Below, in pieces: positions 1 through 64,000 of a stretch of DNA of 64,000 bases; the stretch's first letter is position 1, and each line of letters starts with the position of its first letter. The stretch lies in the NCBI GenBank assembly GCA_943788865.1, contig CALSRX010000002.1:124001-188000 (forward strand). The letters run 5' to 3'. The DNA comes from an uncultured Polaribacter sp. GTDB lineage: Bacteria > Bacteroidota > Bacteroidia > Flavobacteriales > Flavobacteriaceae. The translations under genes were made by a program, and so were the position numbers. The notes under the pieces were generated by a model, which saw only the letters and a list, made by a program, of their open reading frames with translations, made no database searches and had not been told where the DNA came from.

Positions 1-276
1 CAATTATTTATTGATGCAATAGAAGATTCAGTTGTTATTCCTATAGAAAGAGATTCTCCTTTATTATCTGATTCAAAAAAGCTAATAAGACGGGTTGAAG
101 TATTAAAAAATAGAATCATAAAGTTGATGAGTGCTTCAGCGATTGAACGCTATGAGGACTTTATTGAAACCTACCCAAATATCGCACAACGTGTTCCTCA
201 AAAAATGATTGCTTCTTACCTTGGCATTACACCAGAAGCGCTCTCCACTGTTAAAAGAAATCGACTAAAAAAATAA
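1..276 (+). CDS. Crp/Fnr family transcriptional regulator, C-terminal part
   Basis: An open frame enters from the left edge and ends at TAA 274-276, giving about 91 residues. The tail carries the pattern RYEDFIETYPNI, then RVPQKMIASYLGITPEALS, which is the C-terminal effector segment and recognition helix of Bacteroidetes Crp/Fnr regulators. These proteins have an N-terminal cyclic-nucleotide-binding fold, here outside the window, followed by a helix-turn-helix. The next gene lies in the same direction about 90 bases downstream and could be its target; that is inference. The effector is unknown. Confidence 0.85.
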   Translation, partial: QLFIDAIEDSVVIPIERDSPLLSDSKKLIRRVEVLKNRIIKLMSASAIERYEDFIETYPNIAQRVPQKMIASYLGITPEALSTVKRNRLKK

Positions 277-369
277 ATCATTCTTTCCTTTATTAATCTA
301 CATTAATGCACAACTTTTTAAATGACCTCATCTTTGTGTCATTATAAATCATTTAAAAAGACAATCAAC

Positions 370-804
370 ATGAAAAATTTATTAAAAATCAGTTCGGTAT
401 TATGGTTAATATGGGGAATCGTTCATATGTTCTTCGGAAGTTTTATTTTATACCTCGTTTCGATAGGCGACACAAGTAGAATAGTGGCAGAAGTAGCCAA
501 TAATGTTGCACCTGAGCTAGTTACTATGGATTATCACGCAGCAGCAAACGCCATGTTTGGACAGCATGGATGGAATTTACTGTGGTTTGGAATAGTAACT
601 GCAATAGCAGCCTTTTATGTATGGAAAGGAAATAAAAATGCTATTTTCTTAGCAGCAATTGTGGGTGGTTTAGCTGATTTAGGGTATTTTATGTTTATGG
701 ATTTAGGTGGTTATGTAACCTTTTTTCCTGGAAAATTAATGACCTATATTGCATTAGGTGCTATCGTAACGAGTTTTTATGCTCATTTTAAAATTAAAGA
801 ATAA
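370..804 (+). CDS. Hypothetical four-helix membrane protein
   Basis: A 144-residue protein if translation starts at ATG 370 (MKNLLKISSVLW). The frame stays open upstream to 322, but that extension (TSSLCHYKSF) is polar and looks like leader sequence. Four hydrophobic stretches lie near residues 5-30, 60-80, 88-108 and 118-138, so it is an inner-membrane protein. It lies 21 bases before the pirin gene and is probably co-transcribed with it, downstream of a Crp-type regulator. I do not recognise a functional family. Confidence 0.75.
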   Translation: MKNLLKISSVLWLIWGIVHMFFGSFILYLVSIGDTSRIVAEVANNVAPELVTMDYHAAANAMFGQHGWNLLWFGIVTAIAAFYVWKGNKNAIFLAAIVGGLADLGYFMFMDLGGYVTFFPGKLMTYIALGAIVTSFYAHFKIKE

Positions 805-825
805 CCAATTAACAATTCAATCAAA

Positions 826-1509
826 ATGGAAATTCTACATAAAAAGGATATTGCTCGAGGTGGATTTGCAGGAATTCGAGAAAGTCCTATGATAAAGGAA
901 TCTCGCTTGTTTGGAATGAAAAAAGTTCACGATTTGAGTTGGGATGGTATTGGGAATTTCGTTTATTTATCAGACGCTAACTTTATTCCTAAAGGCGAAA
1001 CAGGCATGCATCCACATAGGGAAATTGATGTTATTTCTTTTATGGTAAAAGGTCGTGTACTGCATGAAGGAACCTTAGAACATGGAAAAATTCTAGATGA
1101 AAACGAAATACAAGTTCAAAGAGGTGGTGGTGAAGGATTTTTTCATAATGAAATAAATCCTGACTCAATTGAAAACAGGATGATTCAGATGTGGTGCATT
1201 CCTGAAATCACAGGTCAAAAATCTGATTATAAAAAATACACCTTAAAAAAGAATTCTTTTACTAAAATATACGGTGGAGATGAAAATTCTGATGAAACCT
1301 TCAATAGTCATACTCATATAGAAATTGGTGCATTTTCAAAAGGTGCAAAATTCTCCATAGAACAACAATTATTGGCATATATAACGAAAGGAATTGCAAT
1401 TATAAATGATGAGAAAGTACAAGATGGAGATTTCATAAGATGCAAAGGCTTGCATTTCGAAGCAATAGAAGATTCTCAAATAATTATGATATACGAAAAA
1501 AGAAAATAA
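826..1509 (+). CDS. Pirin family protein (bicupin)
   Basis: The 227-residue product has the pirin cupin signature: MHPHREIDVIS at residues 61-71 supplies two histidine ligands (H62, H64), and FFHNE near 105-109 supplies the third histidine and the glutamate. Pirins are cytosolic iron-binding bicupins; some act as quercetin 2,3-dioxygenases, others as redox-responsive regulators. The length is slightly below that of classical pirins (about 230-290) and the second cupin keeps no obvious metal ligands, which is normal for the family. Substrate cannot be read from sequence. Confidence 0.88.
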   Translation: MEILHKKDIARGGFAGIRESPMIKESRLFGMKKVHDLSWDGIGNFVYLSDANFIPKGETGMHPHREIDVISFMVKGRVLHEGTLEHGKILDENEIQVQRGGGEGFFHNEINPDSIENRMIQMWCIPEITGQKSDYKKYTLKKNSFTKIYGGDENSDETFNSHTHIEIGAFSKGAKFSIEQQLLAYITKGIAIINDEKVQDGDFIRCKGLHFEAIEDSQIIMIYEKRK

Positions 1510-1523
1510 CGGCATACAACAAG

Positions 1524-1624
1524 GTATAAAAGCAATAGCGGTTTGGGTGTTTACTCAAACCGTTTTTTGCATTTAATTAGTATAGTAAAAATAAGCACAT
1601 ATTAATTCGCTATTGCTCTTATAC
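1524..1624. repeat. Long-range inverted repeat enclosing a terminator
   Basis: Arms of 17 nt at 1524-1540 (GTATAAAAGCAATAGCG) and 1608-1624 pair with one mismatch and enclose the terminator hairpin at 1539-1562. The architecture resembles dispersed intergenic inverted repeats common in Flavobacteriaceae. It occupies most of the 302-base gap between pirin and the convergent EptA gene; I see no gene there. Confidence 0.6.
1539..1568 (+). terminator. Rho-independent terminator after pirin gene
   Basis: Stem CGGTTTG (1539-1545) pairs perfectly with CAAACCG (1556-1562) across a 10-nt loop and is followed directly by six T. It lies 30 bases after the pirin stop codon. Confidence 0.7.
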
Positions 1625-1728
1625 TAAACGTTAAACGAAACATACAAATAGCAAAACGTTATCTCTAAGCAACAATACAAAAAGATAGGAGTGAGATTGT
1701 TTGATTACCTTCGCAATGAAAAATAAAC

Positions 1729-1764
1729 CAAAACCCCCTCTGCTAAAACAGAGAGGGTTTTTTA
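1729..1764. terminator. Bidirectional terminator between convergent genes
   Basis: AAACCCCCTCTG pairs with CAGAGAGGGTTT (one mismatch) around CTAAAA, with A and T tracts on the two sides. It is positioned to stop the leftward EptA transcript, whose stop is at 1812, and any read-through from the pirin gene. Confidence 0.7.
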
Positions 1765-1811
1765 TTGTATCAAATGTATTATTATTTAACTGTAAGTGTT
1801 GTCATTAATCA

Positions 1812-3332
1812 TTACTCAAAAATGTTCATGTTTTCATCATAAATAGGACTCTCTATGGCTAAAAAGTTTAAAACACTGTGAAAAACATGATTTTGTGAAA
1901 GGGTTTCATTCGGTTTTAGCTTTTTAGAATCATCTGAAAGCCAAACTATAAACGGAATTTCTAATTGCTCTCTAGGTGCAAAAGCTTTCGGTATTCCATG
2001 CATGTATAAATTATTTTCTCCTAAAGACTCTCCATGGTCAGATACAAAAAGCATGGTACTATTGTACTCTTTTAATTCTTTTAAATCATCAATTAAACTC
2101 GCTAAAAGATAATCTGTATACAAAATGGTATTGTCGTACGCATTAATCAATTCTTCTTCGGTACATTTTCCTAACTCAACACTTTCACACACGGGTGTAA
2201 ATTTTTCAAAGCTAGGTGGATATTTCTTATTATACGCTGGTCCATGACTAGTGCTTGTATGTAAAACAATTAATATTTTATCTTTCTTACTGGCTAAAAT
2301 TTGCTCTTTTAATCCTTTTAAAAGCACCTCATCATACTCACAATCTTCTCCTACACAGTCTTTTTTTAATGCTTCTTTGTTGAAATAACTTTCAATATGA
2401 ACTGGCGGCTCTCCCCAGTTGGTAGTCCTCCAAATGACCTCTACATTATTCCTGTTTAAATAATTAGGTAAAATTTCATACAAGTCGCTAGTACTTTTAT
2501 GTTCTAAAATACATTTTACGCCTCCCGTGGTATAAGTAGCACATGCTGTTGCATCAAAACTATGAAGGTTTTCTATCTTAGACAAGAAAGGATTGGTGTC
2601 TTTTTTATAACCATATAACGAAAAATTCTGACTACGAGCCGACTCTCCAATTACCAAAACAGCAATAGATTTTTTAGTGTTTGTAATGGTTGCATCTGGC
2701 AATAAAATTTCTTTTTCATTTTCCTGACTTTTGTAAATATAATGTCTAGATGTATTAACAACATAAGACCAAGGCATTGCTAAGGCTCCTATTTGAGTAG
2801 AATTATCATCGATCCACAACCAATTACTACTATTCACATAAATGAAGGATAATAAAAAGACTAGGGTCAAAGAAAATTTAATTAAAAACTTCTTGATGGT
2901 TTCTTTGATTATGTTGACTTTATAAATAAAAATAACTGGAAGGATACCAAACACAATTAAATACATTACCAACCCAAAAGAAAAGAAACTTGCAGACTGT
3001 TCGTAATCGGTATCTAAAATATTACCGATCATGGTAATGTCTATAAAAACATTGTAGGTGTATACAAAATAAACAGCAATTGAACTAATGATAAAAAACA
3101 GCGATAACAAAAACTTCCCAACAAAACGAGAAAGAAAAAATGCGATGTAAAATAAAAACGCATTTAAGACCAACATTAAAACAACCAAATTAACAATAAT
3201 GATAATTCCGTTAAAGCTTTTATAATCTAGGTTATTAAAAACGAATTTAAAAAAAGGGTAATGAAATAATAGGAAATTAGCTAAACTAGCTATCAGTACA
3301 AAGTGACTTAATTTAATATTTTTTTTTAACAT
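1812..3332 (-). CDS. eptA: EptA-like lipid A phosphoethanolamine transferase
   Basis: The 506-residue protein has about five N-terminal transmembrane helices (to about residue 165) and a periplasmic sulfatase-fold catalytic domain. VIGESAR (E230) and the CATYTT segment (T266, the position of the EptA nucleophile), together with SDHGESLGEN near residue 430, form the zinc site and active centre. The enzyme class transfers phosphoethanolamine from phosphatidylethanolamine to lipid A phosphate or core sugars. Its start overlaps the end of the PAP2 gene by 20 bases, so the two are translationally coupled. Paired cysteines in the catalytic domain suggest disulfides, as in the family. The exact acceptor is inference. 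Confidence 0.88.
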   Translation of the reverse strand: MLKKNIKLSHFVLIASLANFLLFHYPFFKFVFNNLDYKSFNGIIIIVNLVVLMLVLNAFLFYIAFFLSRFVGKFLLSLFFIISSIAVYFVYTYNVFIDITMIGNILDTDYEQSASFFSFGLVMYLIVFGILPVIFIYKVNIIKETIKKFLIKFSLTLVFLLSFIYVNSSNWLWIDDNSTQIGALAMPWSYVVNTSRHYIYKSQENEKEILLPDATITNTKKSIAVLVIGESARSQNFSLYGYKKDTNPFLSKIENLHSFDATACATYTTGGVKCILEHKSTSDLYEILPNYLNRNNVEVIWRTTNWGEPPVHIESYFNKEALKKDCVGEDCEYDEVLLKGLKEQILASKKDKILIVLHTSTSHGPAYNKKYPPSFEKFTPVCESVELGKCTEEELINAYDNTILYTDYLLASLIDDLKELKEYNSTMLFVSDHGESLGENNLYMHGIPKAFAPREQLEIPFIVWLSDDSKKLKPNETLSQNHVFHSVLNFLAIESPIYDENMNIFE

Positions 3333-4188
3333 AGATATAGGTAATTATAAATGTTGTGATGAGCAAACTTACTAATGAAAAATAAAATACAATCAAATTT
3401 GTTTCAAGTATTTTATTAATCAAGGCAAACGCACAAATAGAAAACAAACAGAGAGTGATTGGGTAATATTTTTTATGGGTTAACCAAGCCCAAAAATTGT
3501 ATTTTTTGCTGATATATACACCTACAATAGCAGAAATATATCCAATAATACTGCCAATTAACACATCAAAAGGATAATGAGCACCAACCCCAACCCTACT
3601 AGAAACAATTATTAGCCCTATCAGAAAGACAAAAAAGAACCACCCTACTTTTAGTGTCTTTTTTTGAGGCATAAAAGCAAAAAAGATTGTTGTTGTTATT
3701 GTAAAGGTAGCTATAGAATGCCCGGAGGGTAAACTGGTATTCCCCGAAAGTGTATCACCAAGTATCACAAAACTATCATGATCAAACATTGCTGCTGGTC
3801 TTGGAACTGCAAAAATTCTTTTCAATAGGTTGGTAAAAATACTCGAAACAACTAAAGAGGTTAATAAAGATTCCCAGAACTTAGGTGTATAGACTATTAA
3901 AACAGTTAAAAATGGTAAAAAAATAACAACATCTCCTAGCTCTGTTATGTTGAGTTGTAAATTCGGAAATTTTGACAAAAGTGAATTGAGATACAAAAAC
4001 AACTCTTTCTGAACATTGGCATAAGACTCAAAAGAAAAAGCACCTTTAAAAAAAAGATACAACGCTATTACTAAGAGTAGTGAAAAAGGTAAAAAAAGGA
4101 AACTTACTTTTAAGTTTTTAAAATTGTTAGCTACGCAAGTATCCAGTTTCTGGTTATTCAACATTAAAAAATCCAATCCTATTCTCAT
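3313..4188 (-). CDS. PAP2-family membrane phosphatase (LpxE-like)
   Basis: A PAP2 superfamily phosphatase with all three motifs: KRIFAVPRP, then LPSGHS, then SRVGVGAHYPFD, embedded among about six transmembrane helices. The longest frame begins at GTG 4224; ATG 4188 (MRIGLDF) or ATG 4164 (MLNNQ) are better starts and I use 4188. Overlap with the downstream phosphoethanolamine transferase points to lipid A 1- or 4'-dephosphorylation before modification, an arrangement known from Helicobacter pylori lpxE-eptA. Undecaprenyl pyrophosphate phosphatase is the alternative. Confidence 0.8.
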   Translation of the reverse strand: MRIGLDFLMLNNQKLDTCVANNFKNLKVSFLFLPFSLLLVIALYLFFKGAFSFESYANVQKELFLYLNSLLSKFPNLQLNITELGDVVIFLPFLTVLIVYTPKFWESLLTSLVVSSIFTNLLKRIFAVPRPAAMFDHDSFVILGDTLSGNTSLPSGHSIATFTITTTIFFAFMPQKKTLKVGWFFFVFLIGLIIVSSRVGVGAHYPFDVLIGSIIGYISAIVGVYISKKYNFWAWLTHKKYYPITLCLFSICAFALINKILETNLIVFYFSLVSLLITTFIITYIYVKKKY

Positions 4189-4224
4189 CCAATAAAAAAA
4201 CTTTTTTTTATTTTTTAGCACCAC

Positions 4225-4581
4225 TAAAAACTAAAGGAAACCCTACTAAACTTAACTATCAATTATTTATCTTTTTATTTATACTTAAAAAAAGAAAGTT
4301 TCCCTGTTTAACTTTTCTTCTGCCTTGTTGAAATTATAAACAACACAGAAACAACCAAAATACAAAAAATTTTCACTTTTACTACATTTTTATAAATTTT
4401 TAAAACACTAAATAGGCAGAAAAGTAAGGTGATACTCATTGAATCTTATAAAGATAAAAAGGTGTTTTAAAGTTCCATATTTGTTAACTTCTTTTTACTT
4501 TTGATATAAAATACTTGTGTAAATTTGTTTCAGTAATAAACCATTAGATATTATAAAAGTTAAAAAATAAATTCACAAAAA
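4225..4581. other. AT-rich intergenic region, no gene found
   Basis: About 360 bases between divergent genes. It must hold the promoters of the leftward lipid A operon and the rightward GNAT gene, but I find no clean TAnnTTTG box with a proper -33 element, no RNA gene and no convincing hairpin. Confidence 0.5.
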
Positions 4582-5097
4582 TTGCAAAACATTACCAAAG
4601 CAAAAATTAAAGATGCTAAAGAATTAGCACAACTTGCTAAAAATTCTTTTTTGCCTGCGCACGGACATTCAGCACCTAAAGAAGACATAAACAATTATAT
4701 TTTAGCAAACTTTGATGAAGCCAATTTTATCACAGAATTATCAGATCCAAAAAACCTTTATTATTGTATCTATTACAATAATATGTTGGCAGGATATTCT
4801 AAAATTACACTCAACACACCCAATAAAAATATTATTTCAGAAAATGTTACCTATTTAAGTAGATTGTATTTACTCGAAGAATTTTACGGATTAGATCTTG
4901 GCAAAGAACTATTCAATTTTAATATCAAATTTTCTAAGAAACAGCAACAAAACGGAATCTGGTTAGCGGTTTGGGTAGAAAATTACAGAGCCATTTCTTT
5001 TTACAAAAAAATGGGCTTTACAATTGTAGGCAGCCATGATTATAAAATCTCTGAAACTCATAGCAACCCTAACCATATTATGTATTTACCTTTTTAA
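4582..5097 (+). CDS. GNAT family N-acetyltransferase (PaiA-like)
   Basis: The 171-residue product has the GNAT layout: a beta-strand region ending in YLSRLYL, the acetyl-CoA loop FYGLDLGKELF near residues 100-110, and the motif B segment NYRAISFYKKMGF near 138-150. The N-terminal HGHSAPKEDINNYI resembles the polyamine acetyltransferase PaiA group. Translation must begin at TTG 4582, because the only other in-frame candidate upstream before the stop at 4537 is an ATT. Substrate is unknown. Confidence 0.8.
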   Translation: MQNITKAKIKDAKELAQLAKNSFLPAHGHSAPKEDINNYILANFDEANFITELSDPKNLYYCIYYNNMLAGYSKITLNTPNKNIISENVTYLSRLYLLEEFYGLDLGKELFNFNIKFSKKQQQNGIWLAVWVENYRAISFYKKMGFTIVGSHDYKISETHSNPNHIMYLPF

Positions 5098-5151
5098 ATT
5101 AATAACATCTTAAGTAGGTGCATTGTTTTAAATTCTAAGACTTCTTTTCAC

Positions 5152-5159
5152 TATCTTTG
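5152..5159 (+). promoter_or_regulatory. Candidate -7 box before mscS-family gene
   Basis: TATCTTTG is a perfect match to the Bacteroidetes -7 consensus TAnnTTTG, 17 bases before the start codon. The nearest upstream TTG is 26 bases away, longer than usual, so only the -7 element is supported. Confidence 0.35.
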
Positions 5160-5176
5160 GGTTAAAATATATTAAG

Positions 5177-6040
5177 ATGAATAGAAAATGGAAGTTTATT
5201 TTATATCCAATGGTGTTAATTGCCATTATATATCTTAAGTTTATTAATCAGACAACTTCTAGTTTTATTTATAAATACAACGAAATTCAGTCTATTGTTG
5301 CTTTTTTAATCTTTTATATTTCGGTTGTCTTTATCGCAAACCTTGCAAAATATATCTACTCTAAAAAAAACAAAATTTCTGCTGGTAAAAAGAACAATGT
5401 TCATTTTGGCATCGAAAACATTGCCAATTTTACAATAGGCATCGCTCTTATTATAATGATTATAAGTGCTTTTAGTGGCGTAAATCCAAAGGAATTAATT
5501 ACATCCTTAACCATTGTTGCTGCTGCAATTGCCATCTTAACAAAAGAGTATATTGTAGATTTTATAAGCGGAATTTATCTCAGTTTTTCGAACACGTTTG
5601 AAATTGGTGATTATGTAAAAATTGACCAACTAAAAGGAAAAGTAGTAGAAATTAGCATGCTAAAAGTAAAAGTATTGAATGATGATGATGACATTGTAAT
5701 CATACCAAATACCAAAGTACACTATAACGAAATTATCAACTATACTAAAAGAGATGCTCGTTTTATGACGGTAGATTTTCAAATTGCCTTAAAATATATA
5801 GATACTATTGAGCAACTTGAAAAAGAAATTATTTCCTCTTTAAAAAGTTTTAGCCAATATATAGAGCCTAAAACTTATAATTTAAAAGTTGTAGAAATGA
5901 AAACCGACTATTTAGATCTAAAATTTCAGTACACCCTTAAATTAGTTGATATGGATATGCAACGAAAAATTAGAAAGAAAACAATTAGAGAGGTTTTTAA
6001 TTTTATCTCAAGTAAAAAAGAACTTCCAACAACAAAATAG
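5177..6040 (+). CDS. Small-conductance mechanosensitive channel, MscS family
   Basis: A 287-residue protein with transmembrane helices near 8-24, 37-57, 80-100 and a pore-lining TM3 with the small-residue run ATKE-type segment IVAAAIAILTKEYIVDFISGIYL. The MscS beta domain follows with FEIGDYVKI, VVEISMLKVKV and IIPNTKV. MscS channels open on membrane tension and release solutes during osmotic downshift. A minimal, MscS-sized member rather than a large MscK or YbdG type. A damaged hydrolase fragment begins 14 bases downstream. Confidence 0.88.
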   Translation: MNRKWKFILYPMVLIAIIYLKFINQTTSSFIYKYNEIQSIVAFLIFYISVVFIANLAKYIYSKKNKISAGKKNNVHFGIENIANFTIGIALIIMIISAFSGVNPKELITSLTIVAAAIAILTKEYIVDFISGIYLSFSNTFEIGDYVKIDQLKGKVVEISMLKVKVLNDDDDIVIIPNTKVHYNEIINYTKRDARFMTVDFQIALKYIDTIEQLEKEIISSLKSFSQYIEPKTYNLKVVEMKTDYLDLKFQYTLKLVDMDMQRKIRKKTIREVFNFISSKKELPTTK

Positions 6041-6054
6041 CTTCCACAAAAAAT

Positions 6055-6339
6055 ATGATACAAAATATAGAAAATGAATGCTATGTGGCTATTGCAGGTA
6101 GCGTTGGTAATTTACCTAAAGTAAATAATATGGATATTCAGTTTGCGCAATCTATGGTTTTTACTCCCTGTGATTTCTCGTTTCCGGCAAACGGAATTAA
6201 AGCAGAAGCTACAACTAATACGGAAATGATTTTAATTGCTGATGTTGATTTAGATTTACTAAAAGATTTAAATCAGTTTGGAAGTATGCGAAACTTAAAA
6301 GATAGAAGAAAGGATATTTTTGAGTTAAAGAAAAAATAA
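6055..6339 (+). pseudogene. C-terminal remnant of a carbon-nitrogen hydrolase
   Basis: Ninety-four codons that match only the end of the Bacteroidetes nitrilase-fold hydrolase that is normally fused behind a GNAT domain (whole protein about 500 residues). The segments IENECYVAIAGSVGNLPKV, NMDIQFAQS and FGSMRNLKDRRKDIFELKK are diagnostic of that tail. The catalytic Glu-Lys-Cys triad and the GNAT half are absent, and the fragment starts immediately after the MscS gene, so it looks like a deletion product. A start ATG (6055) happens to be present, so a short peptide could still be made. Confidence 0.75.
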
Positions 6340-6343
6340 ATAC

Positions 6344-6386
6344 AACTAAAAAAACTCTTTGACAAATCAAAGAGTTTTTTTTAGTT
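6344..6386. terminator. Bidirectional terminator
   Basis: A long hairpin with arms AACTAAAAAAACTCTTTGA (6344-6362) and TCAAAGAG plus eight T (6367-6382) around a CAAA loop. It lies between the hydrolase remnant and the convergent XRE gene and overlaps the XRE stop codon by two bases. Confidence 0.8.
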
Positions 6387-6585
6387 AATCGGTTACCACT
6401 AGTTTAAAAAAATCATTTACCGGCTTTTTAAAAACCTCCGACAATTTTAATGCCAACACTGTAGAAGGCACATACCTATTTGCTTCTATAGAATTGATCG
6501 TTTGCCTAGAGACACCTATTTTTTTAGCTAAATCGTCTTGAGTCAAATTTAAAATAGCACGTTCTACTTTAATTGTGTTTTCCAT
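6385..6585 (-). CDS. XRE-family helix-turn-helix regulator
   Basis: A 66-residue single-domain DNA-binding protein. LTQDDLAKKIGVSRQTINSIE (about residues 14-34) is a classic Cro/C1 helix-turn-helix, followed by the family ending NRYVPSTVLALKLSEVF. Its start codon overlaps the stop of the upstream membrane-protein gene by one base, so the two are co-expressed. Small XRE proteins of this type commonly pair with a short integral membrane protein, in which case the membrane protein may control the regulator; that role here is inference. Confidence 0.88.
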   Translation of the reverse strand: MENTIKVERAILNLTQDDLAKKIGVSRQTINSIEANRYVPSTVLALKLSEVFKKPVNDFFKLVVTD

Positions 6586-7043
6586 TATCTGTAACGTTTT
6601 AGATTATGAAAAAACAACAATTGAATCATCAACATAAAAAGCAGTACTTGAAAATCTCCTAAGTTTTTAAATTCTGACACATTAGATTCCACAACACTAT
6701 CTACTCCAAACTCTACATAAGGCATTACTAAAGCATATACAACTCCAATGACAAAAGCAATGGCATAAGATTGCGATCGTAAGGTAGTGATCATTTCATC
6801 TTCTTCTTTATCTCTTGAGATCGACATTATTAACAACCCTACTAAAAGTACTTTTTGCAACAATAGTTTGAGCCATTCTGTATCACCTTCTAGAGCAAAA
6901 GCTCTAACAAACATCATTACAATAGAGAGTGTTACTATTGCAATACCCACAGTCATAAACTTTGATGACAATCTAAAGTTGATGATTTTTGTGAACTTAT
7001 TTTGTTCGCATTCTATAATTTTTTTCACATTCATAATTGACAA
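6585..7043 (-). CDS. Membrane protein paired with XRE regulator
   Basis: A 152-residue protein with four hydrophobic helices near residues 30-50, 60-78, 92-112 and 130-147 and an N-terminal cytosolic segment KKIIECEQNKFTKI. A second possible start is Met4. A stretch of charged residues between helices 2 and 3 (SRDKEEDEMITTL) faces the cytosol. It is the first gene of a two-gene unit with the XRE regulator, preceded by a complete Bacteroidetes-type promoter. I do not recognise a named family. Confidence 0.75.
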   Translation of the reverse strand: MSIMNVKKIIECEQNKFTKIINFRLSSKFMTVGIAIVTLSIVMMFVRAFALEGDTEWLKLLLQKVLLVGLLIMSISRDKEEDEMITTLRSQSYAIAFVIGVVYALVMPYVEFGVDSVVESNVSEFKNLGDFQVLLFMLMIQLLFFHNLKRYR

Positions 7044-7082
7044 ATTTATTTTATATTATGTAAAATTTATTTTTCTATTTGA

Positions 7083-7114
7083 CAAATATACTTTACATTT
7101 TTTAATTTTCCAAA
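7083..7114 (-). promoter_or_regulatory. Housekeeping-type promoter of membrane protein/XRE operon
   Basis: On the minus strand TTTG (7114-7111) is followed after 20 bases by TATATTTG (7090-7083), matching the Bacteroidetes -33/-7 promoter TTTG-N19..21-TAnnTTTG. The predicted transcription start lies about 30 bases before the ATG at 7043. ATGTAAA (7058-7064) and TTTACAT (7092-7098) form an inverted pair across the start region and could be the operator for the XRE protein. Confidence 0.6.
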
Positions 7115-7165
7115 TTTTATGAATATTAATTAAAAAGAGTCATAAAAAAGTATCCCAATAATTAT

Positions 7166-7195
7166 GTAACCTTAATAAAATACTCTAAGTCTTAC
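7166..7195 (+). promoter_or_regulatory. Candidate ECF-sigma promoter before serine hydrolase
   Basis: GTAACC at 7166-7171, a 17-base spacer, then GTCTTAC from 7189. The same GTAACC-N17-GTC arrangement occurs in both directions in the intergenic region of the ECF sigma gene about 3 kb away. The predicted start of transcription lies about 20 bases before ATG 7219. Confidence 0.55.
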
Positions 7196-7218
7196 AAAGA
7201 ACAAACATAAAAACGAAG

Positions 7219-8283
7219 ATGATACAAAAAATTAGAAAGTACTTATTACTTGTTAGCTCCATAACTGTTATCACAGTAGCACAATCTCAAACTAAAGAAA
7301 CCAAAATAGAAAAACTATTAAATGACAACTTTACACCTACAACTACTGGAGCAAGTGTATTAATTACTAAAAAAGGAAAAACCATTTATCGTAAAGCTTT
7401 TGGACTTTCAAATTTAGAATTGGAAACTAAAATGAAACCAGAAAATGTATTTGAAATTGGTTCTATGACAAAACAATTTACGGCAGTTTCAATCTTAATG
7501 CTTGTAGAACAAGGTAAGATTAGTTTGCAAGATGAAATCACCAAGTTTATTCCAGATTATCCAACACACGGACAAAAAATAACGATACATCACTTACTAA
7601 ATCATACTTCTGGCATAAAAAATTATACAAGCATGAATAAACTATTTAAAATAGCTAGAAATGATATAAACCCATTAGAGTTTATTAGTTTTTTTAAAGA
7701 TGAACCTGTAGATTTTAATCCAGGAGAAGAATACAAGTACAACAATTCTGGATATGTAATTTTAGGATATATCATTGAAAAAACCTCAGGCCTTTCATAT
7801 GCAGATTATGTGCAACAAAATATTTTCAATAAATTGAATATGAAAAATTCTTTATATGCAAGTCACAGTAAAGTTATAAAAAATAGAGCCTCAGGTTACC
7901 ACAATAGAATAGGCTATCAAAACGCTATGTATATCAGCTTCTCTTTACCATATGCGGCAGGTTCTTTAATGACTTCCATAGATGATTTAAATTTGTGGCA
8001 ACAAGCATTGTCTAATAATCTATTACTAAAAAAAGAAACTTTGCAAAAAGCATACACCAACTACACTCTAAATAACGGAGAAAAAGTCAATTATGGTTAT
8101 GGTTGGAATATCAAAACAATTAACAATGAAGTCTCTTACGAACATGGTGGTAGTATTTTTGGATTTAAATCAATGGGGATTTATATTCCGAGCAAAGATG
8201 TGTATGTAGTTATGTTGACAAATTGCGATTGTATTTCTCCAACACAATTAACAAGAGACATTACTAAAATTATTTTAGAATAA
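7219..8283 (+). CDS. Secreted serine hydrolase, beta-lactamase/class C family
   Basis: The 354-residue protein begins with a signal peptide ending near AQSQ (residues 21-24). The catalytic pattern of the beta-lactamase/DD-peptidase superfamily is intact: SMTK (S82-K85), the Y174-N-N element, and HGG at 309-311. Such proteins are periplasmic esterases, DD-carboxypeptidases or peptidases, and most are not true beta-lactamases. The upstream motif shared with the ECF sigma locus suggests envelope-stress control. The substrate is unknown. Confidence 0.88.
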   Translation: MIQKIRKYLLLVSSITVITVAQSQTKETKIEKLLNDNFTPTTTGASVLITKKGKTIYRKAFGLSNLELETKMKPENVFEIGSMTKQFTAVSILMLVEQGKISLQDEITKFIPDYPTHGQKITIHHLLNHTSGIKNYTSMNKLFKIARNDINPLEFISFFKDEPVDFNPGEEYKYNNSGYVILGYIIEKTSGLSYADYVQQNIFNKLNMKNSLYASHSKVIKNRASGYHNRIGYQNAMYISFSLPYAAGSLMTSIDDLNLWQQALSNNLLLKKETLQKAYTNYTLNNGEKVNYGYGWNIKTINNEVSYEHGGSIFGFKSMGIYIPSKDVYVVMLTNCDCISPTQLTRDITKIILE

Positions 8284-8308
8284 TCAACTATTAATAAAAA
8301 CCAAAAAA

Positions 8309-8340
8309 ACCTCTTTGTATTCAAAGAGCTTTTTCTTTTT
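8309..8340 (+). terminator. Terminator after serine hydrolase
   Basis: CTCTTTG (8311-8317) pairs with CAAAGAG (8322-8328) around TATT, followed by a T-rich tract. Confidence 0.65.
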
Positions 8341-8342
8341 AC

Positions 8343-8350
8343 TATATTTG
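8343..8350 (+). promoter_or_regulatory. Candidate -7 box before beta-propeller gene
   Basis: TATATTTG matches TAnnTTTG exactly and lies 17 bases before the start at 8368. The nearest TTTG upstream is 25 bases away, inside the preceding terminator, so the -33 element is uncertain. Confidence 0.35.
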
Positions 8351-8367
8351 AAAAAATCAATTCTGAA

Positions 8368-9219
8368 ATGAAAAAAATCTTATTCTTTTTATTTGCAACT
8401 ACATTTGCTGTTGCACAAACAAACACAGAAGTTTACCTATTTGAACTAAACAATGATAAGGGAAACTGGTCTGTTGGCAAAGGAAAAAATATTTCTAACA
8501 ATCCTGGTTACGACAGTCAGCCTTATTTTTACTCAAAGAATTCAATTATTTTTTCATCAACCAGAAATAATCAAACAGACATTGCTGAATATGATTTAAA
8601 ATCTGGTAAAATCAAATTTATAAGCAACACACCAAATGGAGGAGAGTATTCTCCGCAACGCATTCCAAAATCTAAAGATATCTCTGCGGTTAGATTAGAT
8701 ACTGATGGGTTACAAAGGTTTTACAAATACAATTATAAAACAGGCGAAAACACAGAAATTATAAAAGACTTAAAAGTAGCATATCCGATGTGGTACGACA
8801 AAAATACGGCCATAAATGTTGTTATTGTAGGTGACGATTTAGATTTAATTGTAAGCGAATTAAAATTAAAAAGAAATACCACGGTGCAAAAAAAAGTAGG
8901 AAGATCTTTACATCATATTCCAAATACTACTTTTATTAGCTATATCAATAAAGAAAAAGAACAATGGGAAATCACAATGTTTAACCCTAACAATGGTGAG
9001 CGTAGAAAAATTATTGAAACCGTAGGTAAAAAAGAAGATATTTGTTGGTTACCTGATGGCACAGTATTGATAGCTGTTGGAAACACAATCATGAAATTTA
9101 ACCCTGCAATAGATAAAAATTGGGGAATTTTTCATACGTTTCCTAAAAATAAATATAAAAATATTAGCAGAATTCTTGTAGACCCTAAAGGATCACAATT
9201 ACTTTTAGTATCAGATTAA
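8368..9219 (+). CDS. Secreted TolB-like beta-propeller protein
   Basis: A 283-residue protein with signal peptide MKKILFFLFATTFAVAQ. The body shows propeller-blade repeats of the WD40-like/TolB PD40 kind, for example NPGYDSQPYFY-IIFSSTR, GGEYSPQRIPKS and DICWLPDGTVLIA. In Bacteroidetes these secreted propellers are typically periplasmic and of unknown partner. The gene has its own -7 box and ends convergently, overlapping the anti-sigma gene by four bases. A hydrolytic role is unlikely because no catalytic domain is attached. Confidence 0.75.
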   Translation: MKKILFFLFATTFAVAQTNTEVYLFELNNDKGNWSVGKGKNISNNPGYDSQPYFYSKNSIIFSSTRNNQTDIAEYDLKSGKIKFISNTPNGGEYSPQRIPKSKDISAVRLDTDGLQRFYKYNYKTGENTEIIKDLKVAYPMWYDKNTAINVVIVGDDLDLIVSELKLKRNTTVQKKVGRSLHHIPNTTFISYINKEKEQWEITMFNPNNGERRKIIETVGKKEDICWLPDGTVLIAVGNTIMKFNPAIDKNWGIFHTFPKNKYKNISRILVDPKGSQLLLVSD

Positions 9220-9629
9220 TGCAAGCATTTTTCAAAAAACCCTTTTAAATAAATAATTTGAATTGTAACTAGTAGTCCAAATACTACTGTAATTGCAAAA
9301 GTTGTATTAGAAATTTTCAAGTTTTCAATTACACCTAAAAAACGAATTTTCTCAACAAAAGAAAAATTGAATTTTGGCAATGTAAAAAGCACTTCTTTAG
9401 CAGAATTTAAAGGAATAAATAGAATTGCCATAATTGCCAAGAAAATTACAAACCATCCTTTTTTAGAAATTAAAGGTTTATAAACTGTTGTAGTTTTTAA
9501 AGTTTCTAATGCTGTTATAGACTTCATTAAATTTGCAGTAAAATTTACCGTAGGAGTTTCAGTCGGAATCTCTTTAATATACTTTTTAGCAAAATTATTT
9601 ATTTCTTCTACGTGCTTATTTTCTCCCAT
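9216..9629 (-). CDS. Probable anti-sigma factor, membrane protein
   Basis: A 137-residue protein with a cytosolic N-terminus of about 50 residues and two transmembrane helices near 56-73 and 107-128. Its start overlaps the end of the ECF sigma gene by 14 bases, so the two are translationally coupled, which is the usual layout of a sigma/anti-sigma pair. No zinc-binding HxxxCxxC motif is visible, so the anti-sigma role rests on position and topology only. Confidence 0.65.
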   Translation of the reverse strand: MGENKHVEEINNFAKKYIKEIPTETPTVNFTANLMKSITALETLKTTTVYKPLISKKGWFVIFLAIMAILFIPLNSAKEVLFTLPKFNFSFVEKIRFLGVIENLKISNTTFAITVVFGLLVTIQIIYLKGFFEKCLH

Positions 9630-10199
9630 AATGACTAATTAATTCTGGTTCTACTGTGTTTTTTACAATGCTCAATAATTTTTTTCGAGCTCTGTGTAAT
9701 TTTACTTTTACGTTTGCTTCACTCATAGAAGTTACCTCTACAATTTCTTTCAAACTTAACTCTTTAAAATAAAAAAACAATAAGATTGCTTTTTCATCTT
9801 CTGGCAATTGCTCTAAACAATTGTTTATAATTACAGCTCTTTCTTCCCTTTCTATTCCGTCTAAAATTGTTTCTACTGAAGAAATATAATTAATGGTAAT
9901 CTCATCAATTGTTACATTTTTATTCTGAATCGAATTCTTTTTAATGGCGTCTAAACATGTATTGTAAGCAATTTTATACAACCAAGTAGAAAATTTAGCA
10001 TCTCCTTTAAACTTAGGCAAGTACTTATATGCTTTTAAAAAGCATCTTGTGCAACTTCTTCTGCAACCTCTCTATTCTTTACCATTTTTATTGCCAATGT
10101 AAAAACCATGTCTTTATACTTATCAATTAAGAAAGCAAAAGCATTAGAATCTCCATGTAAGATTTTTTCTATATAGTTTTCGTCAGTTAGCTTGGCCAT
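9616..10199 (-). pseudogene. ECF sigma-70 factor, interrupted by a -1 frameshift
   Basis: Two overlapping frames encode one ECF sigma factor of about 194 residues. The first (10199 to 10035, 54 residues, ending VAEEVAQDAF) carries the region 2 start. The reading must slip back one base at the T run 10041-10037, where TTT is followed by TAA, to continue LKAYKYLPKFKGDAKF and region 4, NCLEQLPEDEKAILLFFYFKEL-LKEIVEVTSMSEANVKVKLHRARKKL. Everything except the frame is intact. It may be a decayed gene, a sequencing error, or a slippage-dependent gene, since U-UUU-UAA is slip-prone. The linked anti-sigma gene is intact. Confidence 0.8.
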
Positions 10200-10205
10200 T
10201 ATTCT

Positions 10206-10235
10206 CTTTGACTCTTGTAAATGTATTTAGGTTAC
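10206..10235 (-). promoter_or_regulatory. Candidate ECF promoter of the sigma gene
   Basis: On the minus strand GTAACC (10235-10230), 17 bases, then GTCAAAG (10212-10206). The start of transcription would fall within a few bases of ATG 10199, implying a very short leader or leaderless message. It is the mirror image of the promoter at 10271. Confidence 0.55.
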
Positions 10236-10276
10236 AAAAAATGATTAAAAAAATTATTTTTGTTTTTTTTGTAACC
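10230..10276. repeat. Perfect 12-bp inverted repeat in divergent promoter
   Basis: GGTTACAAAAAA (10230-10241) and TTTTTTGTAACC (10265-10276) are exact reverse complements separated by 23 bases. Each arm contains the -35-like GTAACC element of one of two divergent promoters. Confidence 0.8.
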
Positions 10277-10300
10277 TTTATTTTAAAGTTTCAGTCATAT
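10271..10300 (+). promoter_or_regulatory. Candidate ECF promoter of the 10341 gene
   Basis: GTAACC (10271-10276), 17 bases, GTCATAT (10294-10300). The predicted transcription start is about 34 bases before ATG 10341. Confidence 0.55.
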
Positions 10301-10340
10301 GGTATGAACGCATTAAAAATAATCATTTAAAATAACAATT

Positions 10341-10679
10341 ATGGAAGTAGCAGTATTAGCAATTATTTTTGGAAGTATATTCGGAGTTTTCTATTTATAC
10401 TTTTCAACAAGAAACAAAGAAAGATTAGCATTGATAGAAAAAGGTGCTGAAGCAAAAATATTTGCATCAGGCAAAAATCAATCTTCTTTCGGTAAAGTTT
10501 TTATCTTAAACATTGCCTTATTATCTATGGGAATTGGTTTAGGGATATTAATTGGCTCTATTTTAAATACAACTTTAGGCTTAGAAGAAGAAGTAGCTTT
10601 TCCAGCATCTATTTTCTTAACTGCAGGAGCGGCACTTTTTGTTGGATTTAATATGACAAAAAAAATGGATAACGAATAA
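10341..10679 (+). CDS. Small membrane protein, DUF6249-like
   Basis: A 112-residue protein with an N-terminal helix at residues 3-23, a short basic cytosolic loop (STRNKERLALIEKGAEAKIF), and two further helices near 53-73 and 85-103. The topology and the ERLALIEKG segment fit the small DUF6249-type proteins often found beside ECF sigma/anti-sigma genes in Flavobacteriaceae; the family name is from memory. It is divergent from the sigma gene and shares its mirrored promoter, so it is a probable regulon member. Confidence 0.7.
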   Translation: MEVAVLAIIFGSIFGVFYLYFSTRNKERLALIEKGAEAKIFASGKNQSSFGKVFILNIALLSMGIGLGILIGSILNTTLGLEEEVAFPASIFLTAGAALFVGFNMTKKMDNE

Positions 10680-10705
10680 ATCAAACCATTCAAATTCATT
10701 TATAA

Positions 10706-10738
10706 AAAACTACTACATTTTAATGTAGTGGTTTTTTT
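10706..10738 (+). terminator. Terminator
   Basis: ACTACATT (10712-10719) pairs with AATGTAGT (10722-10729) over TT and is followed by GG and seven T. Confidence 0.75.
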
Positions 10739-10807
10739 GTGTTTAAAAAGTATGTATCTTTAAAAAATATTTTTTAGCTAAATTGATCTTTTAAAAAAAC
10801 TAAATCA

Positions 10808-12145
10808 ATGAAAAAAACACTTACTACTTTCGCTTTATTTGCAACGATACTTTTAACTGCACAAACAGATCAAAAAATCTACGACATTATTAACAACGTT
10901 TCTGCCAATAGAATTAAAAAAGACATCAAAACACTAACAGAATTTGGCACAAGAAACACGTTTTCTGATACCATCTCAAATACACGTGGAATTGGCGCTG
11001 CTCGTCGTTGGATAAAATCTGAATTCGAAACCATTTCTAAAGATTGTAATAATTGTATCAATGTGTTTTATCAAAAAGATTTGGTTACTAAGAAAGGCAA
11101 CAATCGCGTACCCCATGATGCTTGGATAGTTAATGTTGTCGCTGTACAAAAAGGAACAAAATATCCAAATAGATACATTATTATGAGTGGTGATATTGAT
11201 TCTCGTAATAGCAATGGGTCAGATTTTACCAATGATGCACCTGGTGCAAATGACAATGCTTCTGGAATGGCAGGAACTATTGAAGCTGCCAGAGTTTTAT
11301 CTAAATATAAATTCGAAAATAGCATTATTTATCTTGGATTATCAGGTGAAGAACAAGGCTTGTTTGGAGGTGCTGGTATGGCAAAATATGCAAAAGATAA
11401 GGGTTGGGATATTATTGGCGTACTTAACAATGATATGATTGGAAATATTACGGGTGTTGATGGTGTCATTGACAACAGAGCTTTTCGAATTTTTTCAGAA
11501 CCTGTTCCTGCAAATGAAACTGAAAGACAGCTTAGAGCAAGACGTTTTTACGGAGGGGAAGTCGACGGGGTTTCACGTCAATTAGCACGTTATACTCATA
11601 AAATGGTAAAAACATACATGCCAGAAATGAATCCGATGATGATTTATCGTTTAGATAGGTTTGGTCGTGGTGGACATCATAGACCTTTTAATGATTTAGG
11701 TTTCGCAGGAATTAGAATTATGGAAGCGCATGAAAACTATACCCAACAACATCAAAACATCAGAGTAGAAAACGGAATTAAATATGGAGATACTTTTGAA
11801 CATATTAATTTTGGCTATGCTAAAAAATTGACAGCTGTAAATGCAATTACAATGGCGGGATTAGCTTCTGCCCCACCTTCACCAACAAATGTTGGAATTG
11901 GAGGTATTGTTGAAGCATCTGCAAAATTGCAATGGGATAAAGTTGAAGGTGCAAAGGGTTATAAAATATATTGGAGAGATACCACTTCTCCAACTTGGGA
12001 TCATAGCCGCTTTGTTGGAGATGTTTCTCGTTTTTTATTAGAAGGTATTGTAATTGATAATTTCTTTTTCGGGGTGTCTGCAGTAGGAAAAGATGGACAT
12101 GAAAGCGTAGTTGTTTTCCCTTCTAAGATTATTAGAAAATGGTAG
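10808..12145 (+). CDS. Secreted M28-family zinc aminopeptidase
   Basis: A 445-residue protein with a signal peptide to about residue 19 (LLTAQTDQ). Peptidase M28 landmarks are GANDNASG (bridging Asp), LSGEEQGLFGG (catalytic Glu and a ligand), NNDMIG (Asp ligand) and MEAHENY (His ligand). The first ligand motif, usually GHxDS, reads SGDIDSR here. A fibronectin-III-like domain (SPTNVGIGGI to the end) follows from about residue 355. M28 enzymes release N-terminal amino acids; this one probably works in the periplasm or outside the cell on peptides. Confidence 0.85.
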   Translation: MKKTLTTFALFATILLTAQTDQKIYDIINNVSANRIKKDIKTLTEFGTRNTFSDTISNTRGIGAARRWIKSEFETISKDCNNCINVFYQKDLVTKKGNNRVPHDAWIVNVVAVQKGTKYPNRYIIMSGDIDSRNSNGSDFTNDAPGANDNASGMAGTIEAARVLSKYKFENSIIYLGLSGEEQGLFGGAGMAKYAKDKGWDIIGVLNNDMIGNITGVDGVIDNRAFRIFSEPVPANETERQLRARRFYGGEVDGVSRQLARYTHKMVKTYMPEMNPMMIYRLDRFGRGGHHRPFNDLGFAGIRIMEAHENYTQQHQNIRVENGIKYGDTFEHINFGYAKKLTAVNAITMAGLASAPPSPTNVGIGGIVEASAKLQWDKVEGAKGYKIYWRDTTSPTWDHSRFVGDVSRFLLEGIVIDNFFFGVSAVGKDGHESVVVFPSKIIRKW

Positions 12146-12166
12146 AAACATAAAACCAAGAAGCAA

Positions 12167-13045
12167 TTGGTAACAATATTAATTACAGGAGGAACAGGAA
12201 TGGTTGGTCAACTGCTGGGTAAAAAATTATCTAGCAAAGGGTTTTTAGTTCGTATCTTAACCAGAACTCCAAAAAAGGAAAATGAATTTGCATGGGATAT
12301 TTCTAACAACTTTATTGACGAAGATGTTTTTCAAAATCTAGATTATATCATTCATCTTGCAGGAGCAGGAATTGCTGACAAAAGATGGACACCTAAGAGA
12401 AAACAAGAAATAATTGATAGCAGAACCAAATCAACGGATTTAATATTTCAAAAAGTAAAAGAATTAGACATTCAACTAAAAGGATTTATTTCTGCTTCTG
12501 CAGTTGGTTATTATGGGGCCATCACTTCAGACAAAAAGTTTACAGAAAGTGATTCTCCTGCAAAGGACTTTCTTGGAAATGTTTGTCATCTTTGGGAAAA
12601 ATCAGTGTTAGATTTTGAGGAAATAGGAATACCGACGACCATTTTTAGAATCGGAATTGTATTGAGTAATAAGGGTGGCGCATTAGAAAAAATGAAAACA
12701 CCAATAATAACTCCTATAGCCAATGGAAAACAATACCTCCCTTGGATTCATATTGATGACCTAACAAATATGTTTATTTTTTCAATTGAAAAAAATCTTA
12801 AGGGAATTTTTAACGCTGTTGCTCCAGAAGAACAAACCAGCTATAGTTTTTCTAAACTTTTAGCAAAAAAAACTAAAAAATTGTTTCTACCTATTGGGGT
12901 TCCAAAATTTATATTGCAACTTGTTTTTGGTGAAATGTCAATTATTTTGACCGAAGGAATTAGAGTTTCTAGTGATAAAATTAAAAATACCGGATTTCAG
13001 TTTACACATAAAAATTTAGAAAGCTCTTTAAATAACTTAACTTAG
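12167..13045 (+). CDS. TIGR01777-family NAD(P)-dependent epimerase
   Basis: The 292-residue product starts with the Rossmann motif ITGGTGMVGQLLGKKL and has the TIGR01777/SDR39U1 signatures YIIHLAGAGIADKRWT, SRTKSTDLIFQ and SASAVGYYG (with catalytic Tyr), and ends in a DUF1731-type tail (EGIRVSSDKIKNTGFQF). The start is TTG 12167, 21 bases after the peptidase stop; no ATG is available before the Rossmann motif. Family members are annotated as sugar-nucleotide epimerases but the substrate is unproven. Confidence 0.85.
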   Translation: MVTILITGGTGMVGQLLGKKLSSKGFLVRILTRTPKKENEFAWDISNNFIDEDVFQNLDYIIHLAGAGIADKRWTPKRKQEIIDSRTKSTDLIFQKVKELDIQLKGFISASAVGYYGAITSDKKFTESDSPAKDFLGNVCHLWEKSVLDFEEIGIPTTIFRIGIVLSNKGGALEKMKTPIITPIANGKQYLPWIHIDDLTNMFIFSIEKNLKGIFNAVAPEEQTSYSFSKLLAKKTKKLFLPIGVPKFILQLVFGEMSIILTEGIRVSSDKIKNTGFQFTHKNLESSLNNLT

Positions 13046-13068
13046 CACCCGCATTATAACGCTACAAA

Positions 13069-14703
13069 ATGAAAAATAAAAAACTTTTAAATATTGTATT
13101 TCTTTTTATTACAATTTCAATTACTGCACAAAAAAACAATTTTACAAGACAAGATACTTTAAGAGGCTCAATTACCCCAGAACGAATTTGGTGGGACTTA
13201 AAATACTATCATTTAGACATACAGGTTTTTCCGGAGACAAAATCAATCAAAGGAAAAAATACGGTAGAATATACAGTTTTAAAACCGTATCAAGTATTGC
13301 AAATAGATTTACAACCCCCTTTAAAAATTACCAAAGTAACCCAAAACAATAAAGAACTAAAAGTGATTTCTGAAGTAAATGCACATTTTATCCAATTAGA
13401 AAAAAAGCAACAGATTGGAGATGTAAATGCTATTGTAGTCTATTATGAAGGAAAACCACAGGAAGCAAAAAGAGCACCTTGGGATGGAGGTTTTTCATGG
13501 AAAAAAGATAAAAATAACAATCATTTTATAGCAACATCTTGTCAGGGTTTAGGCGCTAGTGTTTGGTGGCCAAATAAAGACCATATGTATGATGAAGTAG
13601 AGAATATGGATATTAGTGTTCGTGTACCTTCAAACTTGATGGATGTTTCTAATGGAAGATTAAAAAATATCGAAAAACATAACGACAATACTACAACCTA
13701 TCATTGGACCGTAAAAAATCCAATCAACAATTATGGAGTGAATGTAAACATTGGAGATTATGCTCATTTTTCAGAAAAATACAATGGTGAAGATGGTGTT
13801 TTGGATATGAATTATTATGTGCTAAAAGACAATCTTGAAAAAGCAAAAAAACAGTTTAAAGACGCTCCAAAAATGATAAAAGCGTTTGAACATTGGTTTG
13901 GTAAATATCCTTTTTATGAAGATGGTTTTAAATTGGTTGAAGTACCCTATTTAGGAATGGAGCATCAAAGTTCTGTAACCTACGGAAACAAATATGCAAA
14001 CGGATATTTAGGTAGAGATTTATCAGGCACGGGTTGGGGTTTAAAATTCGACTTTATCATTATTCATGAATCTGGGCACGAATGGTTTGCAAATAATATC
14101 ACTTACAAAGACATGGCAGACATGTGGATTCATGAAAGTTTTACCAACTACTCTGAAAGTTTGTTTTTAGATTATTATTATGGAAAAGAAGCTGCCTCTG
14201 AATATGTTGTTGGATTGAGAAAAAGCATCGGCAATAAAAGTCCGATAATTGGAAAATATGATGTAAACAATTCTGGCTCTGGAGACATGTATAATAAAGG
14301 TGGAAATCTTTTGCATACCATACGTCAATTGATTGATAATGATGAGAAATGGCGACAAATTTTGCGTGGCTTAAACAAAGATTTTTACCATCAAACGGTA
14401 ACCACAAAGCAAATTGAAGACTATCTTTCTGAAAAATCTAGCATCAATTTATCTAAAGTTTTTGACCAATACTTAAGAGATTATAGAATTCCTGAATTTA
14501 CGTTCACTATTAAAGGGGGTGAATTCAAGTACAAATGGAACAATACTATTGATGCTTTTGACATGCCTTTAAAAGTATTTATCAATGGGAAAGCAAAAAA
14601 CTTGCAACCAACTACTACCTGGAAAACTGAAAAACTAGCCTCTTCAAATGCCAATTTAAAAGTGGATGTAAACTATTATGTCACTTCTAAAAAATTAGAG
14701 TAA
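13069..14703 (+). CDS. Secreted M1-family metallopeptidase
   Basis: A 544-residue protein with signal peptide ending near ITAQK. The M1 zinc motif HESGHEWFANNIT with the downstream ligand in WIHESF is complete, and YLGMEHQS occupies the GxMEN position that recognises the substrate N-terminus. M1 enzymes are aminopeptidases; this compact form lacks the long C-terminal helical domain of PepN and resembles the secreted Bacteroidetes type. With the M28 gene 1 kb upstream it suggests extracytoplasmic peptide use. The 3' end overlaps the convergent 5-FCL gene by nine bases. Confidence 0.88.
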   Translation: MKNKKLLNIVFLFITISITAQKNNFTRQDTLRGSITPERIWWDLKYYHLDIQVFPETKSIKGKNTVEYTVLKPYQVLQIDLQPPLKITKVTQNNKELKVISEVNAHFIQLEKKQQIGDVNAIVVYYEGKPQEAKRAPWDGGFSWKKDKNNNHFIATSCQGLGASVWWPNKDHMYDEVENMDISVRVPSNLMDVSNGRLKNIEKHNDNTTTYHWTVKNPINNYGVNVNIGDYAHFSEKYNGEDGVLDMNYYVLKDNLEKAKKQFKDAPKMIKAFEHWFGKYPFYEDGFKLVEVPYLGMEHQSSVTYGNKYANGYLGRDLSGTGWGLKFDFIIIHESGHEWFANNITYKDMADMWIHESFTNYSESLFLDYYYGKEAASEYVVGLRKSIGNKSPIIGKYDVNNSGSGDMYNKGGNLLHTIRQLIDNDEKWRQILRGLNKDFYHQTVTTKQIEDYLSEKSSINLSKVFDQYLRDYRIPEFTFTIKGGEFKYKWNNTIDAFDMPLKVFINGKAKNLQPTTTWKTEKLASSNANLKVDVNYYVTSKKLE

Positions 14704-15252
14704 CTCTTTACAAAGTATTTTATCAAGACATACATCGTGATTTTCTTTTGGGACTGAAACGACCTTTTGAAACGGATAAAAAATTCCGATGACAAAGGCT
14801 TCTGGGTGTTGCGACAAAAAGGTATCGTAATAACCTCCTCCGTAACCCAATCGATACTTTTGACTATCAAAAGCCAAACCTGGCACAATAATTACATCAT
14901 AAGTTGCAGCATAAGTTGCAGCATTTAATGGATGTGTAGTTCCAAAAACTCCTTTTTCAATTGCTTCTAAGGATGCTAATTCTAAGTTTTCTAATTGGCG
15001 ATTTTGCAAGGTTTTGGGAGAAACAATTTTGATTCCTCTTTTTAAAGTATTGTTTATAAACGGACGAATATCAATTTCTGTTCCCATGGGTAAATAAGCA
15101 TGAACTACTTTTGCTTTTCGTTCTATGACTAGTTTTTCTAGTTCAGCACAAATCCAAAGATCATACTCTTTTTTTGCTTCTGATTTATTTTTAGCGCGTT
15201 TTTGATACATCTCTTTTCTCAATGCATCTTTTTGCTCTAAAATCGGTTTCAT
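14695..15252 (-). CDS. 5-formyltetrahydrofolate cyclo-ligase
   Basis: About 185 residues from ATG 15252 (MKPILEQKDALRKEM); a TTG at 15273 is the alternative. The motifs LRKEMYQKR, YLPMGTEIDIRPF (substrate contacts) and the ATP-loop signature RLGYGGGYYDTFL are characteristic. The enzyme converts 5-formyl-THF plus ATP to 5,10-methenyl-THF in the cytosol, recycling one-carbon folate. It stands alone, convergent with the M1 peptidase gene. Confidence 0.92.
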   Translation of the reverse strand: MKPILEQKDALRKEMYQKRAKNKSEAKKEYDLWICAELEKLVIERKAKVVHAYLPMGTEIDIRPFINNTLKRGIKIVSPKTLQNRQLENLELASLEAIEKGVFGTTHPLNAATYAATYDVIIVPGLAFDSQKYRLGYGGGYYDTFLSQHPEAFVIGIFYPFQKVVSVPKENHDVCLDKILCKELL

Positions 15253-15346
15253 TGGCTTTAAAATTTTACTCAAATATAGATGAAATTCAATAAAATGACA
15301 TTTAATAATATCTTCATTTTTGTATATTGCTATCCTAAATACTACT

Positions 15347-16300
15347 ATGATTTTCTGGCAACAACTTTTAACGCAATTACAACAAGATAAAAAAGTATAC
15401 CTTTTAACGGTTATCGAAAATTTTGGAAGTTCTCCTGGTAGAAAAGGATTTAAAATGCTGGTATCCGATGATGGATTTATTTTTGGTTCTGTTGGTGGCG
15501 GCGTGATGGAATTTACCTTAGTAGAAGAAGTTAAAGCATTGCTTCAAAAAGAAAAACAACCTATTTTTTCAAAAAAACAAATCCATCAAGGAAACGGAAA
15601 AGACAAATCTGGAATGATCTGTTCTGGAGAACAAACGGTCGTTTTTCACCCTCTACAAAATTATGACATTCCACTTATAGCAAGCATCCTAAAAGCAATT
15701 GAAAATAACACATCTCAAACACTTTGTTTTTCTCCAAATAAAATAGCTTTTACTCAAGACACCATTACAGACAAATACAAAACGGAGATTCTGTCTGAAA
15801 ACGACTGGTCTTTTAAAGAAAATATTGGTTTTAAAGAAACGCTCTATATTGTTGGTGGCGGACATGTTGGTTTGGCGGTTTCTCAACTTTTTAAGCAATT
15901 AAATTTTCATGTGGTTGTGTTTGACAATAGAGACAACTTAAACACTTTAGAAGCAAATACTTTTGCACATCAAAAACAAGTAATTGATTATACTACAATT
16001 GAGGATTTTATCAAAGAAGGAAACGATAGTTATGTGGCAATTATGACCAATAAATACACAGATGACAAATTGGTGTTGAGTAAAATCATCAAGAACACCT
16101 ATGCATACATCGGTGTTTTAGGAAGCAAAGCCAAACTAAAAACCATGTGGGAAGTGTTGCAAAAAGAAGGTTTTACTCAAAATGAATTGGACCAAGTTTA
16201 TGCTCCTATTGGATTGCATATTAAAAGTGAAACTCCAGAAGAAATTGCAGTAAGCATTGCCGCAGAAATCATACAAGCTAAAAACACTCCAAAATCATGA
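15347..16300 (+). CDS. XdhC/CoxI family molybdenum hydroxylase maturation protein
   Basis: A 317-residue protein from ATG 15347 (MIFWQQLL); TTG 15320 would add nine residues. The N-terminal XdhC/CoxI domain contains GSSPGRKGFKMLV and GSVGGGVMEF; a Rossmann domain starts at YIVGGGHVGLAVSQLF. XdhC-type proteins bind Moco and insert its sulfurated form into xanthine-dehydrogenase-like enzymes. The likely client is the molybdenum hydroxylase at 36.6-39.3 kb. It overlaps the following PLP enzyme by four bases (ATGA). Confidence 0.88.
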   Translation: MIFWQQLLTQLQQDKKVYLLTVIENFGSSPGRKGFKMLVSDDGFIFGSVGGGVMEFTLVEEVKALLQKEKQPIFSKKQIHQGNGKDKSGMICSGEQTVVFHPLQNYDIPLIASILKAIENNTSQTLCFSPNKIAFTQDTITDKYKTEILSENDWSFKENIGFKETLYIVGGGHVGLAVSQLFKQLNFHVVVFDNRDNLNTLEANTFAHQKQVIDYTTIEDFIKEGNDSYVAIMTNKYTDDKLVLSKIIKNTYAYIGVLGSKAKLKTMWEVLQKEGFTQNELDQVYAPIGLHIKSETPEEIAVSIAAEIIQAKNTPKS

Positions 16301-17529
16301 AATTAGATATTAAATTTGTTCGTTCACATTTTCCTGCCTTTACAGAACCTACTTTAAAAGGGTGGGCTTTTTTTGAAAATGCCGGTGGTTCTTATCCTTG
16401 CAAGCAGTTTATAAATCGCTTGACCGATTTTTATATGAAAAACAAAGTGCAAGTCAATTATCCATATCCTGCTTCAACCTTAGCAGGACAATTAATGGAT
16501 GCTTCTTATCAAAGATTTGCAGATTACTTAGATGTTGATGCTTCAGAAATTCATTTTGGACCCTCTACCACGCAAAACATTTATGTGTTAGCAAACGCCA
16601 TGCGACCAATGTGGAAAGACGGAGATGAAATTATTGTTTCTTGTCAAGATCATGAAGCCAATGCTGGTGCTTGGAGAAGGTTAGAAAAGCAAGGCATTAC
16701 AATTGTGGAGTGGCATGTAAATTCCGAAACCGGTTTATTAGAACTAGATACTTTAAAATCGTTGTTTTCTGACCGCACAAAAATGGTGGCCTATCCACAT
16801 TGTTCTAATGTAATTGGACATGTAAATCCAGTAAAAGAAATTAGTAAAATGGTTCGTAAAGTAGGTGCGCTATCTGTTGTAGACGGAGTTGGTTTAGCGC
16901 CGCATGGTTTTCCAAATATCAAAGAGTTGGGAGCAGATATTTATCTTTTTTCGCTCTATAAAACCTTTGGACCACATTTAGGGTTGATGTATGTTGCTAA
17001 AGAATTGGCTGTTAAAATGGAAAATCAATCGCATTATTTTAAAGAAGGCATTCTAAAAAGCATGCTGACTCCTGCTGGACCCGATCATGCCCAAATTGCA
17101 GCTGCAAGTGGAGTAATAGATTATTTTGATACTATTTATGAACATCATTTTGATACAAAAGCTACTCCCACGGAAAGAAATACTGCCATCAATCGTTTGT
17201 TTCTAGAACACGAAAACACCTTATTAAATCATTTATTAGCGTTTTTAAGGTCTAGAGATGATATTCAAATAGTTGGACCTAATACTATTGAAAATAGAGC
17301 TCCCATTGTTTCCATCATCCCAAAAAATAAAAAAATAAAAAGAGTCTATGCCGACTTAACTAAACACAAATTAATGTTAGGTATTGGGCATTTTTACGCG
17401 ATTAGACCTCTACAAGACATGAACATTGACGAGCAAACCGGGGTGATACGAATTTCATTTTTACACTATACCAGCATGGAAGATGTTGAGCAATTAATCA
17501 ACGGATTGAAAGATGCTCTAAGTGAATAG
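16297..17529 (+). CDS. Class V aminotransferase, cysteine desulfurase-like
   Basis: A 410-residue fold-type I PLP enzyme. FGPSTTQNIYVLANAM and SCQDHEANAGAWRRL correspond to cofactor and substrate contacts, VVDGVGLAPHG holds the PLP Asp, and FSLYKTFGPHLG contains the Schiff-base lysine. It resembles the cysteine-desulfurase-like group of class V aminotransferases. Direct coupling to xdhC raises the possibility that it supplies sulfur for Moco sulfuration; that is inference, as no C-terminal desulfurase cysteine loop could be recognised. Confidence 0.8.
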   Translation: MKLDIKFVRSHFPAFTEPTLKGWAFFENAGGSYPCKQFINRLTDFYMKNKVQVNYPYPASTLAGQLMDASYQRFADYLDVDASEIHFGPSTTQNIYVLANAMRPMWKDGDEIIVSCQDHEANAGAWRRLEKQGITIVEWHVNSETGLLELDTLKSLFSDRTKMVAYPHCSNVIGHVNPVKEISKMVRKVGALSVVDGVGLAPHGFPNIKELGADIYLFSLYKTFGPHLGLMYVAKELAVKMENQSHYFKEGILKSMLTPAGPDHAQIAAASGVIDYFDTIYEHHFDTKATPTERNTAINRLFLEHENTLLNHLLAFLRSRDDIQIVGPNTIENRAPIVSIIPKNKKIKRVYADLTKHKLMLGIGHFYAIRPLQDMNIDEQTGVIRISFLHYTSMEDVEQLINGLKDALSE

Positions 17530-17628
17530 AAGATTCAAATTTCTAAAATCTTTAAAAGTTAATACAACAAAACATCCCTAAAGGCAATGAATTAGTATAT
17601 TCGTATAGTTCTAATATATAAAAACTAA

Positions 17629-18627
17629 ATGATGGAATATAGACGCTTAGGAAAATCTGGATTAAAAATCTCTGCTTTATCACTGGGATCTTGGGTAACT
17701 TTTGGCAAGCAAGTTCAGACAGAAGATGCAAAAATACTGTTGAAAACTGCCTATGATGCAGGAGTAAATTTCTTTGACAATGCTGAAGGATATGAAGCTG
17801 GGAAATCAGAAAAAATCATGGGTGAAGCTATAAAAAATTTGGGCTTATCTCGTGATACATTTGCAGTTTCCTCAAAAGTCTTTTGGGGTGGTACACAAAA
17901 AATGCAGCTAGGATTGAGTGCTAAACATGTACGTGATTCATGTGATTTAGCACTTAAGCGACTTCAAGTTGAATACTTAGATCTTTACTATTGCCATCGC
18001 CCTGATATTGACACCCCTATTGAAGAAACCGTACGTGCCATGCACAACTTAATTCTTCAAGGTAAAATCATCTATTGGGGAACTAGTGAATGGTCTGCTT
18101 AGCAGATTACACAAGCGCATGCAGTCGCACAAGCTCATGGACTTACTCCTCCTGCGATGGAACAACCTCAATACAATCTTTTACATAGAGGCAAGGTGGA
18201 GTCAGAATTTTTACCCCTTTATGAAAACTATGGTCTAGGCACCACCATCTGGTCTCCTCTTGCTAGCGGAATACTAACTGGTAAATACAACGATGGAGTG
18301 CCATCTGATAGCCGTTTGAATTTACCGGATTATGAATGGCTAAAAGAATTATGGTCAAATGAAGAAGGAAAACAAAAACTTGAAAAAGTTCGAGAATTAA
18401 CTAAGCTGTCAAAAGAATTAGGTATAAGCATGACACATTTATCAATTTCATGGTGCTTAAAAAACCCTAATGTTTCTACAGTTATTTTAGGTGCGTCACG
18501 TTTAAATCAACTTGAAGACAACTTGAAATCACTAGATGTGATTGATAAACTAACTCCAGATGTAATGGTAAAAATTGAAGCAATTATCGACAATAAGCCC
18601 CCTGGTCCAGAGCGATTTGGACAGTAA
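17629..18627 (+). pseudogene. Aldo/keto reductase interrupted by in-frame TAG
   Basis: 333 codons of an AKR of the YghZ/potassium-channel-beta-like group, broken by TAG at 18100-18102. The flanking sequence reads GTSEWSA, stop, QITQAHAVAQAHG, and one C-to-T change in CAG (Gln) explains it. The upstream half has the AKR pattern FFDNAEGYEAGKSE (catalytic Asp/Tyr), SSKVFWGG (Lys) and YLDLYYCHRPD (His); the downstream half keeps VILGASRLNQLEDNL, the NADPH site. TAG is an ordinary stop in neighbouring genes (12143, 13043). The downstream half could start at ATG 18157. Confidence 0.88.
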
Positions 18628-18702
18628 TGAATTGCAAACCAATCCACTTATAAATATGTCTACATACAATCCCACAATTTTTAAAGACTAATTAAGCTCA
18701 AT

Positions 18703-19356
18703 ATGAATTATTTTTTAGATGCACTAAAAAGTTATGCCGATTTCCATGGGAGATCAAGTCGAAAAGAATTTTGGCTATTTGCATTATTTGGGCTCTTTAT
18801 TTTCCCATTTACTTTAATTTTAATTGAAGAATCTTTCTTTTATATATATAGCCTATTCATTTTGATACCTACCCTAGCTATTTTAACAAGAAGACTCCAC
18901 GACACTGGGAAAAATGGAGCTTTTTTATTTCTTTTATTGATACCTTACTTCGGGTTATTAATTGTTTTAATTTTATGTCTTCAAGAAGGAGACATTGACA
19001 CCAACGCTTATAGTCCTGAACCTGAAGACAGTAAAAATCGCAGACCTAACCACTTCAAAAACCATGGCTCTTATTCTAAAACTGCTGAATTGAATCAAGA
19101 GTATCTAGTAAAACAGCAAAATATCAATACTCAAGGGTCAATAAAAAAGAAAGGCTACGGGTGTATATTCGCATCGAGCGGTGTTTTATTAGGAGGTATT
19201 GTTGGTGGATTTATCGGTGACAATATTGGTCTTTCTAAAGGATATACTGGAGGAGATTCTATAGGAACTGTTTTGTTTGGAATCATGGGAGTACCCATTG
19301 GTGCTATTCTAGGATTGGCAGCTGGTGTAATTTTAGGAAGTAAAAAAAAGAACTAA
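18703..19356 (+). CDS. DUF805 membrane protein with glycine-rich tail
   Basis: A 217-residue protein. Residues 1-105 form a DUF805 domain: FLDALKSYADFHGRSSRKEFWLF, three hydrophobic helices and the conserved RRLHDTGKNG between helices 2 and 3. A polar linker (about 106-150) leads to two glycine-rich hydrophobic segments (GVLLGGIVGGFIGDNIGL and GVPIGAILGLAAGVILG) like those of glycine-zipper proteins. Function of DUF805 is unknown; the location is the inner membrane. Confidence 0.8.
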   Translation: MNYFLDALKSYADFHGRSSRKEFWLFALFGLFIFPFTLILIEESFFYIYSLFILIPTLAILTRRLHDTGKNGAFLFLLLIPYFGLLIVLILCLQEGDIDTNAYSPEPEDSKNRRPNHFKNHGSYSKTAELNQEYLVKQQNINTQGSIKKKGYGCIFASSGVLLGGIVGGFIGDNIGLSKGYTGGDSIGTVLFGIMGVPIGAILGLAAGVILGSKKKN

Positions 19357-19440
19357 TACATTCATAATATTACAATAGTAAAAAAGATGCTCTATGCTAA
19401 TAAAATAATTAAGTTTGTTTCTAAACTTAAAAAAGATAAC

Positions 19441-19498
19441 TTCGCTAACTGCTGATATAAATCATTAAAACGGATTCATATCAAAATGCATTAGCGAA
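19441..19498. repeat. Extended imperfect hairpin
   Basis: Outer arms TTCGCTAA (19441-19448) and TTAGCGAA (19491-19498) pair perfectly, and inner arms GATATAAATC (19454-19463) and GATTCATATC (19474-19483) pair with one mismatch. It sits between convergent genes next to a terminator and resembles a dispersed intergenic repeat. Confidence 0.5.
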
Positions 19499-19504
19499 AC
19501 ATAA

Positions 19505-19537
19505 AAAACCTTTATCAAATTGATGAAGGTTTTTATT
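19505..19537. terminator. Bidirectional terminator
   Basis: CCTTTATCA (19509-19517) pairs with TGATGAAGG (19521-19529) with one mismatch, flanked by A and T tracts, between convergent genes. Confidence 0.7.
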
Positions 19538-19958
19538 TTACCTTTATTGGAATGAGAACATTCCCTGTTACCTTAAATTTTGCATTTTTAAACTTTGGTG
19601 GGCCCATAAATCCTGTTGCATTATTAGAAGTTCCTATTGGTTCTTTCGGAATTCCAAGAAAATTAGTATCCATTTTTTTATTATCATTTGCATCATGAAA
19701 AACTGAAATAGCATAGGTTCCTTTTTTAATATTTTTAAAAAATGCTGTTGCTTTTAAATCAGTAACTTTTACAATTGCTCCTTTAAACTCTTTCTTTAAA
19801 AAATCTTTTTCAGAATTGTACAAAGCTATATAAACAGCTCCTTTATCAGATTTCATTCCAGAAATTGTTACTGTGATTGTGTACTTTTCAACCTCTTGCG
19901 AAAACGAGGTGTTATAACATAAAACTAAAAAAACAATTGTACTAAAAAACTTTTTCAT
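19533..19958 (-). CDS. Secreted DUF2141 protein
   Basis: A 141-residue protein with signal peptide to about residue 20 (TSFSQEV). The DUF2141 core is evident: GAVYIALYNSEKDF, GTYAISVFHDANDNKKMDTNFLGIPKEP and SNNATGFMGPPKF. The acidic HDANDNKKMDTN loop looks like a calcium-type loop and the fold is probably an immunoglobulin-like beta sandwich. Function unknown; four bases separate it from the NADH dehydrogenase gene upstream, so they may be co-transcribed. Confidence 0.85.
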   Translation of the reverse strand: MKKFFSTIVFLVLCYNTSFSQEVEKYTITVTISGMKSDKGAVYIALYNSEKDFLKKEFKGAIVKVTDLKATAFFKNIKKGTYAISVFHDANDNKKMDTNFLGIPKEPIGTSNNATGFMGPPKFKNAKFKVTGNVLIPIKVK

Positions 19959-19961
19959 CTC

Positions 19962-21254
19962 TTATTTAAATGACTCTTTACTTTTATTTTTAAAGGGTCT
20001 TATAATCAATCTTGATTCTCTATCAAAACGAATGTAGTTATACACCCAATTCATAAATACTACTGCTCTGTTTCTAAAACCAATTAATGAAAACAAATGC
20101 ACAAACATCCAAACAAACCATGCAAAAACTCCTTGAAACTTTACTGTTGGTAAATCTACTACCGCTTTATTTCTACCGATAGTTGCCATTGAACCTTTGT
20201 CGTTATAAACAAATGGTTTTAAAGGTTTAGACTTTAATACTGCCAGAATATTTTTAGCTAACAGTTTTCCTTGTTGCAAAGCAGGTTGTGCCATCATGGG
20301 ATGGCCATGTGGATTTTTATCTGAATTCATGGAAGCAACATCTCCGATCGCAAAAATATTGGTATATCCTTCTACTTTATTATAAGCATCCACAGTAATT
20401 CTATTTGCTCTTTCAACAATACAATGCTGTTCTAAACCACCTATCGTTTCTCCCTGAACTCCTGCTGCCCAAATAACTGTTGCAGCTTTAAATGTTTCGT
20501 TAGTATTCGTTGTTACTAAATCGCCATCATAATTTGTGACGTGCACGTTTTTCCAAACATTTACGCCTAAATTTACTAAGAAATCCTCTGCTTTTTTGGA
20601 AGCTTTTTTACTCATCGCATCAATCAATCTATCAGAACCTTGAATAAGATTGATTTGCATTTCTCTGATATCTAAATCTGGATAATCTTTTGGTAAAATA
20701 GCTTTTTTCATTTCAGCCAAAGCACCAGCAAGCTCAACACCTGTTGGTCCACCTCCTACAATAATAAAATTCATCAATGCTTTTCGCTCTTCAAAATCTG
20801 AAGTCAGCAATGCTTCTTCAAAATTCTCTAAGACTAAACTTCTGATGTTTAATGACTGCGGAATACTTTTCATTTCCATAGCATATTTTTCGATGCTTTT
20901 ATTGCCGAAAAAATTGGTCTTAGAACCTGTTGCAATAACCAAATAATCGTAAGACAAATTTCCTATGGTTGTCTCAATTTCGTTTTTACTAGAATGAATT
21001 TTCACCACTTCGGCCAATCTAAAATGATAGTATTTTAAATTGTTAAATAATTTTCTGATTGGAAATGCGATCGAGTCTGGCTCTAAACCACCTGTAGCAA
21101 CTTGATATAATAATGGTTGAAAAGTATGATAATTGTGCTTGTCAAGTAAAACCACCTGAACTTCTTTGTTTTCTAATCCTTTTGCTAGTGCTAATCCTGC
21201 AAAACCTCCACCAACAATAACAACTCTTGGTAAGCTAGTTTGTGGTATATTCAT
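19962..21254 (-). CDS. ndh: Type II NADH dehydrogenase (NDH-2)
   Basis: A 430-residue FAD/NAD(P)-binding oxidoreductase. Two dinucleotide folds are seen: VVIVGGGFAGLALAKGL (FAD, residues 10-27) and FIIVGGGPTGVELAGAL (NADH, about 162-178); the FAD-contacting NIFAIGDVAS lies near 298-308 and QPALQQGKLLAKN near 323-335, the NDH-2 quinone-site signature. A C-terminal amphipathic region (FAWFVWMFVHLFSLIGFRNR) anchors it to the membrane. The enzyme passes electrons from NADH to quinone without pumping protons. Confidence 0.9.
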   Translation of the reverse strand: MNIPQTSLPRVVIVGGGFAGLALAKGLENKEVQVVLLDKHNYHTFQPLLYQVATGGLEPDSIAFPIRKLFNNLKYYHFRLAEVVKIHSSKNEIETTIGNLSYDYLVIATGSKTNFFGNKSIEKYAMEMKSIPQSLNIRSLVLENFEEALLTSDFEERKALMNFIIVGGGPTGVELAGALAEMKKAILPKDYPDLDIREMQINLIQGSDRLIDAMSKKASKKAEDFLVNLGVNVWKNVHVTNYDGDLVTTNTNETFKAATVIWAAGVQGETIGGLEQHCIVERANRITVDAYNKVEGYTNIFAIGDVASMNSDKNPHGHPMMAQPALQQGKLLAKNILAVLKSKPLKPFVYNDKGSMATIGRNKAVVDLPTVKFQGVFAWFVWMFVHLFSLIGFRNRAVVFMNWVYNYIRFDRESRLIIRPFKNKSKESFK

Positions 21255-21298
21255 ATACGTGTGTAAAAACAGTTAATTTCACTGAAATTTTTGTTTTG

Positions 21299-21306
21299 CA
21301 AATTTA
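21299..21306 (-). promoter_or_regulatory. Candidate -7 box before ndh
   Basis: Minus-strand TAAATTTG matches TAnnTTTG exactly, 45 bases before the ndh start; no clear -33 TTTG at the usual spacing. Confidence 0.3.
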
Positions 21307-21357
21307 CGGAATACCAATCAATTAGCTTGGTTTAATTGAACTTTTGAATGTTAAATT

Positions 21358-21885
21358 TTATCTTAATTCGACTTTAATTTGCTGTAAGGTTTTATTAGAT
21401 TGGATGTATGCTGAAATTATTTTTTTTCGAAGGGTTTCTATATCAGTCACAAAATAGTTTGCCCATGTATCATCTGAAAATAACTTTCTAATTTGAGCGA
21501 CTCTTTTTTGTGCTGTTTCTGCAAAAAACAAAAAAGCAGTTTCAGAGGTTTCTTTATGATGAAAGTCTACCGTTTTGTTTTCGAAATCAACAGAAATATA
21601 AAATTGTTTTTCGGTTTCGTTTAAGGCATAAAAATCTGTCCATTTTGCAAAACCTAGATAGTAGTTCTGATTTTTGATTTTTTCATTAGAAACTAAACGC
21701 CATCTGCAATTTGCTACTCTACCCCAATGATTTGAATACCTATATACACCTTCATCAGTATAAAAATACTGGCTCCCTGCTTTGCTCTTAAAATGAAATT
21801 TATTTTTAGTTAAAAAATCAGAGTTTACTTGTTGAAATTCGCAAAAAGTATGTGCAAAGAAATTAGTGGAAGTGAACGTTTTCAA
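21358..21885 (-). CDS. Conserved hypothetical protein
   Basis: A soluble 175-residue protein without signal peptide. It is rich in aromatic residues and has the striking segment YRYSNHWGRVANCRWRL (about residues 49-65), then YYLGFAKWTDF. The C-terminal third is helical. I do not recognise a named domain. It lies seven bases after the phosphoesterase gene and probably forms a unit with it. Confidence 0.65.
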   Translation of the reverse strand: MKTFTSTNFFAHTFCEFQQVNSDFLTKNKFHFKSKAGSQYFYTDEGVYRYSNHWGRVANCRWRLVSNEKIKNQNYYLGFAKWTDFYALNETEKQFYISVDFENKTVDFHHKETSETAFLFFAETAQKRVAQIRKLFSDDTWANYFVTDIETLRKKIISAYIQSNKTLQQIKVELR

Positions 21886-21892
21886 AAAAATA

Positions 21893-22780
21893 TTATTTGA
21901 TTACTAATTTTCTAGAAGGTTCTCTATCGAAACCTTCTACAGTAATGGTATCTTTATCAAACTTTACTTTTGCAAAAGCCGATGTGTTTTCAGTATCAAC
22001 CATTCCTTTAAATGTTAAATAATGAACATTGTCAACTAGCTCATAAGCTCCTGCATGGTTATGACCATTAAAAAACACTTTGACATTTTTATAAGGTGCT
22101 ATCAATGACAAAAACTGTTCTCTATTCCAAATATTATGTTGATCTACCGGATAGATAGGAAAATGGCAATAAAACCCTACTTTCTCATTGTTTTGAACGG
22201 CTTTGTCTAATTCTTCTTTTACCCACTTCAATTGAGGTGTACTTAAGGCCCCATTCCATTCTTTTACATAAGGCAATTCTTTATTTAAGGATTTGAAAAG
22301 AGAATCTGTTTGTCTTTTTTTTGTTTCCGTTAAAGCGCCATAAAAACTCAGATCGTTACCATCTAAAACAATAAAACGCCAATCTTTTTCTACAAAACTA
22401 TAGTACCTGTTTTTTAAATCTAGTTTTTTAATGACTTCAGTTTTTAAAGAATCTTTTACTTCAAAATCATGATTTCCTAATACATGGTAGGTTTTTGACT
22501 TTAATTGTTTCCAAGTTGGTAAGACACTATCTAAACTTTCAAAATTTTTATCAATAAAATCTCCTAAATGAATGGTATAACTTAATGCATCCTTATTCAA
22601 AACTGCTACCGCTTCTTTTAATCTCTGAGGTGCTTTTTTATAGTATCGATCCCATTTAATTTCACAATCACAATATTGACAATCTGTAATGACACCAATT
22701 TTAAACGAAGTATCTTTTTTTTGTTCAGAACAAGAAATAATACTAAATATGATTGCAAAAAAGAATATGATTTTTTTCAT
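21893..22780 (-). CDS. Metallophosphoesterase lipoprotein
   Basis: About 295 residues from ATG 22780. MKKIIFFFAIIFSIISC is a lipoprotein signal with the lipidated Cys followed by SEQKKD. Calcineurin-like motifs are present: VITDCQYCDC (D in the first motif, with an unusual Cys-rich QYCDC), LGDFID, LGNHDFE, CHFPIYPVD and NGHNHAG. This fits the ADPRibase-Mn/CDP-alcohol phosphatase-like group of exported phosphoesterases. A frame extension to 22804 is possible but would bury the signal peptide. Confidence 0.85.
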   Translation of the reverse strand: MKKIIFFFAIIFSIISCSEQKKDTSFKIGVITDCQYCDCEIKWDRYYKKAPQRLKEAVAVLNKDALSYTIHLGDFIDKNFESLDSVLPTWKQLKSKTYHVLGNHDFEVKDSLKTEVIKKLDLKNRYYSFVEKDWRFIVLDGNDLSFYGALTETKKRQTDSLFKSLNKELPYVKEWNGALSTPQLKWVKEELDKAVQNNEKVGFYCHFPIYPVDQHNIWNREQFLSLIAPYKNVKVFFNGHNHAGAYELVDNVHYLTFKGMVDTENTSAFAKVKFDKDTITVEGFDREPSRKLVIK

Positions 22781-22821
22781 TTTTATGAGATGTTTGAGAT
22801 TCACAAATATAATCTAAAAAG

Positions 22822-22855
22822 AAAAAACGCAACCAACTTAATGATTGCGTTTTTA
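22822..22855. terminator. Bidirectional terminator-like hairpin
   Basis: AAAAACGCAA (22823-22832) pairs with TTGCGTTTTT (22846-22855) around a 13-nt loop, with T tracts on both strands. It separates the phosphoesterase start from the upstream dnaK gene. Confidence 0.65.
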
Positions 22856-22896
22856 TTATTTGTTTCTGAGTTTTGTTTAGAAACACTTATTTCAAA

Positions 22897-22914
22897 TCCC
22901 GCTTTTCAGCGGGA
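22897..22914 (-). terminator. Hairpin just after dnaK
   Basis: TCCCGCT (22897-22903) and AGCGGGA (22908-22914) form a GC-rich 7-bp stem about 45 bases after the dnaK stop codon. The T tract is short, so it may be an RNA 3' stabiliser rather than a full terminator. Confidence 0.5.
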
Positions 22915-22956
22915 TAAGTTCAATTACGTATTTTGAAAAACAAAATACTATTTCAC

Positions 22957-24855
22957 TTACTTGACTTCTTCGAAGTCTACGTCTTCAACTGTATCGCTAG
23001 AATCTCCTTCGTTAGAAATTTCTGGTTCATCTTGCATTTTTTGAGTTGCATCTTGCTCTGCTTTGTACATTTCTTCAGAAGCAGCTTTCCAAGCTTCATT
23101 AATCTTATCCATTGCAGCGTCTATTTGTGCAATATCTTTAGATTCGTGAGCAGCTTTTAACTCAGTCAAGGCAGCTTCAATTGGTGCTTTTTTATCATCA
23201 GATAATTTTTCACCAAACTCCTTCAATTGCTTTTCGGTTTGGAAAATCATTCCGTCAGCTCCATTGATTTTTTCAGCTGTTTCTTTTGCTGCTTTATCTG
23301 CATCTGCATTTGCTTCTGCTTCTTGCTTCATTTTTTGGATTTCTTCTTCTGATAAACCAGATGAAGCTTCAATTCTAATCTCGTGAGATTTGTTTGTTCC
23401 TTTATCTAAAGCAGATACTTTAATGATTCCGTTTGCATCAATATCAAAAGTTACTTCAATTTGCGGAATTCCTCTTCCTGCTGGTGGAATACCATCTAAA
23501 TGGAAACGACCAATCGTTTTGTTATCTGCAGCCATCGCTCTTTCTCCCTGAAGAACATGAATTTCTACTGAAGGCTGATTGTCTACTGCTGTAGAAAACA
23601 CTTGTGATTTCTTCGTTGGAATGGTTGTATTTGCATCGATTAACTTCGTAAATACATTCCCCATTGTTTCGATTCCTAAAGATAAAGGTGTAACATCTAA
23701 TAATAATACATCTTTTACATCCCCAGATAAAACTCCACCTTGAATTGCAGCTCCTAAAGCGACAACTTCATCAGGGTTTACTCCTTTACTTGGTGCTTTT
23801 CCAAAGAATTTCTCAACAGCTTCTTGAACCGCAGGAATTCTTGTAGAACCTCCAACTAAAATAACTTCATCAATATCACTTTTAGATAAACCTGCAGCTT
23901 TTAAAGCAGTTTCACAAGGTTTGATTGTTCTCTTCACTAAATCGTCTATTAATTGCTCAAACTTTGCTTTTGTTAAACTTCTTACCAAGTGTTTTGGTCC
24001 ACTTGCAGTAGCGGTTACATAAGGCAAGTTAATTTCTGTAGAAGGCGAACTAGACAATTCTATTTTCGCTTTTTCAGCAGCTTCTTTTAAACGTTGTAAA
24101 GCCATAGGATCTTTACGTAAATCCATATTTTCTTCTGCCATAAACTCTTCAGCCAACCAGTTGATGATTTTTTGATCAACATCATCTCCACCTAAGTGTG
24201 TATCTCCATCAGTTGACAACACTTCAAAAACTCCGTCTCCTAATTCTAGGATAGAAACATCATGTGTTCCTCCCCCAAAATCAAAAACTACTATTTTTTG
24301 ATCTTGTCCTTTTTTATCCAATCCGTAAGCTAAAGCAGCAGCAGTTGGCTCGTTAATTATTCTACGAACTTTTAATCCCGCAATTTCACCAGCTTCTTTT
24401 GTAGCTTGTCTTTGCGCATCGTTAAAATATGCTGGTACTGTAATTACTGCTTCAGAAACATCTTGTCCTAAATAATCCTCTGCAGTTTTTTTCATTTTTT
24501 GCAATATCATTGCAGAGATTTCTTGTGGCGTATATAAACGCCCATCAATATCTACTCTTGGAGTATCGTTATCTCCTTTTACAACTTTATAAGGAACTCT
24601 TTCTGCTTCGTTTTTAGACTCAGAATATTTATTTCCCATAAAACGTTTGATAGAATATACCGTTTTTGTTGGATTGGTTACTGCTTGTCTTTTTGCAGGA
24701 TCCCCAACTTTACGCTCTCCGTCTTCAACAAATCCAATAATAGATGGTGTTGTTCTTTTTCCTTCTGCATTAGGAATTACAACTGGCTCATTTCCTTCCA
24801 TTACGGAAACACATGAATTCGTAGTTCCTAAGTCAATTCCTATAATTTTACTCAT
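22957..24855 (-). CDS. dnaK: Chaperone DnaK (Hsp70)
   Basis: A 632-residue Hsp70. The ATPase domain opens with [18 protein letters not shown] and contains [13 protein letters not shown] and [14 protein letters not shown]; the substrate domain has [13 protein letters not shown] and [13 protein letters not shown], and the tail ends in the acidic EDVDFEEVK. DnaK binds exposed hydrophobic segments of client proteins in an ATP cycle with DnaJ and GrpE, neither of which is adjacent. THDVS replaces the usual TFDVS, a minor substitution seen in Bacteroidetes. Confidence 0.98.
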
Positions 24856-24945
24856 AATCGTTATTTATATAATTAATATTGTTAATTCAATTTTACACTT
24901 CTCTAATAGTCAATTTGTATGCCAACCCCTGTTAGCTTAAAAAAA

Positions 24946-25010
24946 TGTCAGTTTATACGAATTGAATTCAAAAAATATGACAGGTTGACAGAAATTAGCC
25001 CTAATTAGGG
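24946..25010. promoter_or_regulatory. Candidate stress-regulatory region upstream of dnaK
   Basis: Three TGTCA/TGACA boxes (24946-24950, 24978-24982, 24986-24990) and a perfect 12-bp palindrome CCCTAATTAGGG (24999-25010) lie between divergent dnaK and the serine dehydratase gene. The boxes could be a heat-shock control element; the palindrome could serve either gene. No CIRCE element is present. Confidence 0.35.
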
Positions 25011-25077
25011 TGCATAAAATTCATAAAATAAAATTTTTCAAAACGACAATTTTTATACATTAGCCAAAAATTTAGGT

Positions 25078-26502
25078 ATGTCGCAATTTATTAGTGTTTT
25101 TGATATGTTAAAGATTGGTGTTGGTCCTTCAAGCTCACATACACTTGGTCCTTGGCGTGCTGCTCAACTTTGGATTAAAAAGTTGAATTTAGAAATCATC
25201 ACTGATGTAATTACGCATATTCATGTAGACTTATATGGTTCACTTTCTTTAACAGGAAAAGGGCATGCAACAGATTTAGCAGTTTTATTAGGTTTAAGTG
25301 GTACCGATCCAGAATATGTGCCAATTGATTCTATAAATGCAATTATTGCAAACATAAAAGATACCGGAATTTTAAAATTAAATGCCTTAGATGAGGTTCC
25401 GTATTCTGAAAACACCATCACTTTTAATAGAGATTTTTTACCCTTTCATTCTAACGGAATGACATTTACAGCATATCATGATACCAAAGTACTTTCTAAA
25501 GAAACGTATTATTCTATTGGCGGCGGATTTATAGTTCAAGAAGACGATAATTTAGAAGAAGATATTGAAATCTCTAAAAAAAACTTTCCCTATCCAATCA
25601 ACAAAGCCAAACAATTAGAAGAATATTGCGAAAAGGAAAATAAACTCATTTCTGAGATTGTGCTTCTGAATGAATTAGAATTAAAATCGGCAGATGAAAT
25701 TGACTTCGAATTGCGCAGAATTTGGGACACTATGTTAGAATGCATGTACATTGGCTGTCATACTGATGGTATTTTACCTGGTGGATTAAATGTAAAACGC
25801 AGGGCCCTTACCATGCATGATAAATTGATTAAAGACAGCTCATACACAAATCCAAAAGAATGGATTACGGCAATTAGAAGCACCGAAGTTAAGTTTAGAG
25901 AAATTTTAAAATGGGTAAGTTGTTTTGCGTTGTCTGTAAATGAAGTGAATGCTTCTTTAGGAAGAGTTGTAACAGCACCAACAAACGGAAGTGCAGGGGT
26001 AATTCCCGCTGTTATAATGTACTATTTGGTCATTGAAAACCATGAAGCAGATTTTAGTGATATTCGAAAATTCTTATTAACTGCCGGAGAAATAGGAAGC
26101 ATCTTTAAAAAGAATGCGACTATCTCTGCTGCTATGGGTGGTTGTCAGGCAGAAATTGGGGTTTCTTCTGCAATGGCTGCAGCTGCATTGACCGAAGTGT
26201 TAGGAGGTACTCCAGGACAATGTTTGGTGGCGGCTGAAATTGCAATGGAACATCACCTAGGTATGACCTGTGATCCTATTGGCGGCTTAGTGCAAATTCC
26301 TTGTATCGAGCGAAATACTATGGGTGCTATAAAAGCAATTAACGCAGCAGAGTTAGCGTTAGACACAGACCCTAAAGACACAAAAGTTCCTTTAGATAAA
26401 GTGATTGATACGATGTGGGAAACTGCAAAAGACATGAATCGCAACTACAAGGAAACGTCTGAAGGTGGCTTGGCGGTAACGGTAAGACTTGCGGATTGTT
26501 AA
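25078..26502 (+). CDS. L-serine ammonia-lyase (single-chain, iron-sulfur)
   Basis: A 474-residue fused alpha/beta serine dehydratase. The beta part opens with SVFDMLKIGVGPSSSHTLGPWRAA; the alpha part has SLGRVVTAPTNGSAGVIPAV and cysteine positions in GGCQAEIG, MTCDPIGGLVQIPCIERN that bind the 4Fe-4S cluster. The enzyme deaminates L-serine to pyruvate and ammonia in the cytosol. It is monocistronic between dnaK and a terminator shared with the proteorhodopsin gene. Confidence 0.95.
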   Translation: MSQFISVFDMLKIGVGPSSSHTLGPWRAAQLWIKKLNLEIITDVITHIHVDLYGSLSLTGKGHATDLAVLLGLSGTDPEYVPIDSINAIIANIKDTGILKLNALDEVPYSENTITFNRDFLPFHSNGMTFTAYHDTKVLSKETYYSIGGGFIVQEDDNLEEDIEISKKNFPYPINKAKQLEEYCEKENKLISEIVLLNELELKSADEIDFELRRIWDTMLECMYIGCHTDGILPGGLNVKRRALTMHDKLIKDSSYTNPKEWITAIRSTEVKFREILKWVSCFALSVNEVNASLGRVVTAPTNGSAGVIPAVIMYYLVIENHEADFSDIRKFLLTAGEIGSIFKKNATISAAMGGCQAEIGVSSAMAAAALTEVLGGTPGQCLVAAEIAMEHHLGMTCDPIGGLVQIPCIERNTMGAIKAINAAELALDTDPKDTKVPLDKVIDTMWETAKDMNRNYKETSEGGLAVTVRLADC

Positions 26503-26504
26503 AA

Positions 26505-26537
26505 AAAAATCTCAAAGTAATAAAACTTTGAGATTTT
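26505..26537. terminator. Bidirectional terminator
   Basis: AAAATCTCAAAGT and ACTTTGAGATTTT are perfect complements around AATAAA, with A/T tracts on both sides. It separates the convergent serine dehydratase and proteorhodopsin genes. Confidence 0.85.
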
Positions 26538-26558
26538 AAATTTGAATTCGAAAAAAGA

Positions 26559-27281
26559 TTATTTTTCTGAACTTTGAATTGCTAAATTATAAATTACCAA
26601 TCCAAATCCGATTTTGTTTACAGCATCACCTATGTTGTAAATTACATCCATGTCCAGTAACCCATTCAAACCACCATACCATCCTGGAGTTCCGGCCATA
26701 TATCCTAATGGATAAATTGCCCATCCTACCAAAACGAACCAACACAAAGTTTTATGAGCTGCTAACACAGCACCACCAGCGGCTTCAGCTAATTTTTTAG
26801 CTTTTCCTAACCAAATGTCATAAACTATTACAAAGTAAGCAATTCCTGAAATTAGACCCCAAAACCAAGCGTTGTCTCTGTAAATTACTTCTCCCATGTA
26901 ACCTGTTACCAACATTACTACTGATAAGAAAATTAAACGCCACATTAACGATTTTTTTGCGCCAGCAACCTTTAAAATTAAATAAAACTCAACACACATT
27001 AATGGCACAGTCAAAATCCAATCTACATAACGAAAAAATGTTGGAGATTCTGCATTCGTCGCCCAATAATCTCTCATGTAGAAATAATGAACTGCTGCAA
27101 TGAAAGTAATCAAACCTGAAACTAAAATTGAAGTCCTCCATTTTTTATCAAAAGTGTTTAATGATAAAAAGAAAAAAGCTGATGCTGCCATCATAGCCAT
27201 ACTTCCTACAAAGAATGTAAAGCCAACATAATCATCTATTGCTAATTTGGCAACAGATAAAAAATTTGTAAATAAAACCAT
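26559..27281 (-). CDS. Proteorhodopsin, green-absorbing type
   Basis: A 240-residue seven-helix rhodopsin. Key sites: H65 and the counter-ion/proton acceptor D87 in RYVDW, the carboxyl proton donor E98 in MCVEFY, and the retinal Schiff-base lysine K223 in AVNKIGFG. The tuning residue equivalent to position 105 is Met95, which predicts green absorption. DxxxxxxxxxxE spacing is that of outward proton pumps, not NDQ sodium or NTQ chloride pumps. The gene is divergent from the blh gene that makes its retinal. Confidence 0.97.
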   Translation of the reverse strand: MVLFTNFLSVAKLAIDDYVGFTFFVGSMAMMAASAFFFLSLNTFDKKWRTSILVSGLITFIAAVHYFYMRDYWATNAESPTFFRYVDWILTVPLMCVEFYLILKVAGAKKSLMWRLIFLSVVMLVTGYMGEVIYRDNAWFWGLISGIAYFVIVYDIWLGKAKKLAEAAGGAVLAAHKTLCWFVLVGWAIYPLGYMAGTPGWYGGLNGLLDMDVIYNIGDAVNKIGFGLVIYNLAIQSSEK

Positions 27282-27334
27282 TGTAATAAAATTTAGTTAA
27301 TATTATTTGTTTAATGTATTTGATAAATAATTAA

Positions 27335-27351
27335 ACAATATTACAATATTA
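27335..27351. promoter_or_regulatory. Tandem octamer in proteorhodopsin/blh promoter region
   Basis: ACAATATT occurs twice in tandem (27335-27342, 27343-27350). Read on the minus strand this gives two TAATATTG boxes, each one base away from the -7 consensus TAnnTTTG, upstream of the proteorhodopsin gene. The 97-base gap must hold both divergent promoters. Confidence 0.35.
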
Positions 27352-27378
27352 CAAAAAAAAAATTATACTTTTACTATT

Positions 27379-28263
27379 ATGAATAAAAAAATAATTATAA
27401 ATTATCAAAATTTTAAGATTTTCTTTACGGTTTTCTTACTTTGGTTTAGTATTCAGTTTGGAAAACCTATTGAAGATTCAATTGCATTTGTTTTGGTTAT
27501 TTCTATCGGAATTATTCACGGAGCAAATGATTTATTTATACTTTCTTTAAAAAAGATAAACAATAATAGATTTGTAACAAATCTTTCAATTTATTTAGGG
27601 ATTGTGCTCTTCTGCGTTATATTTTACATAATAAATCCATTTTTGGCTATTTTATTATTCATCTTTATAAGCTCATATCATTTCGGAGAAGAGCATTTAA
27701 GTGAACAAGTGAGGTTGAATAATTATTTTGATACAGTTTATTTTATTGTTTACGGATTATTGATTTTTTCAATGCTTTTTTACGAAGCGCTGTTTGAAGT
27801 AAATGCTATTATGATTGAGCTTACGAAAGCTACTTTTTCTGAAATGTTAGTACAAATAACATTAATAACTTCTCTGGTATTCTTCATATTAATGAATGCA
27901 TTTTTAGTATTGAAACATAAAATAGAAACGAAAGTATTTCTAAAAGAAGTATTTTTCTTGGGACTATTTTTTCTTGTTTTTAAAACGTCATCATTAATTT
28001 TAAGTTTTGCCATCTATTTTATTTTTTGGCATTCAATCCCTTCTATCATCCACCAAATCCTTTTTATTTATGGAGATGTTACGAAAAAAAGTATTCTGTT
28101 ATATGTAAAAAAAGCGTTTCTTTTTTGGTTGATAAGTATTATAGGTTTGTTGGTTTTATATCAATTTATACTCGAAGTCACACTCTTATCAACCATTGTT
28201 TTTGTGATTTTATTATCGGTCACAGCACCTCATATTTGGGTAATGTATAAAATGAAAAATTAA
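27379..28263 (+). CDS. blh: Blh-type beta-carotene 15,15'-dioxygenase
   Basis: A 294-residue membrane protein with about eight hydrophobic helices and the conserved histidine motifs of the Brp/Blh family: IIHGANDL near residue 54, SSYHFGEEHL near 99-108, and FWHSIPSIIHQ near 217-227, which bind iron. The enzyme cleaves beta-carotene into two retinals for proteorhodopsin. HGANDL replaces the more usual HGALDH/W. No carotenoid genes accompany it in this window. The 3' end overlaps yaaA by four bases. Confidence 0.9.
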   Translation: MNKKIIINYQNFKIFFTVFLLWFSIQFGKPIEDSIAFVLVISIGIIHGANDLFILSLKKINNNRFVTNLSIYLGIVLFCVIFYIINPFLAILLFIFISSYHFGEEHLSEQVRLNNYFDTVYFIVYGLLIFSMLFYEALFEVNAIMIELTKATFSEMLVQITLITSLVFFILMNAFLVLKHKIETKVFLKEVFFLGLFFLVFKTSSLILSFAIYFIFWHSIPSIIHQILFIYGDVTKKSILLYVKKAFLFWLISIIGLLVLYQFILEVTLLSTIVFVILLSVTAPHIWVMYKMKN

Positions 28264-29018
28264 CGTGTAAACACCAATTCATTACCCGAAGATAAGGCTT
28301 CAGAATACCCATAACCTTCTGAATTAAAGCCTTTAATGCCTTCTATTGTTTTTATATTGTGATCAATGAGGTAACGCACCATCAATCCTCTTGCTTTTTT
28401 AGCGAAAGTCATTACTACTTTATATTGATTGTTTTTCAACTCTTTAAATACAGGAGTAATCATTGGTACTTTCAAAACTTTTTGATTGACCGCCTTAAAA
28501 TATTCTGAACTTGCTAAGTTCACAAATAATTCATCATCTGCTAATTCTTCATTTAAAGCATTGGTTATTTTATCTCCCCAAAATTTGTACAAGTTTTCTG
28601 TTTTACCAACTTTTAGCTTTTTACCCATTTCTAAACGATATGGCTGCATTAAATCCAACGGCTTCAGTAAACCATACAATCCTGAAAGAATACGCAAACG
28701 TTCTTGCAAAACAGGAATTTTATCTGAAGCTAAAGAATTAACATCAATACCTCTAAAAACCTCACCAGTAAAAGCAAAAATAGCTTGTTTGGCATTGTTG
28801 GTTGTAAATGGCAAACTCCACTCTTGATTACGTTGATAATTTAGTTCTGCTAAATCTGCAGATATCCCCATAAACTCAGATAATTTTTTTCGAGACAAGG
28901 TTTTTAACTTGGTATTCAGTTTTACCGAATCGTCTAAAAATTGTGGCTGCGAATGTAAACTCGTAGGTACGTTGCTTTCAAAATCTAAAGATTTTGCTGG
29001 TGAAATGATAATTTTCAT
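28260..29018 (-). CDS. yaaA: Peroxide stress protein YaaA
   Basis: A 252-residue DUF328/YaaA protein. The start MKIIISPAKSLDFES, the central FTGEVFRGIDVNSL and RILSGLYGLLKPLDLMQPYRLEMG, and the ending FNSEGYGYSEALSSGNELVFTR are all signatures. YaaA lowers free iron and protects DNA during peroxide stress in E. coli. It is convergent with blh, overlapping by four bases. Confidence 0.94.
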   Translation of the reverse strand: MKIIISPAKSLDFESNVPTSLHSQPQFLDDSVKLNTKLKTLSRKKLSEFMGISADLAELNYQRNQEWSLPFTTNNAKQAIFAFTGEVFRGIDVNSLASDKIPVLQERLRILSGLYGLLKPLDLMQPYRLEMGKKLKVGKTENLYKFWGDKITNALNEELADDELFVNLASSEYFKAVNQKVLKVPMITPVFKELKNNQYKVVMTFAKKARGLMVRYLIDHNIKTIEGIKGFNSEGYGYSEALSSGNELVFTR

Positions 29019-29186
29019 AAATTCTTTTCTTTACGAAGTAAAAATACAATTCGAAACCAACACTGTCAAGTTTTTAGAAAAATTCTATTGATGTAATTAT
29101 AAAGAGAATTGATGTACTTCATTTAACTTGTTTTTTAGTAACTTGGCTAAAACAGAACCATATTCTTAAAAGATGGTTAAACAAAC

Positions 29187-30614
29187 ATGAAAATACTTCT
29201 TACCGGTGCAACTGGATATATAGGAAAAAGATTACTACCTGTTTTAGTTGAAGCGGGACATGAAGTTGTTTGCTGTGTTCGTGATGTTCTAAGGTTTAAT
29301 CCTCCTCATTCTATTAAAAGCAGAATTTCAGTAATTGAAATTGACTTATTAAATAAAGAATCATTAAAAACAATTCCTAAAGACATTGATGGAGCTTACT
29401 ATTTAGTTCACTCTATGTCTTCTTCAGACAACTATAAAACACTTGAAAAATCTTCTGCTATTAACTTCAGAAATGCACTTGAAAAAACAAACGTTAAACA
29501 TGTTATTTACCTTAGTGGCATTGTTAATGAATCGGAACTATCTGAGCATTTAAGCTCTCGAAAAGATGTAGAAATTGAGCTTGGCAAAGGCACCTATAAC
29601 CTCACTACACTTAGAGCTGGAATAATAATAGGGTCTGGTAGTGCCTCTTTTGAAATAATTAGAGATTTGGTCGAAAAACTGCCAATTATGATTACTCCGA
29701 AATGGTTAAAAACCAAATGTCAACCTATCGGTGTTGCTGATGTTATAGCATTTCTTTCTAAGTCGCTCTTCAATACTAAAACCTACAATCAAAATTTTGA
29801 CATAGGTGGGCCAGATGTTTTATCTTATAAACAAATGCTTTTGGGTTTTGCTAAATGTAGAAACTTAAAACGTAGTATTTTTGTTGTTCCTGTAATGACG
29901 CCAAAACTATCTTCATATTGGCTTTATTTTGTAACATCAACTTCCTATAAGCTTGCCGTTTCACTTGTAAGCAGCATGAAGATTGAAGTAATTTGTCGCG
30001 ATAATAAAATTAACTCAATTCTCAACATTGAACCAAGTAGTTATCAAAAAGCACTAGAAAAAGCATTTAATAAAATTGACAACAATGAAATCATTTCTAG
30101 CTGGAAAGATTCTTATTCGAGTAGCGGAATTAATTTTGATATTTCTGATTTTATTAAAGTACCAACATTTGGGTGTTTTATTGATCAGAGAAAAAGTGAA
30201 ATAGACGATCGCAAAATATGTCTTAATAAAATTTGGAGTATCGGTGGTGAAACAGGTTGGTATTTTGGTAATTGGCTTTGGAAACTTAGAGGATATGTAG
30301 ATAAGTTAGTTGGTGGAGTTGGACTTAGAAGAGGAAGAACAAATCTCACTTCGCTAGATGCTGGAGATGCCGTAGATTTTTGGAGAGTATTATACGCAGA
30401 TAAAAACGAAGGTCGTTTACTTTTGTTTGCCGAAATGAAACTACCAGGTGAAGCCTGGTTAGAATTCAAGGTTGTGGGGAATTTTCTGGAGCAGACAGCA
30501 ACCTTTAGGCCTTTGGGTTTATGGGGGAGAATATATTGGTATTCTGTACTCCCTTTTCATGGAATAATTTTTAGAGGCATGCTAAAAAAATTAACGAAAC
30601 ACAACAATACTTAA
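29187..30614 (+). CDS. NAD(P)-binding SDR with C-terminal DUF2867 domain
   Basis: A 475-residue protein. The N-terminal atypical SDR domain opens with ILLTGATGYIGKRLLPVL and has the YLVHSM and IYLSGIV segments of the YbjT-like group; the DUF2867 domain (from about residue 330) includes GETGWYFGNWLWKLRGYVDKLVGG and the final FRPLGLWGRIYWYSVLPFH. The segment GxxRGR supports the family. Physiological role is not established; quinone or sugar reduction has been suggested for related proteins. Confidence 0.85.
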   Translation: MKILLTGATGYIGKRLLPVLVEAGHEVVCCVRDVLRFNPPHSIKSRISVIEIDLLNKESLKTIPKDIDGAYYLVHSMSSSDNYKTLEKSSAINFRNALEKTNVKHVIYLSGIVNESELSEHLSSRKDVEIELGKGTYNLTTLRAGIIIGSGSASFEIIRDLVEKLPIMITPKWLKTKCQPIGVADVIAFLSKSLFNTKTYNQNFDIGGPDVLSYKQMLLGFAKCRNLKRSIFVVPVMTPKLSSYWLYFVTSTSYKLAVSLVSSMKIEVICRDNKINSILNIEPSSYQKALEKAFNKIDNNEIISSWKDSYSSSGINFDISDFIKVPTFGCFIDQRKSEIDDRKICLNKIWSIGGETGWYFGNWLWKLRGYVDKLVGGVGLRRGRTNLTSLDAGDAVDFWRVLYADKNEGRLLLFAEMKLPGEAWLEFKVVGNFLEQTATFRPLGLWGRIYWYSVLPFHGIIFRGMLKKLTKHNNT

Positions 30615-30655
30615 ACATTATATTGCAACCTCTTGAAGACATTAGTAAAAGTTCT

Positions 30656-31687
30656 TTAAACTTCGTCTTTAGAATTTATGGTATAGGTTCTCCACTTTTC
30701 TAAACAAGCAGCAATATCTTCTGGAATTTCAGAATTAAAACGCATAAATTCTTCAGTTACTGGATGTGTAAATCCAAGTGTTTTTGCATGTAAGGCTTGT
30801 CTTGGCAATGTTTTAAAACAATTCTGCACAAATTGCTTGTATTTAGTAAACGTGGTTCCTTTTAAAATATCATTTCCGCCATAACGCTCATCATTGAATA
30901 AAGTATGACCAATGTGTTTAAAATGCGCTCTAATTTGATGTGTTCTTCCAGTTTCAAGTTTACATTGCACCAAAGTTACATAGGTTAAACGCTCTAGAAC
31001 CTTAAAATGTGTAACAGCGTGTTTCCCAAAATCTCCTTCAGGAAAAACATCCATTTGCAAACGATTTTTTAAACTACGACCAATATTTCCTTCAATAACA
31101 CCTTCATCTTCTTCAATATTCCCCCAAACCAAAGCATAATACAACCGCTCGGTAGTTCTATCAAAAAATTGTTTTGATAAATGCGCCATGGCAAATTCAG
31201 TTTTGGCAACCACCAACAGACCGCTAGTATCTTTATCAATTCTATGAACCAAACCTGGACGTTCATTAGAATTGGTTGGTAAGTTTTCGATATGATGAAT
31301 CAACCCATTTACCAATGTTCCAGAATAATTTCCATGACCGGGATGCACTACCATTCCTGCGAGTTTATTTACCACAATAACCGTATCATCTTCGTAAATA
31401 ATCTCTAACGGAATGTCTTCAGCAACTAGTAAATTCTCTGCAGGTGGATGAGCCAACACAACACGAACAATATCCTTGGGTTTTACTTTGTAATTTGATT
31501 TTACAGCGACATCATTCACCAAAACATTCCCTGCTTTTGCAGCTTGTTGCACTTTATTTCTAGTCGCATTTTCTACGAAATTCATTAAGAACTTATCAAC
31601 ACGTAAAGGTTCTTGACCTTCACTAGCTGTAAACCGATAATGCTCGTATAGTTCGTCGTTTTCTATCTCTATATTTTCTTCCTGCAT
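30656..31687 (-). CDS. rluD: RluA/RluD-family 23S rRNA pseudouridine synthase
   Basis: A 343-residue protein with an N-terminal S4 domain (PLRVDKFLMNFVENATRNKVQQAAKAGNV region) and the catalytic domain containing VVVNKLAGMVVHPGHGN and the catalytic-Asp motif RPGLVHRIDKDTSGLLVVAK. RluD-type enzymes isomerise uridines of helix 69 of 23S rRNA. It follows the PASTA gene in the same direction, the usual Bacteroidetes order with ddl and coaD next to them. Specific target assignment is by similarity. Confidence 0.9.
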   Translation of the reverse strand: MQEENIEIENDELYEHYRFTASEGQEPLRVDKFLMNFVENATRNKVQQAAKAGNVLVNDVAVKSNYKVKPKDIVRVVLAHPPAENLLVAEDIPLEIIYEDDTVIVVNKLAGMVVHPGHGNYSGTLVNGLIHHIENLPTNSNERPGLVHRIDKDTSGLLVVAKTEFAMAHLSKQFFDRTTERLYYALVWGNIEEDEGVIEGNIGRSLKNRLQMDVFPEGDFGKHAVTHFKVLERLTYVTLVQCKLETGRTHQIRAHFKHIGHTLFNDERYGGNDILKGTTFTKYKQFVQNCFKTLPRQALHAKTLGFTHPVTEEFMRFNSEIPEDIAACLEKWRTYTINSKDEV

Positions 31688-31756
31688 AAATGATGTGCTT
31701 GCTATGTTGCTTTCTTTTGAGATTTTTTACTTTTTTTAGAATTCTAAATTACTCTT

Positions 31757-31800
31757 TGACAACTGATAACTGATAATTGTTAACTGACAATTGACAACTA
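31757..31800. repeat. Degenerate tandem/inverted short repeat
   Basis: Between the PASTA and rluD genes a 44-base stretch is built from the variants TGACAAC, TGATAAC, TGATAAT, GTTAACTGACA and TTGACAACT. Such iterations are common in flavobacterial intergenic DNA. Confidence 0.5.
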
Positions 31801-31803
31801 AAC

Positions 31804-32355
31804 TTATTGATTTCCGTCTCCTAAAATTAAATCGACCACCGAGTTTTTTGGCAACTTATTTCCTGGTTTTAATTCGCTTCCGTTATTTTTCATTCCTCTA
31901 ACCACATCTTTACCGATATCTGGCACGTAAGAAAACTCTCCAATCCTAAAACCTATAGAAAGTAAATGTGTGATTGCTTGCCTTTTTGTTCTACCATTTA
32001 AATCAGGCAATACAACATCGTTATATTTAGATGGATTGACAGTTAAGTAAATTTTTCTTTTTTCTTTTACAAAATCACCAGCTTCAGGATTCTGTTCAAT
32101 AACCGATTTGTTTGCATATTCAGGATTATATCTTGCAGAATCTATTACTATATAAGTTAAATTTAGTTCTTCTAATTTTTTTGCAACTTCGTCTAATTCC
32201 ATCTTATGTAAATTTGGAACTTCAATTTTTTGATCGTGATTTGTTGTATAGCCAAACCACCATTGCAATGCAAAGACAAATATTAAGGCTGCAACTACAA
32301 CAATTGCAACTTGCTTAAAAAAAGATATACTTTTAATGAATTTAAAAACGCTCAT
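31804..32355 (-). CDS. Membrane-anchored PASTA-domain protein
   Basis: About 183 residues from ATG 32355 (MSVFKFIK); TTG 32361 is the alternative. One transmembrane helix (about residues 14-34) is followed by two or three PASTA repeats: KIEVPNLHKMELDEVAKKLEEL, VVLPDLNGRTKRQAITHLLS and a shorter end segment ending VVDLILGDG. PASTA modules bind peptidoglycan fragments in kinases and penicillin-binding proteins; here no kinase or transpeptidase domain is present. It precedes rluD in the same transcript and is divergent from ddl. Confidence 0.88.
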   Translation of the reverse strand: MSVFKFIKSISFFKQVAIVVVAALIFVFALQWWFGYTTNHDQKIEVPNLHKMELDEVAKKLEELNLTYIVIDSARYNPEYANKSVIEQNPEAGDFVKEKRKIYLTVNPSKYNDVVLPDLNGRTKRQAITHLLSIGFRIGEFSYVPDIGKDVVRGMKNNGSELKPGNKLPKNSVVDLILGDGNQ

Positions 32356-32375
32356 GATCAATTTTTTAATAACAG

Positions 32376-32383
32376 CAAAGATA
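32376..32383 (-). promoter_or_regulatory. Candidate -7 box before PASTA gene
   Basis: Minus-strand TATCTTTG matches TAnnTTTG exactly, about 21 bases before ATG 32355; -33 element not clear. Confidence 0.35.
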
Positions 32384-32449
32384 TAAAACCAAACGTTAGT
32401 CTTTCTATTTATATTTTGATAAATTTGTTAATACGATTTTAGATTTCAC

Positions 32450-32476
32450 AATAAAACCCTCGTCGAGGGATTTATT
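32450..32476. repeat. 13-bp-arm hairpin in PASTA/ddl intergenic region
   Basis: AATAAAACCCTCG (32450-32462) and CGAGGGATTTATT (32464-32476) pair with one mismatch around a single T. It lies between divergent genes, so it is not a terminator; it may be a repeat or a cruciform-forming site. Confidence 0.5.
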
Positions 32477-32527
32477 AAATCAAGACCAAGGTTAGATTAT
32501 AAATAACCCTTAAATTATAACTTATAA

Positions 32528-33496
32528 GTGAAGAAAAATATTGCAATAGTTATGGGAGGTTTTTCCTCTGAAGTAAACATATCATTAAAAAGCGGTGCTG
32601 TGGTTTACAAAAAATTGAATAGAGAAAAATACAATCCATTTCAAATTCACATTTTAAAAGAAAAGTGGGTAGTAATAGTTGATGAAATTGAATATCCTAT
32701 TGATAAAAATGATTTTTCGGTAACTTTAGGTGGAACAAAAATTACATTTGATTGTGTTTTTAATGCCATTCATGGCGCACCCGGTGAAAACGGAGAATTG
32801 TTAGCATATTTTCAATTATTAGGAATAAAACACACCTCTGCGCCTTTTTATCAAATGGCATTAACATTTAACAAAAGAGATTGTTTGAGTGTTGTAAAAC
32901 ATTATGGAATTCCGACTGCGAATTCTGTTTATTTAAACAAAGGAGATTTTGTTAATACAGATACAATTATCGCAAAAGTTGGCTTACCGTGTTTTATAAA
33001 GCCAAACAATGCAGGTTCTAGTTTCGGAATTTCGAAAGCATATTCTGCTGAAGAAATAATTTTAGGAATAGAAAAAGCATACAAAGAAGATTCTGAAATT
33101 TTAATAGAAAGTTTTTTAGATGGACGTGAAGTTTCTGTTGGAGTTATTCAATATAAAGGAGAAATAAAAGTCTTGCCAATTACAGAGATCACAACAGAAA
33201 ATGATTTTTTTGATTATGAAGCAAAATACGAAGGAAAATCGGACGAAATAACTCCTGCACAACTACCAGAAGATGTTGCTCAAAGAATAAGAACAGTAGC
33301 AAAAAAAGTATATACAGTTTTAAATATGAGTGGCTTTTCTCGTTCAGAATATATTTTGGTAAATGGGGAGCCTCATTTTTTAGAGATGAATACGGTTCCT
33401 GGTTTAACTGGAGAAAGTTTATTACCACAACAAGCAAACGAAGCCAACATTGATTTGTCAGATTTATTTGACAATGCGATAGAATCTGTTTTATAG
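32528..33496 (+). CDS. ddl: D-alanine--D-alanine ligase
   Basis: A 322-residue ATP-grasp enzyme starting at GTG 32528. It has the N-terminal IAIVMGGFSSEVNISLKSG, the HGAPGENGELLAYFQLLGI signature, GLPCFIKPNNAGSSFGISK (ATP-binding lysine and loop) and the C-terminal FLEMNTVPGLTGESLLPQQ with metal ligands. It makes D-Ala-D-Ala for peptidoglycan precursors. In Bacteroidetes ddl is normally followed directly by coaD; here a four-helix-bundle gene intervenes. Confidence 0.96.
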   Translation: MKKNIAIVMGGFSSEVNISLKSGAVVYKKLNREKYNPFQIHILKEKWVVIVDEIEYPIDKNDFSVTLGGTKITFDCVFNAIHGAPGENGELLAYFQLLGIKHTSAPFYQMALTFNKRDCLSVVKHYGIPTANSVYLNKGDFVNTDTIIAKVGLPCFIKPNNAGSSFGISKAYSAEEIILGIEKAYKEDSEILIESFLDGREVSVGVIQYKGEIKVLPITEITTENDFFDYEAKYEGKSDEITPAQLPEDVAQRIRTVAKKVYTVLNMSGFSRSEYILVNGEPHFLEMNTVPGLTGESLLPQQANEANIDLSDLFDNAIESVL

Positions 33497-33516
33497 AAAC
33501 ACGATATTTTGATCCA

Positions 33517-33909
33517 AGAGTCAAGAGATTATGAAAAGACATAATTTTAAAAAGTTACAAATATGGAATGAAAGTATGCTTTTAATTAATGAGATTTATG
33601 CAATAACCTCTAATTTCCCAGATTTTGAAAGATTTGGTCTTATCTCCCAATTAAATAGATGTGCAGTTTCAATTGCTTCAAATATTGCTGAAGGAACAAG
33701 CAAAAGCTCTACAAAACATTTTGTGAATTTTCTTGAGCATAGTTTAGGCTCTGCATTCGAATTGGAAACACAATTGATAGTTTGTTTTAATTTAAAGTAT
33801 ATTTCAAAAGAAAAATTCTTAGATTTAGAGTCTAAAACAAACTCAATACAAAGAAAAATTTCAGCATTTATAGCATCTTTAAATTAAACTTATCCAGTTT
33901 CTTGATTCT
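33517..33909. repeat. Imperfect inverted repeats flanking the four-helix-bundle gene
   Basis: AGAGTCAAGAGA at 33517-33528 and TTTCTTGATTCT at 33898-33909 pair at 10 of 12 positions. They bracket the 33531-33887 gene and mark a probable inserted segment between ddl and coaD. Confidence 0.45.
33531..33887 (+). CDS. Four-helix-bundle protein (S23/IVP family)
   Basis: A 118-residue helical protein with the family signatures KLQIWNESMLLINEIY, FPDFERFGLISQLNRCAVSIASNIAEG and FLEHSLGSAFELETQL. Members were first found as open frames in intervening sequences of 23S rRNA genes and are widespread singletons in Bacteroidetes. The fold resembles that of the AvD accessory protein of diversity-generating retroelements, but no reverse transcriptase is present. 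Position between ddl and coaD, with flanking imperfect inverted repeats, indicates acquisition. Confidence 0.88.
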   Translation: MKRHNFKKLQIWNESMLLINEIYAITSNFPDFERFGLISQLNRCAVSIASNIAEGTSKSSTKHFVNFLEHSLGSAFELETQLIVCFNLKYISKEKFLDLESKTNSIQRKISAFIASLN

Positions 33910-33935
33910 AAAAATCCTGTTTCTATTTATACAAG

Positions 33936-34403
33936 ATGAAAAAAGCAGTATTTCCAGGTTCTTTTGATCCAATAACATTAGGACACATAGACATTATCAA
34001 AAGAGGGCTTCCTTTGTTTGATGAAATTGTAATTGCTATCGGAATCAATGCCAAGAAAAATTACATGTTTTCTGTTGATGAGCGTAAAAGATTTATCCAG
34101 AATGCTTTTTTTGCAGAAGAGAAAATTACGGTAGAAACCTATACAGGTTTAACTGTTGATTATTGTAAATCTATTGATGCAGATTTTATTCTTAGAGGCC
34201 TACGTAATCCAGCAGATTTTGACTTTGAAAAAGCCATTGCACAAACCAATAGGAAATTATCTGGAATTGAAACGGTGTTTTTATTAACAAGTGCTGAGAC
34301 CTCTTTTATTAGTTCTTCAATTGTTAGAGATATCCTTAGAAATGGCGGAGACGCTTCTAGTTTGTTGCCAGACTCTGTGACTAACTCAATTAAAGAGAGA
34401 TAA
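33936..34403 (+). CDS. coaD: Pantetheine-phosphate adenylyltransferase
   Basis: A 155-residue nucleotidyltransferase. FPGSFDPITLGHIDII holds the T/HxGH motif, LRGLRNPADFDFE binds pantetheine, and TSFISSSIVRDI carries the second ATP motif (the ISSS/TxR region). It transfers AMP to 4'-phosphopantetheine to give dephospho-CoA. Probably transcribed from ddl through the intervening gene. Confidence 0.96.
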   Translation: MKKAVFPGSFDPITLGHIDIIKRGLPLFDEIVIAIGINAKKNYMFSVDERKRFIQNAFFAEEKITVETYTGLTVDYCKSIDADFILRGLRNPADFDFEKAIAQTNRKLSGIETVFLLTSAETSFISSSIVRDILRNGGDASSLLPDSVTNSIKER

Positions 34404-34404
34404 A

Positions 34405-35808
34405 TTAACTGTAAAGATTAACGTGCTTTTCTTTTAAGATTGCAGAATTCTTTTCTACAAATTCTTCTAATACAGTAAAGAAGTTTAAAATATCTTTTTC
34501 TGTATTTGTAGCATTTATTGTTACGAATCGAATAAAAGTATCTTCTCTAAAATCTCCAAAACCAACAACTGTAATTTGATACTCATACAACAACGTACAT
34601 AACGTTTTTGGGTCTATATTTTTATAATTAAAACAAATTGAAACAGAATCTTCAAAACTATACAGCGTATAATCTGGATGATTAGCAACATAGTTTCTTG
34701 CAACATCTGCCAACTCAAATTGTTGATTTATGATTTTTTCTAATCCATTGCTTCCTATCGATTTCCATAAAGTCCAAAACTTTAATGCATCGTTTCTTCG
34801 TCCACATTGAAAAGATGTTTTTCCTAAGTTAAAATCATCACCATCGGTTTGATACAAATAATCCGCCTCATTGCTAAATGAATTGTGAAGATGTTTTTTA
34901 TCTTTTACTAAAATAATAGAACAAGTTAATGGAGTTCCAATCATTTTATGTGCATTGTAACTGAAAGAATCAGATCGTTCTACTCCATTTAACAAATGCT
35001 TTTTAGCATCACTAAACATAACAGAACCACAATACGCACCATCCACATGCAACCATATTTTGTACTTTTCTGTAACATCAGCTATTTTGTCAATTGGATC
35101 AAAAGCTCCTAAAACTGTTGTTCCTGCAGTCGCATTTACAAAAATTGGCATGTAACCATTTTGAATATCAAGCTCAATCTGTACTTCTAAGTTAGCAGGA
35201 ATCATTCTACCTTTCTCATCCGTTTCAATATATCGAATGTTGTTTTTTCCTATACCCGCAAAGCTTGCATTTTTCGAATTTGAATAATGAGATTCTTTAG
35301 AAGTATACACCACTAAAGGCTTTGTCATACCGTTATCTCTACAGCTTGGATCTTTAAGGTCTCTAGCCATAATCAAAGCCATATAATTACTCATTGATCC
35401 TCCAGCTGGAAAAGTTCCATTACTTTGCGATCCATAACCAATCAGATTACAAGATTGTCTAATAATCTCTTTTTCAATACCAACTTGAGGGCCAGCAACT
35501 TTATAGGTATACATACTATTGTTTAACAAAACAGCTAATAAATCTCCTAAAATCGCTTTGCTTTGTCTACCTCCAAATAATTGATTAAAAAACAAATTAG
35601 TTGCTGTTTTTGGTGTAGCAATAAGCACCTCTTTAAGTACTTTTTTAAATGCGTCATCAACCATAGCATTTTTAGTAAGTGACAAATCTATGGTATCAAA
35701 TAAAACATTTGATTCAATGCGTTTTGCAACTGGGTGACTTTCTTCTTCATTTAATAAAACTTCTATTAGTTCATTAAAAAGGAGTAAATCGTTACTTAAT
35801 TCAGACAT
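34405..35808 (-). CDS. Group II PLP decarboxylase, probable cysteine sulfinate decarboxylase
   Basis: A 467-residue fold-type I PLP decarboxylase of the glutamate/aromatic amino acid/cysteine sulfinate group. GTFPAGGSMSNYMALIMAR contacts PLP phosphate, WLHVDGAYCGSVMF holds the PLP aspartate, and SYNAHKMIGTPL the Schiff-base lysine. It sits 18 bases after cysteine dioxygenase, whose product cysteine sulfinate would then be converted to hypotaurine. Aspartate or glutamate decarboxylation is possible instead; the assignment depends on context. Confidence 0.82.
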   Translation of the reverse strand: MSELSNDLLLFNELIEVLLNEEESHPVAKRIESNVLFDTIDLSLTKNAMVDDAFKKVLKEVLIATPKTATNLFFNQLFGGRQSKAILGDLLAVLLNNSMYTYKVAGPQVGIEKEIIRQSCNLIGYGSQSNGTFPAGGSMSNYMALIMARDLKDPSCRDNGMTKPLVVYTSKESHYSNSKNASFAGIGKNNIRYIETDEKGRMIPANLEVQIELDIQNGYMPIFVNATAGTTVLGAFDPIDKIADVTEKYKIWLHVDGAYCGSVMFSDAKKHLLNGVERSDSFSYNAHKMIGTPLTCSIILVKDKKHLHNSFSNEADYLYQTDGDDFNLGKTSFQCGRRNDALKFWTLWKSIGSNGLEKIINQQFELADVARNYVANHPDYTLYSFEDSVSICFNYKNIDPKTLCTLLYEYQITVVGFGDFREDTFIRFVTINATNTEKDILNFFTVLEEFVEKNSAILKEKHVNLYS

Positions 35809-35826
35809 ATATGTATCGTGTGTTTT

Positions 35827-36372
35827 TTATTTTAATAATTCGTGTTTCTTATCATATGACAGTTCTTTACTCACAAATTGACCTTTGTTGGTGTCATACA
35901 CATTACATTTTCTAATTGGTTTTGCGTACAAATGTAGTGATATACTTTTTTGATTTGAAACATTTTCAAGATCATGAAAACCCATAAAATCTTTCATATA
36001 CGAAACTCCTCCAGAAGTAAATTCTGTTGTTTTTACAACTTTCAATTCTTCTATTTCGTTTTTCTGATATATATTTTCTCTAAATACACCTTCTACAAAA
36101 TACATCCAACATTCTTCTCCACCGTGATCATGGATCTCTGTCACTTGTTTTTTATCCCAGCAAATTAAAAGCAATTCAAAGTTTTCATTTTCTACAATGC
36201 AGTTTCGAGTATAACAACTCTCTGACCATGTTGCATATTTTTTAAACTCCACAATTGGTAATTCTAAAGCATTTAAAATTTCAGTATAATTTGTCCTCTC
36301 TTCTTCATCTAAAATTTGAACAAGCTCTGCAAATGTTTCAACGCTTTTTTGTGTATTTTTTGATTTTTTCAA
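35827..36372 (-). CDS. Cysteine dioxygenase
   Basis: A 181-residue cupin of the CDO type: SESCYTRNCIVENENFELLLICWDKKQ precedes the iron motif TEIHDHGGEECWMYFVEG (two histidines), and a third histidine is in SLHLYAKP; YTRN corresponds to the substrate-binding arginine region. The start appears to be TTG 36372, as there is no ATG. CDO oxidises cysteine to cysteine sulfinate using O2. The downstream PLP decarboxylase completes a hypotaurine route. Confidence 0.9.
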   Translation of the reverse strand: MKKSKNTQKSVETFAELVQILDEEERTNYTEILNALELPIVEFKKYATWSESCYTRNCIVENENFELLLICWDKKQVTEIHDHGGEECWMYFVEGVFRENIYQKNEIEELKVVKTTEFTSGGVSYMKDFMGFHDLENVSNQKSISLHLYAKPIRKCNVYDTNKGQFVSKELSYDKKHELLK

Positions 36373-36656
36373 GAGTTTTTAGCTATTTTATGTGTTAAAC
36401 TAAGTAAAAATTATTGTTTTTTTGTGTATTTGCTAATATACCTTTTTGATGTCTTTTAAACGAATAATTTAAAAAAAGAATGCCTTTTTAAAGATCGGGT
36501 TCTATAGAGTTGATTAGGTTATTAGTTGTGTAAAGAAGGTAAAACTAACAACGACACAAAATTTACAAACTACTTTTAAGAAATTAAATTTTTGTTAAAT
36601 TTTCTTCTTCTTTTTTAAAAATTAGTAACTTAGTGTGCACTAAAAAAATCAGGCAT

Positions 36657-37112
36657 TTGAAAACACTCACTATCAACGGAAAAAACCACACCATAGAGGC
36701 ACAGGATGATATGCCTCTTTTGTGGGCAATAAGAGATATTGTTGGATTAACAGGTACCAAATATGGTTGCGGAGTTAGTCAATGCGGCGCATGTTCTATA
36801 CTCATAGATGGCGAAGTAGTAAGATCTTGTAGCTTACCAGTAAGCTATGGAATTGGAAAACAAATAACAACCATAGAAGGTAAAACAGACAATCTTGAAT
36901 ATTTAAGAGAAGCTTGGGAAGAAATAAATGTTCCGCAATGTGGCTATTGCCAATCTGGACAATTAATTGCTGCTGCTTCTTTGTTAAATACCAATCCAAA
37001 TCCTTCAGATCAAGACATTGATGATGCTATGAGTGGTAATATATGTAGGTGCGGAACGTACCCTAGAATAAGAAAAGCAATTCATAAAGCTGTAAAACTT
37101 AAAAACAAATAG
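36657..37112 (+). CDS. 2Fe-2S subunit of molybdenum hydroxylase (IorA/CoxS-like)
   Basis: About 152 residues from TTG 36657 ([11 protein letters not shown]); GTG 36633 is an alternative start. The plant-type ferredoxin cluster motif [21 protein letters not shown] and the second cluster CGYCQSG...[11 protein letters not shown] are both complete. The subunit passes electrons away from the Moco site. It pairs with the large subunit three bases downstream. No FAD subunit gene is present, as in isoquinoline oxidoreductase-type enzymes. Confidence 0.9.
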
Positions 37113-37114
37113 AT

Positions 37115-39307
37115 ATGGAAAGTATACAAAATATGAGCCGTAGAAATTTTGTGAAAGTTTTTGGCTTAGCTTCAGGAGGATTAATTATCGGATGTCAATT
37201 TTCATCAGAAAAAGATATTGTAAGAATAGATGACGGGATCACTTTTGCGCCAAATTTATTTGTGCAACTAAAAAAAGACGGAAAATTAATATTGGTGTGT
37301 TCTCGTTCTGAAATGGGACAAGGAATTAGGACTTCATTGACTTCTGCTATTGCAGATGAAATGGAAGCTGATTGGAACTATGTTTCTGTAGAACAAGCAA
37401 CTGGTGATAAAAAGTTTGGAAATCAAAATACGGATGGATCTCGAAGTGTAAGAACTATTTTAGAACCTATGCGTAAAATGGGTGCAACTGCAAAAGCATT
37501 ATTAATTGCTGCTGCTGCAAAAAAATGGCAAGTTGCCGAAACTGACTGTAAAGCAGAAATGCACTATGTGATCAATAAAAACAATGATAAAAAAATATTT
37601 TTTGGAGATTTAGTTGAAGATGCAATGAAAATTGATGTTCCCACAAACATCTCTTTAAAAGACAAGAAAGATTTCAATTATATTGGAAAAACTTTGGGAA
37701 GTGTTGATATTAAAGACTTCACACATGGTTCTGCTACTTACGGTTTAGATGCTCGCTTACCCAACATGAAATTTGCAGTCATCGCTCGTTGTCCATCAAC
37801 CTTTGGAACTGTTAAAAGTTTTGACAAAACTGCTACTCTAAAAATTGCAGGAGTAGAAAATGTAATTGAACTAGAACGTGTAAAAAAACCTTTCGGAATG
37901 CTAGGTGGAGTTGCAGTTATTGCATCCAATACTTGGTCTGCAATTCAAGGAAGAAATAATTTAGATATTCATTGGGATAAAGGATCAAATGGACAGTATG
38001 ATAGTAAAAAATACATGCAAAAAATTACCAATCGTGTACATAATAATGCTAAAGTTGCTCCACCTACAAAAGGCAATGTAAATGCAGCCTTTTCAAAAGC
38101 TTCTCAAATTGTTGAAGCCACTTATCAATTACCTCATTTAGCACACGCACCCATGGAAACGCCTAATGCATTAGCTTGGGTTCATGATGGGAAGTGTGAG
38201 GTTTGGGCGCCTTTACAAGATCCTCAAACAGCAAGGGCTGATGCTGCTGCCTATTTAGGAATTGAAATGAAAGATGTTACAATCAATGTTACTTTTTTAG
38301 GAGGCGGATTTGGTAGAAAATCAAAACCTGACTTTGTCATTGAAGCAATTGCGTTGTCTAAAAAAATAAATGCACCTGTTCAGGTAGTATGGACACGTGA
38401 AGATGATATTCAACATAGTTATTACCACACTACAAATGCGCAATACCTAAAAGCATCCTTAGATAAAAGTGGAGATGTAACGGGCTGGTTGCATAGAACT
38501 GCTTTTCCAAGTATCAATTCTACTTTTATGCCTGGGGCTAATTATGCTGCAGGTTGGGAAATTGGCCAAGGAATGAATAACAATCCTTTTGACATACCAA
38601 ATACTCGATATGAAAACGCAAAAGCAGAACCTTTTGTAAGAATTGGTTGGTTGCGTTCTGTTTGTGCTATTTTTCATAGTTTCGGAATCAATTCTTTTAT
38701 TGATGAATTAGCAGACAAAGCGAAAAAAGACCCATTACAATTCAAATTAAATTTAATAGGAAAAGATAGAATTAGAGAAGAAGAATCTCCACATCCATTA
38801 AACACAAAACGTTTAAAAAATGTACTTAATATCGCTGCTAAAAATGCAAAATGGGGAAGAGAACTACCAGAAGGACATGGGTTAGGAATTGCTTTTTACT
38901 ACAGTTTTTATAGTTATGTTGCTACAGTTGTTGAAGTTTCTGTAATTAATGATAAATTAAAATTACATCATATTTGGACCGTTTTAGATTGCGGAATGGT
39001 TTTAAACAAAGACAATGTTTTAAATCAAATGGAAGGTGCATCTGTTTTTGGATCTTCAATCGCATTGTATGGAAAAATTACCGCTAAAGATGGTGCTATT
39101 GAACAAAGTAATTTTCATGATTATAAAATGACAAGAATGAACGAAATTCCGCCAATTGACGTAACTCTTGTAGAAAGTGATGAAGCTCCAACTGGAGTTG
39201 GTGAACCTGGTGTTCCACCTGTTGCTCCTGCAATAGCAAACGCCATTTTTAATGCTACTGGGAAAAGATATCGCTCTTTACCATTATCCGATCACGGATT
39301 GGTATAA
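37115..39307 (+). CDS. Molybdopterin-binding subunit of xanthine dehydrogenase-family enzyme (IorB-like)
   Basis: A 730-residue molybdenum hydroxylase large subunit of the IorB/aldehyde dehydrogenase type. It begins with a twin-arginine signal (SRRNFVKVFGLASGG) followed by a lipobox-like LIIGC, indicating export and perhaps lipidation. EMGQGIRT, GGGFGRKSKPDF and the active-site glutamate motif GVGEPGVPP line the Moco site. Enzymes of this class hydroxylate aldehydes or N-heterocycles; the substrate is unknown. Neighbours are the 2Fe-2S subunit and a MobA-like protein. Confidence 0.88.
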   Translation: MESIQNMSRRNFVKVFGLASGGLIIGCQFSSEKDIVRIDDGITFAPNLFVQLKKDGKLILVCSRSEMGQGIRTSLTSAIADEMEADWNYVSVEQATGDKKFGNQNTDGSRSVRTILEPMRKMGATAKALLIAAAAKKWQVAETDCKAEMHYVINKNNDKKIFFGDLVEDAMKIDVPTNISLKDKKDFNYIGKTLGSVDIKDFTHGSATYGLDARLPNMKFAVIARCPSTFGTVKSFDKTATLKIAGVENVIELERVKKPFGMLGGVAVIASNTWSAIQGRNNLDIHWDKGSNGQYDSKKYMQKITNRVHNNAKVAPPTKGNVNAAFSKASQIVEATYQLPHLAHAPMETPNALAWVHDGKCEVWAPLQDPQTARADAAAYLGIEMKDVTINVTFLGGGFGRKSKPDFVIEAIALSKKINAPVQVVWTREDDIQHSYYHTTNAQYLKASLDKSGDVTGWLHRTAFPSINSTFMPGANYAAGWEIGQGMNNNPFDIPNTRYENAKAEPFVRIGWLRSVCAIFHSFGINSFIDELADKAKKDPLQFKLNLIGKDRIREEESPHPLNTKRLKNVLNIAAKNAKWGRELPEGHGLGIAFYYSFYSYVATVVEVSVINDKLKLHHIWTVLDCGMVLNKDNVLNQMEGASVFGSSIALYGKITAKDGAIEQSNFHDYKMTRMNEIPPIDVTLVESDEAPTGVGEPGVPPVAPAIANAIFNATGKRYRSLPLSDHGLV

Positions 39308-39318
39308 TTACAACACAA

Positions 39319-39387
39319 TGTCATTTCGAGTGATTTTTTTGTCAGATTGAGCGTAGTCGAAATCAAAGAAATTCACTCGAACTGACA
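39319..39387. repeat. Dispersed inverted repeat (TCGAG..CTCGA type)
   Basis: TGTCATTTCGAGTGA (39319-39333) and TCACTCGAACTGACA (39373-39387) pair at 14 of 15 positions; the loop contains TTGAGCGTAGTCGAAAT, a relative of the repeat that flanks the GIY-YIG gene at 56 kb. It fills the gap before the MobA-like gene. Confidence 0.65.
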
Positions 39388-39395
39388 AAACATAC

Positions 39396-40022
39396 ATGAA
39401 AAGCAAAACAGTCCTTATTATTCTTGCTGGTGGGAAATCTTCTCGAATGGGTTTTCCTAAAGGCTTATTGAAGCACTCTTCTACTTTGTGGATCTTATCT
39501 CAAATAGAAAACTATATTGGACAAGAAGTGTATATTGGATTAGGTTTTGATTATCAACTTTATTTTGAAGCAATTCCTTGGCTAAATGAAGCCCTCAAAA
39601 AACCGATATCTTACAAAGGAAAAAAAATCAGAGTAGCACTCAACCAAACACCTGAATTTGGTTTATTTTCTACTTTACAAAATGTATTAAGCCTCCTAAA
39701 TTTTGAAGGAGGAAATAACACTGTTTTGGTACTTCCAATCGACGTACCATTATTAAATGCAAAAGAACAAGAAAAACTAATTTTTGATGAGCAACTCATT
39801 TCAATACCAACTTACAATAACAAAAAGGGTCATCCTGTTAAATTGACTTCGAAGTTTTGGAAATTACTTTTAAATCTGAATCTAACCGATGAAGACTCTA
39901 GATTAGATATACAAATCAAAAAAAGAAATGCATCAGAAATTTCGTTAGTTGAAATGAATGATGCATCTATTATAAAGAATTTAAACACGCCAAAAGATTG
40001 GCAAGAATTTATCGTTTCTTAA
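39396..40022 (+). CDS. MobA-like NTP transferase
   Basis: A 208-residue GT-A-fold nucleotidyltransferase: LIILAGGKSSRMGFPKGLL is the NTP-binding signature and VLPIDVPLL the metal-binding aspartate region. Location directly after a molybdenum hydroxylase suggests attachment of CMP or GMP to molybdopterin (MobA/MocA type); MocA-like cytidylylation is the better guess for a hydroxylase cofactor. The 3' end overlaps the convergent sulP gene by four bases. Confidence 0.85.
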   Translation: MKSKTVLIILAGGKSSRMGFPKGLLKHSSTLWILSQIENYIGQEVYIGLGFDYQLYFEAIPWLNEALKKPISYKGKKIRVALNQTPEFGLFSTLQNVLSLLNFEGGNNTVLVLPIDVPLLNAKEQEKLIFDEQLISIPTYNNKKGHPVKLTSKFWKLLLNLNLTDEDSRLDIQIKKRNASEISLVEMNDASIIKNLNTPKDWQEFIVS

Positions 40023-41647
40023 AATTTATATTCTGATAATGATTTTGTAAAATCTTCTGGATTTGCTGCTAAATGATAGCGTGGGTCGTCAATAGCTTCT
40101 TCAATAATTCCTGCAAATATCGGACTCGATTTATACAATAAGATTTTACAATCTTCACTTAGATGTTTTAATATTATTGATTTTCCTTCTGCTTGATATT
40201 TTTCAACCAATGCAAAAATGGCTTCAATTGCAGAATGATCACTAACTCTTGCTTCTATAAAATCAATTTCTATATGTTGCGGATCATTTTTAACATCAAA
40301 TTTTTCATTAAAAGCAGAGATGCTTCCAAAAAATAATGGCCCCCAAATTTCATAAATTTTAGTGCCGTCTTCTTTAAAACGTTTTCTTGCTCTAATTCGT
40401 TTTGCATTTTCCCAAGAAAACACCAATGCACTCACAACAACTCCTGCTAAAACCGCAATGGCTAAATCAAAAAGAACTGTTAATCCAGAAACCAACACTA
40501 AAACAAAAACATCTGTTCTTGGTATTTTGTTTAAAATTCTAAAGCTAGACCAAGCAAAGGTTCCGATAACCACCATAAACATAACTCCTACCAACGCTGC
40601 AATTGGAACTTGTTCTATATAAGAGGATGCAAAAACAATAAATATCAATAAAAATACAGCCGCAGTAATTCCAGATAATCTACCTCTTCCACCACCTTTT
40701 ATATTGATAATAGATTGTCCAATCATTGCACAACCTCCCATTCCACCAAACAAACCTGTTATAATATTTGCACTTCCTTGCGCAACACATTCTTTATTAG
40801 AATTTCCTCTAGTTTCGGTTAAATCATCAATTAAATTTAAGGTCATTAAAGATTCTATCAATCCGATTGCCGCTAAAATCAATGCATATGGAAAAATAAA
40901 TTTTAATGTTTCAAAATTTATTGGAATGTTTGAAAACGTTTCTAAATGTAGTGTTGGCAATCCACCTTTTAAACCTTCTCCTCCTCCATCTCTAATAAAT
41001 GAACCAACGGTAGCAACATCTAAATTTGAGAAAATAACAATTCCTGTTACAACTAATATTCCGATTAAAGCTTCTGGTAATTTTTTGGTTGCTTTGAGTT
41101 TTGGCAATCCCCACATAATAAGCATGGTTAATAAAACCAACCCTATCATATACCATAAACTATTACCTTCTAGCCATACTTTTTCACCATTTACAGTAGT
41201 TTTAAACATCCCTAATTGAGATAAGAAAATAACGATAGCCAATCCGTTTACAAAACCCATCATCACTGGATGTGGAATCAATCGAACAAACTTTCCTAAT
41301 TTAAAAACACCTGCTAAAATTTGAATGAATCCCATTAAAATTACTGTTGCAAATAAGTAGTACAAACCAAGATTTTCATCAGGATTTCCCATAGCATTCC
41401 CTTCACTTACTAAAGAAACCATCACTACCGCTAAAGCTCCTGTAGCACCAGAAATCATTCCTGGTCTTCCACCAAAAATAGAAGTAATGAAACCAATCAT
41501 AAATGCAGCATACAATCCTACCAATGGATCTACTCCTGCTACAAAGGCAAAAGCTACAGCTTCTGGCACTAAAGCCAAGGCCACTGTTATTCCAGATAAA
41601 ATATCATTCTTTACATTTTTAACTCTCTTCCTAATAAATTCAGTCAT
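40019..41647 (-). CDS. SulP-family anion transporter with STAS domain
   Basis: A 542-residue SLC26/SulP protein. About ten to twelve helices are followed by a C-terminal STAS domain (from about residue 440). Signatures: DILSGITVALALVPEAVAFAFVAGVDPLVGLYAAF at the start, FGGRPGMISGATGALAVVM, and GGMGGCAMIGQSIINIKGGGRGRLSG. Family members carry sulfate, bicarbonate or other anions, usually with Na+ or H+. In marine bacteria BicA-like bicarbonate uptake is common, but the substrate is open. Confidence 0.88.
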   Translation of the reverse strand: MTEFIRKRVKNVKNDILSGITVALALVPEAVAFAFVAGVDPLVGLYAAFMIGFITSIFGGRPGMISGATGALAVVMVSLVSEGNAMGNPDENLGLYYLFATVILMGFIQILAGVFKLGKFVRLIPHPVMMGFVNGLAIVIFLSQLGMFKTTVNGEKVWLEGNSLWYMIGLVLLTMLIMWGLPKLKATKKLPEALIGILVVTGIVIFSNLDVATVGSFIRDGGGEGLKGGLPTLHLETFSNIPINFETLKFIFPYALILAAIGLIESLMTLNLIDDLTETRGNSNKECVAQGSANIITGLFGGMGGCAMIGQSIINIKGGGRGRLSGITAAVFLLIFIVFASSYIEQVPIAALVGVMFMVVIGTFAWSSFRILNKIPRTDVFVLVLVSGLTVLFDLAIAVLAGVVVSALVFSWENAKRIRARKRFKEDGTKIYEIWGPLFFGSISAFNEKFDVKNDPQHIEIDFIEARVSDHSAIEAIFALVEKYQAEGKSIILKHLSEDCKILLYKSSPIFAGIIEEAIDDPRYHLAANPEDFTKSLSEYKF

Positions 41648-41671
41648 TTCTTATGTGCTTTTTGAAGTCGG

Positions 41672-41679
41672 CAAATATA
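41672..41679 (-). promoter_or_regulatory. Candidate -7 box before sulP gene
   Basis: Minus-strand TATATTTG matches TAnnTTTG exactly, 25 bases before the start codon; no clear -33 element. Confidence 0.35.
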
Positions 41680-41694
41680 GGCTTTATTTTAAAC

Positions 41695-42294
41695 TTAAAG
41701 AGCCTTGAATGATTCTAAAACCAACCTTATATTGGCATATGTGTTTTGCAAAGCAAGTTGGGTTTCTGCTTCATTTTTAAATTCTACTTTGGTAATACCT
41801 TCTTCTAATTGTGGAGTTAATTTTTCTTGAAAATTTGTTGTCATTAAAAACCAATGTGTGATTTTTAGTTGTTGAATACTATTCATAAAAAACAAATGAT
41901 AGGTAGTAATTAAAGGTTGCACTAAAACCAACTCTTTTACACCGCATTCTTCTTCAACTTCTCTTACTGCAGTTTGTTCAATTGTCTCTCCTTTTTCAAT
42001 TCTTCCTTTAGGTAAATCCCAAGTATCTAGACGATAAATAAAGAGGATTTCTTTATTTGTATTCAAAACCAATCCACCACCTGCTGAAACCACTTTGAAA
42101 TTTTTTTTGAAAGCTTTCCAATCATTTTCAAGGTTTGTACAAAATAAATTTACGCCTTTGGTTTTGCTTTTTTTAAGTTTATGCAAGATTTCATCTACTA
42201 CAACATCCTTAAAAATATAAACACGATAATTATTGTCTTTTTTTAATGAATCTGTTAAAATAATTGGCTTATCATTTACAAAAACTTTATACAT
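41695..42294 (-). CDS. NUDIX hydrolase
   Basis: About 199 residues from ATG 42294 (MYKVFVND); the frame is open to 42315. The Nudix box GRIEKGETIEQTAVREVEEECGV (about residues 107-129) is complete with the REVEEE metal-binding glutamates. An N-terminal extension of about 65 residues precedes the domain. The gene is divergent from pyrE with only seven bases between the start codons. Substrate unknown; a nucleoside diphosphate derivative is expected. Confidence 0.88.
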   Translation of the reverse strand: MYKVFVNDKPIILTDSLKKDNNYRVYIFKDVVVDEILHKLKKSKTKGVNLFCTNLENDWKAFKKNFKVVSAGGGLVLNTNKEILFIYRLDTWDLPKGRIEKGETIEQTAVREVEEECGVKELVLVQPLITTYHLFFMNSIQQLKITHWFLMTTNFQEKLTPQLEEGITKVEFKNEAETQLALQNTYANIRLVLESFKAL

Positions 42295-42301
42295 TTGTGA
42301 T

Positions 42302-42943
42302 ATGATTTTAAACAAAGATACAGCAAAAAAAACAGCTGAGTTTTTATTGCAGATAAAAGCAATAAAGTTAAGTCCATCAGAACCATTTAATTGGGCTTCA
42401 GGCTGGAAATCTCCAATTTATTGTGACAACAGAATTACTTTATCTTTTCCTTCTGTTAGAAATTTTCTAAAAGAAGAAATCGCAAAATTAGTTGAGTTAA
42501 AACACGGAAAACCTGATGCTATAGCTGGTGTAGCTACTGGAGCTATTGCCATTGGAGTTTTGGTTGCGCAAGAATTAGGTGTTCCGTTTGTATATGTTAG
42601 ACCCGAAGCAAAAAAACACGGTCGCAAAAATCAGATTGAAGGTCATTTAGAAAAAGGACAGAATGTTGTTGTAATTGAAGACTTAATCAGCACCGGAAAA
42701 AGTAGTTTACTAGCTGTGGAAGCATTAAAGGAAGCCGATGCAAATGTTAAAGGGATGGTTGCGATTTTTACTTATGGATTTGAAGTTGCCGAGAACAATT
42801 TTAAAGAAAGTAATTTAGAACTAACTACCTTAAGTGATTATGAATATTTGTTAGAACAGGCTTTAGACAGCAATTATATTTCAGACAAAGAATTAAACAC
42901 ACTACAAGATTGGAGAAAAAATCCAAGTAGCTGGAATCAATAA
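42302..42943 (+). CDS. pyrE: Orotate phosphoribosyltransferase
   Basis: A 213-residue type I phosphoribosyltransferase from ATG 42302 (MILNKDTAKKTAEFLLQ). PFNWASGWKSPIYCDNR binds orotate, YVRPEAKKHGRKNQIEG is the flexible catalytic loop, and VVVIEDLISTGKSSL is the PRPP motif. It joins orotate to PRPP to form OMP in pyrimidine synthesis. The open frame to 42233 overlaps the NUDIX gene and is not likely to be used. Confidence 0.95.
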   Translation: MILNKDTAKKTAEFLLQIKAIKLSPSEPFNWASGWKSPIYCDNRITLSFPSVRNFLKEEIAKLVELKHGKPDAIAGVATGAIAIGVLVAQELGVPFVYVRPEAKKHGRKNQIEGHLEKGQNVVVIEDLISTGKSSLLAVEALKEADANVKGMVAIFTYGFEVAENNFKESNLELTTLSDYEYLLEQALDSNYISDKELNTLQDWRKNPSSWNQ

Positions 42944-42952
42944 AAAAAAACT

Positions 42953-43342
42953 ATGAATTTAGAAAGTACAAAAGTTACCGTTGCAAGATCTTCAAAAGAA
43001 GTTTTTGAATTTTTAATCAACCTCCAAAACTTTGAACAATTAATGCCAGAAAATACTCAAAAGTTCGAAGTTGATGGTGATTCGTTTTTATTTGCTTTAA
43101 AAGGAATGCCAGAAATTAGATTGGTTTTAAAAGAGAAAACTGCTTTTTCAAATATAACTTTGGGTGCTGCAAGCAGTAAGTTACCATTTACATTATCTGG
43201 AAACATTACAGAATTGGCCAGTGACAAAAGTGAATTTCAATTAATTTTTAATGGTGATTTTAATCCAATGATGGCCATGATGGTGAAAAATCCACTCACA
43301 AAATTTATTGAAGTGTTGGCTGAAAATATTTCTAAGATTTAA
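42953..43342 (+). CDS. SRPBCC-like small protein
   Basis: A 129-residue protein whose pattern (STKVTVARSSKEVFEFLINLQNFEQLMP at the start; two central beta strands; final helix PLTKFIEVLAENISKI) fits the START/SRPBCC helix-grip fold. These domains hold hydrophobic ligands. It lies nine bases after pyrE and is probably co-transcribed, which has no obvious biochemical meaning. Convergent with birA, overlapping by four bases. Confidence 0.75.
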   Translation: MNLESTKVTVARSSKEVFEFLINLQNFEQLMPENTQKFEVDGDSFLFALKGMPEIRLVLKEKTAFSNITLGAASSKLPFTLSGNITELASDKSEFQLIFNGDFNPMMAMMVKNPLTKFIEVLAENISKI

Positions 43343-44067
43343 GCAAACTTTATTTCTTTAATTCCAAATTCTTCAATCGAATCATCTTCCAATTCAATTT
43401 GAAGTTTCCCTACAGAAGAAACACCAATTATTTTACCCATAAAAACAACATTCTTATTGTTTTTAAACATCATTGGAGTGTTTTTTTTGAACAGGTGCTT
43501 TAAATAGTTTTTCTTTAAAACATTTGTAGTTTCATTTGTGATATACGAAACTTGAGTTTTTAATTCAGAAATTAGATGATTCAATACTGCATCAATATTT
43601 ACTTCTTTGTTTGTTTCTTTTAAAATAGAAGTTGCGTTTAAATGGTTTGGGAAAATGGTTTGATTCACATTTAATCCAATTCCAATATAAGAGCATTTAA
43701 TCTCGTCTTTTAGCATGACATTTTCTACCAAAATTCCACATATTTTTTTATTTGATGACAAAATGTCGTTAGGCCATTTTACAGCTACTTTAGGTAATTT
43801 ATACCCTTTTAGTACATTAACAATTGCAATTGAAACTGCATAATTAATCAAAACTTGGTGGCTTATAGGTAAAGAGTTAAATTGAACAAACACACTACAC
43901 AACAAGTTTTTGTTAGGTTCAGAAACCCATTTAGACCCCATTTGACCTCTACCTTTTGTTTGCTCTTTACTAACAACAACTGTGAAATTTTCTAACAACG
44001 AAGTATGTGCCATTTCTCTCAAAAAAGAATTGGTAGAGTTGATGGCATTAAGTTTGATTATCTTCAT
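43339..44067 (-). CDS. birA: Biotin--[acetyl-CoA-carboxylase] ligase
   Basis: A 242-residue monofunctional biotin protein ligase without the N-terminal repressor helix-turn-helix. INSTNSFLREM, the biotinyl-AMP loop KGRGQMGSKWVSEPNKN, KWPNDILSSNKKICGILVE and YIGIGLNVNQ are the catalytic-domain signatures. It charges biotin carboxyl carrier proteins. The usual GRGRRGR loop reads KGRGQMG here, which is common in Bacteroidetes. Confidence 0.92.
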   Translation of the reverse strand: MKIIKLNAINSTNSFLREMAHTSLLENFTVVVSKEQTKGRGQMGSKWVSEPNKNLLCSVFVQFNSLPISHQVLINYAVSIAIVNVLKGYKLPKVAVKWPNDILSSNKKICGILVENVMLKDEIKCSYIGIGLNVNQTIFPNHLNATSILKETNKEVNIDAVLNHLISELKTQVSYITNETTNVLKKNYLKHLFKKNTPMMFKNNKNVVFMGKIIGVSSVGKLQIELEDDSIEEFGIKEIKFA

Positions 44068-44124
44068 TTGTTAAAAATTCTACAAACATGTAGATGATAG
44101 CGCAAAATAATCATAAAAAAACAA

Positions 44125-44132
44125 TAACTTTG
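44125..44132 (+). promoter_or_regulatory. Candidate -7 box before rsfS operon
   Basis: TAACTTTG matches TAnnTTTG exactly and lies 22 bases before ATG 44155. No TTTG stands 19-21 bases upstream. Confidence 0.4.
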
Positions 44133-44154
44133 TTTTAAATATTAAAGAATTTTA

Positions 44155-44526
44155 ATGACCATAAAAAAAATAAACACAGACGATTTAATTGCTGAAATAA
44201 TTAAAGGAATTGATGATGTAAAAGGAGAAGATGTTCAACTGTTAGATTTAAGAGAAATTGAAAACACAGTTTGCGATTATTTTATTGTTTGTTCAGGAAG
44301 TTCTAACACGCAAGTAAAAGCCATTTCTGGCTCAATTCAAAAAGTTGTTAGCAAAAGTTTAAAAGACAAACCTTGGCATATAGAGGGAGAAATAAACTCA
44401 GAATGGATTTTAATGGATTATGTGAATGTTGTAGTTCATGTTTTTCAAAAACACATTAGAGAGTTTTATGATATAGAAAGTCTTTGGGGCGATGCTAAAA
44501 TAACAACAATTAGCCCATCAAATTAA
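44155..44526 (+). CDS. rsfS: Ribosome silencing factor RsfS
   Basis: A 123-residue Iojap/RsfS protein: [32 protein letters not shown] is the conserved core and [34 protein letters not shown] the C-terminal signature. It binds ribosomal protein uL14 and blocks subunit joining in starvation. It opens a tight rightward operon with ftsH, lud, cdsA, psd and acbP. Confidence 0.95.
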   Translation: [123 protein letters not shown]

Positions 44527-44549
44527 TTAATAGTACAGAAATTTAAATC

Positions 44550-46508
44550 ATGAGTGATTCTAAAAATAATAAAAAAAACATGCCCAAATTTAACTTTTAT
44601 TGGGTTTACGGGGCAATATTTGTACTTCTAATTGCATTCCAATTTTTAAATTCTGGTGATGTATCTTCTAGAAATATTTCTTCAAATAAGTTTTCAGAAA
44701 TATTAAAAAGCAATGATATTAAAGAAATCGTTATTGTTAACAGAAGTAATGCACAGATCTACCTTACAGATATAGCTTTAGAAAAAGAGGCTTATAAAAA
44801 ATTCAAAAAGACCAATGTATTCAGTCAAAAAACACCAATTTTTTCTTACGATTTTGGTGATTTACGAAATTTTGAAAATCAACTTTTAGAAGCTAAAAAA
44901 ACATATAGTTTAGATTTTGATCAAAAACACATAGAGCAAACAAGTTTTATGGATCAAATTTTTGCATTCTTACCATTTATAATTTTAATCGCTATTTGGC
45001 TTTTCTTCATGAGAAGAATGTCTGGTGGTGGAGCTGGTGGCGGTGGCGGCGGTCAGATATTTAATATTGGAAAATCGAAAGCTAAACTTTTTGATAAAGA
45101 CACTAAAGTTAAAACAACGTTTAAAGATGTAGCCGGTTTAGAAGGCGCTAAAGAAGAAGTGCAAGAAATTGTAGACTTCTTAAAAAACCCAGGAAAATAT
45201 ACTGCCTTAGGGGGTAAAATTCCGAAAGGCGCATTGTTAGTTGGATCTCCAGGAACAGGGAAAACATTATTAGCAAAAGCTGTAGCTGGTGAAGCTGGCG
45301 TACCGTTTTTCTCTTTATCAGGTTCGGATTTTGTAGAAATGTTTGTTGGAGTTGGTGCTTCTCGTGTTAGAGATTTATTTAAACAAGCTGCTCAAAAATC
45401 GCCTTCCATTATTTTTATTGATGAGATTGATGCAATTGGTAGAGCACGTGGAAAGAATAGTATGACTGGAGGGAATGATGAGCGCGAAAATACGTTAAAC
45501 CAATTACTAACTGAAATGGATGGTTTTGGCACTGATGTAAATGTAATTGTCCTTGCAGCAACAAACCGAGCTGATGTTTTGGACAAAGCTTTGATGCGTG
45601 CTGGCCGTTTTGATAGACAAATCTATGTTGATTTACCAGACATTAATGAGCGTCAAGCAATTTTTGAAGTTCATATTAAGCCTTTAAAATTGGCTGATGA
45701 TGTTCATATTGAGTTTTTAGCACAACAAACCCCAGGTTTTTCTGGTGCTGATATAGCAAACATGTGTAATGAAGCTGCTTTAATTGCTGCAAGAACTGAT
45801 AAAAAAGCAATCGAACATCAAGACTTTTTAGATGCAGTTGATAGAATTGTTGGAGGTTTAGAAAAGAAAAATAAAGTAATCACACCAAAAGAAAAGAAAG
45901 CTATTGCATACCACGAAGCTGGTCATGCAACTGTTAGTTGGATGTTAGAACACGCTGCTCCGTTAGTTAAAGTAACAATTGTACCCAGAGGTCAGTCTTT
46001 AGGTGCTGCATGGTATTTGCCAGCTGAAAGAATGATTGTTCAAACAGATCAAATGCTTGATGAAATGTGTGCAACTTTAGGTGGAAGAGCTGCTGAAAAA
46101 ATTATTTTTGATAAGATTTCAACTGGAGCCTTAAGTGATTTAGAAAAAGTTACAAAACAAGCTAGAGCCATGGTTACTGTTTATGGATTAAATGAAGAAG
46201 TAGGAAACATTACTTATTACGACTCTTCAGGTAATGATGCCTTTGTAAAACCTTATAGCGAAGAAACTGCTAAAACTATTGATAAAGAAATTTCTAAAAT
46301 GATTGAAGCTCAATATCAAAGAGCTATAAAATTATTAGAAGCAAATAAAGAAAAATTGACAACTCTTGCAGAATTATTATTAGAAAAAGAAGTTATCTTT
46401 AAAGATGATTTAATGAAGATATTCGGAAAAAGGCCCTTTGACGAAGACGAAATTATAAGAAAAAAAATTGTTATTGACGCAGAAAAGAAAGAGAGCAAAG
46501 AAGAATAA
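44550..46508 (+). CDS. ftsH: ATP-dependent zinc metalloprotease FtsH
   Basis: A 652-residue membrane AAA+ protease. Two transmembrane helices (about 15-32 and 134-151) flank a periplasmic domain; a glycine-rich linker (GGGAGGGGGG) follows. Walker A GSPGTGKT (about 232), Walker [12 protein letters not shown], the second region of homology [19 protein letters not shown], and the zinc motif HEAGH (about 455) with the downstream Asp in [12 protein letters not shown] are all present. It degrades membrane and cytosolic substrates, including lipid A synthesis enzymes in many bacteria. Confidence 0.97.
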
Positions 46509-46523
46509 TCTTATTTTTGTGAA

Positions 46524-47114
46524 ATGAGTTTTTTAAAAAAGATATTCAAATTTTCAAAAGAATCATCTGATGAGAGATCGGCCAAACAACAAGAGGTCAA
46601 TTTATCTTTAGATGATTCTTTTGTACACTATTTTTTAGAAAAAGGTGGTAAATTTTTGTATTGTACTAAAAAAGAAGAAATTGAATATCATTTAAAAAAT
46701 ATTATAAAAGAGAATGATTGGAAAGAATTAGTTTGTTTAGATGAAGAACTAAGTAAATTATCTAAAAAAATAGATACCACTTTTAACTCTGACATCAATT
46801 ACGCTGCACCTTTTTTTACAACGTGTGAACATTTAATTTCAGACAATGGCGATATTCTTTTTTCTTCAAACCAAATACGAAGCAAAAAACTTGCATCGCT
46901 CTCTGAAAACTTTATTGTATACGCTACTACAAGTCAATTAGTTAAGAACACAGGAGAAGGTTTAACAGGAATTAAAACCAATTTTAAAGATAATATTCCA
47001 ACAAATATTAGTTCCATTAAAAATTATTCTTTGCAAAAAAAGGAGGATAATTTCTTAATTTACGGAAACAATAACTCAAAAAACTTATATTTGCTGCTGT
47101 TCGAAGATTTATAA
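46524..47114 (+). CDS. LUD-domain protein (LutC-like)
   Basis: A 196-residue protein with the end of an LutC/YkgG (LUD) domain: YAAPFFTTCEHLISDNGDILFSSNQ, then a YATTSQLVKNTGEGL stretch. LutC proteins belong to a three-part lactate oxidation system, but LutA/B are not here, and Flavobacteriaceae keep this single gene between ftsH and cdsA. One base separates it from cdsA. Its function in this setting is unknown. Confidence 0.8.
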   Translation: MSFLKKIFKFSKESSDERSAKQQEVNLSLDDSFVHYFLEKGGKFLYCTKKEEIEYHLKNIIKENDWKELVCLDEELSKLSKKIDTTFNSDINYAAPFFTTCEHLISDNGDILFSSNQIRSKKLASLSENFIVYATTSQLVKNTGEGLTGIKTNFKDNIPTNISSIKNYSLQKKEDNFLIYGNNNSKNLYLLLFEDL

Positions 47115-47115
47115 T

Positions 47116-47916
47116 ATGCGCAACTTAATAACCAGATCTATTTCTGGAATTGTTTATGTAACTCTTTTCTTATTTGCAATTCTTTATGACGCAAAAAGCT
47201 ATATAGCCTTAACAGCTATTTTTGCGATAATTTGTATTTGGGAATTTTCTAAACTTGTAAAATCAAAAAATATAATCCCTTATCTTTTTTTAGGTGGAAT
47301 GTTATACTTTTTTATTTACCCGATAGAAGGTTATTCATCACTAACAAGCTTAATCACAACCTTAATCGGTTTGCTTATATTGATCTATTACCTCTTTAGT
47401 TCTAAAAAAATTGAATCTGATACCATATTTCAAAGACTACTTTTACAGCTTTTTTATCTTGTTTTACCTTTTTATTTTTTAATATCAATACCTTTTATTT
47501 TTGGAACATATCAACCAAAAATTCTAATATGTATTTTAATTTTTATTTGGGTGAATGATAGTTTTGCTTATTTAGTGGGTAAGAATTTTGGCAAAACCAA
47601 GTTGTTTGAAAGCGTTTCTCCTAAAAAAACAATTGAAGGATTTTTGGGTGGATTAATTTTTTCACTAATTGCAGCATATTTTATTACACATCAACATGAT
47701 AACCCTATAATTACTTTATTAGATTGGATGATTATTGCAGCCATTTTATCTATTTTAGGTACTATTGGTGATTTAATCGAATCAAAATTTAAAAGACAAG
47801 CAAATAGTAAAGATAGCGGAAACATTATGCCTGGACATGGCGGAATGTTAGATAGATTAGATAGTTTGTTTTTCGCTGCTCCATTTGTATATTTGTACTT
47901 ATACTTCATCATTTAA
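47116..47916 (+). CDS. cdsA: Phosphatidate cytidylyltransferase
   Basis: A 266-residue integral membrane enzyme with about seven helices. The CDP-alcohol synthetase signature near the C-terminus, from GTIGDLIESKFKRQANSKDS to GHGGMLDRLDSL, carries the catalytic aspartates. It makes CDP-diacylglycerol from phosphatidate and CTP. Next to psd, it supplies the phosphatidylethanolamine branch. Confidence 0.95.
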   Translation: MRNLITRSISGIVYVTLFLFAILYDAKSYIALTAIFAIICIWEFSKLVKSKNIIPYLFLGGMLYFFIYPIEGYSSLTSLITTLIGLLILIYYLFSSKKIESDTIFQRLLLQLFYLVLPFYFLISIPFIFGTYQPKILICILIFIWVNDSFAYLVGKNFGKTKLFESVSPKKTIEGFLGGLIFSLIAAYFITHQHDNPIITLLDWMIIAAILSILGTIGDLIESKFKRQANSKDSGNIMPGHGGMLDRLDSLFFAAPFVYLYLYFII

Positions 47917-47928
47917 AATTGAACTTTT

Positions 47929-48579
47929 ATGTTTCATAAAGAAGGATTTAAAATCATTACAATAACCTCTTTAATTATTGTAGCCGGAATTTTATTAGCT
48001 GATGCGTTTATTTCTATTGCGTGGTTACAAAAATCAATTCAGATTGGATTGATTCTACTTTATGTGATTGTACTTCAGTTTTTTAGAAATCCAAAAAGAA
48101 ACACCTTAATCAATGATGGTCAAATTATAGCACCCGTTGATGGTAAAGTTGTTGTTATTGAAGAAGTTTTTGAACCTGAATACTTTAAAGATAAAAGGCT
48201 ACAGGTTTCAATTTTCATGTCACCACTAAACGTTCATGTAACACGTTATGCTTTAAGCGGAACGGTTAAATACAGTAAATATCATCCTGGAAAATATTTG
48301 GTTGCCTGGCATCCAAAAGCATCTACAGAAAATGAAAGAACTACTATCGTTTTAGAAAATAAAACTTTTGGTCAAGTATTATATAGACAAATAGCAGGTG
48401 CATTGGCTAAAAGAATTGTAAATTACGCTACTGAAGGACAAGAAGTTGTTCAAGGAGCAGATGCCGGATTTATCAAATTTGGTTCTAGAGTAGATTTATT
48501 CTTACCTCTAAATACTACAATTGATGTGAAAATTGGTGATAAAGTTAAAGGAGGAGAACAAATAGTTGCACACAAATAA
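47929..48579 (+). CDS. psd: Phosphatidylserine decarboxylase, short type
   Basis: A 216-residue Psd of the archaeal-type short group. Two hydrophobic helices (8-26 and 30-48) are followed by APVDGKVVVIEEV, FMSPLNVHVTRYALSG and the cleavage/pyruvoyl site region FIKFGSRVDLFLP, where the serine of FGS becomes pyruvate. It forms phosphatidylethanolamine, which is the donor needed by the EptA-like enzyme at 1.8-3.3 kb. Cotranscribed with cdsA. Confidence 0.93.
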   Translation: MFHKEGFKIITITSLIIVAGILLADAFISIAWLQKSIQIGLILLYVIVLQFFRNPKRNTLINDGQIIAPVDGKVVVIEEVFEPEYFKDKRLQVSIFMSPLNVHVTRYALSGTVKYSKYHPGKYLVAWHPKASTENERTTIVLENKTFGQVLYRQIAGALAKRIVNYATEGQEVVQGADAGFIKFGSRVDLFLPLNTTIDVKIGDKVKGGEQIVAHK

Positions 48580-48580
48580 A

Positions 48581-48841
48581 ATGAGTTCATTAGATACACA
48601 ATTTCAAGACGCATATAAAATTGCCTCAAGTTTATCTCAAGATCAATTAGCACCAGACATCATGTTAAAATTGTATGCTTACTATAAGCAAGCAACTTAC
48701 GGTGACAATAATCCTGATTTTATAGAAACAAACGAATTAGACCTTAGAAACGGTTTTAAACTAAACGCTTGGATTCAATTAAGAGGAATGTCTATAGAAA
48801 AAGCAAAAAAAGAATATATTAAAATAGTTAAACAATTATAA
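48581..48841 (+). CDS. Acyl-CoA-binding protein
   Basis: An 86-residue ACBP from ATG 48581 (MSSLDTQFQDAYKIASSL). The four-helix bundle signature is clear: MLKLYAYYKQATYGDNN, FKLNAWIQLRGMSIEKAKKEYIKIV; the acyl-CoA contacts (Tyr, Lys, the AW motif) are conserved. It buffers acyl-CoA esters in the cytosol. ACBPs are mostly eukaryotic but occur across Bacteroidetes. It starts two bases after the psd stop. Confidence 0.9.
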   Translation: MSSLDTQFQDAYKIASSLSQDQLAPDIMLKLYAYYKQATYGDNNPDFIETNELDLRNGFKLNAWIQLRGMSIEKAKKEYIKIVKQL

Positions 48842-48852
48842 TAAACCCTACC

Positions 48853-49470
48853 ATGAGAAAAATTTTATTTGTTGCCATATTACTATCTATTACTTTTCAA
48901 TTTACTTCTTGTAAATCTGAAGAAAAAAAGAAAACAGAAAAGAAAGAGGTAAAAACAGCTCCTTTTTCACTAGAAACAGCTAACAATTCAATAGACTTTG
49001 TTGCTTATAAAACAACTGACAAAATTCCTGTTAAAGGAAAATTTAAAAAAATTAACATTACTAAAAACGGAAACGGTACTACTGCAAAAGAAGCAATTCA
49101 CAATACTGAGTTTGCAATTCCTGTAAGTAGTTTGTTTACAGCTGATGTTAGTAGAGATTATAAATTAAAGAAATTTTTCTTTGGTGTAATGGATAATACA
49201 AGTCTTTTGTCTGGTAAATTAATGCTACAAACAGATAGCACTGGTGTTGCTGCAATTACTATGAATGCTGTAACAGCTGATTTACCTTTTTCATATTCAA
49301 TAAAAGACAAAGAGTTTACGTTAAATGCTACGATGAATTTAGACAATTGGAATGCACAAAATGCTGTAGATTCTTTAAATTTAGTTTGTAGAGATTTACA
49401 TAAAGCTGCAGACGGAATTTCTAAAACATGGAGTGAGGTTGCTATCAATATTACGACCGTTTTCAAATAA
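48853..49470 (+). CDS. YceI-family lipoprotein
   Basis: A 205-residue protein with a lipoprotein signal ending LSITFQFTSC, a lysine-rich linker (EEKKKTEKKEVK) and a YceI-like lipocalin-type beta barrel: NSIDFVAYKTTDKIPVKGKFKK, TEFAIPVSSLFTAD and FTLNATMNLDNWNAQ. YceI proteins bind isoprenoid or amphiphilic lipids in the periplasm. It is the last gene of the run, before a strong terminator. Confidence 0.82.
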   Translation: MRKILFVAILLSITFQFTSCKSEEKKKTEKKEVKTAPFSLETANNSIDFVAYKTTDKIPVKGKFKKINITKNGNGTTAKEAIHNTEFAIPVSSLFTADVSRDYKLKKFFFGVMDNTSLLSGKLMLQTDSTGVAAITMNAVTADLPFSYSIKDKEFTLNATMNLDNWNAQNAVDSLNLVCRDLHKAADGISKTWSEVAINITTVFK

Positions 49471-49484
49471 CAAAAAGATACACG

Positions 49485-49516
49485 AAAAAAAGCCTCGAAA
49501 TTCGAGGCTTTTTTTA
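49485..49516. terminator. Bidirectional terminator
   Basis: AGCCTCGAA (49491-49499) and TTCGAGGCT (49501-49509) pair perfectly around one A, with A and T tracts outside. It ends the rsfS run and overlaps the 3' end of the convergent ACMSD gene. Confidence 0.88.
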
Positions 49517-50599
49517 TGCTAATATTTTATCTACCAATTCCTTTTTTGCTTTTTCATTATCACCAAAAAGCCATTGCAATACATTATCATCCCAAATTTC
49601 ATCTCGTTCTGTTTTATTGATAATTCCTTGTTCAATTGCTAAATCCAATATTTTTCCAGGATAAGAAGATTGTTGTTCACTTTCCATTTCTCCTAACGGA
49701 TATGGATCATCTAAGCCCATTAAAACTTGTTTAGAACCTTGGTTTTTAATTAGTAATTGCAGCCCTCCTGTATCATGCACCAAGGTGTCAAAGAAAATAT
49801 TTTTATGGCCAACTGCTTTTCTAGGATGTGTTTTTCCTTCAAACAGATCTGGTCTACCATCAAAACCTTGTATTCTACGCCCTAAATTTATTTGCGCTAA
49901 CTGTCCACCATGTGCAAAACAAACTCGCATTCCTGGATATTTATCTTGATATCCGTTTAAGGTTAAAAAATGATAGGCGTCTGCACATTGTGCCAACATC
50001 CATATCAAATGAAAACGCCAAGATGTATTTTCTAATTTGATGAATTTTTCTCCATCATACGGATGAATTTCTACTGCTAAATTGTATTTGCTTGCCAATT
50101 CAAAAATAGGCTCATTTTCTTCATCAAAAATACAACGCCATGTTCCTATAGTATCCATATAATGTGTTGGCAAACACAACAAACGCATCCCTAACTGCTC
50201 TACACAACGTTCAATTTCCCAACAAGCACCACGAACAAAACCTGGATGTACTACAAAACCACAGGTGAATTTAGAAGGATGCTCGTGTTGAATTTTAGCA
50301 TTAAAATCGTTTTGAAAACGCAAGGCTTGTTTCATTTCTTCCACACGTAAACCATTTCCATATAACTGAGATAAATTTAAAACAACAGCATGGTCAATCT
50401 TAAAACGATCCATCCATTCTAATTTTTCATTTAAGAAAAAACTAGAATCTGTAACGGGTCTACTCCAATCTTTTTGAAGCATGTATTTTCGATCTTTATC
50501 TACCCAAAAAATTCCTTTGTCTTGCATAAACTGCGGAATCTCTTCTGGATATGGCAGTAAATGTGAATGTCCGTTTATGCGTAGTTTTCTTTTTTTCAT
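49514..50599 (-). CDS. 2-amino-3-carboxymuconate-6-semialdehyde decarboxylase
   Basis: A 361-residue amidohydrolase-fold decarboxylase. Metal ligands: NGHSHLLP (HxH), FVVHPGF (H), CFAHGGQLAQINLGRRIQGF (H) and MGLDDPYPLGE (D). ACMSD removes CO2 from ACMS, the product of 3-hydroxyanthranilate dioxygenase, giving 2-aminomuconate semialdehyde and diverting carbon from quinolinate. It is the last gene of the leftward kynurenine cluster, and its HAAO partner is next upstream. Confidence 0.92.
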   Translation of the reverse strand: MKKRKLRINGHSHLLPYPEEIPQFMQDKGIFWVDKDRKYMLQKDWSRPVTDSSFFLNEKLEWMDRFKIDHAVVLNLSQLYGNGLRVEEMKQALRFQNDFNAKIQHEHPSKFTCGFVVHPGFVRGACWEIERCVEQLGMRLLCLPTHYMDTIGTWRCIFDEENEPIFELASKYNLAVEIHPYDGEKFIKLENTSWRFHLIWMLAQCADAYHFLTLNGYQDKYPGMRVCFAHGGQLAQINLGRRIQGFDGRPDLFEGKTHPRKAVGHKNIFFDTLVHDTGGLQLLIKNQGSKQVLMGLDDPYPLGEMESEQQSSYPGKILDLAIEQGIINKTERDEIWDDNVLQWLFGDNEKAKKELVDKILA

Positions 50600-50606
50600 C
50601 CTATCT

Positions 50607-50683
50607 GTTATTGCGAGGCTTTAGCCGTGTCAATCTTTTTGTTTTTTAATGAGATTACATCGTCATTACTTCCTCGTAATAAC
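50607..50683. repeat. Dispersed intergenic inverted repeat (GTCATTGCGA type)
   Basis: GTTATTGCGAGG (50607-50618) and CCTCGTAATAAC (50672-50683) pair at 11 of 12 positions, with internal GTCAATC and GAGATTAC. It fills the ACMSD-HAAO gap. Confidence 0.65.
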
Positions 50684-50694
50684 GAACAAATTTA

Positions 50695-51219
50695 TTATAT
50701 TTTATTTGGTGCATCCATTACAGTTCCACAATTAGAGCAGGTACATTTTTTTGTATCTGAGTAATACCTGTCAAAAATGACTGGCATGTCAGTTTCAATA
50801 TTATCCAACGCAAATGTTTCTCTGTATAATTGAGTTCCACAATTTTCACAATACCATTCTAAGGCATCTAACATTCCTTCAGAACGCGGGTATTCGATAA
50901 CCAATCCAACCGTATTTGCTTTTCGTTGCGGAGAATGTGGCACTTTAGCTGGCAATAAATAAATATCACCTTCATTGATTGCTACATCTTGTGATTTCCC
51001 GTCAATAATAATTTTTAATACCATATCTCCTTCAACTTGATAAAAGAATTCAGGTGTTTCGTTATAATGATAATCTTTTCTGTTGTTAGGTCCACCAACA
51101 ACCATTACAATATACTCTCCATTATCCCAAACACATTTATTTCCAACGGGAGGTTTTAATAAATGACGATGTTCATCAATCCATTTTTTAAAATTTAAAG
51201 GCTGTACTAGTTTACTCAT
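50695..51219 (-). CDS. 3-hydroxyanthranilate 3,4-dioxygenase
   Basis: A 174-residue bacterial-type HAAO from ATG 51219 (MSKLVQPLNF). The cupin iron ligands appear in DYHYNETPEFFYQVEGDM (H and E) and VPHSPQR (H). A rubredoxin-like second iron site formed by CENCG and CSNCG closes the protein, as in bacterial HAAO. It cleaves 3-hydroxyanthranilate with O2 to ACMS. Between kynureninase upstream and ACMSD downstream in the pathway and cluster. Confidence 0.94.
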   Translation of the reverse strand: MSKLVQPLNFKKWIDEHRHLLKPPVGNKCVWDNGEYIVMVVGGPNNRKDYHYNETPEFFYQVEGDMVLKIIIDGKSQDVAINEGDIYLLPAKVPHSPQRKANTVGLVIEYPRSEGMLDALEWYCENCGTQLYRETFALDNIETDMPVIFDRYYSDTKKCTCSNCGTVMDAPNKI

Positions 51220-51234
51220 TTTATTCAATTTTTT

Positions 51235-51401
51235 GGGCGTTTCCTAAAGGTCGGGCTTTATGCTGTACCTTTTTATTGTCATTGCGAAGAAAGTTTTTCA
51301 CTTTCTGTGGCAATCTCAAATATACAGAGAGATTACTTCGTTTTACTCGTAATGACGTTTTTCTTATTACATAAAAAGGGTGTCGCTTCAATCCCTAACG
51401 C
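51235..51401. repeat. Two nested dispersed repeats
   Basis: An outer element (51235-51276 GGGCGTTTCC...CCTTTTTAT and 51371-51401 ATAAAAAGG...CCCTAACGC) has arms CCTTTTTAT (51268-51276) and ATAAAAAGG (51371-51379) that pair perfectly. Inside the loop sits a complete second element, 51278-51356, of the GTCATTGCGA...GTGGCAATCTC...TCGTAATGAC type (arms 9 of 10 matched). Confidence 0.65.
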
Positions 51402-51416
51402 AAGGTTTCGATAAAT

Positions 51417-52193
51417 TTACAAACTTTTTGTTCTTCCACCATCAACAGGAACATTTATTCCGTTGATAAAACTTGCTTTTTCGCTTGCTAAAAACACTAC
51501 TGCATTGGCAATTTCTTCTGGTTTTGCAAAACGCTGAGCTGGTGAAGCTTTTTTCATTGCTTCTGCAACTTCATCAAAAGATTTTCCTGTTTTAGCAGAT
51601 TTATTTTTGATAATTTCATTCAAACGTTCAGTTCCTGTGGCACCTGGCAAAACGTTGTTTACCGTAATTCCATATTCTCCTAGCTCGTTCGCTAAGGTTT
51701 TAGACCAACTAGCTACTGCACCTCTTATGGTATTTGAAACTCCTAATCCTTCTAAAGGCTGTTTCACAGAAGTAGAAATGATATTGATGATTCTACCAAA
51801 GCATTGTGTTTTCATAAAAGGAACAACCGCTTGTACCAACACATGATTGCATTTTAAATGCTGTGTAAAAGCGCTTTCAAACTCTTCTAATTTGGCATTA
51901 AAAATTGGTCCTCCTACTGGCCCACCTGTATTGTTTACCAAAATATGAAATTGCATTTCTGTAGCTTCTAACTTTTCTTTCAAAGCTTGTGGATTAGAAA
52001 AATCTGCCACTAAATAACTATGACACTGATTGTTATTTGGTAATTCTGCTAATACTGCTTTTAACTTTTCTTCGTTACGAGCTACCAAGGTTACATTCAC
52101 TCCCTCTTCTGCCAGTCCAATTGCAGATGCTTTCCCAATTCCTTGTGTGCTTCCACAAACCAAGGCATTTTTATGTTGTATTTCTAAATTCAT
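51417..52193 (-). CDS. Atypical short-chain dehydrogenase/reductase
   Basis: A 258-residue SDR with NALVCGSTQGIGKASAIGL (cofactor loop) and ILVNNTGGPVGG, ending VPVDGGRTKSL. The catalytic region reads IISTSVKQPLEGLGVSNTIRGAVASWSK: the serine is present but the YxxxK pair is replaced by N and R (SNTIRG). This substitution is seen in a known SDR subgroup whose activity is unclear. It is inside the kynurenine cluster, but no pathway step obviously requires it. Confidence 0.82.
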   Translation of the reverse strand: MNLEIQHKNALVCGSTQGIGKASAIGLAEEGVNVTLVARNEEKLKAVLAELPNNNQCHSYLVADFSNPQALKEKLEATEMQFHILVNNTGGPVGGPIFNAKLEEFESAFTQHLKCNHVLVQAVVPFMKTQCFGRIINIISTSVKQPLEGLGVSNTIRGAVASWSKTLANELGEYGITVNNVLPGATGTERLNEIIKNKSAKTGKSFDEVAEAMKKASPAQRFAKPEEIANAVVFLASEKASFINGINVPVDGGRTKSL

Positions 52194-52249
52194 CTTTCTG
52201 TTGTTCCGTACTTTTATGCGAAATCTTATAATTATAATTTCTATTTTTT

Positions 52250-52281
52250 TGATGAGATTCCTGCTTCCGCAGGAATGACAA
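52250..52281. repeat. Short dispersed hairpin
   Basis: TTCCTGC (52258-52264) and GCAGGAA (52269-52275) pair perfectly around TTCC, next to GAGA and ATGACAA, in the style of the other intergenic repeats of this cluster. Confidence 0.5.
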
Positions 52282-52285
52282 CAAG

Positions 52286-52504
52286 TTACTTATTTTCTAT
52301 AATCATTTGCTTAACCTTCACTGCTTTTTCAAAGTGATCTAATTGATGGGTTTCAATCCACCAAGTTGCAACTTGCATCAATAACTTTGGGTTATCGTTT
52401 TTATTTTTAAAAAAAGCATAAAAAGACAAACCTACATTCTCTCCTTTTTTAGCAATTTTATCATCACAAACTTGGATGACTTTTTGTCTTACTTCTTTAT
52501 TCAT
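52286..52504 (-). CDS. DUF6500-type small protein
   Basis: A 72-residue soluble helical protein from ATG 52504 (MNKEVRQKVIQVCDDKIAKKGENVGLSFYAF). QVATWWIETHQLDHFEKA is a distinctive C-terminal segment. It fits the small DUF6500 proteins that Flavobacteriaceae carry within kynurenine clusters (family name from memory). Function is unknown; its steady company with these genes suggests a pathway role. Confidence 0.7.
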   Translation of the reverse strand: MNKEVRQKVIQVCDDKIAKKGENVGLSFYAFFKNKNDNPKLLMQVATWWIETHQLDHFEKAVKVKQMIIENK

Positions 52505-52511
52505 TTTTATA

Positions 52512-52596
52512 TCATTCCGCACTTGATACGGAGCCGATTTAATTTTACTTTATTTTTCACGCTCCTTTCTGCCGACAGGCAGGTTGGCGAGAATGA
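52512..52596. repeat. Dispersed intergenic repeat
   Basis: TCATTC (52512-52517) to GAATGA (52591-52596), with internal CTGCC GACA GGCAG hairpin (52569-52582) and a CGCACTTGATACGGAG segment, a known style of flavobacterial repeat. It fills the gap upstream of the DUF6500 gene. Confidence 0.55.
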
Positions 52597-52599
52597 CAA

Positions 52600-54039
52600 C
52601 TAATACTTTATGCAAACATTCTTTGGTTCGGTAAAGAAACGTAAGGCTTCAAAACCTCCTTCTCTTCCAACTCCAGATTCTTTTGCTCCACCAAATGGCG
52701 TACGTAAGTCACGTAACATCCATGTATTTACCCAAACAATTCCCGTTTGTAATTGTTTAGAAAACTGCATCGTTCTATTAAGGTTATTGGTCCATAAGGT
52801 TGCAGACAATCCGTATTTTACATCATTTGCTAACTGTAAAGCTTCTTCATCTGTTTTAAAAGACATGATGGTTACAACGGGCCCAAACACTTCTTCTTGA
52901 TTGATGCGACATTGATTCGTCTCAATTTCAATAATTGTAGGTTGCATATAATAGCCATTCTCAAAACCTTCAATAGTCACTTCTAAACCTCCACATAAAA
53001 TCTTTCCACCTTCATCCTCTGCTATTTTTACATAATTTTCTACCTTTTCTAAATGTGATTTAGAAACCAATGCCCCAATATTTGTGTTTTTATCTGAAGG
53101 GTGACCAACTTTTAGCTGCTTTACTTTTTGAACAAAATCTTTTTTAAACTTTTCAAAAATTGCTTCTTCAACAAAAATTCTACTTCCACATAAACAAATC
53201 TGACCTTGATTTGCAAACGAAGAACGTACTGTAGTTGCTAACATATTCTCATAGTCACAATCTGCAAAAATAATGTTCGGATTTTTCCCACCTAATTCTA
53301 AGGATAACTTCTTAAACATTGGTGCAGCTACGCGAGCAATATGTGCTCCGGTTTCTGTTCCTCCTGTAAATGAAATAGCTTTGATATTTGGATGTTCTAC
53401 AATAGCCTGACCTGTTGTTGTTCCTAATCCGTGAACAATATTTAAAACACCTTTTGGAAGACCAGCTTCTGTACAAATTTCTCCTAGTAAATAGGCTGTC
53501 ATGGGAGTTACTTCACTTGGTTTTGCTACCACACAATTACCAGCTGCAATAGCCGGAGCTATTTTCCAAGTAAACAAGTACAATGGTAAATTCCAAGGAG
53601 AAATACATCCAACAACTCCGATTGGTTGACGTAATGTAAAGTTCACAGCATTCAACCCTACACTTTCATGAGATTCTGAAGCAAACTGTGTAATGGCATT
53701 TCCGAAGAAACGAAAATTACTTGCTGCTCTTGGAATATCTATTTCTCTTGCTAAACTCAATGGTTTTCCATTGTCTTTAGATTCTGCCATTGCAAAACGC
53801 TCTAAATTAGATTCTAGCAGTTCTGAAATTTTAATTAGAATTCTACTTCGTTCTTCTAAGGTAGAATTGCTCCATTTCGGAAATGCTTCTGCTGCTGACT
53901 TATAGGCATTGGCAACATCTTCAGAAGATGAATTCGGGATTTGAGAATACACTTCTCCGTTTGATGGATTGTAGTTATCTAGCCAATTATTACTAACTGG
54001 ATTTACAAACTCTCCGTTGATGTAGTTTTGGATGTTCAT
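52600..54039 (-). CDS. Aldehyde dehydrogenase, 2-aminomuconate semialdehyde type
   Basis: A 479-residue NAD-dependent ALDH. GCISPWNLPLYLFTWKIAPAIAAGNCVVAKPSE binds NAD, SLELGGKNPNII carries the general-base glutamate and FANQGQICLCGSRIF the catalytic cysteine. In context it oxidises 2-aminomuconate semialdehyde (made by ACMSD) to 2-aminomuconate. The close relative 2-hydroxymuconate semialdehyde dehydrogenase cannot be excluded by sequence, but the kynurenine neighbours decide. Confidence 0.9.
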   Translation of the reverse strand: MNIQNYINGEFVNPVSNNWLDNYNPSNGEVYSQIPNSSSEDVANAYKSAAEAFPKWSNSTLEERSRILIKISELLESNLERFAMAESKDNGKPLSLAREIDIPRAASNFRFFGNAITQFASESHESVGLNAVNFTLRQPIGVVGCISPWNLPLYLFTWKIAPAIAAGNCVVAKPSEVTPMTAYLLGEICTEAGLPKGVLNIVHGLGTTTGQAIVEHPNIKAISFTGGTETGAHIARVAAPMFKKLSLELGGKNPNIIFADCDYENMLATTVRSSFANQGQICLCGSRIFVEEAIFEKFKKDFVQKVKQLKVGHPSDKNTNIGALVSKSHLEKVENYVKIAEDEGGKILCGGLEVTIEGFENGYYMQPTIIEIETNQCRINQEEVFGPVVTIMSFKTDEEALQLANDVKYGLSATLWTNNLNRTMQFSKQLQTGIVWVNTWMLRDLRTPFGGAKESGVGREGGFEALRFFTEPKNVCIKY

Positions 54040-54068
54040 AAAAGAAAAAAATTAATCATTTAATTGCT

Positions 54069-54830
54069 TTATTTTTTAGCCTGTAATTCTTCTAAAAAGT
54101 TAATCATATTTTTTGTGCTTTCTAATAAATTGTTTTTACGCTCTTTAATAATATAATGCATTAAAGATTTTGAAGTAATTATAGTTAGCAAACCTTCCAT
54201 CAAAAATTCATCATCTTTACTTTGCCAATATTTATTTAATAAAGGTCCTTTAACTACATAGTCATTCATAATCTCATGCTCACTTTGCACTGCAATAAGT
54301 TCAGAGTATTTAGTTTGATTATTTAGGTATATAGATACGTTTTGATCCATTATTTTCAGCTCTTTTAATTGCTCTGAATTATGATTTAAAATTTTATTTT
54401 TAACCTCATCTTTAAAGTTTTCTATTTTACCTGTATTTAACAAGGAAACAATTGTATTTCTGTTTAGCTCATTGCTTGGATTAAAGAAAGGTAGGTATTC
54501 AAATCTTGCTATTTTTCTTAGTGTATCTATTGTGGCAGTAGGTTTTGATAAACGAACTCTAAAGCTATTAAGACGCTCTAAATCTTCATTAATCATATCA
54601 AAATCAAAATTAAGCTGTATGGTATCTCGCTTTAAATCTTCTAATAAAGCTTTTATAGACGTTTTTACAGATTGATTATTCTTTCTATCTTCATTCCAAT
54701 TATTAATTTGCAAAGCAATTAAAATTCCCATCACAACCAAAATAATTTCACCAATGGCGTATTTAAAATATTTTCCTATTTTGTTTTCCATAAGCAGATT
54801 TTGTCGGATTTTTCTGAAGAATTTAATCAT
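54069..54830 (-). CDS. DUF6090 family membrane protein
   Basis: About 253 residues from ATG 54830 (MIKFFRKIRQNLL). The N-terminal block MENKIGKYFKYAIGEIILVVMGILIALQINNWNE is the DUF6090 hallmark: one transmembrane helix, then a long helical periplasmic region. The frame upstream of 54830 only overlaps ridA and is spurious. It begins one base or so after the ridA stop. Function unknown; many paralogs exist in Flavobacteriaceae, so membership of the pathway is doubtful. Confidence 0.85.
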   Translation of the reverse strand: MIKFFRKIRQNLLMENKIGKYFKYAIGEIILVVMGILIALQINNWNEDRKNNQSVKTSIKALLEDLKRDTIQLNFDFDMINEDLERLNSFRVRLSKPTATIDTLRKIARFEYLPFFNPSNELNRNTIVSLLNTGKIENFKDEVKNKILNHNSEQLKELKIMDQNVSIYLNNQTKYSELIAVQSEHEIMNDYVVKGPLLNKYWQSKDDEFLMEGLLTIITSKSLMHYIIKERKNNLLESTKNMINFLEELQAKK

Positions 54831-54831
54831 C

Positions 54832-55236
54832 TTATTGTTTCTTATAAGCAGTAACTTTAATCTCCACCACCAAATCTGGATGAGGTAATTGATGTACTGC
54901 AACAGTTGTTCTTGCCGGTCCTGTTTCCGCATTAAAAAATTCTGCATAGGCTTTATTGTATCCTGCAAAATCATTCATGTTTACCAAAAAAGTAGAAACA
55001 TCAACCACATCTTTTAAACTTGCGCCAACTTTGTGCAAATTCTTATCAATGTTGTTTAAAACCTCTCTAGTTTGGGTTTCTATATTTAAATGCTTAGTTC
55101 CCATTTCGTCAATAATATCTACTCCAGCAATACTATTGTCTGGTCTGCGAGAACTTGTTCCTGATACAAAAATAAAATCTCCTACCACTTTTACAGGTGG
55201 ATACGCGCCTCTTGGTGTTACCTTTTTTTCTTCCAT
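54832..55236 (-). CDS. RidA-family protein, probable 2-aminomuconate deaminase
   Basis: A 134-residue YjgF/RidA trimer-type protein. [25 protein letters not shown] opens the domain and [26 protein letters not shown] closes it; the conserved arginine in ARTT and glutamate in EIKV are present. In kynurenine clusters such proteins act as 2-aminomuconate deaminase, releasing ammonia and 4-oxalocrotonate. A general imine-deaminase role is the alternative. It lies between the KMO group and the semialdehyde dehydrogenase. Confidence 0.85.
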
Positions 55237-55250
55237 TATAAATTATTTCT

Positions 55251-55316
55251 GTCATTGCGAAACTTTGAAAAAGTTGTGGCAATCTCATGAGATTCCTTCA
55301 CTTTGTTCGGAATGAC
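55251..55316. repeat. Dispersed intergenic inverted repeat
   Basis: GTCATTGCGA (55251-55260) through GTGGCAATCTC to GGAATGAC (ending 55316), the same type as in the other gaps of this cluster; it lies upstream of ridA. Confidence 0.6.
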
Positions 55317-55323
55317 GTTATTA

Positions 55324-55845
55324 TTATGTTTTTGTCAATTCTAATAACTTTAGCGTTGTTCTTAAATTACGAGAAGTTGCTATTACTTTTAATTTTTTTT
55401 CAAAGAGATTATTTGTCAATTTTGTATCTGCAAATCCCGAAGGGCAATGCAAATAAATAATATCCTTGTTAATTTGGTATTGATCTTCTTTGATACCGTT
55501 TACTTCAATTTTTTGCTCCTCAACAGGTGTATCTAAAAAAGTAAACGCTACAATTTTCTCATTTTCTAAAGAAAAAGGATAGTTTTGAATTGCTTTTTTC
55601 CACTCATCAATCGTTCTAATTATTACTGGCACATCGTATCCAAATTTTAAAGCAATAGCTTCTCTTATTTTTTGAGTAATCATCACTTTTTCTTCATCAG
55701 TATCTAAGAGGATATTTCCACTTTGAATATACGTTTGCACATTTTGAAAACCCATCTCATTTAAAACTTCTCGAAGTGCTGACATCGGGAGTTTATTTTT
55801 TCCAGAGACATTGATTCCGCGAAGTAGTACAATATATGTTTTCAT
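55324..55845 (-). CDS. DUF1697 protein
   Basis: About 173 residues from ATG 55845. The N-terminal MKTYIVLLRGINVSGKNKLPMSALREVL and VQTYIQSGNILLDT are diagnostic of DUF1697, a small soluble alpha/beta family. Its function is not known. The frame continues upstream to 55923 but runs through the repeat at 55864-55880, so that part is not coding. No clear link to kynurenine breakdown. Confidence 0.88.
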   Translation of the reverse strand: MKTYIVLLRGINVSGKNKLPMSALREVLNEMGFQNVQTYIQSGNILLDTDEEKVMITQKIREAIALKFGYDVPVIIRTIDEWKKAIQNYPFSLENEKIVAFTFLDTPVEEQKIEVNGIKEDQYQINKDIIYLHCPSGFADTKLTNNLFEKKLKVIATSRNLRTTLKLLELTKT

Positions 55846-55863
55846 TTTTTGCTGTTTTGTCAG

Positions 55864-55880
55864 TTCGAGCGCAGTCGAGA
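55864..55880. repeat. Left copy of 17-nt repeat flanking GIY-YIG gene
   Basis: TTCGAGCGCAGTCGAGA, eight bases beyond the GIY-YIG stop codon. It is the reverse complement (16 of 17) of 56214-56230. Confidence 0.75.
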
Positions 55881-55888
55881 ACTCTTTA

Positions 55889-56206
55889 TTAGCTATTTGG
55901 TTTATACTTATGATGTGTAGCATTTCTACATTCTGATAATATTTCTAGCATATCATAATCTCCATTTGCCAAAGCTATCTTTTTACTATTACTCCATTTC
56001 TTAATTTTCTTTTCAAAATAAATTGCTTGTTCTACATCATTAAAAACTTGATTAAACATCAATTCTAAAGGTCTTCTTTTAAATGTAAAACAATTTCTAT
56101 TTAACCCTTTTTGATGTTCTTCGAATCTCCTTTCAACGTCATTTGTTATTCCAGTATATAATAACTCGTCAGAACATCTCAATATGTATACATAATACGT
56201 TTTCAT
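55889..56206 (-). CDS. Small GIY-YIG endonuclease-like protein
   Basis: A 105-residue single-domain GIY-YIG protein. YYVYILRCSDELLYTGITN is the GIY-YIG motif (VYI...YTG), ERRFEEHQKGLN supplies the catalytic arginine, and VEQAIYFEKKIKKW the metal-binding glutamate. UvrC-unrelated, stand-alone members of this type are numerous in Bacteroidetes with unknown role. The gene is bracketed by inverted 17-nt repeats and sits inside the kynurenine cluster, which points to mobility. Confidence 0.88.
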   Translation of the reverse strand: MKTYYVYILRCSDELLYTGITNDVERRFEEHQKGLNRNCFTFKRRPLELMFNQVFNDVEQAIYFEKKIKKWSNSKKIALANGDYDMLEILSECRNATHHKYKPNS

Positions 56207-56213
56207 AATAACC

Positions 56214-56230
56214 TCTCGACTGCGCTCGAG
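56214..56230. repeat. Right copy of 17-nt repeat flanking GIY-YIG gene
   Basis: TCTCGACTGCGCTCGAG, seven bases upstream of the GIY-YIG start codon; inverted mate of 55864-55880. Confidence 0.75.
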
Positions 56231-56241
56231 GAGACATTTAA

Positions 56242-57657
56242 CTAATCTTTATAACCAGCAATTTTATCTTCTTCTAAAATTTCGTTGGTTTCTTGCTGTA
56301 CTTTTTTTAATACAATTTCTAATTCTTCTTTCGTCATATCCAATGATGTTGAGATGTCTTTATCTGCAATCATATTTAACAATGCTTTGTCTTGCGCTCT
56401 TCCAATTCTCATAGCTTCATCATAACCAATACTTTCATTAAAAGTTACCATAGAATATTTTGAAAAATATTCAGTCGGAAAATGCTTTTCCAAGTCCATT
56501 TCAATTTTCCTTTTTTGCTTGAATAACGGATTTGAAACATGATCTCGCATTTCATAATAATTCTCTACCGCTAATTCTCCAATTGCATCTGCGTTTAATT
56601 TTCTTGCTTTAGTATATGCTTTAAAAACAGATTCCCAATCATTTAAATCCTGATCTAAAACGGCATCTAAAACAACTACATCTTCAAACGAAGCATTCAT
56701 GCCTTGCCCGTAAAACGGCACCACTGCATGTGCAGCATCACCCATAATTAGTGTGTTGCTTTTGTAATGCCAAGGTGAACATTTTACGGTTCCTAAAGCA
56801 CCCGTTGGATTGTTTGCAAACTCTTCTGCAATATTCGGAATCAATGCTAACGCATCAGGAAATTGCTCTTGAAAAAATGCAGTAATTTTTTCCTCAGAGG
56901 CCAAATCTTTGAAATTATAGACTCCTTCTTCATGCCCTAAAAACAAGGTTACTGTAAAACTACCATCCATGTTTGGTAATGCAATCAACATATATTCACC
57001 TCGTGGCCAAATATGTAAATGATCTTTACTAATTTGGTGATTTCCGTTTATATCTGCCGGAATCTCCAATTCTTTGTATCCGTGCGTTAAATAGTCTTGC
57101 GAATAACTAAATAAGAATTTACGCTCTAAATAATAGCTTTTTCGAAGTATGGAACCAGCTCCGTCTGTTCCAAAAACGACATCAGCTTCAACAGAAAACT
57201 CCACATCATTATTGTGGTTTTTAAAACGAGCTTTGGTGTTTTCTATATCTATAGACAAACATTTAGAATTAAAATGAATGTTTACATTTTCGTGTTTTTC
57301 TGCTTCAGTTAATAGAATTCCGTTTAAATCTCCACGAGAAATGGAATTGATATATTCTCCTTCTCTACCCGAATAATTAGACGAAAATGTATTGCCTTTG
57401 GTATCGTGCATTAAACGACCATACATTGGAATACAAATTGCTCTTGCTTTTTCTTCTACACCAACTAAACGCAAGGCTTTGAACCCACGATCCGACATCG
57501 CTAAATTGATTGAACGTCCGGCAGAAATATCTGTAGTTCTTAAATCTGGTCTACTTTCATACACTTCAACTTTATACCCTCTTTGCGCTAAACGCAATGC
57601 TAATAATGAGCCACACAATCCGGCACCGATGATTAGTATGTTTTCTTTTTTATTCAT
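56242..57657 (-). CDS. kmo: Kynurenine 3-monooxygenase
   Basis: A 471-residue FAD monooxygenase. The FAD motif IIGAGLCGSLLALRLAQRGYKVEVYES opens the protein, then GRSINLAMSDRG, and the second FAD contact GDAAHAVVPFYGQGMNASFEDV near residue 310. These, and the length, are typical of KMO. It hydroxylates kynurenine with NADPH and O2 to 3-hydroxykynurenine, the substrate of the kynureninase upstream. C-terminal residues may form a membrane-associated helix. Confidence 0.94.
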   Translation of the reverse strand: MNKKENILIIGAGLCGSLLALRLAQRGYKVEVYESRPDLRTTDISAGRSINLAMSDRGFKALRLVGVEEKARAICIPMYGRLMHDTKGNTFSSNYSGREGEYINSISRGDLNGILLTEAEKHENVNIHFNSKCLSIDIENTKARFKNHNNDVEFSVEADVVFGTDGAGSILRKSYYLERKFLFSYSQDYLTHGYKELEIPADINGNHQISKDHLHIWPRGEYMLIALPNMDGSFTVTLFLGHEEGVYNFKDLASEEKITAFFQEQFPDALALIPNIAEEFANNPTGALGTVKCSPWHYKSNTLIMGDAAHAVVPFYGQGMNASFEDVVVLDAVLDQDLNDWESVFKAYTKARKLNADAIGELAVENYYEMRDHVSNPLFKQKRKIEMDLEKHFPTEYFSKYSMVTFNESIGYDEAMRIGRAQDKALLNMIADKDISTSLDMTKEELEIVLKKVQQETNEILEEDKIAGYKD

Positions 57658-57665
57658 AATTTTAT

Positions 57666-57745
57666 GTCATTGCGAAGCAAATTAAAATTTGCTGTGGCAA
57701 TCTTTATTTTTAGAGATAACTTCGTCATTCCTTCCTCTTTATGAC
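57666..57745. repeat. Dispersed intergenic inverted repeat
   Basis: GTCATTGCGAAG (57666-57677), GTGGCAATC, GATAACTTCGTCATTCC and final ATGAC (57741-57745), located between kmo and kynU; same family as the elements at 50.6, 51.3 and 55.3 kb. Confidence 0.6.
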
Positions 57746-57752
57746 GATCTTT

Positions 57753-59015
57753 TTACAACAATCCTTTTAAAATTGTCACCATTCTATACACATCTTCAAA
57801 ACGATTATACATTGGCACGGGTGCACAACGAATTACATCGGGTTCTCGCCAATCTGTTATGATATTATTCTCTGTTAGTTTTTGATGTAAACTTTTATCT
57901 GCGTTTTTTACTTGAATTGACAACTGACAACCTCTTTCTTTTGGATTACTTGGTGTGATAATTTTAATACTATCCGAATCAATTTGATTGATTAAAAATT
58001 CAAAATAACCCGTTAACTTTTCTGACTTTTTACGCAATGCTTCCATACCTATTTCTGCAAACATATCCAACGAGGCTTTGATGGCTGCCATTGATAATAT
58101 GGGTGGATTGGATAGTTGCCAACCTTCTGCCCCTGGCATCACATCAAAGGGTTGACGCATATTAAAACGCGTTTCTTTGTTATGATTCCACCAACCAGAA
58201 AAACGTGGCAATTCTTTATTATATGCGTGTTTTTCGTGCACAAACAATCCGCCTAAACTTCCAGGTCCAGCATTTAAATATTTGTAAGTACACCAAGCTG
58301 CAAAATCTACTCCGCTATCGTGTAAATCTGGTGAAATATTTCCTACTCCATGCGCTAAGTCAATTCCGACCATGCAATTTTTTGAATGTCCGATTTCTGC
58401 AATTCTTTTTACATCTAAATATTGTCCGGTATAATAATTTACACCGCCAATTAACAACAATGCAATTGCATCACCTTGTGCTGCAACGATAGCTTCTAAA
58501 TCTTCAATATTTAGTAGTTCTTCACCATCTCTAGGTTTCCATTCAATCAAACCTTCATCAGCATCAAAACCATGAAATTGTAATTGCGATTGCACTGCAT
58601 ATCGATCCGAAGGGAAAGCGTCACTTTCTATTACAATTTTATATTTGGTTTTTGTAGGTTGATAAAAAGACACCATCAACAAATGCAAATTGGTTGTTAA
58701 TGTATTCATGATTACCACTTCTAATGGTTTGGCTCCTACAATTTTTGCCATTGACTCTGTTAAAAACTCATGGTAAGGCATCCACGGGTTTTTCGCTTCA
58801 AAATGACCTTCTACACCATAATTTGCCCAATCATCTAATTCTTGCTGAATGTATTTTTGCGTGTTTTTAGGTTGTAACCCTAATGAGTTTCCTGTAAAAT
58901 ACAACCAATCATTTCCATTTTTGTCTTTTGGAATGTGAAATTGCGCTCTTAAATGTGATAATGTATCTTCTTTATCTTGTTGTTGTGCGTATGCTAACGT
59001 ATTTTGGTAATTCAT
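57753..59015 (-). CDS. kynU: Kynureninase
   Basis: A 420-residue PLP enzyme from ATG 59015 (MNYQNTLAYAQQQDK). FTGNSLGLQPKNT, MNTLTTNLHLLMVSFYQPT, VGIDLAHGVGNISPDLHD (PLP aspartate) and WCTYKYLNAGPGSLGGLFVHE (Schiff-base lysine) are signatures. It splits 3-hydroxykynurenine into 3-hydroxyanthranilate and alanine. The frame runs open upstream to 59135, but the added hydrophobic leader overlaps the promoter region. First gene of the leftward cluster. Confidence 0.95.
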   Translation of the reverse strand: MNYQNTLAYAQQQDKEDTLSHLRAQFHIPKDKNGNDWLYFTGNSLGLQPKNTQKYIQQELDDWANYGVEGHFEAKNPWMPYHEFLTESMAKIVGAKPLEVVIMNTLTTNLHLLMVSFYQPTKTKYKIVIESDAFPSDRYAVQSQLQFHGFDADEGLIEWKPRDGEELLNIEDLEAIVAAQGDAIALLLIGGVNYYTGQYLDVKRIAEIGHSKNCMVGIDLAHGVGNISPDLHDSGVDFAAWCTYKYLNAGPGSLGGLFVHEKHAYNKELPRFSGWWNHNKETRFNMRQPFDVMPGAEGWQLSNPPILSMAAIKASLDMFAEIGMEALRKKSEKLTGYFEFLINQIDSDSIKIITPSNPKERGCQLSIQVKNADKSLHQKLTENNIITDWREPDVIRCAPVPMYNRFEDVYRMVTILKGLL

Positions 59016-59033
59016 TAAAAAAATGGTTATCCC

Positions 59034-59060
59034 CAAATATAAGATTATTCGAGAAATCAA
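59034..59060 (-). promoter_or_regulatory. Candidate promoter of the kynurenine cluster
   Basis: On the minus strand TTG (59060-59058), 16 bases, TATATTTG (59041-59034). The -7 box is perfect and the spacing is one base under the usual range. The start of transcription would be about 12 bases before ATG 59015. Confidence 0.45.
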
Positions 59061-59097
59061 TTTGAATATTTTTATGATTTTGTACATTAGCAAAAAA

Positions 59098-59119
59098 TTA
59101 ACCCTGCCAATAGGGTTAA
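59098..59119. promoter_or_regulatory. Perfect 8-bp hairpin in kynU/NlpC divergent region
   Basis: TTAACCCT (59098-59105) and AGGGTTAA (59112-59119) pair perfectly around GCCAAT, 19 bases before the NlpC/P60 start. It may be an operator or a 5'-UTR stem. The rest of the 122-base gap holds the kynU promoter. Confidence 0.4.
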
Positions 59120-59137
59120 AACTATTATCTATCAATT

Positions 59138-60331
59138 ATGAAACTTATAAAAACCTCTTTGTTATTTCTTTTTGTCCTTTTTATTTCTTGTAATGACACA
59201 TCAAATACTATATCGGATTTAGAAAAAATTCACGCTGATTTAAAACAACAATTTGCTCCAGACAAACGAGTAGAATTGTTTGATGTTAAATTTGAAAATC
59301 TAAATAACACGTTGGTTTTATCTGGAGAAACAACTACCAAAAAGGCTTTTGACATCTTATTGGATAGCTTGAAAAGAAGAAAAATTACTTTTAAAAATGA
59401 AGTTCGAATTTTACCTGATTCTGTTGTTGGAAACAAAAATTACGCATTGGGAAATAACTCTGTGATAAATATAAGATCTAGGCCTGCTCATTCTGCCGAA
59501 TTAGGCACGCAAGGATTGCTAGGTATGGAATTGAAAGTGTTGGATAAAAAAGGAAGTTGGTATAGAGTACAAACTCCTGATAAATATATTTCTTGGGTTG
59601 ATGGAGGTGGAATTGAAAGAATGACCGCACAAGAATTGCAAAATTGGAACAAAAAAGACAAGTTGATTTACACGGAAAATTTCGGATTTGTATACGAGCA
59701 AAAAAATACAACATCTATGAGAGTTTCTGATATTTCTTTTGGCGGAATTTTAGCATTGCAAAAAGAACACGACACTTTTTACGAAGTTGAATACCCTGAT
59801 GGAAGAATTGGATTTGTAAAAAAATCAGAGGCTGTGTTGTATAATTCTTGGTTGAAAAAGAATCCAGCAAATGCTGAATTTATCGAAGAAGCTGCAAAAA
59901 CTATGTTGGGAGTTCCTTATTTATGGGGCGGAACTTCACCAAAAGGAAACGATTGTAGTGGTTTTACAAAAACGGTGTATTTAATGAACGGATTTGTCAT
60001 TCCGCGTGATGCATCACAACAAGTTACAGCGGGTAAAATTGTAGATGAAAATTTAAAATTTGAAGGCTTAGAAAAAGGAGATTTAATGTTCTTTGGAACT
60101 CCTGCTAAAGATGGCAAAAAACAACGTGTAACCCATGTGGGTATTTGGCTAGGAAATGGTAAAGGAGAGTTTATTCACTCTGCAAGCAATGTACATCTTA
60201 GCTCTGTAAACGAAAACGAAAAACACTACGACAAGTTCAATACTAATAGATATTTAGGAAGCCGCCGTTATTTAGGTGTTAAAGATGATAGAATTATTGA
60301 CTTGAAAGAATCATTGGAAATAAAGCCTTAA
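59138..60331 (+). CDS. NlpC/P60 peptidoglycan hydrolase lipoprotein with SH3 domains
   Basis: A 397-residue protein with lipoprotein signal LLFLFVLFISC. Two bacterial SH3-like repeats (NVIxI-type INIRSRPAHSAELGTQ about residue 110, and TTSMRVSDISFGG about 190) precede an NlpC/P60 domain: GGTSPKGNDCSGFTKTVY (catalytic Cys), RVTHVGIWLGNGKGEFIHS (His). Such C40 enzymes cut gamma-D-Glu-diamino acid bonds in stem peptides. Exported and outer-membrane anchored in all likelihood. Confidence 0.9.
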   Translation: MKLIKTSLLFLFVLFISCNDTSNTISDLEKIHADLKQQFAPDKRVELFDVKFENLNNTLVLSGETTTKKAFDILLDSLKRRKITFKNEVRILPDSVVGNKNYALGNNSVINIRSRPAHSAELGTQGLLGMELKVLDKKGSWYRVQTPDKYISWVDGGGIERMTAQELQNWNKKDKLIYTENFGFVYEQKNTTSMRVSDISFGGILALQKEHDTFYEVEYPDGRIGFVKKSEAVLYNSWLKKNPANAEFIEEAAKTMLGVPYLWGGTSPKGNDCSGFTKTVYLMNGFVIPRDASQQVTAGKIVDENLKFEGLEKGDLMFFGTPAKDGKKQRVTHVGIWLGNGKGEFIHSASNVHLSSVNENEKHYDKFNTNRYLGSRRYLGVKDDRIIDLKESLEIKP

Positions 60332-61620
60332 TACAATACTCTAAATTTTATCGTTCCTTCTACATTCTTGAGTTTTTTAATTAACTCTGGGTTGTATTCT
60401 TTATCAATGTCTGTCATTACATAACCAATATTTTTATCAGTTGATAAATATTGTGCAGTAATATTGCGTTTAGAAGTTGCTAGCACTTTATTAATGGTTG
60501 CCATGACACCTGGAATATTTTGATGAATATGTAAAAAACGATGCGTGTTTTTATAAGCAGGCAATTTGATGTTTGGAAAATCTACTGCTCCAATAGTATC
60601 GCCAGAATTGATGAAATCTAGTATTCTTTTTGTGTTCTTCTTTATTGATTTTTTTACTTTAAAAACCACAATTCCTTTATCTTTAAAAGCAGCTACATCA
60701 ATGTTACTTTTATCAACACTAAAATTAGCAACAGCTAATAATTTTTCAGCAGCATTCATCATTCTGTTGGTGATTTTTGTTGATTGAGTTCCGACTACAT
60801 GAGCACTTTTAAGTTGTTCTAAAATACTTGTTTCAGAGCTGTCTTTTGAAATTGTTTCAACCGAAAACCCTTCGTTAGAAAATTGCTTGGCAACTTCAGA
60901 ATCAACATCATCAAACAGTAAAATTTGAATGCGGTTTTTAGGATACGAAATGCTTCTAGGTAATTTATTGACAAATAAAAACTCGTCTAAACTAGGAGCA
61001 ATAAAATCGGCATTTTGTGTCGTTTTATCTCGAGAAACATTTTCTGTGTAAGCAAAAAACTTATCTGCAATTCCGGCTTCTCTTGTCACATAATCGCTAT
61101 ACCCATCTCCAATCACTTGAATTTCACCTTTTAGTTTTAATTCTCGTAAACACTGTATTTTTCCGTTATGCACAGACAGCGGATTCTCTCTATCAAAGCC
61201 AACAATTTTATCATGCTCGTCAAACTCAAAAGTATTGGCATATACTCTATCGGCGGCTATGTTGTACTTAGCAACAATCGGCACGATAAACTCTTTAAAT
61301 CCGGCTGAAATCACATAAATTGATGAAGCATAGGTTTCGAAAAATTCTTTGTTTCTCTCAATAGATGGAGAAACCTTTTTTTGCAATTCTTTAATCAATT
61401 TAGACAAATCTGATTTATTCGCTTGTAATAAATTGATGCGTTTTTCTAGTGACTCCGTAAACGAAATTTCGCCGTCGATTCCCAAATTTGTTATATCAAT
61501 AATTTCTTGAATGATTTGATCCTTATTCGGTTTTTTTTTCAATGTAATCTCGGCTAAAACATCCAACGCTTCTACACTTGTAAGCGTGCTATCAAAATCA
61601 AAAACGTAATTTCTATTCAT
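60328..61620 (-). CDS. Phosphoserine phosphatase fused to truncated phosphoglycerate dehydrogenase and ACT domain
   Basis: About 430 residues from ATG 61620; the start five bases beyond the upstream stop supports this choice over 61680. The HAD half has DFDSTLTS, the SAGFKEF Ser region and VIGDGYSDYVTREAGI, a phosphoserine phosphatase layout. Then comes a piece of the PGDH substrate domain (RIQILLFDDVD, SAHVVGTQSTKIT), and after VVF a direct jump to ILDFINSGDTIGAVDFPNIKLP and an ACT domain (FLHIHQNIPGVMATINKVL). In the related Bacteroidetes fusion of about 630 residues an NAD-binding domain of roughly 180 residues lies between. Dehydrogenase activity must be absent. Confidence 0.85.
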   Translation of the reverse strand: MNRNYVFDFDSTLTSVEALDVLAEITLKKKPNKDQIIQEIIDITNLGIDGEISFTESLEKRINLLQANKSDLSKLIKELQKKVSPSIERNKEFFETYASSIYVISAGFKEFIVPIVAKYNIAADRVYANTFEFDEHDKIVGFDRENPLSVHNGKIQCLRELKLKGEIQVIGDGYSDYVTREAGIADKFFAYTENVSRDKTTQNADFIAPSLDEFLFVNKLPRSISYPKNRIQILLFDDVDSEVAKQFSNEGFSVETISKDSSETSILEQLKSAHVVGTQSTKITNRMMNAAEKLLAVANFSVDKSNIDVAAFKDKGIVVFKVKKSIKKNTKRILDFINSGDTIGAVDFPNIKLPAYKNTHRFLHIHQNIPGVMATINKVLATSKRNITAQYLSTDKNIGYVMTDIDKEYNPELIKKLKNVEGTIKFRVLY

Positions 61621-61625
61621 TAAAA

Positions 61626-62441
61626 TTAAATTATAGTTGTTAAAATGATCCACCAAAAGATCGGCAATGCTTCTACCCAAAAAGAACTGTAGTATCTAGA
61701 TTGATTTTCTTTTGCTCGCATTAAAAACAAAACGGTAACAAAAGAAAAACCTAAGAAAATATTTTTCGTTGTCGTTTGTGTAGAAATCAAAAACTCAATA
61801 ACTAATGCTAAAAGTAACAAAACAAATCCGAGTTTTTTGGTGTTTTGAATCCCTATTTTCTTTGGTATGGTTTGTAACGAAATGGCATCGTATTGTATGT
61901 CTCTAATATCAAATGGTAAAATCAAGACTGCTACAATTAAAAAACGTTGTACAGCAAATAAAACAATGTTGCTATCAATATTTACCTCTGTATGTATCAA
62001 AGGCAAAAGAACTGTTGTACCTGACCAAACAAAAGCAACAATGATAACTTTTAAATAACTGATGTTGCGTAAGTTTTTTTGAAATCCGCTTAACAAAGGA
62101 ATCGCATATAAAACAGTTAAAAAACCAAAGGGAATAAATAAAATTAGAATTTGTATTGGCAATTGATATGCATAATAACACATCAATAAAAAACACAAAA
62201 ACGAAAAAATTTGAATAATTTTTAAATCCTTCGTTAAACTTCTATGATGAAACTTTGCAATTCCAAAATACTTCACAAAATTATATCCAGTAATGGTAGC
62301 AAAAAAGATGAAATAATTTAATGTCTCATTGTATTCTAAATCGTAATAAAACTCGGTTATTCTTACAAATGCATATGCTGCCAAAGCAACATGAATGCTT
62401 GAGTTGATATAAAAATTTAAAAGCTTTTTTAGAAATGTCAT
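61626..62441 (-). CDS. UbiA-like integral membrane protein
   Basis: A 271-residue protein with about eight helices. LPFDIRDIQYDAISLQTIPKKIG near residue 175 resembles the second Asp-rich motif of UbiA prenyltransferases (DxxxD), and KYFGIAKFHHRS near 60 is in the place of the first but lacks its aspartates. It may be a divergent or inactive prenyltransferase-like protein. Five bases separate it from the HAD-ACT gene start, so the two are co-transcribed; the meaning is unclear. Confidence 0.72.
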   Translation of the reverse strand: MTFLKKLLNFYINSSIHVALAAYAFVRITEFYYDLEYNETLNYFIFFATITGYNFVKYFGIAKFHHRSLTKDLKIIQIFSFLCFLLMCYYAYQLPIQILILFIPFGFLTVLYAIPLLSGFQKNLRNISYLKVIIVAFVWSGTTVLLPLIHTEVNIDSNIVLFAVQRFLIVAVLILPFDIRDIQYDAISLQTIPKKIGIQNTKKLGFVLLLLALVIEFLISTQTTTKNIFLGFSFVTVLFLMRAKENQSRYYSSFWVEALPIFWWIILTTII

Positions 62442-62538
62442 TATACAAAAATAGCATTTATGTTAACAACCCAATTAATTGGTTCATAAAATGTTGCTTT
62501 TAATTAATTTGTAGCATAAAATATTCTCTAATTTTAAT

Positions 62539-62546
62539 TACTTTTG
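62539..62546 (+). promoter_or_regulatory. Candidate -7 box before gcvP
   Basis: TACTTTTG matches TAnnTTTG exactly, about 50 bases before ATG 62596. The nearest upstream TTTG (62508-62511) is 27 bases away. I see no glycine riboswitch in the 154-base gap. Confidence 0.35.
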
Positions 62547-62595
62547 ATACGCAAAATTTAAACGTGCAATTATCCAACATAAAACCACTATAATA

Positions 62596-64000
62596 ATGAA
62601 CACAAATTCATTTCAAATAAGACATATTGGTCCAAATCCGCAGGAGCAAAAAGAAATGTTAGCAGCCATAAAAGCTGATTCTTTGGAACAATTAATTTCA
62701 GAAACAATTCCAACTGATATTCGCTTAAAAGAGAATTTAGATCTAGAGCCAGCAATGAGTGAATATGAGTACTTAAATCACATTCAAGAATTGGCTTCAA
62801 GAAACAAAGTTTTTAAAAGTTATATTGGTTTAGGATATCACGAAGCAATAGTACCAAGTGTTATACAGCGTAATATTTTAGAAAACCCGGGTTGGTATAC
62901 AGCCTACACTCCGTATCAAGCAGAAATTGCTCAAGGAAGATTAGAAGCCTTATTAAATTACCAAACAATGATTTGTGATTTAACAGGAATGGAGTTGGCA
63001 AATGCTTCTTTATTGGATGAAGGAACGGCTGCAGCAGAAGCAATGGCTTTGTTATTTGACATCAGAGAGAGAGCACAGAAAAAAGCAGGTGTAAATAAGT
63101 TTTTTGTTACTGAAGAAATCTTACCTCAAACATTATCTGTTTTACTTACGCGTTCAGCTCCTATTGGGATTGAATTAGTATTAGGTAACCATAGAGAATT
63201 TGATTTCTCAGATGAATTCTTTGGAGCTATTTTACAATACCCAGGTAAATTTGGGCAAGTTTTTGATTATTCTGATTTTGTTGCCAAAGCAAATGAAAAA
63301 GATATTAAAGTTGCCGTTGCTGCCGATATTTTATCATTGGCAAAATTAAAAGCACCTGCAGAATTTGGCGTAGATGTAGTAGTTGGAACGACACAACGTT
63401 TTGGAATTCCGTTAGGATATGGTGGACCACATGCTGGATATTTTGCAACTAAAGAAGCTTACAAAAGAAGTATTCCAGGACGTATTATTGGAGTTACAAA
63501 AGATGTTGATGGTGGACGTGCATTGCGTATGGCTTTACAAACACGTGAGCAACATATTAAAAGAGAAAAAGCAACTTCTAACATTTGTACTGCGCAAGTG
63601 TTGTTAGCAGTAATGGCAGGAATGTATGCTGTGTATCATGGAAAAGAAGGAATTCAGTTTATTGCAAACTCTGTTCACAATAAAACAAAATTATTGGCAG
63701 ATTATTTAGACAAGTCTGGTTTTAAACAATTGAACACTTCTTATTTTGACACGCTACTTATAGAAGTAGATTGCTTAAAATTAAAACCAATTGCAGAGCA
63801 ACATAAGGTAAACTTCAATTTTATCAATGAGAAATACGTTTCAATTTCGATAAATGAGGCTACTACCCAGCAAGATTTAATGAAATTGTTTACAATTTTT
63901 GGGCAATTAAAAAAGCAACCAGATACGATTACTGCAGAAGCTTATGGAGAGTTTCATCAGATTTTAACTCAAGAATCTTTTAATTCTGATTTTGATGTAA
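62596..64000 (+). CDS. gcvP: Glycine dehydrogenase (decarboxylating), N-terminal part
   Basis: The first 468 codons of the glycine cleavage P-protein, which runs off the right edge (full length about 950). RHIGPNPQEQKEMLAAI, SYIGLGYHEAIVPSVIQRNILENPGWYTAYTPYQAEIAQGRLE and GGPHAGYFATKEAYKRSIPGRIIG, TREQHIKREKATSNICTAQ are family signatures. The protein removes CO2 from glycine and passes the aminomethyl group to the H-protein. The PLP lysine lies in the C-terminal half, outside the window. Start ATG 62596 is supported by the conserved N-terminus. Confidence 0.95.
   Translation, partial: MNTNSFQIRHIGPNPQEQKEMLAAIKADSLEQLISETIPTDIRLKENLDLEPAMSEYEYLNHIQELASRNKVFKSYIGLGYHEAIVPSVIQRNILENPGWYTAYTPYQAEIAQGRLEALLNYQTMICDLTGMELANASLLDEGTAAAEAMALLFDIRERAQKKAGVNKFFVTEEILPQTLSVLLTRSAPIGIELVLGNHREFDFSDEFFGAILQYPGKFGQVFDYSDFVAKANEKDIKVAVAADILSLAKLKAPAEFGVDVVVGTTQRFGIPLGYGGPHAGYFATKEAYKRSIPGRIIGVTKDVDGGRALRMALQTREQHIKREKATSNICTAQVLLAVMAGMYAVYHGKEGIQFIANSVHNKTKLLADYLDKSGFKQLNTSYFDTLLIEVDCLKLKPIAEQHKVNFNFINEKYVSISINEATTQQDLMKLFTIFGQLKKQPDTITAEAYGEFHQILTQESFNSDFDV

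Follow-up and report, generated by a model that had tools for sequence, protein, structure and literature searches.

Conserved, predicted head-to-head ECF-type promoters between a sigma factor gene and a DUF6249 gene in Polaribacter and its relatives

A predicted intergenic promoter pair and the genes around it

The genes considered here lie in a window of 64,000 nucleotides from an uncultured Polaribacter sp. (family Flavobacteriaceae), in which an ECF sigma factor gene and the small gene that overlaps its end face leftward, while a gene for a membrane protein with a DUF6249 domain faces rightward (Table 1). The original prediction was that the stretch between the two divergent genes carries GTAACC-N17-GTC on both strands, and both copies are indeed present where it had placed them. 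On the minus strand, ten nucleotides separate the GTC from the sigma ATG at position 10199, and on the plus strand the distance to the DUF6249 ATG at position 10341 is 44 nucleotides. The accompanying argument that identical spacing on the two strands is hard to explain by chance holds as well: under a first-order Markov model of the window, the 141-bp gap would be expected to hold about 9e-5 copies of the motif on the plus strand and about 1.0e-4 on the minus strand, and the expectation for both together is about 1e-8, a post hoc figure. When the spacer is allowed to vary from 16 to 18 nucleotides, the window contains three matches, compared with an average of 0.35 in 100 shuffled sequences, one of which also reached three. 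The third match, which was not part of the original prediction, precedes a serine hydrolase gene. For a promoter pair, we regard homology as a stronger argument than such chance statistics.

Table 1. Genes, predicted promoters and other sequence features of the locus, with positions numbered from the first base of the window.
Feature	Position	Strand	Details
Third predicted promoter, same type	7166..7191	+	27 nt upstream of serine hydrolase ATG
Serine hydrolase gene, predicted target	7219..8283	+	beta-lactamase fold, PF00144
Putative anti-sigma factor gene	9216..9629	-	137 aa; start overlaps sigma gene end by 14 nt
ECF sigma factor gene	9616..10199	-	SigW/RpoE-like, regions 2 and 4; frame interrupted at 10037-10041
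Sigma-operon ECF-type promoter (predicted)	10210..10235	-	-35 GTAACC 10235-10230, N17, -10 GTC 10212-10210
Perfect 13-bp inverted repeat	10229..10277		arms 10229-10241 and 10265-10277; two head-to-head -35 elements and T-tracts; read as incidental
DUF6249-gene ECF-type promoter (predicted)	10271..10296	+	-35 GTAACC 10271-10276, N17, -10 GTC 10294-10296
A+T-rich conserved leader segment	10313..10331	+	consensus tAAAa.tAAtcatt.aAAa, from alignment
DUF6249 membrane protein gene, presumed target	10341..10679	+	PF19762, 112 aa, three hydrophobic segments

The leftward gene encodes a sigma factor of the ECF type, in which regions 2 and 4 of the sigma-70 family are both recognizable. In the window, the C-terminal part of the protein matches PF08281, PF04545 and part of PF04542, and in an intact relative of 194 aa (locus L045) the TIGR02937 model for ECF sigma-70 factors scores 115.4 against a cut-off of 42.9. 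The best solved-structure relatives of that protein include SigW, sigma-H and RpoE. The same protein stays under the NCBIfam equivalog cut-offs for SigW (123.8 versus 209), RpoE (93.6 versus 236) and SigX (82.5 versus 260), and it also fails to reach the thresholds of sigma_PG0214 and Sig70_bacteroi1, two models built for Bacteroidota. An intact open reading frame for the sigma factor was not found in the Polaribacter genome itself, where the frame breaks at a five-base homopolymer and leaves an N-terminal part of 53 aa and a C-terminal part of 144 aa in different frames. The five closest relatives that were compared have an intact frame at this site, and the break is either a sequencing error or a real loss. 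A second broken sigma gene, with an in-frame stop at a different place, is found at locus L095 (genome G276).

Downstream in the same operon, the 137-aa protein has two hydrophobic segments (residues ~59–77 and ~110–128) after some 58 residues, and tblastn finds relatives of it at 93 of the 98 orthologous loci described below. It has no match in Pfam or NCBIfam, and we consider it a putative anti-sigma factor. In front of the DUF6249 gene, an alignment of 91 of 98 leaders, from which the longer ones were excluded, reveals an A+T-rich conserved segment. In its own genome this segment has one exact match, which is itself, and 28 matches with at most two mismatches, compared with 14 in the control. 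The segment was considered as a possible common translation signal, a role that these counts do not establish. No known RNA family in Rfam reaches its gathering threshold between positions 9000 and 12000 of the window, and the one paper found to mention DUF6249 is on an unrelated subject.

Conservation of the predicted promoters and of a near-leaderless layout at the sigma start

Of 199 Flavobacteriaceae genomes, 87 (our own included) encode the DUF6249 protein, and 51 of the 97 from the genus have the sigma factor (E < 1e-39). From these we assembled a first set of 98 non-duplicate loci, consisting of 52 sigma loci from the 51 genomes of the genus and 46 loci from other genera of the family; besides our own, 86 genomes of the family have a DUF6249 match, of which 46 entered the set and 40 were left out. 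Two duplicates (L014 and L096) had been removed from an initial 100 loci, and a partial second copy of the sigma gene in G228 was left out of the counts. The sigma and DUF6249 genes are divergent at all 98 loci. GTAACC-N17-GTC stands on the sigma side at every one of them and on the DUF6249 side at 97, the exception being L069 where the spacer is N16, so that the check for the motif at orthologous sigma loci, which the original prediction had called for, came out clearly in its favor. An ECF-type -35/-10 pair before the sigma factor's own gene, conserved in orthologues, is what an autoregulated promoter should show, and it is found at 98 of 98 loci. Conservation extends beyond the two boxes to a T directly before the hexamer (98/98 on either side), an A three bases past the GTC (92 and 97 of 98 on the two sides) and a T-tract that begins to appear ~11–15 nt before the hexamer. 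Within the spacer, by contrast, no position is shared by more than 70 of the 98 loci on the sigma side or 83 on the DUF6249 side. At locus L091 (G253) the sigma and DUF6249 genes are separated by 1688 bp, and each promoter is still found beside its own gene.

A second set of 109 loci, which overlaps the first and includes our own locus, was made up of 80 from a scan of named records, among them the culturable environmental Polaribacter strain Hel1_85 (L206), and 29 from a phylum-wide draw. The divergent pair is present at 107 of these, and both promoters at 103 of the 107, including 80 of 80 from the record scan. All the exceptions come from the phylum-wide draw and lie outside the family: both promoters are missing or altered at L296 and L297, L299 retains only the DUF6249-side promoter and L301 only the sigma-side one, and the divergent sigma gene is absent at L298 and L300. 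The union of both sets contains 172 distinct promoter pairs.

The sigma side of the locus shows a further conserved property. ECF promoters usually start transcription 6–10 nt past the -10 element, and the distance from GTC to the sigma ATG is 9–12 nt at 89 of 98 loci (2 or 7 nt at two). The original prediction of an almost leaderless sigma message is thus upheld as a conserved layout, and the message would be leaderless or nearly so if it starts 6–10 nt after the GTC. At seven loci (L051, L053, L054, L055, L056, L059 and L068) there is no ATG, GTG or TTG in frame near the expected sigma start, and in five of these an in-frame stop follows right after the GTC. The codons that replace the start are ACA, ACG, CTA or TCA, with ATT two codons on. 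A Tenacibaculum lutimaris record (L249) likewise lacks a canonical sigma start codon. The different replacement codons in some Tenacibaculum and relatives suggest, as far as such a comparison of sequences can, that the start codon was lost more than once.

Motif matches beyond the locus

The original prediction also proposed a genome-wide scan for the motif near gene starts, and here the outcome was divided. In its crude form, GTAACC-N16..18-GTC is not enriched in its own genome, where its 13 matches are outnumbered by the 57 of the backwards control, and the enrichment test therefore fails in its plain form; taken alone, this count would have pointed to noise. Six of the 13 matches lie under a long open frame and a seventh (L009) is also inside an ORF. 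A broader pattern, TGTAAC-N16/17-CGTC, is uninformative in the same genome, with nine matches against eight in the control. The refined form that follows from the conservation analysis, TGTAACC-N17-GTCNNA, does separate signal from noise, and is the only one that does. In the 51 sigma-positive genomes of the genus it has 135 matches, compared with 82 for the backwards control. The locus itself accounts for 100 of the 135, and 48 of these genomes have two or more. In the 46 sigma-negative genomes—defined by the lack of a match below 1e-39, several of them being incomplete—it has eight matches (control 40), and none of these genomes has two. The 35 off-locus matches in sigma-positive genomes are fewer than the 82 matches of the backwards control. 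Fourteen of the 35, in 11 of the 51 genomes, lie outside other ORFs and are followed within 40 nt by the ATG of an ORF of 80 aa or more, a distance limit that was set after the first targets were known. These 14 cases comprise 11 of 32 scanned matches together with L156, L157 and the match at 7166 in the window. By comparison, none of the eight matches in sigma-negative genomes is so placed, all eight being inside ORFs, and in a control with spacers of 18–19 nt one of 20 sampled matches, taken from the top of the matches listed, lies upstream of an ORF. The contrast between 14/35 and 1/28 in the pooled controls gives a Fisher p of 0.0008, which overstates the independence of the cases because some of the 11 genomes are close relatives.

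Among ten off-locus downstream proteins that were scanned, five belong to PF00144—beta-lactamase-fold hydrolases, the family of the window gene at 7219—three are S33/alpha-beta hydrolases, one is a Rce1-like peptidase and one an esterase. Downstream proteins in G230 and G244 match the window hydrolase at 77% and 59% identity, and that of L173 resembles that of L172 by eye. Judged by the scanned families and these likenesses, the downstream proteins seem in all 14 cases to be hydrolases or peptidases. The N17 form of the promoter also precedes a related hydrolase gene in G228, G230, G201 and G244. The N-terminus of the window hydrolase looks like a signal sequence by eye, but no 19-residue window reaches a mean hydropathy of 1.5. 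More broadly, all 12 relatives of this hydrolase for which loci were obtained (the window's own included) have GTAACY-N16/17-GTC upstream, seven of them in the N16 form (L148–L153 and L155), one of which comes from G248, where this sigma factor is lacking. To judge from these sequences, it is probable that a related ECF factor recognizes GTAACY-N16-GTC, a close variant of the motif, and recognition would therefore not be wholly private to the sigma factor of the locus.

Several other observations were made in the same scans. An intergenic GTAACC-N17-GTC in the Polaribacter genome (L002, G000:C2:48597-48622) stands 36 nt before an ORF of 241 aa whose N-terminus, judged by eye, resembles that of a lipoprotein. 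An A replaces the T before the hexamer, which puts this site outside the refined motif, and the ORF is a possible further target. L006 and L008, near the ends of contigs C2 and C3 of the same genome, bear the motif in identical sequence, which suggests a repeat at contig breaks. Between the hydrolase gene and the sigma operon in the window, a weakly TolB-propeller-like gene (8368-9219) runs in the direction of the hydrolase, and may share its promoter.

A predicted ECF circuit, its precedents and its rivals

The best reading of these data, and one in which we have considerable confidence, is that the paired ECF-type promoters are both read by the neighboring sigma factor, and serve an autoregulated sigma/anti-sigma operon, a DUF6249 target and a small hydrolase regulon. 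The original prediction of divergent ECF promoters belonging to an autoregulated sigma factor accords well with the conservation of the motif at orthologous loci, from which recognition by this factor is deduced. Several results weigh against this reading: the crude motif lacks enrichment, off-locus matches are few and those just before an ORF are confined to 11 of the 51 sigma-positive genomes, the sigma frame is broken in this assembly, related hydrolase genes have the N16 variant, promoters are altered or missing at four distant loci, and seven loci have no usual start codon at the expected sigma start. In such a circuit, the intergenic stretch would hold two head-to-head promoters of the consensus TGTAACC-N17-GTCNNA with a T-tract ~11–15 nt upstream of the hexamer, and both would be recognized by RNA polymerase in complex with the product of the sigma gene at 9616-10199. 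The leftward transcript, leaderless or almost so, would encode the sigma factor together with the membrane-anchored putative anti-sigma factor, in an arrangement of positive autoregulation restrained by the anti-sigma factor. The rightward transcript would encode the DUF6249 membrane protein behind a leader of ~40 nt, and a third copy of the promoter would drive the serine hydrolase gene at 7219. Once the anti-sigma factor lets go of the sigma factor, perhaps under envelope stress, the condition named in the original prediction, levels of the sigma/anti-sigma pair and of the DUF6249 protein would rise, along with those of one or a few hydrolases that probably act outside the cytoplasm.

This proposed circuit has parallels in other bacteria. 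ECF factors of the SigW/RpoE type, including SigW and SigX of Bacillus subtilis and RpoE of Escherichia coli, are encoded in autoregulated operons with a membrane anti-sigma factor, and their promoters have an AAC-containing -35 element. The present system differs from that type in its divergent DUF6249 partner and in a putative anti-sigma factor without a recognized domain. For the motif itself, the closest precedent is sigma-F of Caulobacter crescentus, whose binding sequence is given as GTAACC-N16-CGAA in the excerpts of PMC3511200, and the hexamer GTAACC is thus already known rather than new. Sigma-F also has a small regulon, its operon includes NrsF as a putative anti-sigma factor, and highly similar promoters precede sigF and the next-numbered operon CC3254–CC3257 (PMC3511200, excerpts). 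However, Caulobacter is an alphaproteobacterium, its -10 element and spacer are CGAA and N16 where those described here are GTC and N17, so that the present pair does not match a sigma-F promoter, and sigma-F targets appear in the excerpted text as locus numbers, with no DUF6249 protein or hydrolases named. The same excerpts report that sigF is not strongly autoregulated and that its promoter also answers to another, unnamed regulator, which by analogy makes sigma-F a warning against assuming sole autoregulation.

Within the Bacteroidota, the SM6 promoters of Flavobacterium psychrophilum—a putative ECF regulon in the same family—have a CGT box at -10, and their targets include T9SS components, Band-7 proteins and one ECF/anti-sigma operon, but neither DUF6249 proteins nor hydrolases are among the SM6 targets in the excerpts of PMC9723704. 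According to the same excerpts, leaderless messages account for 5.5% of those examined in F. psychrophilum. SigP of Porphyromonas gingivalis, also a Bacteroidota ECF factor, binds the promoters of T9SS genes and interacts with PorX, but the motif suggested for it in the excerpts of PMC4800418, C(T)AAA(G/C/T)A(T)A(C)T(A/G)A, is different. PMC9723704, PMC12596196 and PMC7366714 do not contain the string GTAAC anywhere in their main text, and the motif is not shown in the excerpts of PMC12596196, PMC13088901 and PMC7366714. Nor is the motif or the locus described in the titles and abstract openings that a literature search returned; these were mostly of open papers, and absence from print is not claimed.

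Three other explanations deserve consideration. The most serious of them, though unlikely, is that the promoters chiefly serve some other ECF factor, or a group of ECF factors whose specificities overlap. It is favored by the N16 variant before a related hydrolase in a genome without this sigma factor, by the CGT-box motif of F. psychrophilum that is perhaps common to several ECF factors (PMC9723704, excerpts) and by the second regulator of the Caulobacter sigF promoter, but it sits poorly with the distribution of the N17 form, which occurs 100 times at the locus in the 51 sigma-positive genomes and eight times in the 46 sigma-negative ones (some incomplete), each time inside an ORF. Chance similarity in A+T-rich intergenic DNA might be invoked when the crude motif is counted in a single genome, where it does not exceed the control; the near-complete conservation on both sides of the locus, along with the very small expectation for two copies in one gap, makes this explanation negligible.

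The symmetry of the intergenic stretch raises the third alternative, namely that a dimeric transcription regulator binds the inverted repeat and governs both genes. The original prediction described a perfect 12-bp inverted repeat holding both hexamers, and a perfect repeat does exist between the divergent genes, albeit with arms one base pair longer, at 13 bp. Across loci, this mirror image is not preserved as a feature in its own right. Arms of at least 12 bp are found at only 20 of 98 loci, and the separation between the hexamers, which would be the half-sites, is 18–36 bp at 80 loci and 45–1564 bp at the remaining 18. The DUF6249 ATG is 41–54 nt from its GTC at 89 of 98 loci, two others standing out with distances of 138 and 212 nt, and where the gap has grown the promoters mostly remain close to their own genes. 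Moreover, the GTC 17 nt past each half-site is as conserved as the hexamer, which an operator leaves unexplained. A symmetric operator, for which conserved half-site spacing and symmetry would be expected, was thus rejected on spacing and is very improbable. The variable gap and the rarity of long arms point instead to two independent head-to-head promoters, and on this sequence evidence we read the inverted repeat as incidental.

With two independent promoters read by the neighboring sigma factor as the preferred explanation, a bolder view of the locus can be offered tentatively. It may be a compact ECF circuit of the Flavobacteriaceae with near-invariant promoters, a sigma message that is near-leaderless by design and an output that is also set at translation initiation, in which the sigma factor of some Tenacibaculum and relatives would be translated from a non-canonical codon such as ATT, and the products would be the DUF6249 protein and a small set of hydrolases that changes between lineages. 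This is a possibility to which we attach rather less than even weight. More immediately, a Flavobacteriaceae ECF factor gains a near-invariant predicted recognition sequence and two named, testable promoters. The window offers a third predicted target, and DUF6249 proteins a first functional lead. Finally, a sigma gene whose near-leaderless layout is conserved, and which lacks a usual start codon in some species, makes leaderless translation in Bacteroidota directly testable.
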